Below, piece after piece: positions 1 through 22,400 of a stretch of DNA of 22,400 nt. The notes beneath the pieces are model-generated. The model saw nothing but the letters and a program-made list of their open reading frames with translations. It did not search any database and was not told the DNA's origin. The position numbers were made by a program, and so were the translations under genes. The stretch is from Bacteroidales bacterium. Lineage in GTDB: Bacteria; Bacteroidota; Bacteroidia; Bacteroidales; WCHB1-69. Numbering within the stretch: position 1 is the stretch's first letter; each line of letters opens with the position of its first letter. The DNA is taken from positions 1 to 22,400 of the forward strand of contig JAEERB010000022.1 in assembly GCA_016285615.1 (NCBI GenBank), read 5' to 3'.

Positions 1-1220
1 CTGGTACCGCGGTAAGCGTAATTGCGGTTGCCGCCACCATCATGGATAATCTGCACGTTACGCAGCGTGACACCCTCAATGTTGTTGCCAGCCAAGCCCA
101 CAATGCTCGCCGGCGACAAGTTGCGCGGATTGTCCTCAATGGGACCTTCGTACATATAGCCACTGTCGGCCTTATGCGCCACCACTTCGAAGGTAGAGTT
201 CTGGATGGTCACATTGCGCAGCGACGCCCGCTTGTTGCGACGGTCGCCAATACGCAAGTAGATGGCGTTGCCTGTGTTGGCGCTGTAGAGACTGTCAACC
301 AGCACATTATCAACGATACCACCATCCACCGAAGCGATAGTGAACGCCGAGCGGTAAGTGTCATACACTTGGTTATTGATAATCTTGATATTCTTGAAGC
401 CACCCACGCCCATCGTGCCGAACTTGATGCCGTTGGCGCTCGAGCGGGCCACGCAGTTGCGCACTTCCACATTCTGGCATAGCTTGCTGGCATCGTGCGA
501 CTTGAGGCAGATGGCGTCGTCGGAGGCATCCACGTAGCAGTTCTGCACCAGCACATGGTTGCAGTCCACCACATCAATACCATCATTGTTCCAATAGTTT
601 TTACTATCCACCGACACATTCTGTATCAGCAAGTTATCGCATTGGTCAAAATGCAGTGTCCACATCGCCGAGTTCTTGGCAATGATGCCATCGACGGTCA
701 CATCGGAGCACTCACGGAAATAGAAAAGGTTGGGGCGACGTGAAGCGCGGTCGTACCGCATGTTGTTATAGTCGTCGGTAATATAGCCCAAATATATCTG
801 TTGCTGACGATTAAGGGCGGTTTGGCGACCTTGTCCGTCAACAACGCCCTGCCCTGTCACCTTAATATTATGTTGCTTGTACGCCATGATGAGGCCCATA
901 TCCATACGACCTTCGCAATAGTCGTAATCGTAGGGGTTGGTCGAGCCCACCAGAATAGCGCCTTCCTTAAGGTGCAGTTCCACATTCGACTTGAGGTGGA
1001 TGGTGCCCGTAAGGTAGCGGCCCACATAGAAGAGCAGCCGACCGCCGCCATTCTCGCTGATGTAGTCGATGGCGTGCTGGATAGAACGGGTATTCACCGT
1101 CACCCCGTCCGACTTGATGCCGAACATCGAAGCACGGTATTCCTTCACCTCTTCAGCCGTCGCCGACAATGTAGCCACCAACAGCAGAAGCGGTACAATT
1201 AACATTCTCAAAACCTTCAT
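1..1220 (-). CDS. GH28-like secreted right-handed beta-helix protein (3' truncated by window edge)
   Basis: Reading the minus strand from the ATG at 1220 gives 406 residues without a stop, continuing past base 1. Residues 1-22 form a type I signal peptide (Lys-Arg N-end, Leu/Val-rich core, cleavage likely after ATA before EE), so the product is probably periplasmic or secreted. The rest is the repetitive short-strand pattern of a pectin-type beta-helix, starting with a FGIKSDGV segment (33-40) typical of family GH28. NNDG at 211-214 matches the GH28 NTDG motif and SDD at 233-235 the catalytic Asp pair. Where polygalacturonases have Gly-His-Gly there is SANGIKFG (261-268), with no His. Family membership is fairly secure; polygalacturonase activity is not, and another pectin or host-glycan linkage is possible. 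No clear TANNTTTG promoter is seen upstream; it follows the rpsT terminators. Confidence 0.8.
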   Translation of the reverse strand, partial: MKVLRMLIVPLLLLVATLSATAEEVKEYRASMFGIKSDGVTVNTRSIQHAIDYISENGGGRLLFYVGRYLTGTIHLKSNVELHLKEGAILVGSTNPYDYDYCEGRMDMGLIMAYKQHNIKVTGQGVVDGQGRQTALNRQQQIYLGYITDDYNNMRYDRASRRPNLFYFRECSDVTVDGIIAKNSAMWTLHFDQCDNLLIQNVSVDSKNYWNNDGIDVVDCNHVLVQNCYVDASDDAICLKSHDASKLCQNVEVRNCVARSSANGIKFGTMGVGGFKNIKIINNQVYDTYRSAFTIASVDGGIVDNVLVDSLYSANTGNAIYLRIGDRRNKRASLRNVTIQNSTFEVVAHKADSGYMYEGPIEDNPRNLSPASIVGLAGNNIEGVTLRNVQIIHDGGGNRNYAYRGT

Positions 1221-1327
1221 AAGAATTTATTTTAGCGTGTAACAGCTTTATTTTCAAACATTAAAAAACATCAAATGTTTTTATATAAAGAATTGCAATA
1301 ATAGGAATAATAAATGATTTTTCAAAC

Positions 1328-1357
1328 AAAAAAAGCCCGTCAACGACGAGCTAGGGC
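1328..1357 (-). terminator. Second hairpin plus T7 downstream of rpsT
   Basis: On the minus strand GCCC (1357-1354) pairs with GGGC, and an inner CGTC-GTT-GACG hairpin lies between; it is followed by seven T (1334-1328). It lies 3' of the larger hairpin at 1366-1415 and is probably a back-up terminator insulating the downstream glycosidase gene. The fold is imperfect, hence moderate confidence. Confidence 0.5.
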
Positions 1358-1360
1358 AAT

Positions 1361-1415
1361 AAAAATCCGCACTTCACATGGGGATGAACCTCATCGCCAC
1401 TATGTAAAGAGCGGA
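1361..1415 (-). terminator. Long hairpin terminator of rpsT
   Basis: TCCGC (1366-1370) pairs with GCGGA (1411-1415), CTT with AAG, ACAT with ATGT and GATGA with TCATC, giving about 19 base pairs in a 50-base stem with single mismatches and an ACC loop. On the minus strand it is followed at once by TTTTTATT, and it begins 24 bases after the rpsT stop, so it is read as the rpsT terminator. Confidence 0.65.
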
Positions 1416-1439
1416 AATGGTAATTTTTGGAAGAAAATC

Positions 1440-1691
1440 TTACAGTTTGTTGATTTTTTTCATCAAACCGGATTTCAAATTGGCAGCCTTATTTTTGTGA
1501 ATAATGCCCTTCTTTGCCAACTTGTCAATCAGAGAATTCATTGCGGGAAGCTTCTGCATAGCAGCCGATTTATCCTCAATCAATCTAATCTCTTTCAGAG
1601 AGTTACGCATTGTCTTTGCATAATATCTGTTTTCCAAACGCTTCTTGTTGTTAGCTCTGATTCTCTTTAACGCTGACTTGTGATTTGCCAT
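1440..1691 (-). CDS. rpsT: 30S ribosomal protein S20
   Basis: This 83-residue, strongly basic, Lys/Arg/Asn-rich helical protein starts MANHKSALKRIRANNKKR, the hallmark of S20, which binds 16S rRNA early in small-subunit assembly. Its length is normal for the family (about 85). The ATG at 1691 leaves the classic N-terminus and has an A-rich leader (aaggaa before ATG). It is monocistronic: its own TTG-N19-TATTTTTG promoter lies at 1767-1738 and tandem hairpins follow the stop codon. No features are unusual and identification is secure. Confidence 0.97.
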   Translation of the reverse strand: MANHKSALKRIRANNKKRLENRYYAKTMRNSLKEIRLIEDKSAAMQKLPAMNSLIDKLAKKGIIHKNKAANLKSGLMKKINKL

Positions 1692-1737
1692 TTCCTTATT
1701 TTGTTTTTTGTTACTTTATTGTTTTAAAATTGGATTG

Positions 1738-1767
1738 CAAAAATACAAAATTTATTATAACAGACAA
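1738..1767 (-). promoter_or_regulatory. rpsT promoter (TTG-N19-TATTTTTG)
   Basis: On the minus strand TTG (1767-1765) is followed after 19 bases by TATTTTTG (1745-1738), matching the Bacteroidetes primary sigma factor consensus. The resulting leader is about 40 bases long and A-rich. Upstream, 1768-1914 is AT-rich and holds nothing else that I recognise. Confidence 0.75.
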
Positions 1768-1914
1768 CAGATGAGAATTTTTTTTTCAGAAAGAAACAAA
1801 AAAATCCATTGCATCCATTATCATATCTATTAATATAGACTTTTTCAGAAATATTTAAATTCGTCCTTGCTTAAATTTATTTATAATTTAATGTAAACAT
1901 TGTGTTAATTTTAT

Positions 1915-1922
1915 TATATTTG
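1915..1922 (+). promoter_or_regulatory. -7 box of the first ORF6N gene
   Basis: TATATTTG matches TANNTTTG and lies about 60 bases before the ATG at 1985. No TTG is found 19-21 bases upstream, so this is a partial match in an AT-rich background. Confidence 0.45.
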
Positions 1923-1984
1923 CAATGAATAAATTCATTCTAAAGGAAACATATTGAACTTATTTTCAGATAAATAAAAAAAAC

Positions 1985-3022
1985 ATGTCTGATCAAAATC
2001 TCAATTTTATAAAAAAACACATCTACACCATACGTGGTATAAAAGTTATGCTTGATGTTGACCTTGCCGAAATTTATGGCTATCCAACTAAAGCGCTAAA
2101 TCAACAAGTTAAAAACAACATCCAAAAATTTGATGACGATTTCCGATTTCAACTAACCAAAGAAGAATATCATGTTATAAAATCGATTGAACAAGACAAT
2201 GAATTATTATATAACACATCAAAACATGCTGAAAATAAAAAAGATATTATTTTGAGGTCAAAAATTTTGACCTCAAAATCAGAAACCAGGGGAGGCCGAC
2301 AATACCTTCCATACGCTTTTACCGAACAAGGCATCTATATGCTAATGACTGTTCTAAAAGGAGATCTCGCCACACAACAAAGTAAAGCTCTCGTACGCGC
2401 TTTTAAAGAGATGAAAGACTTGATATTCAACAACCGCATACTACCAGCCCATCATGAACTCTTACAACTTGCCCTTCAGACAGCGCAAAACAGTTCCGAC
2501 ATCGCTAAACTCAAATTAAACATGGTTTCAAAAAATGATTTAGCCAAAGTTGTCAACAAATTCATTGATCCTCAGGCACATTACGAGTATCTCATTCTTG
2601 ATGGTGAAACTGTTGAAGCCAATCTCGCATATAGCAAAATCTATCAAACTGCCCAATATAGCGTATTTGTCATCGATAATTACATCAACCTTAAGACGTT
2701 AGCGTTACTTAAAGTTGTTGAACCACATATTACCACCACAATTTTTAGCGACAATATTGGTCATGGATTGCATCAAACAGATTTAAACGATTTTAAACAA
2801 CAATATCCTCACATTCATTTGAACTTTCAACAAACTTGCGGAAAATTTCACGATCGATACATCGTTCTTGACTACAACACAAACAGCGAACGAATTTTTC
2901 ATTGCGGTGCTTCTTCAAAAGATGCAGGTAAGAAAATTAACACCATCATTGAAGTTGCCGATCGACAAGTTTATCACCAAATCATTGATGACTTACACTC
3001 CAACCCTAAACTATCCTTCTAA
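1985..3022 (+). CDS. ORF6N-domain protein with phospholipase-D-like C-terminal region
   Basis: The product has 345 residues. Residues 8-95 match the ORF6N domain (IYTIRGIKVMLDVDLAEIYG, then ALNQQVKNN, FRFQLTKEEY), a DNA-binding module first seen in phage antirepressor-like proteins; LPYAFTEQGIYML continues the family signature. The C-terminal part (about 195-345) contains H-D-R-Y-I-V-L-D followed by a GASSKDAGKK segment. That has the H-x-K/R-x4-D spacing of the phospholipase D superfamily with Arg for Lys, so a nuclease-like or decayed fold is inferred, not shown. The gene is visibly AT-richer than its neighbours and stands alone between rpsT and radC, which suggests horizontal gain. It has a perfect 31-base palindrome at 2249-2279 within codons 89-99. 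It ends 10 bases from the convergent radC. Function is unknown. Confidence 0.85.
   Translation: MSDQNLNFIKKHIYTIRGIKVMLDVDLAEIYGYPTKALNQQVKNNIQKFDDDFRFQLTKEEYHVIKSIEQDNELLYNTSKHAENKKDIILRSKILTSKSETRGGRQYLPYAFTEQGIYMLMTVLKGDLATQQSKALVRAFKEMKDLIFNNRILPAHHELLQLALQTAQNSSDIAKLKLNMVSKNDLAKVVNKFIDPQAHYEYLILDGETVEANLAYSKIYQTAQYSVFVIDNYINLKTLALLKVVEPHITTTIFSDNIGHGLHQTDLNDFKQQYPHIHLNFQQTCGKFHDRYIVLDYNTNSERIFHCGASSKDAGKKINTIIEVADRQVYHQIIDDLHSNPKLSF
2249..2279. repeat. Perfect palindrome inside the first ORF6N gene
   Basis: ATTTTGAGGTCAAAA (2249-2263), a central A (2264), and its exact reverse complement (2265-2279): 15 base pairs with a one-base centre. It encodes ILRSKILTSK in frame. The second ORF6N gene has a related palindrome at the same codon phase (7546-7570). 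Confidence 0.95.
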
Positions 3023-3032
3023 CTCCTGATTT

Positions 3033-3749
3033 TCACAACAGGCTTTCTCCGTGAAAGCTAAAATAGTTCTCCTTGCCGATGATAATATGGTCGATGACGG
3101 CTATATTGAAAATAGCGGCGGCATCTTTTATCTTGTTAGTCAGTTTGATATCATCGGCGCTTGGGCGCACATTGCCTGTAGGGTGGTTATGACACAAGAA
3201 CAATCCCGTGGCATTGATCTCCACGGCCTTCTGCAAAATCAGCCGGATGTCCACCGTCGTATGGTCAAGTCCCCCCTTCCCTATTTTCTCTTCCGTAAGA
3301 ATAGCGGCATTTTTGTTGACATAGATGGTCCAGAACTCCTCATACTTGAGATGCGCCAATCGGCCATACATCAACTCGCGAATATCTTCTGAGTTCCTGA
3401 TTTTCTTGCGCGCGACCACTTTTTCAGCACGGCATCTCGCACCCAACTCAAAAGCCGCCTGCAACGTCAGAGCCTTGACCGGCCCGACGCCAGTAATCTT
3501 CGTCAGCTGTTGCAACGACATCTCCGCCAACATATTAAGTCGGTTGTCGCAACTTGCCAACAATCTTTTAGCCACATCCACCGCCGACTCGTCATGAGTG
3601 CCACTGCGAAGTAGAATGGCCACCAACTCGGCATCCGACAACGCCGACGCCCCCTTCTGCATAAACTTTTCGCGAGGACGATCCATGGCATTCCAATCGG
3701 GAATGGTCAAACGGGAAGAACCTGCTTGCTTCGGCATGGCTACAAGCAC
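3033..3749 (-). CDS. radC: RadC family JAB/MPN-domain protein
   Basis: This 238-residue protein has a helix-hairpin-helix segment (about 80-105, LTKITGVGPVKALTLQAAFELG) followed by the RadC JAB1/MPN metalloprotease-like domain. The latter carries HNHPTGNVRPSADD (187-200), whose His, His and Asp are the zinc ligands of the JAMM motif. The family was once linked to DNA repair but its biochemical role is unsettled. Length is normal (about 220-240). The ATG at 3749 overlaps the end of the upstream DUF58 gene by 10 bases; an in-frame ATG at 3737 (MPKQAG) is an equally plausible start. The two are therefore translationally coupled. It converges with the ORF6N gene with 10 bases between stop codons and no visible terminator. 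Confidence 0.93.
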   Translation of the reverse strand: MLVAMPKQAGSSRLTIPDWNAMDRPREKFMQKGASALSDAELVAILLRSGTHDESAVDVAKRLLASCDNRLNMLAEMSLQQLTKITGVGPVKALTLQAAFELGARCRAEKVVARKKIRNSEDIRELMYGRLAHLKYEEFWTIYVNKNAAILTEEKIGKGGLDHTTVDIRLILQKAVEINATGLFLCHNHPTGNVRPSADDIKLTNKIKDAAAIFNIAVIDHIIIGKENYFSFHGESLL

Positions 3750-4684
3750 TTTTGCCGTTTCAACAAATAGGAAAGCAATATCTGGTCGAAGCCGGCCGTG
3801 ATATCTACGGGCACCATATCTATCTGATAACCACCGCAGCGCAACTTCAGCAAGTGGAAGAAATCGCTGACGGCCGCCCTGTAATAGTCGCGCACATTGT
3901 TCGAGTGCAACTTCACCTCCTCGCCCGACTCCATATCGACAAACTTGTAGAGACGATTCTCCAAGGCAAAATCAAACTCCAACTGCTTGTGGTACGTGTG
4001 GAAGAGAATGACCTCGTGCTTGTTGTGGCGCAAATGCTGTAATGCTAACATCAACTCGTTCACATCCTTATCGGTCTCAAACATGTCGCTGAAAATGACC
4101 ACCAATGAGCGCTTATGTATCTGCTCAGCAATGCGATGCAGCGTGTCGGTCACCATCGACTTGCGGCGCACCTCGGAAGAAATCGGCTGCAACACCTTCT
4201 CCAACTCACGGTAGAGCATCTTCTGGTGCAACTGGCCGCCACGGGCATTGGTGTGCAACTCGAGCGTGTCGGAAAAGATGCTCAACCCAACCGCATCTCT
4301 TTGATTTTTAAATATCTGCATCAACGCCGCCGCCGCATAGACCGAAAAGAATATCTTGTTTGGCGACTGCAACGTGTATTTCTCCTGCAAGGGGAAATAC
4401 ATCGATGAGGAATTATCCAAAATGATATGACAGCGCAAGTTGGTCTCCTCTTCAAAAGTCTTCACAAACAACTTGTCAGTCTTGGCATACAACTTCCAAT
4501 CAATGTGCTTGGTCGGCTCACCTGTATTGTACTGGCGATGCTCGGCAAACTCTACCGAGAAGCCGTGCAGAGGACTCTTGTGCATGCCTGTGATAAAGCC
4601 TTCCACCACCTGCCTGGCCACAAACTCCAAATTATCATACTGCGTTATCTTCGAAAAATCAAGACTGTAAGGCATACGTTTCAA
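3740..4684 (-). CDS. DUF58 / von Willebrand A-like domain protein
   Basis: The 314-residue product carries the DUF58 signature at about 40-80: GFSVEFAEHRQYNTGE, then KHIDWKLYAKTDKLFVKTFEEE. A MIDAS-like Asp-x-Ser-x-Ser follows (DNSSS, 90-94), predicting a metal-binding von Willebrand A fold. Such proteins usually sit beside MoxR AAA+ ATPases and act as cytoplasmic adaptors in chaperone or maturation systems; no MoxR gene is in this window. Here it is instead followed by overlapping radC. There is no transmembrane segment, unlike many longer DUF58 proteins. The start at 4684 has a TATTTTTG box about 40 bases upstream. Exact role unknown. Confidence 0.9.
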   Translation of the reverse strand: MKRMPYSLDFSKITQYDNLEFVARQVVEGFITGMHKSPLHGFSVEFAEHRQYNTGEPTKHIDWKLYAKTDKLFVKTFEEETNLRCHIILDNSSSMYFPLQEKYTLQSPNKIFFSVYAAAALMQIFKNQRDAVGLSIFSDTLELHTNARGGQLHQKMLYRELEKVLQPISSEVRRKSMVTDTLHRIAEQIHKRSLVVIFSDMFETDKDVNELMLALQHLRHNKHEVILFHTYHKQLEFDFALENRLYKFVDMESGEEVKLHSNNVRDYYRAAVSDFFHLLKLRCGGYQIDMVPVDITAGFDQILLSYLLKRQKCL

Positions 4685-4723
4685 TCAATTAATCAAATTC
4701 ACTAAAGAGGCATCCTCAAAAGG

Positions 4724-4731
4724 CAAAAATA
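4724..4731 (-). promoter_or_regulatory. -7 box for DUF58-radC operon
   Basis: TATTTTTG on the minus strand (4731-4724), about 40 bases before the DUF58 start; no well-spaced TTG is seen upstream. It lies between the cysS terminator and the operon, as expected. Confidence 0.5.
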
Positions 4732-4816
4732 CAATTTTTCATCAAAAGAAACAGAGAAATGAAAAATTTTTGTTAATTTTTATTCTTTTGAAAATGATGA
4801 TGTTAGAAAAACCATC

Positions 4817-4849
4817 AAAAAAAACGCCCGAAAACTAAATATTTTCGGG
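4817..4849 (-). terminator. cysS terminator
   Basis: CCCGAAAA (4827-4834) and TTTTCGGG (4842-4849) form a perfect 8-bp stem; on the minus strand it is followed by GCG and eight T (4824-4817). It starts 38 bases after the cysS stop. Confidence 0.85.
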
Positions 4850-4886
4850 ACATTTTTTCGGAGACAATATATCATTACAGAATATT

Positions 4887-6359
4887 CTATAACAACTCCC
4901 ACGTAGCGCCGTCCTTGGCATCCTTGATTTGGACACCGGCCTCGTGCAATTTGTTGCGGATAGCGTCAGCCACGGCCCAGTTCTTGGCGGCCTTAGCGTC
5001 CTGACGGATATCGAGAATCATGTTCATCAACTGATCGATAAGAGCTGCATTATCATTCTGTTGCAGCGCTTCTTTCATACCCAAAATTTCATGATAGAAG
5101 ATATGATAATACTTTTTCAGCATATCCAAATCCTCGGCGGTCAAAGTCATTTTGCCATCATGAACAGAGTTGATGATGCGGGTGGCGTCGAACATCTCGG
5201 CAATCAGCTTGGGGCTGTTAAAGTCATCATCCATAGCTTCATAGCAACGTTTTACCCAATCTTGGATACTCTCGGAAGAGGTGGCGCCGGCTTTAAGTTT
5301 GGGCAGCAACGACTCAGCGGCGTAGAGCTTGGTCATACCCTTTTCTGCCGCTTGTAAGGCTTCGTTTGAGAAATCGACCGTGCCGCGGTAGTGTGCCTGC
5401 AGCACGAAGAAACGGATAACCATGGGCGAGTAAGCACGCTCGAGCTGCGGGTGGTTGCCCGTAAAGAACTGCTCCAGCGTGATGAAGTTGCCCAGCGACT
5501 TGCCCATCTTCTGTCCGTTGATGGTAATCATGTTGTTGTGCATCCAATACTTAACCGACTCCTTGCCATTAGCCACAGTGCTTTGACAAACCTCCGACTC
5601 GTGGTGCGGGAAGAGCAGGTCGATGCCGCCGCCGTGGATGTCGAAGTGCTCTCCCAAGTACTTGGTACTCATAGCAGTACATTCGATATGCCACCCCGGA
5701 AAACCGTCGCTCCACGGAGAGGGCCAGCGCATAATATGCTCAGGGGCAGCCTTTTTCCACAGGGCGAAGTCGGCAGGATGATGTTTCTCGTCCTGACCGT
5801 CCAGTTCGCGCGTATTTGAAATCATCTCGTCAAGCACGCGCCCCGACAGTTTGCCATAGCCGAAATCCTTGTCGAATTTGACCACGTCAAAATAGACGGA
5901 GCCGTCAGAAACGTAAGCATAGCCCTTATCCAGAATACGTTGCACCATCTCAATCTGTTCGATGATATGGCCAGAAGCGCGCGGCTCGATGGAGGGGCGC
6001 TTCACATTCAGCGCATCCATCGCATCGTGATATCTATCCATATAATACTGAGCTACTTCCATAGGTTCCAATTGCTCAATGCGGGCTTTCTTGGCAATCT
6101 TGTCCTCACCTTCGTCGGCATCATGCTCTAAATGGCCCACATCGGTAATGTTGCGCACATAGCGCACCTTATAGCCCAGATGCTGCAGGTAGCGGAACAC
6201 CAAGTCGAAGGTCACCGCCGGACGGGCATGACCGAGGTGCGGGTCGCCATAGACGGTCGGACCGCAAACATACAATCCCACACGACCTTCGTGCAACGGC
6301 ACAAAAGTCACTTTCTGCTTACTTAACGTATTGAAGATTACGAGATTATTTTCAATCAT
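4887..6359 (-). CDS. cysS: Cysteinyl-tRNA synthetase
   Basis: This 490-residue class I aminoacyl-tRNA synthetase charges tRNA-Cys with cysteine. The HIGH motif is HLGH at 41-44 in [13 protein letters not shown]; the KMSKS loop is KMGKS at 284-288. Zinc ligands Cys32, Cys227 (in GWHIECTAM) and the His-His-Glu at 252-254 are present. The C-terminal helical anticodon-binding region is complete and ends [12 protein letters not shown]. Length is normal (460-490). The start at 6359 ([16 protein letters not shown]) matches the family N-terminus. A TATCTTTG box lies about 32 bases upstream and a strong terminator follows, so it is monocistronic. Secure. Confidence 0.98.
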
Positions 6360-6390
6360 AATGCGATGTATTTAGTTTGTTTCAGGAGCG

Positions 6391-6398
6391 CAAAGATA
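6391..6398 (-). promoter_or_regulatory. cysS -7 box
   Basis: TATCTTTG on the minus strand (6398-6391), ahead of a leader of about 30 bases. The -33 element is not clear. Confidence 0.5.
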
Positions 6399-6436
6399 CG
6401 GAAAATTCTAGAATAAAACAGTAAAGATTATTAGGC

Positions 6437-6564
6437 TGTGAAGTGAGGAGTGAATAGTGAGAAGTTAAGAAGTTAAGAAACTAAGGAGTTAAGGAACTAA
6501 GATAAAAGAACAACTGTTTTCAGTTTTCAGTTCTCAGTTCTCCTCTCTCATCTCTCCTCTCTAC
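6437..6564. repeat. Composite tandem-repeat island between cysS and thiamine pyrophosphokinase
   Basis: Two blocks on the plus strand. The first (about 6440-6505) is purine-rich with period 8, units like AGTTAAGA and AACTAAGG. The second (about 6516-6564) is made of TTTTCAG-type heptamers passing into CTCCTCT-type units. The second block runs into the last 12 codons of the thiamine pyrophosphokinase gene. Bases 6440-6469 recur exactly, inverted, at 18522-18551, and 6462-6489 recur exactly at 18974-19001. Confidence 0.9.
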
Positions 6565-7182
6565 AAAAACGAGTACTTCTCCTTTCTCAAACTCCACTGT
6601 AAACTCCTCTCCCAGCGCTTCGTTGAGGGCTCCTTCCCAAAAGTGATGGAAACTCCGCCGGCTAACGGGATAGCGCAAATTGTGGAAAGTCAGTTTCATC
6701 TCTGGGGTAAAGCTGAAAATGGAGACCTGCTGTCCTGGCTGCGATGGCAGCGTGATAGTCTGGCAGGCAGGATAAAAGAGGCCGTAATTGGTCACCATAA
6801 CCATCTCGCGCTGAGGCGCGTATGTCATCAGCAGGCTAATATTCGAGAGGGCGTGATCTTCGCGCAGGCCCGTAGCGCCCACAATGGCAATGGCACCCTC
6901 GTAATGCTGGATGGCGTAGCGGATAGCCTTGTGCAAATCGCAGATTTCCACGTCCTTATCTTCCACCAACAGCGACCTGTAACGAGTTCTGTTTTCTTCC
7001 GAAATGGAGTCGAAGTCGCCGATAACCACCGACGGCTGCAGGTGCAACGCCGCCAATTTGTCAATAGCGCCGTCGCAACAGATGAGATGCTCGGCATCAC
7101 GTAACAGCCGCAGCGGCAGCTCGTGTGTGGGCGTTTCGCCGTTAGCGAGAATCACAATAGGATAATCTGTCAGGATTTTCAT
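6520..7182 (-). CDS. thiN: Thiamine pyrophosphokinase
   Basis: The 220-residue protein transfers pyrophosphate from ATP to thiamine, giving thiamine diphosphate. Family motifs occur in order: CCDGAIDKL (35-43), GDFDSI (55-60), CDLHKA (81-86, usually TDxxKA) and GLREDHALSN (105-114), followed by the smaller beta-rich thiamine-binding domain. The start at 7182 is fixed by the promoter: the TATCTTTG box ends only 5 bases upstream, so the mRNA should be almost leaderless. The natural fold seems to end near VLVFVE; the last 12 residues (RRDERGELRTEN) are encoded by a tandem-repeat island that has run into the gene. It stands alone, with no thi genes nearby. Confidence 0.92.
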   Translation of the reverse strand: MKILTDYPIVILANGETPTHELPLRLLRDAEHLICCDGAIDKLAALHLQPSVVIGDFDSISEENRTRYRSLLVEDKDVEICDLHKAIRYAIQHYEGAIAIVGATGLREDHALSNISLLMTYAPQREMVMVTNYGLFYPACQTITLPSQPGQQVSIFSFTPEMKLTFHNLRYPVSRRSFHHFWEGALNEALGEEFTVEFEKGEVLVFVERRDERGELRTEN

Positions 7183-7186
7183 GCTG

Positions 7187-7194
7187 CAAAGATA
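7187..7194 (-). promoter_or_regulatory. -7 box of thiamine pyrophosphokinase gene
   Basis: TATCTTTG on the minus strand (7194-7187), only 4 bases from the start codon at 7182. If used, transcription starts at or within a few bases of the ATG. Confidence 0.5.
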
Positions 7195-7266
7195 AAAAGA
7201 AACGGCGATTCGCGATTTAAAAATGCATTAAACAAAATATTTTACTCTTTATTTTTAAATATTTTT

Positions 7267-7274
7267 TATCTTTG
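7267..7274 (+). promoter_or_regulatory. -7 box of the second ORF6N gene
   Basis: TATCTTTG 28 bases before the ATG at 7303, in an AT-rich intergenic stretch. It is the mirror image of the box driving the divergent thiamine pyrophosphokinase gene about 70 bases away. No well-placed TTG is seen. Confidence 0.55.
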
Positions 7275-7302
7275 TATTTTAAATTATTTAACATTATAAG
7301 AT

Positions 7303-7956
7303 ATGGAACAGATCGAAACAATACAAAATCTAATTTATGTCATTCGCGGACGACGTGTGATGCTGGACTACGACCTTGCGCGCATCTATCAAGTTGAAAC
7401 AAAAGTTCTCAATCAGGCGGTTAAAAGAAATCCCAAACGATTTGAGGGTGAAGAATTCATGTTTCAACTTACAAAAGCTGAATGGAGATCCATCATCGCA
7501 CAAACCCTTAACACATATCCTATTAACAATGAGGATATTCCAGAGTTGCGGTCACAATTTGTGACCGCAAAATCCATAAGAAAACAAAGATTCCAACCTT
7601 ATGCATTTACTGAAATCGGCGTTTCAATGCTAAGCAGTGTGCTACGATCTGAAGTCGCCATACAAGCCAACCGGAAAATCATGCGAGCCTTCGTCGCATA
7701 CCGTCATCTAGCTGAACTGCCTATTGCCGCTACCTATCTCGACTTAAGAAAGCAGATTGAAGATATCAGAAAAGAGATGAACAACATTCTCGCCGACCAA
7801 AATGACATTAATGAGAGCATTTGTGCCCAACTCGATGCAATCAGTATCGCCTTGGCTGAACTGCAATCATCTGAAAAGCCAACCCATTCTCCCTTACAGC
7901 ACCATTCAATTGGATTCATACGACCTCACGAAAAAGAAGAGGAAGAAGAAAATTAG
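7303..7956 (+). CDS. ORF6N-domain protein with C-terminal coiled coil
   Basis: The 217-residue product begins with an ORF6N DNA-binding domain (about 4-115): LIYVIRGRRVMLDYDLARIYQV, VLNQAVKRNPKRF, FMFQLTKAEW, then PYAFTEIGVSMLSSVL and MRAFVAYRHLAE. Residues about 145-190 (DLRKQIEDIRKEM onward) are heptad-like and probably a coiled coil, consistent with dimerisation; the tail ends EKEEEEEN. It lacks the phospholipase-D-like region of the paralogue at 1985-3022. Identity to that protein is moderate and confined to the ORF6N half. A perfect 25-base palindrome lies in codons 82-90. It reads toward pth, which has its own promoter. The domain is known from phage and bacterial regulators; this protein's target is unknown. 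Confidence 0.85.
   Translation: MEQIETIQNLIYVIRGRRVMLDYDLARIYQVETKVLNQAVKRNPKRFEGEEFMFQLTKAEWRSIIAQTLNTYPINNEDIPELRSQFVTAKSIRKQRFQPYAFTEIGVSMLSSVLRSEVAIQANRKIMRAFVAYRHLAELPIAATYLDLRKQIEDIRKEMNNILADQNDINESICAQLDAISIALAELQSSEKPTHSPLQHHSIGFIRPHEKEEEEEN
7546..7570. repeat. Perfect palindrome inside the second ORF6N gene
   Basis: TTGCGGTCACAA (7546-7557), a central T (7558) and TTGTGACCGCAA (7559-7570): 12 base pairs with a one-base centre, coding LRSQFVTA in frame. It is homologous in position and reading phase to 2252-2276 in the first ORF6N gene. Confidence 0.95.
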
Positions 7957-8010
7957 CTAAGAGATTTCGCTTCGCATGATGAATTGTGAATCCTGCATTC
8001 GTAAAATCCT

Positions 8011-8018
8011 TATCTTTG
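8011..8018 (+). promoter_or_regulatory. pth -7 box
   Basis: TATCTTTG 14 bases before the ATG at 8033. Its position argues against the longer open frame starting at 7976, because that start codon would lie upstream of the transcript. Confidence 0.55.
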
Positions 8019-8032
8019 CCAAAAATTCCAGC

Positions 8033-8662
8033 ATGGACGAGGACAACAAAAAATTTCTGATTGTAGGTCTGGGAAACGCCGAGAACCAATATGCCGGCAC
8101 GCGCCACAATATCGGCTTTGAGGTGGTGAATGCGCTGGCTCAAAAACTGTCGGCCACCTTCCAGCAGGAGCGCTACGCCTACGTGGCACACGCCAAATAC
8201 AAAGGCCGTGCGCTCACGCTCATCATGCCCACCACCTACATGAACCTCAGTGGCAACGCTGTCCGCTACTGGCTCGACAAAGAAAAAATCGCCCCCGACA
8301 GCATGCTGGTCATCTCCGATGACCTCGACCTGCCATTGGGCACACTGCGCATGAAACCCAAAGGCAGCGGCGGCTCCCACAACGGCCTCAACCATATCAT
8401 CGAAACACTGGGGCACAGCAACTTCCCGCGCCTACGCTTCGGCATCGGCCACGACTTTGCACAAGGCTACCAAGTGGACTTCGTCCTCGGCAAGTTCTCA
8501 TCCGAAGAGCTGAAAACCATCGAGCCTGCCATCACCAAAGCAGTCCAAGGGATTATCTCATTCACAACCATTGGCCTGAGCCGCACCATGAACGACATAA
8601 ACTCGTGGAAACTGCCTCCCACCGAAACAGAAACGGAACAGCCGAAAGACAAAACAGAATAA
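8033..8662 (+). CDS. pth: Peptidyl-tRNA hydrolase
   Basis: The 209-residue enzyme releases tRNA from prematurely dropped peptidyl-tRNA. Catalytic and binding residues are visible: Asn15 in VGLGN, His25 in TRHNIGFE, Asn71 in TYMNLSG, Asp97 in SDDLDLPLG and Asn117 in GSHNGLN. The frame is open from an ATG at 7976, but the extra 19 residues do not resemble the family and contain the TATCTTTG promoter, so the start at 8033 (MDEDNKKFLIVGLGN) is chosen. The C-terminal tail (PTETETEQPKDKTE) is a polar extension. A strong bidirectional terminator lies directly after the stop. Confidence 0.96.
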   Translation: MDEDNKKFLIVGLGNAENQYAGTRHNIGFEVVNALAQKLSATFQQERYAYVAHAKYKGRALTLIMPTTYMNLSGNAVRYWLDKEKIAPDSMLVISDDLDLPLGTLRMKPKGSGGSHNGLNHIIETLGHSNFPRLRFGIGHDFAQGYQVDFVLGKFSSEELKTIEPAITKAVQGIISFTTIGLSRTMNDINSWKLPPTETETEQPKDKTE

Positions 8663-8698
8663 AAAAAAGGGACGCCAAATGGTATCCCTTTTTTTTTG
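8661..8698 (+). terminator. pth terminator, probably bidirectional
   Basis: GGGA (8669-8672) pairs with TCCC (8685-8688) around an inner CC-AAAT-GG stem, flanked by eight A upstream and a long T run downstream. The symmetric A and T tracts would also let it stop minus-strand transcripts leaving the Mrp gene. Confidence 0.85.
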
Positions 8699-8703
8699 TT
8701 GCA

Positions 8704-8788
8704 ATTTAGAAGACGGAGAACAAAGAATAAAGAACAAAGAATAAAGAACAAAGTTCAAAATTCAGAATTGTAAATTATCAATTGTCAA
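8704..8788. repeat. Tandem-repeat island 3' of the Mrp-like gene
   Basis: Units of the AAAGAAC/AAAGAAT type (roughly period 7), then TTCAAAATTCAGAATTG and TATCAATTGTCAATT. The last unit touches the stop codon of the minus-strand Mrp-like gene (TAA followed directly by TTGACAATTG). Similar units form the island at 21598-21698. Confidence 0.85.
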
Positions 8789-9988
8789 TTAGTGTTTGTG
8801 GCCGCAGTTGTGCGAACAGCCGCCTTCGTGGCCGCCACAGCCGTGACCGCAATCCGAAATCTGACCATCCATGAACTGCTTTACCAGCTCGTCGATATTG
8901 CCAGAGCAGCCTCTAATGACGGTAATATGTTGTTCCTGAAGCACTTCCTTGGCGCCGTCGCCCATATTGCCCGCCAGCATGACGGTCACACCCATCTCTG
9001 CCAACTTGGAGGCGATATCCGACTGGCAACCACAACCATCGGGAGAAGCAACTTCGGTGCGGTTCACCACCTTGCGGTGCGAGTCAACCTCAAAAACGGT
9101 GTAATGGTCGCAGTGGCCAAAGTGGTCATCCACGTTGTTATCCTTGGTTGGCACCGCAATCTTCATCGTTTCGGGTTTGCGGTTCTCCTTAATCTGCTGC
9201 AAACGTTGGCGCATGCTGTTGGCCAAGTTGGTGAAGACCTCCTTAACGCTCTCGGGCGCCGTCGCAAGCAGGTTGGCGCCATTCTCGGCAGCCGTGCCCA
9301 CATCCTTAATCAACGGAATCTGCGCCAGCAAATCTGTGCTAAACTCTTCAGCCAAGGCCTGTCCACCACCCTCACCAAAGAGGAAATATTTCTCTTCAGG
9401 ATGGTTCTGCGGCGTGAACCACGACATATTCTCCACTACACCAATCAACGGCACATTCATCATCCGCGGCGAGAACATCTCGGCACCACGACGGGCATCG
9501 TTCACGGCAATCACCTGAGGGGTGGTCACCACAATGGCGCCATCAATCTCAAACTGCTGAATAGCAGAGATTTGTATATCGCCCGTGCCCGGAGGGAAGT
9601 CGATAATCATATAGTCTATCTCGCCCCACATCGTGTTGGTGATGAGTTGCGACATGGCACCTGCCGCCAGCGGTCCGCGCCAGATGACAGCACTCTGCGT
9701 ATCAATCATAAAGCCAATGGAGTTGATTTTGACACCATATTTCTCAAACGGCACCATCATCTCCTGACCGTCAATCTGCACCGCCTTGATCATCTCGTGC
9801 GTGATGCCAAACATGGCCGGCATCGACGGACCATAAATGTCGGCATCCACCAACGCCGTCTTGTAACCCTGATTGGCCAAAGCAATGGCCATGTTAGCGG
9901 CCACAGTCGATTTACCTACGCCGCCCTTGCCGGAAGCAACAACAATGATGTTCTTCACACTATCTAAAATCTTCTTGTCAAAAAACAT
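8789..9988 (-). CDS. Mrp/ApbC-type P-loop ATPase fused to a NifX-like domain
   Basis: The 399-residue protein has a deviant Walker A, GKGGVGKST (20-28), switch Asp in LVDADIYGPSMP and IDFPPGTGD, all typical of Mrp/NBP35 ATPases that carry Fe-S clusters. The N-terminal DUF59 domain found in many Mrp proteins is missing. After ENMSWF the usual CxxC cluster motif is absent (TPQNHPEEKYFLFGEGGG), as I recall for Bacteroidetes Mrp. From residue 275 (ATG at 9166) a second domain, MKIAVPTKDNNVDDHFGHC onward, matches the dinitrogenase iron-molybdenum cofactor-binding family (NifX/NifB C-terminal type), usually a separate protein. The tail is Cys/His-rich (CGHGC, GGC, NCGHKH) and probably binds metal. 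Inferred role: Fe-S or metallocofactor transfer. No clear promoter seen. Confidence 0.92.
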   Translation of the reverse strand: MFFDKKILDSVKNIIVVASGKGGVGKSTVAANMAIALANQGYKTALVDADIYGPSMPAMFGITHEMIKAVQIDGQEMMVPFEKYGVKINSIGFMIDTQSAVIWRGPLAAGAMSQLITNTMWGEIDYMIIDFPPGTGDIQISAIQQFEIDGAIVVTTPQVIAVNDARRGAEMFSPRMMNVPLIGVVENMSWFTPQNHPEEKYFLFGEGGGQALAEEFSTDLLAQIPLIKDVGTAAENGANLLATAPESVKEVFTNLANSMRQRLQQIKENRKPETMKIAVPTKDNNVDDHFGHCDHYTVFEVDSHRKVVNRTEVASPDGCGCQSDIASKLAEMGVTVMLAGNMGDGAKEVLQEQHITVIRGCSGNIDELVKQFMDGQISDCGHGCGGHEGGCSHNCGHKH

Positions 9989-10111
9989 AACGTATTATTT
10001 TTAGTTAAGGTTAGTATGTATTATTTCATTTTAAAATATAGCGCACACAATGAAACGCCATGCCTCTGCATGAACGTGATGTTGTTGGCTGAAACAATGT
10101 GAAAATCGCCT

Positions 10112-10729
10112 CTACTTGAACAATCCGAACAACTCGGCGTTGACCTTCTCAATCACTTCTCCAAAATCTTCAGCGCGTTCGGCAAACTTCAGCGTGTTGA
10201 CATCAATAATCAACAACTTGCCAGCCTTGTAGTTGGAGATCCACTCCTCGTAGCGCTCGTTCAGATTCTGCAGGTAGTCGATGCGGATAGAGTTCTCATA
10301 CTCACGACCGCGCTTCTGGATTTGCGACACTAATGTGGAAGTATCTGCACGCAGATATATCAGCAAATCAGGCGCTTGCAAAAATTGCGCCATCAGTTCA
10401 AACAGAGAGGCATAATTCTCAAAGTCGCGGGTCGGCATATAGCCCATGGCATGCAGGTTGGGCGCGAAAATGTAGGCATCCTCATAGATGGTTCTGTCTT
10501 GGATGATGTCTTTCTTCTTCTGACGAATCTCTATCACCTGACGGAAACGGCTGTTTAAGAAATAGACCTGCAAGTTGAACGACCAACGTTGCATGTCTTC
10601 ATAAAAACTGGCCAAATAGGGGTTGTTAACTACACTCTCGAACATGGGCTCCCAACCGAAGTGTTTGGCCAACATACCTGTCAGCGTGGTCTTTCCGGAA
10701 CCAATATTGCCTGCGACTGCTATATGCAT
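10112..10729 (-). CDS. Deoxynucleoside kinase (dAdo/dGuo kinase family)
   Basis: The 205-residue enzyme phosphorylates deoxynucleosides in nucleotide salvage. Walker A is GNIGSGKTT at 7-15; DRTIYED (78-84) is the family motif with catalytic acidic and substrate-contact residues; RGREYE (about 145-150) matches the lid-region Arg motif. Length is normal for the small bacterial deoxyadenosine/deoxyguanosine kinase family. Substrate preference cannot be told from sequence here. The ATG at 10729 puts the P-loop at the very N-terminus as expected. A good promoter (TTG-N20-TAACTTTG) lies upstream and the leader contains a 7-bp hairpin. The 123-base gap to the Mrp-like gene downstream shows no terminator, so read-through is possible. 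Confidence 0.92.
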   Translation of the reverse strand: MHIAVAGNIGSGKTTLTGMLAKHFGWEPMFESVVNNPYLASFYEDMQRWSFNLQVYFLNSRFRQVIEIRQKKKDIIQDRTIYEDAYIFAPNLHAMGYMPTRDFENYASLFELMAQFLQAPDLLIYLRADTSTLVSQIQKRGREYENSIRIDYLQNLNERYEEWISNYKAGKLLIIDVNTLKFAERAEDFGEVIEKVNAELFGLFK

Positions 10730-10750
10730 AATAAATGACGGTTAAAGGTT

Positions 10751-10773
10751 AAAGACCTTGAGGGTCTTTTTTT
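10751..10773. promoter_or_regulatory. Hairpin in the leader of the deoxynucleoside kinase gene
   Basis: AAAGACC (10751-10757) pairs with GGTCTTT (10763-10769) around TTGAG. On the plus strand it ends in seven T, so it looks like a terminator pointing toward the MATE gene, yet it lies upstream of that gene's promoter and inside the minus-strand leader. GGTTAAA occurs twice in tandem beside it (10740-10753). Confidence 0.6.
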
Positions 10774-10790
10774 AATGGTTTTTGAAGGGG

Positions 10791-10821
10791 CAAAGTTACA
10801 CGATTTTTTTTCAACAAACAA
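10791..10821 (-). promoter_or_regulatory. Deoxynucleoside kinase promoter (TTG-N20-TAACTTTG)
   Basis: On the minus strand TTG (10821-10819) is followed by TAACTTTG (10798-10791), giving a leader of about 55 bases. It is back to back with the MATE promoter. Confidence 0.65.
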
Positions 10822-10861
10822 TAAGCGAATAATTATTTTCAATAAAAAATGGAATAATTCT

Positions 10862-10869
10862 TACTTTTG
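10862..10869 (+). promoter_or_regulatory. -7 box of the MATE gene
   Basis: TACTTTTG, 18 bases before the ATG at 10888. It overlaps the TTG at 10867 that would otherwise extend the reading frame by seven codons. Confidence 0.5.
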
Positions 10870-10887
10870 CATCACTTTTTGCGAAGC

Positions 10888-12189
10888 ATGAATAAACAGA
10901 TCCTGCGGCTCACGCTGCCCAACATCATCACCAATATCACCGTACCGCTGCTGGGCATGGTCGATTTGGCCATTGTAGGCCACATTGGCGACGCCACCCA
11001 CATCGGTGCTATCGCGCTGGGCACCACCATCTTCAACCTGATATACTGGAATTTCGGCTTCCTGCGCATGGGCACCAGCGGACTTACCGCCCAGGCCTAC
11101 GGCGCCAACAACACCGATGAGACGCTCCGTATCCTCGTGCGCGGCATCACCATCGCCCTCAGCGCCGCTCTGCTACTGCTTGTGCTGCAAGTGCCCATAG
11201 CCCAACTGGCACGACGCCTCATCAACCGAAGCCCCCAGCTTATCGCACTCACACTCACCTACTTCTACGTACGCATCTGGGCGGCACCCGCCACCTTAGG
11301 ACTCTACGTACTCAAAGGCTGGTTTATCGGCATGCAGGACTCGCGCACGCCTATGATCATCGCCATCCTGCTCAATATCGTCAATATCCTCTTTAGCCTG
11401 CTGTTTGTCATGGTCTTCCACATGGACATCGCCGGCGTAGCGCTCGGCACCGTGCTGGCGCAATACTACGGCCTGCTGATGGCCATCGGCTGCTGGCTAT
11501 ACAAATATGGACATCTACGCCAACATATCCACATCAAGGAGAGTCTGCGGTGGAACGATATGAAGCGCTTTTTCCACCTCAACAGCGACATCTTCCTGCG
11601 CACACTCTGCCTCGTGGCCGTCTTCTCCTTTATACCCTTCATCTCCTACCACATGGGCGATGACATCCTGGCGGCCAACACGCTACTGATGCAGTTGTTC
11701 ACACTGTTCTCGTACATCATGGACGGCTTTGCATACGCCGGAGAGGCATTGGTGGGCCGCTTCATCGGAGCCGAAGACGAGCCTTCATTACGCAAGGTGA
11801 TTCGCTATCTGGTCTATTGGGGATGCGGCTTAACGTTCCTATTCACCGTGCTTTACATCTTCTATGGCGAATGGATATTACGATTGTTTACCGATAAAAG
11901 CGAAGTGGTGGCCACCGCTATGAGCTACATGCGGTGGACTGCAGCCGTGCCCGTGGCAGGCTTTGCAGCCTTTCTGTTCGACGGCATCTATATCGGTGCT
12001 ACCGCCTCCAAAGCCATGCGCAACATCATGTTCATCGCCACGGCTGTCTTTTTCGGCGGCTACTACCTGCTGTCTCCCGTACTGGGCAATGACGGCCTCT
12101 GGATAGCCTTCCTGCTGTTCCTGATTTTCCGCGGTGCCTTGATGTGGATCGCCTGCCACCGCGTTATTACCACTAAATCTTCACATTGA
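10888..12189 (+). CDS. MATE family efflux transporter
   Basis: This 433-residue integral membrane protein starts MNKQILRLTLPNIITNITVPLLGMVDLAIVGHIG, the typical first helix and signature of the DinF branch of the MATE family, which exports drugs or metabolites using an ion gradient. About twelve hydrophobic segments can be counted in two similar halves, and the internal GWFIGMQDSRTPMIIAILLNIVNI segment is characteristic. The open frame reaches a TTG at 10867, but the ATG at 10888 is preferred because the promoter box ends at 10869. Its 3' end overlaps the end of the convergent dehydrogenase gene by 17 bases. Substrate is unknown. Confidence 0.93.
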   Translation: MNKQILRLTLPNIITNITVPLLGMVDLAIVGHIGDATHIGAIALGTTIFNLIYWNFGFLRMGTSGLTAQAYGANNTDETLRILVRGITIALSAALLLLVLQVPIAQLARRLINRSPQLIALTLTYFYVRIWAAPATLGLYVLKGWFIGMQDSRTPMIIAILLNIVNILFSLLFVMVFHMDIAGVALGTVLAQYYGLLMAIGCWLYKYGHLRQHIHIKESLRWNDMKRFFHLNSDIFLRTLCLVAVFSFIPFISYHMGDDILAANTLLMQLFTLFSYIMDGFAYAGEALVGRFIGAEDEPSLRKVIRYLVYWGCGLTFLFTVLYIFYGEWILRLFTDKSEVVATAMSYMRWTAAVPVAGFAAFLFDGIYIGATASKAMRNIMFIATAVFFGGYYLLSPVLGNDGLWIAFLLFLIFRGALMWIACHRVITTKSSH

Positions 12190-13126
12190 CGGGCTTGCCA
12201 GCCAGCCATGCCTTTACATTGTCGTTGACAATACCTATGCGAATGTCGAACGCTTCCCTTGTAGCGTAGCCGACATGCGGAACTACCACACAATTAGGCG
12301 CTTGCAACAGCGGATGATTCGTGGCCAACGGAGGTTCTTTCTCGAACACATCGATGCCCGCACCAGCCAACTTGCCTTCGTTCAAAGCCTTGGCCAGTGC
12401 ATCCATATCCACCACATTGCCGCGCGCCGTGTTAATCAGCACAGCCGTAGGCTTGCATAAGGCCAACTTCTCGGCTGAGATAAGATGGTGTGTCTCAGGC
12501 GTTAGCGGCACATGTAGCGAGATGATGTCCGACGTGCGCATCAGCGTGTCCAAGTCCACGTAGGGAATGCCGTTCTCCTTCATCACAGCGCGCTCGCTGC
12601 GGCTCCACACTTGCACACGGCAGCCCAACGCCTTCAGCAGCAGCGCAGTATGACAGCCTATAGCGCCCGTACCGACAATGCCGACTGTCTTGCCAGCCAG
12701 CTCGCGCCCCAGGAAATTGTTGCGCGTGCCACCCTGACGAGTAGCAGCATCCAACACGGTCAAGCGGCGGTACACATCCAGCATCAGACCGATGGCCAGT
12801 TCGGCCACCGCCACCGTGGCATAGCCAGAGGCGTTGCACACGCAGATATGGTGCTCACGACAGTAATCGGTATCGATATGGTCGATGCCAGTGAAGGCCA
12901 CCGACAGCATTTTCAGTTTCGGACAAGCCGACAGCACCTCGCGAGGCAGCCGGATGTTGGAGATGATGACAATATCGGCATCGCGCATGCGCTCGGTCAA
13001 TGTGGCCGCGTCTTCCTTGCGGTCGCCATACCACACAAACTCGTGCCCCATAGCGACATATTGACTCTTAAACTCTTCCGATTGGGCCTGGCTGATGCCA
13101 ATCGGCTCCACACAAACTATTCTCAT
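12173..13126 (-). CDS. D-2-hydroxyacid dehydrogenase, NAD-dependent
   Basis: The 317-residue protein belongs to the D-isomer-specific 2-hydroxyacid dehydrogenase family, which interconverts 2-keto and D-2-hydroxy acids. The NAD-binding motif is VGTGAIG (151-157); catalytic Arg235 (INTARGNVVD), Glu264 (DVFEKEPP) and His284 (VPHVGYATRE) are all present. The frame opens at 13219, but the family N-terminus is MRIVCVEPIG at 13126, preceded by a GGAGGGG Shine-Dalgarno-like sequence that is unusually strong for this genome. The start is 8 bases after the OPT transporter stop, so the two are one operon, which hints at a peptide or organic-acid role. The substrate (glycerate, lactate or other) cannot be assigned. 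The 3' end overlaps the MATE gene. Confidence 0.92.
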   Translation of the reverse strand: MRIVCVEPIGISQAQSEEFKSQYVAMGHEFVWYGDRKEDAATLTERMRDADIVIISNIRLPREVLSACPKLKMLSVAFTGIDHIDTDYCREHHICVCNASGYATVAVAELAIGLMLDVYRRLTVLDAATRQGGTRNNFLGRELAGKTVGIVGTGAIGCHTALLLKALGCRVQVWSRSERAVMKENGIPYVDLDTLMRTSDIISLHVPLTPETHHLISAEKLALCKPTAVLINTARGNVVDMDALAKALNEGKLAGAGIDVFEKEPPLATNHPLLQAPNCVVVPHVGYATREAFDIRIGIVNDNVKAWLAGKPVNVKI

Positions 13127-13134
13127 CGCCCCTC

Positions 13135-15144
13135 CTACTCTTTCTTTGCCGACATGGAATGTAAGATCAGGTATGCGCACAGGGCCACATACATCACGAT
13201 AGCGCAGATGCCAGCCCACGGCGACTGAACATACGATGCAGGCATAGCTAAGTTAACGCCCGTAGAGGCCAGGATAGCGCTGATAACGCCGAAGATGGCA
13301 GCACCTGCCAGCAGACCGGAAGCCAACAGCGTACCTTTATCCTTACGCATCTTATTCACTTCGGGATCTTTGCTTCTCGAGCCTACGTACCAAGCAATGG
13401 CACCACCCACGAGCAAAGGTATATTCAGTTGCAACGGAATAAACATACCGAGCGAGAAGGCCAAAGCGGGAATGCCAATCATATCAAGCAGTAAGGCGAT
13501 AATGGCACCCACAATGTAGAGAATCCACGGGGCGCCCTGTCCCGACATGAGCGGCTCTACGATGGCAGCCATGGCGTTGGCCTGCGGAGCCACCAAACCA
13601 CCGTTGTTAGCATCATAACCGTATGTGTTTGACAACAGGATAATTACAGCGCCAACCGTCAATGCCGACACCAGCGTGCCAACAAACTTGAAGGCCTGCT
13701 GTTTGTAGGGAGACGAGCCAATCCAGTAACCGATTTTCAAGTCGGTGATGAAGCCGCCTGCCATGGCTAAGGCCGAGCAAACAATGCCACCCACGATGAG
13801 TGCGGTGACCATACCGGCCGTGCCTTTCAAACCAACAGCTGCTAAGATAAACGAGGAAAGAATCAGCGTCATCATGGTCATACCCGACACAGGGTTGCTG
13901 CCCACCGTGGCGATAGCCGTGGCAGCCACTGTGGTAAACAAGAAGGCGAAGATGAAGACAATGAGCAATCCCACAATCACTTGCGTAAGGTTCATCTGTA
14001 AGCCGCCGAAAGCGAAGAAGATGCCCATCACAGCCAGCAAGCCGAGGAAACCGAAGAGGATAATCTTCATCGAGATATCGCGTTGAGTACGGAGCACCTG
14101 CTGTTGTGCCGTACCAGCTGCACCTTTATTGCTCTTGAAGATAGTGCCCATCGAGGTCTTGATAACACCAGCCGACTTGATGACGCCTAAAATACCGGCC
14201 ATAGCGATGCCGCCAATGCCTATCAGACGGGCATAGCCTTTGTAAATCAAGTCGGGGTCCATCGTGCTCATCAGGGTACCGTCAGCGGTCACGCCGTAAG
14301 CGCCCAACAGCGGGATAATCACCCACCACGAGAGGAAAGAACCAGCGCAGATGATAGTGGCGTATTTCAGGCCAATCAGATAGCCCGTACCCAACAGGAT
14401 GCCCGTGCCACTCAAATTGAAGACAAACTTATGGTTCATCGCCAACCTTTCTCCCCAAGTGGTCATACGTGTCGAGATGGTCTCTGACCAGAATTGGAAT
14501 GTGGTCATGAAGAAATCGTACAAACCACCAATCAAACCACTGACTAATAACAGTTTAAGCTGGCTTCCGCCCTTAGCTCCCGACACCAGAATTTCGGTTG
14601 TGGCGGTTGCTTCAGGGAAGGGATATTTGCCGTGCATATCCGACACGAAATATTTTCTGAAAGGAATCAAGAAAAGGATGCCTAAGAAGCCACCGAACAG
14701 CGAAGCCAAGAATATCTGGAAGAAGTTGACATTCAGCTCCATACCAGGGTTATTCTCTTGGATGATATAGATGGCGGGCAGGGTAAAGATGGCGCCGGCC
14801 ACAATGACGCCCGAGCTGGCACCAATCGACTGTATCAGCACATTCTCCGAAAGAGCGCCTTTACGTCTGGCAATCGTCGAGGCACCCACGGCGATGATGG
14901 CGATGGGGATGGCGGCCTCAAACACCTGTCCGAACTTCAAGCCGGCGTAGGCGGTTGCTGCCGAAAAGATGATGGCCATGAGGATACCCCAGACAATCGT
15001 CCATGCGTTCAGTTCGGGATATTTCTTTTCGCCCAAAAGGATGGGCTTGTACTCCTCACCCTCTTTCAATTCACGGTAGGCGTTTTCGGGCATTTTGATT
15101 TCGGGCTGCTCCTGCTCCACTTGTGTTTTCTCTAGTTCTTCCAT
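13135..15144 (-). CDS. OPT family oligopeptide transporter
   Basis: The 669-residue polytopic membrane protein matches the OPT family (bacterial YSL-like branch), proton-coupled importers of small peptides or metal chelates. After a charged N-terminus (MEELEKTQVEQEQPEIKMPENAYREL...) come about 14-16 hydrophobic helices; LNAWTIVWGILMAIIFSAA and AYAGLKFGQVFEAAIPIAI are the family's first helices, and NPVSGMTMMTLI is a conserved motif. The frame is open to 15222, but the extra 26 residues contain the TATTTTTG promoter and do not look like OPT sequence, so the ATG at 15144 is used. It is followed after 8 bases by the D-2-hydroxyacid dehydrogenase. Confidence 0.94.
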   Translation of the reverse strand: MEELEKTQVEQEQPEIKMPENAYRELKEGEEYKPILLGEKKYPELNAWTIVWGILMAIIFSAATAYAGLKFGQVFEAAIPIAIIAVGASTIARRKGALSENVLIQSIGASSGVIVAGAIFTLPAIYIIQENNPGMELNVNFFQIFLASLFGGFLGILFLIPFRKYFVSDMHGKYPFPEATATTEILVSGAKGGSQLKLLLVSGLIGGLYDFFMTTFQFWSETISTRMTTWGERLAMNHKFVFNLSGTGILLGTGYLIGLKYATIICAGSFLSWWVIIPLLGAYGVTADGTLMSTMDPDLIYKGYARLIGIGGIAMAGILGVIKSAGVIKTSMGTIFKSNKGAAGTAQQQVLRTQRDISMKIILFGFLGLLAVMGIFFAFGGLQMNLTQVIVGLLIVFIFAFLFTTVAATAIATVGSNPVSGMTMMTLILSSFILAAVGLKGTAGMVTALIVGGIVCSALAMAGGFITDLKIGYWIGSSPYKQQAFKFVGTLVSALTVGAVIILLSNTYGYDANNGGLVAPQANAMAAIVEPLMSGQGAPWILYIVGAIIALLLDMIGIPALAFSLGMFIPLQLNIPLLVGGAIAWYVGSRSKDPEVNKMRKDKGTLLASGLLAGAAIFGVISAILASTGVNLAMPASYVQSPWAGICAIVMYVALCAYLILHSMSAKKE

Positions 15145-15180
15145 AATTATCAGGATTTTAGTTTTTTGAAAATGAAAGCA

Positions 15181-15188
15181 CAAAAATA
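15181..15188 (-). promoter_or_regulatory. -7 box of the OPT operon
   Basis: TATTTTTG on the minus strand (15188-15181), about 36 bases before the ATG at 15144. It lies just beyond the tsf terminator. Confidence 0.5.
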
Positions 15189-15222
15189 AGACAAAAAAGT
15201 AAGAAGCGAAAAATTTTGGCAT

Positions 15223-15253
15223 AAAAAAACAGGGTAATCTTGCGATTACCCTG
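15223..15253 (-). terminator. Terminator of the rplM-rpsI-rpsB-tsf operon
   Basis: CAGGGTAATC (15230-15239) and GATTACCCTG (15244-15253) form a perfect 10-bp stem with a four-base loop, followed on the minus strand by seven T (15229-15223). It starts 24 bases after the tsf stop. Confidence 0.93.
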
Positions 15254-15277
15254 TTGGAAATATCTTTTAAATAAGAC

Positions 15278-16276
15278 TTATGCGCCTAACTGCTGACGGA
15301 AGAAACCTGTGCAGACAAGGCCTTTTTCTACTGAATTCAGGAAGTCTTTTACCGACATTTTGCTGTCGTCGATGAAATCCTGATCCATCAAAGTGTTTTC
15401 CTTGAGGAACTTGTTCAGACGGCCTTGAGCAATGTTGTTGATCATGGCGTCTTGCAAAGTTTTAGCTTTTTCCTCAGCGGCGGTAACTTTGATTTCGCGA
15501 GCCTTGGCAGCTTCTTCTTCGGTCAACCAACCCTTGGTGATGTTGGAAGCGATGTGATCATCGGAATCCACGAGGTTGGGGTTGATGTTGGCTTTCTTCA
15601 AAGCAACTTCAACAGCCTTTTGAATCAGCTCGTCTCTGGTCTTTTCCTTAGCAATAGCCAGCTCGTGATCCTTGGTTTCTTGAGAGATGCAAGAAGCATC
15701 AACAGCCATAGGATTCATAGCGGCAATCTGCATTGCTACGCTGTGAGCAGCTTCTTCAACTTTCTCGCCCTTCATGTTGAAACCAGCGATAACGGCCAGT
15801 TTGTTGCCCATGTGGTTGTAAGCAGCCACACAGTCACCTTTAATTACATTGTAAGCGGGAAGTTCCACTTTCTCACCAGTTTTACCGGTCAGCAGAGTGA
15901 TGTGCTCTTCAACGGTGGTACCGTCAATGACCATCTTCAGGAGGTCTTCTCTGGTCTCGATACCGTTCTTCATGGCAGCGTCGATCAAATTGTCGGCGAA
16001 AGCAACGAACTCACCATTCTTGGCAACGAAGTCGGTTTCGCAGCTAACCACTACAACAGCGGCGAAAGTCTTATCAGCATTGGTTTTGGCAATGGCGCGA
16101 CCTTCGTTCGAAGCGCGGTCGGCACGTTTGGCAGCCACTTTCTGTCCTTTGGTTCTAAGGATGTCGATAGCTTTGTCAAAATCGCCGTCAGCTTCTACGA
16201 GGGCGTGTTTGCAGTCCATCAAACCAACGCCAGTCATTTGTCTGAGTTTATTTACATCAGCAGCAGTAATAGCCAT
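15278..16276 (-). CDS. tsf: Translation elongation factor Ts
   Basis: The 332-residue EF-Ts recycles EF-Tu by exchanging GDP for GTP. The N-terminal UBA-like domain reads MAITAADVNKLRQMTGVGLMDCKHAL; the EF-Tu-contact motif VVVSCETDFVAKN (about 75-87) follows, then the two core subdomains and a C-terminal module. It is longer than the E. coli form (about 283) because of an insert-rich second half, as in other Bacteroidetes. It lies 35 bases downstream of rpsB in the standard rpsB-tsf pair and is the last gene before a strong terminator. Secure. Confidence 0.97.
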   Translation of the reverse strand: MAITAADVNKLRQMTGVGLMDCKHALVEADGDFDKAIDILRTKGQKVAAKRADRASNEGRAIAKTNADKTFAAVVVVSCETDFVAKNGEFVAFADNLIDAAMKNGIETREDLLKMVIDGTTVEEHITLLTGKTGEKVELPAYNVIKGDCVAAYNHMGNKLAVIAGFNMKGEKVEEAAHSVAMQIAAMNPMAVDASCISQETKDHELAIAKEKTRDELIQKAVEVALKKANINPNLVDSDDHIASNITKGWLTEEEAAKAREIKVTAAEEKAKTLQDAMINNIAQGRLNKFLKENTLMDQDFIDDSKMSVKDFLNSVEKGLVCTGFFRQQLGA

Positions 16277-16311
16277 ATCTTGATATTTTTTTATGTTAAT
16301 AACTGAATGAA

Positions 16312-17220
16312 TTATTTTGAACTAGCTGCTTTGGCGGGAGCCTTCTTAACAGTGGTTCTTTTGCGTTTGGGTTTGTCTTCGCTGTTTTCTTCTTCTACCA
16401 CATTTTTAACTTTCTTGATGGTAGTTTTTTCAGCTTCGGGAGCGGGTTCTTCCTCTTCCTCTACTTCGGTAGCAGCAGGAGCAGCAACTTCTTCAACTTC
16501 CTCTACTTCTTCTTCCACTTTGTCTTTGTTCAGAGCTCTTTCAGCCAGGCCTTCTTTGATGGCCTCGCAGATAGCCTTCACGATAACGGAGATAGATTTC
16601 GAAGCATCGTCATTAGCGGGGATGGGGAAATCGATCAGGTTGGGGTTCGAGTTGGTGTCCACAATAGCGAAAGTGGGGATGCTCAGACGACGTGCCTCAG
16701 CAACGGCGATGTGCTCTTTCAAGATATCCACTACAAATACGGCGGCGGGGAGCTTCGACAGGTCGGCGATAGAACCGAGGTTCTTCTCCAGTTTGGCTCT
16801 CTCACGTTGGATTTGCAGTTTCTCTCTCTTGGAGATGGCGTTGAATTGAGGACCGTTCATCAGGCGGTCGATATCGCTCATTTTCTTCACAGCCTTTCTG
16901 ATGGTGTAGAAGTTGGTCAGCATACCGCCAGGCCAACGTTCGGTCACGTAAGGCATATTCACTTGTTTTACCAGTTCGGCTACGGTTTCCTTAGCCTGCT
17001 TTTTGGTGGCAACAAACAAGATTTTTCTGTCTGATTTGGCGATTTGTTTGGCAGCAGCGCAAGCCTCTTCCAACTTGTCGGCAGTTTTGTACAAATCGAT
17101 GATGTGGATACCGTTTTTCTCCATAAAGATGTAAGGAGCCATTGCGGGATTCCATTTTCTTCTGAGGTGTCCGAAGTGACAACCAGCGTCTAATAATTCT
17201 TCAAAAGTTACTTTTGCCAT
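16312..17220 (-). CDS. rpsB: 30S ribosomal protein S2 with long charged tail
   Basis: Residues 1 to about 220 are a normal S2: the start VTFEELLDAGCHFGHLRRKWNP, the WPGGMLTNFYTIR motif and the IVDTNSNPNLIDFPIPANDDA segment are diagnostic. S2 joins the small subunit late, beside S1. The E. coli protein is about 241 residues; this one is 302 because of a tail that is first acidic (VEEEVEEVEE, EEEEEP) and then strongly basic (KPKRKRTTVKK), presumably disordered. The upstream gap of 90 bases after rpsI holds a conserved-looking hairpin that may be an S2-binding leader. Part of rplM-rpsI-rpsB-tsf. Confidence 0.97.
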   Translation of the reverse strand: MAKVTFEELLDAGCHFGHLRRKWNPAMAPYIFMEKNGIHIIDLYKTADKLEEACAAAKQIAKSDRKILFVATKKQAKETVAELVKQVNMPYVTERWPGGMLTNFYTIRKAVKKMSDIDRLMNGPQFNAISKREKLQIQRERAKLEKNLGSIADLSKLPAAVFVVDILKEHIAVAEARRLSIPTFAIVDTNSNPNLIDFPIPANDDASKSISVIVKAICEAIKEGLAERALNKDKVEEEVEEVEEVAAPAATEVEEEEEPAPEAEKTTIKKVKNVVEEENSEDKPKRKRTTVKKAPAKAASSK

Positions 17221-17250
17221 TTTTTTTATTTGTTTACATTCATTAAAATC

Positions 17251-17293
17251 AATTGCTGGGTAGTCCGGACCCAGGCCCGAAGTCTCAGCAATT
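17251..17293 (-). promoter_or_regulatory. Structured leader between rpsI and rpsB
   Basis: AATTGCTG (17251-17258) pairs with CAGCAATT (17286-17293), enclosing a GC-rich loop region with further pairing (GGTCCGGACT-type self-complementarity). It lies in the 90-base gap before the rpsB start with no terminator T run on the minus strand. S2 autoregulation through an rpsB leader is established in gammaproteobacteria; here it is only inferred from position and structure. Confidence 0.5.
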
Positions 17294-17310
17294 TCGATAC
17301 TAAACTTCTT

Positions 17311-17697
17311 TTAACGTTTACTGAACTGGAATCTCTTACGAGCTTTCGGTTGTCCGGGTTTCTTACGCTCAACCATACGCGGGTCACGACGCAGCAAACC
17401 TTTCGACTTCAGTGCGGGGCGGATTTCGGGGTTGATTTCCACGAGGGCTCTGGCGATAGCCAGACGCAATGCCTCGGCCTGACCTGCCATGCCACCGCCA
17501 TCCAGGTTAACTTTGAGGTCGTATTGACCTTCAACTTCTGCAATCTGGAGAGGTTGTACTACAACATATTGTAATGTTGCCAACGGAAAATACTCTTTAT
17601 AATCACGGTTGTTGATTATAATTTGACCACTGCCTTTTTTCATATAAAGTCTGGCAACAGCGGTCTTTCTTCTACCTAACGTATTTATTACTTCCAT
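17311..17697 (-). CDS. rpsI: 30S ribosomal protein S9
   Basis: The 128-residue protein begins MEVINTLGRRKTAVARLYMKKGSG and ends RKRFQFSKR, both diagnostic of S9, whose basic C-terminal tail reaches the tRNA anticodon loop in the P site. The GGGMAGQAEALRLAIARAL segment is the conserved core. Length is normal. It follows rplM by 5 bases, the near-universal L13-S9 pairing. Secure. Confidence 0.97.
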   Translation of the reverse strand: MEVINTLGRRKTAVARLYMKKGSGQIIINNRDYKEYFPLATLQYVVVQPLQIAEVEGQYDLKVNLDGGGMAGQAEALRLAIARALVEINPEIRPALKSKGLLRRDPRMVERKKPGQPKARKRFQFSKR

Positions 17698-17702
17698 TTT
17701 TG

Positions 17703-18158
17703 TTATTTGATTTCGTTGATGTTAATTAATTTCGGCTGCTGACCTTCGTGCGGATGAGTAGGACCAGCATAAACATGTAAGTTTCTGTAGAGTTGATCTC
17801 CCAGTCTGTTCTTGGGGAGCATGCCTCTTACTGCATGTTCTACAATGGCGATGGGGTTCTTTTTCAAAACCTCTTTGGGAGTGGCAAAACGCTGACCACC
17901 GGGATAACCAGTGTGACGAACATATTGTTTTTCAGTCAACTTGTTGCCAGTGAATCTTACTTTGTCTGCATTGATGATGACTACGTTGTCGCCGCAATCG
18001 AAATGAGGAGTGTAGTAAGTTTTGGTCTTGCCTCTTAAAATACGAGCTACGACAGTTGCCAGACGGCCAACCACTTCGTTTTCCGCATCAATCAACACCC
18101 ATTCTTTTTTAACGATCTTCTCGTTAGCAGAAATTGTCTTGTAACTTAATGTGTTCAT
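17703..18158 (-). CDS. rplM: 50S ribosomal protein L13
   Basis: The 151-residue protein is L13, an early assembly protein of the large subunit. Diagnostic segments are WVLIDAENEVVGRLATVVARILRGK, INADKVRFTGNK, RHTGYPGG and the AVRGMLPKNRLG motif near the C-terminus. The start MNTLSYKTISANEKIVKKEW matches Bacteroidetes homologues. It is the first gene of the rplM-rpsI-rpsB-tsf operon, with a clear promoter about 105 bases upstream and a leader of about 90 bases. Confidence 0.97.
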   Translation of the reverse strand: MNTLSYKTISANEKIVKKEWVLIDAENEVVGRLATVVARILRGKTKTYYTPHFDCGDNVVIINADKVRFTGNKLTEKQYVRHTGYPGGQRFATPKEVLKKNPIAIVEHAVRGMLPKNRLGDQLYRNLHVYAGPTHPHEGQQPKLININEIK

Positions 18159-18257
18159 TTTTAACTTTTTCTTTTACAGAAACAGGCGTTCACCCACCCG
18201 CTTCTCATGATTCAACTTTCAAATTTTAAGAAAGATAATAATCGGTTTTTGGGGCTG

Positions 18258-18287
18258 CAAAATTACAATATTATTTCATATAATCAA
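18258..18287 (-). promoter_or_regulatory. Promoter of the rplM operon (TTG-N19-TAATTTTG)
   Basis: On the minus strand TTG (18287-18285) is followed after 19 bases by TAATTTTG (18265-18258). The leader of about 90 bases down to 18159 contains a G-rich segment (GCGGGTGGGTGAACGCC) with only short self-pairing; I see no firm leader fold. Confidence 0.75.
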
Positions 18288-18388
18288 CACCTTAGATGAT
18301 TTTTTTGATTTTTTTTGAAACCCGACGCTCCCATCAACGGGAAACGGCTTATTAACAGCCAAATAGAGGACACCGCAAGTGGTGGAAG
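18288..18388. other. Unassigned intergenic stretch upstream of the rplM promoter
   Basis: This is the non-repetitive part of the 508-base gap between rplM and rpmH. It holds T-rich runs (18300-18317) and a short GC-rich piece, with no convincing ORF, RNA gene or promoter. Confidence 0.4.
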
Positions 18389-18433
18389 TTCAGAATTCAG
18401 AATTCAGAATTCAGAATTCAAAGAACAAATTCA
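18389..18433. repeat. AATTCAG heptamer array
   Basis: Four or more tandem copies of AATTCAG (about 18394-18421) passing into AAAGAAC/AAATTCAAA units. AATTC-type units recur at 8755-8770 and 21610-21625. Confidence 0.9.
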
Positions 18434-18488
18434 AAGGGATTCCTTCGACAGTGTTTTCGGCAAGCTCAACCACCGCCTCGGAATGACA
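18434..18488. repeat. Possible dispersed REP/MITE-like element
   Basis: The segment begins AGGGATTCCTTCGACAG and ends CCGCCTCGGAATGACA. In reverse complement it reads GTCATTCCGAGG ... GAAGGAATCCC, a form I recall as a recurrent intergenic repeat in several unrelated genomes. Only one copy is in the window, so its repeat status is inferred. Confidence 0.4.
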
Positions 18489-18499
18489 CCAACAACTCA

Positions 18500-18600
18500 A
18501 CAACACTTAACTCCTTAGTTCCTTAACTTCTCACTATTCACTCCTCACTTCCTAGTTTTCAGTTTTCAGTTTTCAATTTTCAGTTTTCTCATTTCTCACT
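18500..18600. repeat. Composite tandem-repeat island upstream of the rpmH terminator
   Basis: A pyrimidine-rich block (about 18505-18553, units like TTAACTCC and TCACTATT) is the inverted form of the purine-rich block at 6440-6505, exact over 18522-18551. It is followed by TTTTCAG heptamers (about 18554-18590) in the same orientation as at 6516. Confidence 0.9.
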
Positions 18601-18602
18601 CA

Positions 18603-18639
18603 AACAAAACAAAACGAGACCACCTCTTCAGGTAGCCTC
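18603..18639 (-). terminator. rpmH terminator
   Basis: GAGACCACCT (18616-18625) and AGGTAGCCTC (18630-18639) form a 10-bp stem with two G-U pairs and a CTTC loop (GAAG on the transcript); on the minus strand CGTTTTGTTTTG follows. It starts 27 bases after the rpmH stop. Confidence 0.8.
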
Positions 18640-18666
18640 GCAATGGGTTTCATGAAAAAAAACATA

Positions 18667-18837
<171 letters not shown>

Positions 18838-18864
18838 TTATTTTAACCTCTAAAAATCAGGCTG

Positions 18865-18894
18865 CAAAAATACAACATTTTTTTATTCGCACAA
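18865..18894 (-). promoter_or_regulatory. rpmH promoter (TTG-N19-TATTTTTG)
   Basis: On the minus strand TTG (18894-18892) is followed after 19 bases by TATTTTTG (18872-18865), giving a leader of about 35 bases. The gap upstream (18895-18970) is AT-rich with nothing else recognised. Confidence 0.75.
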
Positions 18895-18970
18895 CATCTT
18901 GAAGATTTTTTTTGAAAATAAATGAACGGGATGAGTGTATTTGGTTGATATAGAGCGCGATAGAATGATT

Positions 18971-19095
18971 GGAAAGTTAAGAAGTTAAGAAACTAAGGAG
19001 TGAAGAGTGAGAAGTGAGGGGGTATAAACTCTCCGTTCTCCGTTCTCCTCTCTCCTCTCTCCTCTCTCAATTTTCAGTTTTCAATTTTCAGTTTA
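18971..19095. repeat. Composite tandem-repeat island upstream of the polyamine-gene promoter
   Basis: A purine-rich block (18974-19020; AGTTAAGA, ACTAAGGAGTGA units) is followed by a pyrimidine-rich block (about 19028-19068; TTCTCCG and CTCCTCT heptamers) and then TTTTCAATTTTCAG units up to the promoter. Bases 18974-19001 are identical to 6462-6489. The purine block followed by pyrimidine block could fold back on itself. Confidence 0.9.
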
Positions 19096-19099
19096 TTCT

Positions 19100-19107
19100 T
19101 ATATTTG
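19100..19107 (+). promoter_or_regulatory. -7 box of the 19147-21590 operon
   Basis: TATATTTG about 40 bases before the ATG at 19147. The region that should hold the -33 element consists of TTTTCAG repeat units, so copy changes there would alter the promoter. Confidence 0.55.
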
Positions 19108-19146
19108 CAAATCCAAAACGAAATTACAATTTAAAATATAAAGACT

Positions 19147-20346
19147 ATGGCAAAAGTATTAATCATTGGAGCCGGCGGCGTTGGTTCCGTTGTGGCGCAC
19201 AAATGCGCATCCGTACCCGAAGTGTTCACCGAAATCATGCTGGCAAGCCGCACCAAAGCAAAATGCGACAAGATTGCCGCTGCCATCGGTGGCAACCGCA
19301 TCCAAACCGCCCAAGTGGATGCCGACAACGTACAGGAAACCATTGCTTTAATAGAACAATATAAACCCGACCTGCTCATCAACGTGGCACTCCCCTACCA
19401 GGACCTGCCGCTCATGGACGCCTGTCTGGCTACCCGCACCAACTACATGGACACCGCCAACTACGAGCCCAAGGATGTGGCCAAGTTTGAGTACAAATGG
19501 CAATGGGCCTATCAGGACCGCTTCAAAGAAGCTGGCATCCTCGCCCTGTTAGGCTGCGGCTTCGACCCCGGCGTAACCAGCGTCTATACGGCCTATGCTG
19601 CCAAGCATTACTTCGACGAGATCCACTACCTCGACATCGTGGACTGCAACGCTGGTGACCATGGCAAGGCTTTCGCCACTAACTTCAACCCTGAAATCAA
19701 CATCCGCGAAATCACCCAACGTGGCAAATACTGGGAAAACGGACAATGGATAGAAATCGACCCGATGTCGATCCACAAACCCGTCAACTATCCCAACATC
19801 GGCGACCGCGAGTCGTACCTGCTCTACCATGAAGAGCTGGAATCGCTCGTAAAGAGCTACCCCAGCATCAAGCGCGCCCGCTTCTGGATGACCTTCGGAC
19901 AGAAATACATCACCGTGCTGAACGTGCTGCAAGAAGTCGGCCTCACCAGCATCAAGCCCATCAACTACGAAGGCAAGGAAATCGTGCCTCTGCAGTTCCT
20001 TAAGGCCGTGCTGCCCGAGCCATCATCATTAGGCGAAGGCTACAAGGGACAGACCTCCATCGGCTGCCAGATTAAAGGTATCAAAGACGGCAAAGAACGC
20101 ACCTACTATGTATGGAACAACTGCGACCACGCCGCCTGCTACAAGGAAATCGGCGCACAAGCTGTATCCTACACCACCGGCGTACCCGCCATGCTGGGCG
20201 CCAAGATGATACTGACCGGCAAATGGTCCGGCACCGGCGTCTTCAACATCGAGCAGTTTGACCCGGATCCGTTCATGGCCGAAATCGGCAAATACGGTCT
20301 GCCGTGGAACGAACAAATCGACATGCCTCTGCCTATCGAACAATAG
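19147..20346 (+). CDS. Carboxynorspermidine/carboxyspermidine dehydrogenase (saccharopine dehydrogenase family)
   Basis: The 399-residue protein has a Rossmann nucleotide-binding start (MAKVLIIGAGGVGSVVAHKC, GxGGxG at 8-13) and the saccharopine dehydrogenase family fold. Segments such as NVALPYQDLPLMDACLATRTNYMDTANYEP and LLGCGFDPGVTSVYTAYA are typical of the carboxy(nor)spermidine dehydrogenase branch. That enzyme condenses aspartate semialdehyde with putrescine or diaminopropane in the alternative spermidine pathway. The partner decarboxylase (nspC-type) is not in the window. It is the first gene of an operon with rimM (11 bases downstream) and the tRNA methyltransferase. Lysine-pathway saccharopine dehydrogenase is a less likely alternative. 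Confidence 0.88.
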   Translation: MAKVLIIGAGGVGSVVAHKCASVPEVFTEIMLASRTKAKCDKIAAAIGGNRIQTAQVDADNVQETIALIEQYKPDLLINVALPYQDLPLMDACLATRTNYMDTANYEPKDVAKFEYKWQWAYQDRFKEAGILALLGCGFDPGVTSVYTAYAAKHYFDEIHYLDIVDCNAGDHGKAFATNFNPEINIREITQRGKYWENGQWIEIDPMSIHKPVNYPNIGDRESYLLYHEELESLVKSYPSIKRARFWMTFGQKYITVLNVLQEVGLTSIKPINYEGKEIVPLQFLKAVLPEPSSLGEGYKGQTSIGCQIKGIKDGKERTYYVWNNCDHAACYKEIGAQAVSYTTGVPAMLGAKMILTGKWSGTGVFNIEQFDPDPFMAEIGKYGLPWNEQIDMPLPIEQ

Positions 20347-20357
20347 CATACTATAAT

Positions 20358-20876
20358 ATGGAAGATTTCTTCTACCTCGGAACCATCAGCAAGACCTTTG
20401 GTTACCAAGGACAGGTGGTCATCTATCTCGACACCGACGAACCGTGGAAATATGCAACCCTCCGCTCGGTATTTATCAACATCGGCGGAGAGTTGCTTCC
20501 CTATATGATTGAGGACATCCAGTACCGCGAGGGCAACACCGCCGTCGTCAAGTTTGCCGATGTGGGCGCCGAGGAGTGCCGCAACCTGCTCAAAGCGGAG
20601 CTCTACCTGCCCCTCAGCGAACTGCCCCCACTCACGGGCAACAAGTTCTACTTCCACGAAGTGATCGGCTTCACCGTCATCGACAAAGAACACGGCAACA
20701 TTGGCACGTGCAAGGACTTTATCGACATCTCGCACCAGCCCATCATGCAAATCGAGCTGAACGACAAAGAGATACTCGTTCCCGCCATCGACGAGATCTT
20801 CGAGAAGATAGACCGCGAGAACAAGACCATCTATATCAACGCCCCCGACGGCCTGATAGACATATATCTTTCATAA
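20358..20876 (+). CDS. rimM: Ribosome maturation factor RimM
   Basis: The 172-residue protein has the RimM N-terminal beta-barrel (FFYLGTISKTFGYQGQVVIYLDTDEP) and the C-terminal PRC-barrel (FYFHEVIGFTVIDKEHGNIGTC ... ILVPAIDEIFEKIDRENKTIYINAPDGLIDIY). RimM assists 30S head assembly around S19. The frame is open from 20304, inside the previous gene, but the ATG at 20358 gives the family N-terminus and lies 11 bases after the upstream stop. Its stop at 20874-20876 is immediately followed by the ATG of the next gene, indicating coupling. Confidence 0.94.
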   Translation: MEDFFYLGTISKTFGYQGQVVIYLDTDEPWKYATLRSVFINIGGELLPYMIEDIQYREGNTAVVKFADVGAEECRNLLKAELYLPLSELPPLTGNKFYFHEVIGFTVIDKEHGNIGTCKDFIDISHQPIMQIELNDKEILVPAIDEIFEKIDRENKTIYINAPDGLIDIYLS

Positions 20877-21590
20877 ATGTTTCATTTCAAACATTTTTCA
20901 TTATACCACGAGCACAGCACGCTCAAAATCGGCACCGACAGCGTCCTGCTGGCGGCGGCTGTACCGCTAAAGCCCGCACACCACGTGCTGGACATCGGCT
21001 GCGGCTGTGGTATCATCGCCTACAGCTTAGCATGGCGCCTCTCGACTTACAAAGAAGAACAGCACATCACCGGCCTCGACATCGATGAAGCCTCCATTCT
21101 CGAAGCCCGACACAATCTGGAACTCTTCCCCTCCTACCAAGGACAGCATTTCCTGTTCGAGCAATGCAGCGTCCAACAGTGGGCAGTGCATCACCCTGAC
21201 AGCTATGACCTTATCGTCACCAACCCACCCTACTTCGGCGACTCGCTCAAGCCCGACCGCGCCGACCGACAGCTGAGCAAGCATCGCGACAGCACACTGT
21301 CGTTCAGCGACCTGGCAAACAGTGTCTGCCAACTATTGTCAGCCGACGGCCGCTTTTTCCTCATCCTGCCACCCGAAGAGATGGCGCAATTTCACCGGGA
21401 GTTAAACAGTCGTCTTCATCGAAACTTCCTGATGGAAATCACTTCTGCCCCTGGTAAGCCTGTCAGCCGCGTTGTGGCAGGCTACAGCCGAAAGCGAGAA
21501 CCCCTCATTACACAGAGTTGCACCATTCACTCTGCCAACGGCACTTTCAGCGAAGAATATAGAAGGCTTACAGGGGAGTTTTATTTATAA
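20877..21590 (+). CDS. trmN6: tRNA1(Val) (adenine(37)-N6)-methyltransferase-like enzyme
   Basis: The 237-residue SAM-dependent methyltransferase has motif I VLDIGCGCG (37-45), an acidic motif II (GLDID, 66-70) and the catalytic NPPYF (116-120) of N6-adenine methyltransferases. The N-terminal FHFKHFSLYHEHSTLKIGTDSVLLAAA matches the TrmN6/YfiC family, which methylates A37 of tRNA-Val in E. coli. The start abuts the rimM stop with no gap, so it is translated from the same mRNA. No terminator is seen; the 108-base gap to the convergent uvrA-type gene is filled with repeats. The family is secure, the tRNA target is by homology only. Confidence 0.9.
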   Translation: MFHFKHFSLYHEHSTLKIGTDSVLLAAAVPLKPAHHVLDIGCGCGIIAYSLAWRLSTYKEEQHITGLDIDEASILEARHNLELFPSYQGQHFLFEQCSVQQWAVHHPDSYDLIVTNPPYFGDSLKPDRADRQLSKHRDSTLSFSDLANSVCQLLSADGRFFLILPPEEMAQFHRELNSRLHRNFLMEITSAPGKPVSRVVAGYSRKREPLITQSCTIHSANGTFSEEYRRLTGEFYL

Positions 21591-21597
21591 CAAGGAA

Positions 21598-21698
21598 AAT
21601 CAAAGAACAGAATTCAAAATTCAAAGAACAAAGAACACATCGGTCTATTGACTACTCCCTATTCCAATTGTGCATTATGCATCGTGAATTGTGAATTG
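21598..21698. repeat. Tandem-repeat island between convergent trmN6 and uvrA-type genes
   Basis: Units of the AAAGAAC and AATTCAAA type, a non-repetitive 21637-21667 stretch, then TTGTGCATTATGCATCGTGAATTGTGAATTG. The last units abut the stop codon of the minus-strand gene (TAA then CAATTCACAATTC), as at the Mrp-like gene. Confidence 0.85.
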
Positions 21699-22400
21699 TT
21701 ACGCCTTTGGCAATGAAGCCTGTAGATACGGGCGTGTCACACTTTTTTCGCATTGCAGCATCTCTTGGGGCGTGCCAGCAAAGAGCAAATCGCCACCTGC
21801 CTCGCCGCCACCAGGGCCCAACTCAATGATATAATCGGCTTCCTTCATCACATCCAGACTGTGTTCGATAAGAATCATGGTATTGCCGGCATCGGTCATC
21901 TTGTGGAACAAGTGCAACAACTTGCGCACATCGTCCAAATGAAGGCCGTCGGTCGGCTCGTCGAGGATGAAAATCTCGCCACGGCGATGCAGGAAAGAGG
22001 CTAACTTCACGCGTTGCAACTCGCCACCACTCAAAGTGGTCATCGCCTGGTTGAGATGCAAATAGCCCAAACCGACATCGTAAAGTGCTTGCAACTGAGG
22101 CGTAAACGACTGGCCTTCAAAAAATTCCAGCGCTTCCTCCACCGACAGGTCCATCACCTCAGCAATATTCTTGCCTTTATATGTATATTTCAGTGTTTCA
22201 GCATTATAGCGTGTCCCATGACAGAGGTCGCACACCGTCTCGATGGATTCCATAAATGCCATATCGGAAACGATGACACCTTTGCCACCACAAGCGGGGC
22301 ATGCTCCTTTTGAGTTGAATGAGAACTGCTGCACATTGGCTTTCGGCTCGCCGTGTGCGACGCCATCGTGTGCCGTGGCGAAGAGTTTGCGCACCGTATC
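21699..22400 (-). CDS. uvrA: UvrA-family ABC ATPase, C-terminal 233 residues (5' end beyond window)
   Basis: The visible part includes the UvrA zinc module (CPACGGKG ... CDLCHGTRYN), the second ABC signature LSGGELQRVKLA, Walker B with IFILDEPTDGLH, the IEHSLDVMKEADYIIELGPGGGEAGG switch region and a normal C-terminus ending LQASLPKA. UvrA is the damage-sensing subunit of nucleotide excision repair. Small departures from the classical protein (SGGEL for SGGEA, DGLH for TGLH, NSKGACPAC for NVKGGRCEAC) leave open a UvrA2/UvrA-like paralogue, which cannot be decided without the N-terminus. The stop codon is directly followed by a repeat island. Confidence 0.88.
   Translation of the reverse strand, partial: DTVRKLFATAHDGVAHGEPKANVQQFSFNSKGACPACGGKGVIVSDMAFMESIETVCDLCHGTRYNAETLKYTYKGKNIAEVMDLSVEEALEFFEGQSFTPQLQALYDVGLGYLHLNQAMTTLSGGELQRVKLASFLHRRGEIFILDEPTDGLHLDDVRKLLHLFHKMTDAGNTMILIEHSLDVMKEADYIIELGPGGGEAGGDLLFAGTPQEMLQCEKSVTRPYLQASLPKA

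Follow-up and report, generated by a model that had tools for sequence, protein, structure and literature searches.

An in-gene palindrome covaries with the recognition helix of ORF6N proteins and is a predicted binding site for the protein encoded around it

Comparison of ORF6N genes revealed a palindrome inside the codons of the DNA-binding domain, the variable bases of which covary with the recognition helix encoded 45–50 codons upstream. Judged from sequence comparison, this supports the palindrome as the cognate DNA site of the protein encoded around it, and we consider it highly likely that ORF6N proteins bind the site in their own gene, whatever role this binding has.

The palindrome in the window and across ORF6N genes

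The window, i.e., the whole 22,400-nucleotide stretch of Bacteroidales DNA that was analysed, contains two ORF6N genes with the following features:

1985..3022, + strand: ORF6N gene 1, 345 aa, ORF6N domain and C-terminal part (PF10543, E 2.4e-30)
2087..2116, + strand: gene 1 recognition helix, codons T35–N44, placed by alignment and by eye; covariation columns
2249..2279, no strand: palindrome within gene 1, arms of 15, one-base centre at 2264
2300..2305, + strand: gene 1 codons Q106 and Y107, columns C44 and C45, placed by eye; covariation
7303..7956, + strand: ORF6N gene 2, 217 aa (PF10543, E 2.3e-31)
7399..7428, + strand: gene 2 recognition helix, codons T33–R42, helix 33–42 in the predicted model; covariation columns
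7546..7570, no strand: palindrome within gene 2, arms of 12, centre at 7558, coding for residues 82–90
7588..7593, + strand: gene 2 codons R96 and F97, columns C44 and C45, 3' of the palindrome, placed by eye from the invariant P99

The family assignment is firm, with PF10543 scores of 105.1 and 108.4 bits against a curated cut-off of 27.8. Both proteins also match PADLOC PDC-S05, gene 1 with E 4.2e-100 over residues 7–339 and gene 2 with E 1.8e-46. In genome G001, gene 2 is found at the same place and gene 1 is absent from its place. An ORF6N gene of the window stands alone amid core genes.

A sequence-only reading of this DNA had described a perfect inverted repeat with a one-base centre in both genes, and our recomputed coordinates and reading phase agree with it. 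The gene 1 palindrome reads TTGAGGTCAAAA-A-TTTTGACCTCAA at 2252–2276, with perfect pairing continuing out to 2249–2279, and that of gene 2 reads TTGCGGTCACAA-T-TTGTGACCGCAA at 7546–7570. The centre is codon base 1 in both genes, and the encoded peptides are LRSKILTSK (gene 1) and LRSQFVTAK (gene 2). As described there, the palindromes of the two genes are unlike at offsets 3 and 9, where a change in one arm is matched symmetrically in the other. The window has no other perfect palindrome with arms of at least 12 and a loop of at most 3, and 0 of 100 mononucleotide shuffles of it yielded one. The predicted model of the gene 2 protein has low confidence around the palindrome (block means of 64 for residues 71–80 and 54 for residues 81–90).

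Far from being confined to these two genes, a palindrome scoring 9–11 of 11 pairs recurs at this position in 316 of the 319 dereplicated ORF6N genes (443 hits minus 89, minus 35 near-duplicates; up to 38 loci in this and subsequent sets were picked by or around palindrome-pattern hits). When those 89 hits were rescanned over a wider stretch, all 27 with at least 85 residues scored 9–11 of 11. Synonymous and permutation tests used 231 loci retrieved by homology only, plus the window. From 268 hits, 29 without the FTE anchor and then 10 near-duplicates were dropped, and removal of 5 short and 13 low-scoring genes from the resulting 229 left 211; seven of those 13 have palindromes in another phase. 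Pairing in the 211 genes averaged 11.1 of 12 pairs, compared to 4.8 under synonymous recoding, the excess that a codon-preserving comparison proposed with the sequence-only reading was meant to detect. Perfect 12/12 palindromes occurred in 76 genes (0.02 expected under the same recoding, n = 211), and 2338 of 2532 cells at offsets 2–13 were paired, compared to 1693 ± 14 when arms were permuted among genes. Approximately 22 ORF6N genes carry the palindrome in a different reading phase. A literature search found no description of an in-gene palindrome in ORF6N genes.

The constraint had been ascribed to the nucleic acid rather than to the protein, and both the comparison with synonymous recoding and the occurrence in another reading phase concur. 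The peptide LRSQxVTS is common among phase-0 genes, so the palindrome might be its by-product; however, the synonymous null reaches just 4.8 of 12 pairs and a VTNCD-type peptide codes the same palindrome core in other genes, which contradicts peptide constraint as the source and leaves this explanation a negligible probability. An mRNA hairpin, one of the options raised earlier and considered here as governing translation, termination or decay, is extremely unlikely. The repeat could fold, and some viruses have similar repeats followed by T runs, but G.T cells do not outnumber A.C cells, and both are depleted (28, expected 185, versus 58, expected 219, in the 211-gene count; 53, expected 286, versus 79, expected 324, in a second count), indicating that coding-strand G.U pairs are not tolerated. 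The A.C surplus lies mostly at offset 7 (30 of 58 cells; without this offset the second count gives 39 G.T and 44 A.C), so the wobble count, taken alone, would still accommodate an RNA of the opposite strand. Since G.T is not favoured over A.C and the palindrome occurs in a second reading phase, the constraint appears to act on double-stranded DNA.

Covariation with the recognition helix

Of 69 base changes at offset 4, 60 share a tree branch with a change at helix residue N29, against 10.1 expected (z 18.7), while random protein-column pairs reach z of at most 6.8 (n = 1500); tree changes were counted by parsimony, not by a full model. In held-out clades, a single residue predicted the offset-4 pair in 279 of 283 genes (baseline 160). 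The same test gave 287/288 at offset 3 (baseline 273), 274/277 at offset 5 (baseline 230), 225/243 at offset 7 (baseline 180) and 279/288 at offset 10 (baseline 230), and prediction was weak at offsets 8 (195/245), 9 (252/284) and 11 (236/283). Changes at columns C44 and C45, the codons of which lie 3' of the site, go with offsets 10 and 8; columns C24–C26 touch the outer arm and were left out as evidence. Overall, the encoded protein fits its in-gene site in 281 of 287 genes, a value scored on the genes that gave the code, with the held-out clades as a separate test.

The residue-base rules pair Gln with A, Glu with C, Arg or Lys with G, and Asn with A. Standard contact chemistry suggests the same rules, and this agreement puts a specificity swap within direct reach of experiment. 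Each of the two window proteins fits the palindrome in its gene. In the gene 1 helix, K36 (column N25) fits G:C at offset 7, Q40 (N29) fits A:T at offset 4 and N44 (N33) fits A:T at offset 3. The gene 2 helix has K34, Q38 and R42 in the same three columns, with R42 matching C:G at offset 3; the R42/N44 difference between the helices thus explains why the two palindromes are unlike at this offset. Given this covariation, dimeric binding of each ORF6N protein to the gene that encodes it is very probable.

Arm-to-arm correction by template switching, also raised in the sequence-only reading, could perfect a palindrome with no selection for a binding site and would yield the strict Watson-Crick symmetry observed. 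Alone, it predicts neither the covariation with the helix nor a single core in two reading phases, nor the absence of the palindrome from the KilA-N loci described below, and as the full explanation it is very improbable. It could act as a helper that keeps the arms matched.

Related families and sites outside the gene

Among 30 Bro-N (PF02498) loci, four of which were unreadable, 21 of 26 genes have a palindrome after the HTH with 9–11 of 11 pairs, located 32–38 codons ahead of an anchor. The synonymous test gave P ≤ 0.05 in 17 of the 21 and 0.08–0.17 in the remaining four. Three of the five Bro-N genes without the palindrome were flagged as DinD-like by a motif that we devised. None of 25 KilA-N (PF04383) loci, six of which share one genome, has an in-gene palindrome at P < 0.05 under the synonymous null (lowest 0.07). 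The absence from these 25 loci and from five Bro-N genes argues against a trait of the whole superfamily. Structure comparison against the PDB gave nothing significant (best E 0.97, Dachshund), and sequence comparison gave no relative.

Sites also occur outside ORF6N genes. Those upstream fit their own protein at chance level (17 of 38, expected 16.4), leaving a role as self-operators unsupported, and no clear pattern of a promoter motif was seen close to them. At one locus (L372), four upstream sites lie 34 nt apart and differ in type. Flanking extra sites are nearly independent of the ORF6N genes in the same genome (15.40 versus 15.02 ± 0.30), so that they are also unsupported as targets of resident paralogues. 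Among 291 genomes from a single order, 36 have the strict palindrome pattern, and comparison of the lists by eye showed all 36 to be ORF6N-positive; this confinement speaks against a regulon in bacterial genomes, and a Sulfurospirillum plasmid that carries a site, with no ORF6N gene annotated in 6 kb of its sequence, speaks to the contrary. In viral records with full sites, many of them fragments, no ORF6N gene was found in 34 of 36, and 7 of 41 viral site clusters have a terminator-like T or A run. A viral search using gene 2 only gave no match.

Possible uses of self-binding

In the explanation we propose, an ORF6N homodimer would recognise a dyad-symmetric double-stranded DNA site inside its own DNA-binding-domain codons. 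Residues of the helix-turn-helix recognition helix, together with a few residues after the site, would read bases 3–10 of each half site, and the site itself would be coded in a permissive loop. The protein may bind this site in the cell and thereby exert built-in negative control, as an autogenous operator or a roadblock, and such control would travel with the domain even when the gene gains a different promoter or C-terminal part. For autogenous control as the purpose of self-binding, we regard the chances as even. Of the autoregulatory operator suggested in the sequence-only reading, the dimer-bound site is strongly supported by the covariation; transcriptional autoregulation fares worse, as upstream sites, in the expected operator place, agree with the protein of their gene about as often as chance predicts. 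A site ~240 nt into the gene would be an odd operator location, offsets 8, 9 and 11 are weakly predicted, and self-control alone does not explain sites in viral records that gave no ORF6N match.

Autogenous operators of dimeric helix-turn-helix regulators are dyad-symmetric, read by the regulator itself, and normally located in promoters. The ORF6N site is likewise dyad-symmetric and predicted to be read by its own protein; in contrast, it lies in the DNA-binding-domain codons of nearly all members examined and covaries with the helix. REP and Rickettsia palindromic elements are mobile, dispersed palindromic repeats that can lie inside genes. Unlike these, the strict ORF6N pattern was found, in the order examined above, solely in ORF6N-positive genomes, and sites within genes fit the protein encoded there.

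Self-binding may instead serve as a self-immunity tag like that of BstA and aba, where ORF6N proteins would act against mobile DNA other than their own replicon, which the in-gene site would mark, a reading we hold possible although somewhat doubtful. BstA has a KilA-N(-like) domain, and its cognate DNA element, aba, overlaps the gene that encodes it, reaching from 29 bp upstream to 34 bp into the gene, with direct CCCGCC repeats; the element acts as DNA (PMC8585504). ORF6N genes resemble this system in the kind of DNA-binding domain and in a short own-locus element that overlaps the coding sequence and is putatively cognate to the protein, here by covariation only (281/287; held-out 279/283). 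They differ from it in that the ORF6N/Bro-N site is a mid-domain palindrome, not direct repeats at the gene start; furthermore, the defence role of ORF6N is a candidate one, and the 25 KilA-N loci lack the palindrome. The tag is favoured by the match of both window proteins, and of three others scanned, to PDC-S05 profiles, a candidate defence family, but PDC families are described as unvalidated (PMC12988326), and the searched text of the two papers naming PDC-S05 mentioned no in-gene site. Extra sites near ORF6N genes and in ORF6N-less viruses would, under the tag, be passwords for other ORF6N proteins. Consistent with this, flanking sites are independent of their own gene's specificity and nearly so of same-genome genes, the four L372 sites are of unlike types, and full sites occur in viral records with no ORF6N match. 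Against it, upstream sites do not avoid their own type, as a collection of foreign passwords might require, part of the viral sites are terminator-like, and for a lone gene amid core genes, the situation in the window, there is no lytic replication to be protected. In its broadest form, offered tentatively, ORF6N and Bro-N would constitute a widespread password system in which an own-codon password separates self from foreign DNA, and viruses and competing mobile elements gather foreign passwords in the form of extra palindromes, intergenic or in unrelated genes. Recombination, replication control or complex nucleation on the own gene is an improbable use; tandem ORF6N genes and extra sites exist, and gene 1 is present in the window yet missing from its place in G001, but an informal look at gene pairs with unlike halves gave no clear breakpoint signal.

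If this account is right, genomes would already show the DNA target of very many uncharacterised ORF6N and Bro-N proteins, and a recognition code taken from them would be open to test. The account could also explain lone transfer between genomes and partner-domain exchange with no loss of control. To our knowledge, BstA alone among defence genes has cognate DNA at its locus, and the finding, if true, would link a candidate phage-defence family to it. In a large bacterial and viral family of DNA-binding genes, one gene appears to hold both a reader and the mirror-image site that is read.

Palindromes within ORF6N genes

The sequence-only reading had placed two palindromes in the window; both positions were confirmed, and both fall within ORF6N genes (PF10543). 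The first is longer than was claimed, measuring 31 nt with arms of 15 (2249–2279).

1985..3022, plus strand: ORF6N gene 1, palindrome centre at 2264
7303..7956, plus strand: ORF6N gene 2, palindrome centre at 7558
15228-15255, between two minus-strand ORFs: inverted repeat AACAGGGTAATCTTGCGATTACCCTGTT with arms of 12 and a 4-nt loop, possibly a terminator

No further perfect palindrome (arm ≥12, loop ≤3) was found in the whole 22.4 kb window, and 100 mononucleotide shuffles of the window yielded none.

Homology searches for ORF6N genes covered the genomes of one order (a match in 132 of 295), further regions of those genomes, viral contigs, and species genomes whose record titles include Bacteroidota, Pseudomonadota, Omnitrophota, Gastranaerophilales, Lachnospiraceae, and archaea. 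The 268 domain hits (231 loci plus the window) were reduced to 229 by anchoring and dereplication, and 211 of these aligned well at LRSQ-x-VTS. Base pairs are numbered by their offset from the palindrome centre, with one base in each arm. Offsets 2–13 were paired in 2338 of 2532 cells, as against 1693 ± 14 (maximum 1736 in 500 permutations) when arms were permuted among genes. Comparison of homologues with synonymous recoding, suggested by the sequence-only reading, revealed excess palindromicity: mean pairing was 11.08 of 12 versus 4.79, 197 of the 211 genes exceeded all 100 recodings of their own sequence, and 76 were perfect at these offsets versus 0.02 expected. Of the 319 genes in an enlarged set, 137 had all 11 of 11 pairs at the best site, 137 had 10, 42 had 9, and 3 had 8; a control region of equal width, 200 nt downstream, reached 9 pairs in 8 genes and never more. 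Perfect arms of at least 12 occurred in 106 of the 316 sites scoring at least 9. One ORF6N gene (L287) carries three consecutive LKTQ/LKSQ/LRSQ-type repeats, apparently with three in-frame sites.

Codon choice within the site tracks the partner base. With Val at site position 6, Ser3 is TCA (121/121), and with Ala it is TCG (32/35); any codon 6 with a middle G is accompanied by a codon 3 ending in C (40/40). Likewise, a middle G in codon 1 (Trp) goes with Ser8 TCC (29/29) and a middle T (Leu) with TCA (106/108), while a middle G or T in codon 2 goes with Thr7 ACC (111/113) or ACA (14/16), respectively; a middle A there is the weak case, with the matching ACT in just 10/21. Wobble is not favoured, G·T/T·G occupying 28 cells (185 expected) versus 58 for A·C/C·A (219 expected) in 211 genes, and 53 (286) versus 79 (324) in 316 genes. 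In 23 of the 316, one of which (L122) looks misplaced, the centre lies one base out of phase; the core is unchanged, and VTNCD-type peptides replace LRSQxVTS. Partner-base codon choice, the lack of wobble preference, and a second phase with the same core fit a constraint on double-stranded DNA, not on RNA or peptide. The sequence-only reading had proposed a constraint on DNA or RNA rather than protein; the DNA part is supported, and the wobble data speak against the RNA part.

Covariation of the putative recognition helix and the palindrome

Columns N25, N29, and N33 of the protein alignment lie in the putative recognition helix before the site, and C44 and C45 lie after it. A tree of 293 phase-0 genes (palindrome centre on the first codon base) was based on the domain minus the site codons, and parsimony changes were compared among branches within branch-length strata. 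N29 sits in the helix that follows the turn (ETKxLNQAVKRN). Of 69 changes of the offset 4 pair, 60 shared a branch with a change of N29 (10.1 expected). Among 1500 random pairs of protein columns, the co-change z never exceeded 6.8 (99th percentile 2.8). Each of 87 clades was then held out and predicted from the remaining clades, with weaker prediction at offsets 8, 9, and 11.

Table. Protein residues and palindrome base pairs
Offset; column; pair by residue; co-change z; held-out correct (baseline)
4; N29; Q, A:T 159/165; E, G:C 68/71; R or K, C:G 52/54; z 18.7; 279/283 (160)
5; N29; K, T:A 20/20; z 10.8; 274/277 (230)
7; N25; K, G:C 166/166; R mixed (45 A:T, 12 G:C, 42 unpaired of 99); z 11.5; 225/243 (180)
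10; C44; R, G:C 193/198; K, A:T 54/60; z 10.6; 279/288 (230)
3; N33; R, C:G 273/276; N, A:T 14/16; –; 287/288 (273)
8; C45; –; z 10.1; 195/245 (165)
9; –; –; –; 252/284 (239)
11; –; –; –; 236/283 (232)

For genes in the other phase (32 rows), offset 4 was paired in 29 rows, 27 of which fit the helix rule, two of the fitting rows (L237, L031) being fragments of doubtful phase; the misfits are L122, with a misplaced centre, and L268. Where the helix could be read (300 genes), 287 sites were paired, and 281 of these agree with the protein of their own gene. The six exceptions comprise two genes with a second, fitting in-gene site (L045, L323), one with a fitting upstream site (L013), two seemingly misplaced (L036, L122), and L268. 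Because of this covariation, the palindrome is predicted, with high confidence, to be the DNA target of the protein encoded around it.

Both window proteins have the helix K and Q, and both sites have G:C at offset 7 and A:T at offset 4. The two palindromes differ from each other at offsets 3 and 9. Gene 2 combines R42 with C:G at offset 3 and gene 1 combines N44, the equivalent helix position, with A:T, so the rule accounts for the differences in part, leaving offset 9 over. An AlphaFold2 model of the gene 2 protein (73 sequences, mean pLDDT 82.4) places helices at residues 22–28 and 33–42, a helix-turn-helix arrangement as judged by inspection; confidence is low at residues 71–90, most of the palindrome-coded stretch. 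No solved relatives were found by sequence or fold comparison. The place of helix 33–42 in the model, together with the covariation, suggests that it would touch DNA.

Relatives, viral sites, and paralogues

The Bro-N family was tested because a viral Bro-N-like protein (L444) carried an in-gene site, LMSQIGTSG, after a helix-turn-helix-like stretch. Thirty loci gave 26 readable frames, of which 21 have 9–11 of 11 pairs with other core sequences, 32–38 codons ahead of a conserved anchor, and five are missing the palindrome. Synonymous P was ≤0.05 in 17 of the 21 and 0.08–0.17 in four; a control region downstream of the anchor had 9 pairs once. For KilA-N, 0 of 25 loci passed P 0.05, and an in-gene palindrome is not shown.

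In viral contigs, the strict site pattern occurred in 91 records versus 16 for the control. At 80 viral loci, 74 sites are away from any ORF6N gene, 4 lie inside such a gene, and 2 are close to one; an ORF6N match was absent from 34 of 36 whole viral records searched, many of which are fragments. After dereplication by flank, 41 clusters remained versus 10 for the control; at the two free offsets, the arms were symmetric in 34/41 (offset 4) and 29/41 (offset 8), versus 3/10 and 0/10. A T or A run accompanies 7/41 viral and 2/10 control clusters, and such clusters may be terminators. Seven loci (L471, L478, L482, L459, L438, L465, L417) hold family sites inside phage coding sequences in two reading phases; judged by eye, these genes look unrelated (helicase-like, nucleotidyltransferase-like, and others).

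Over the 33 site bases, the differences numbered 0, 0, 0, 0, 0, 1, 1, 2, 3, 5, and 5 in eleven close different-genome pairs, 8–16% diverged, two duplicate-locus rows having been removed and certain genes recurring in more than one pair. Five same-genome pairs, 11–18% diverged, had 5, 8, 10, 11, and 0. The comparison suggests, in small numbers and with one pair contrary, that paralogues diverge in specificity. In G001, the nearest genome compared, the rpsT-radC place of gene 1 holds ~97 nt instead of some 1.24 kb (window 1793–3030) between flanks 97–98% identical, and gene 2 is retained at the equivalent place; thus, at least one of the two ORF6N genes comes and goes alone. No transposase or integrase was seen beside gene 1. 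Its C-terminal part (2783–2971) gave a weak VPA1262_N match (E 2.8e-5, below the curated cut-off) and holds an HDRxxxxD...GASxKD motif, which we take to be reminiscent of phospholipase-D-like enzymes.

Additional sites and the purpose of the palindrome

Additional sites (≥9 of 11 pairs, inner five perfect) reach 0.82–0.86 per kb at 0–200 nt upstream of the domain start. Elsewhere outside the gene, most 100-nt bins have 0.00–0.33 per kb, and the density 500–600 nt downstream is 0.55. An additional site lies within 250 nt upstream in 50 of 319 genes, some being merely AT-rich palindromes. Fit to the own protein was at chance for ORF6N-type sites upstream (17/38, expected 16.4 ± 2.5) and downstream (7/16, expected 7.0 ± 2.0), and above chance for additional in-gene sites (12/14, expected 7.2 ± 1.7). 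At L372, four upstream family palindromes with differing cores stand 34 nt apart, 90–192 nt before the ORF6N domain; at offset 4, two are paired with unlike types and two are unpaired. Additional sites are hardly more alike to in-gene sites of the same genome (15.40 of 20) than to those of other genomes (15.02 ± 0.30, n = 47). The strict pattern was present in 36 of 291 genomes of one order, all 36 ORF6N-positive (lists compared by eye), and a reversed control pattern in 0 of 291.

Palindromes of unlike types also cluster in twos and threes downstream of ORF6N domains at L082 (3021/3073/3115), L304, L318, and L340, partly in Flavobacterium-type genomes. A Legionella oakridgensis plasmid has a site just past the end of an ORF6N gene (NZ_CP004007.1, 35693–35720), and a Sulfurospirillum plasmid has one flanked by genes for a Sir2-family protein and DNA polymerase IV (NZ_CP059996.1, 19146–19173), with no ORF6N gene annotated within the 6 kb examined around it.

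We found no description of an ORF6N or Bro-N in-gene palindrome in the open-licence literature; one could exist elsewhere. Both window proteins fall in the PADLOC candidate defence family PDC-S05, and PHROGs profiles named anti-repressor also match both. The closest published parallel is BstA, whose cognate aba element overlaps its own gene; aba differs from the ORF6N in-gene site in place, sequence, and domain family (PMC8585504). The evidence on purpose from additional sites is mixed. Self-immunity of the aba kind is a tentative explanation of the palindrome, and some other purpose is improbable. Predicted binding of these proteins to the sites within their own genes would, on evenly balanced chances, serve autogenous control.
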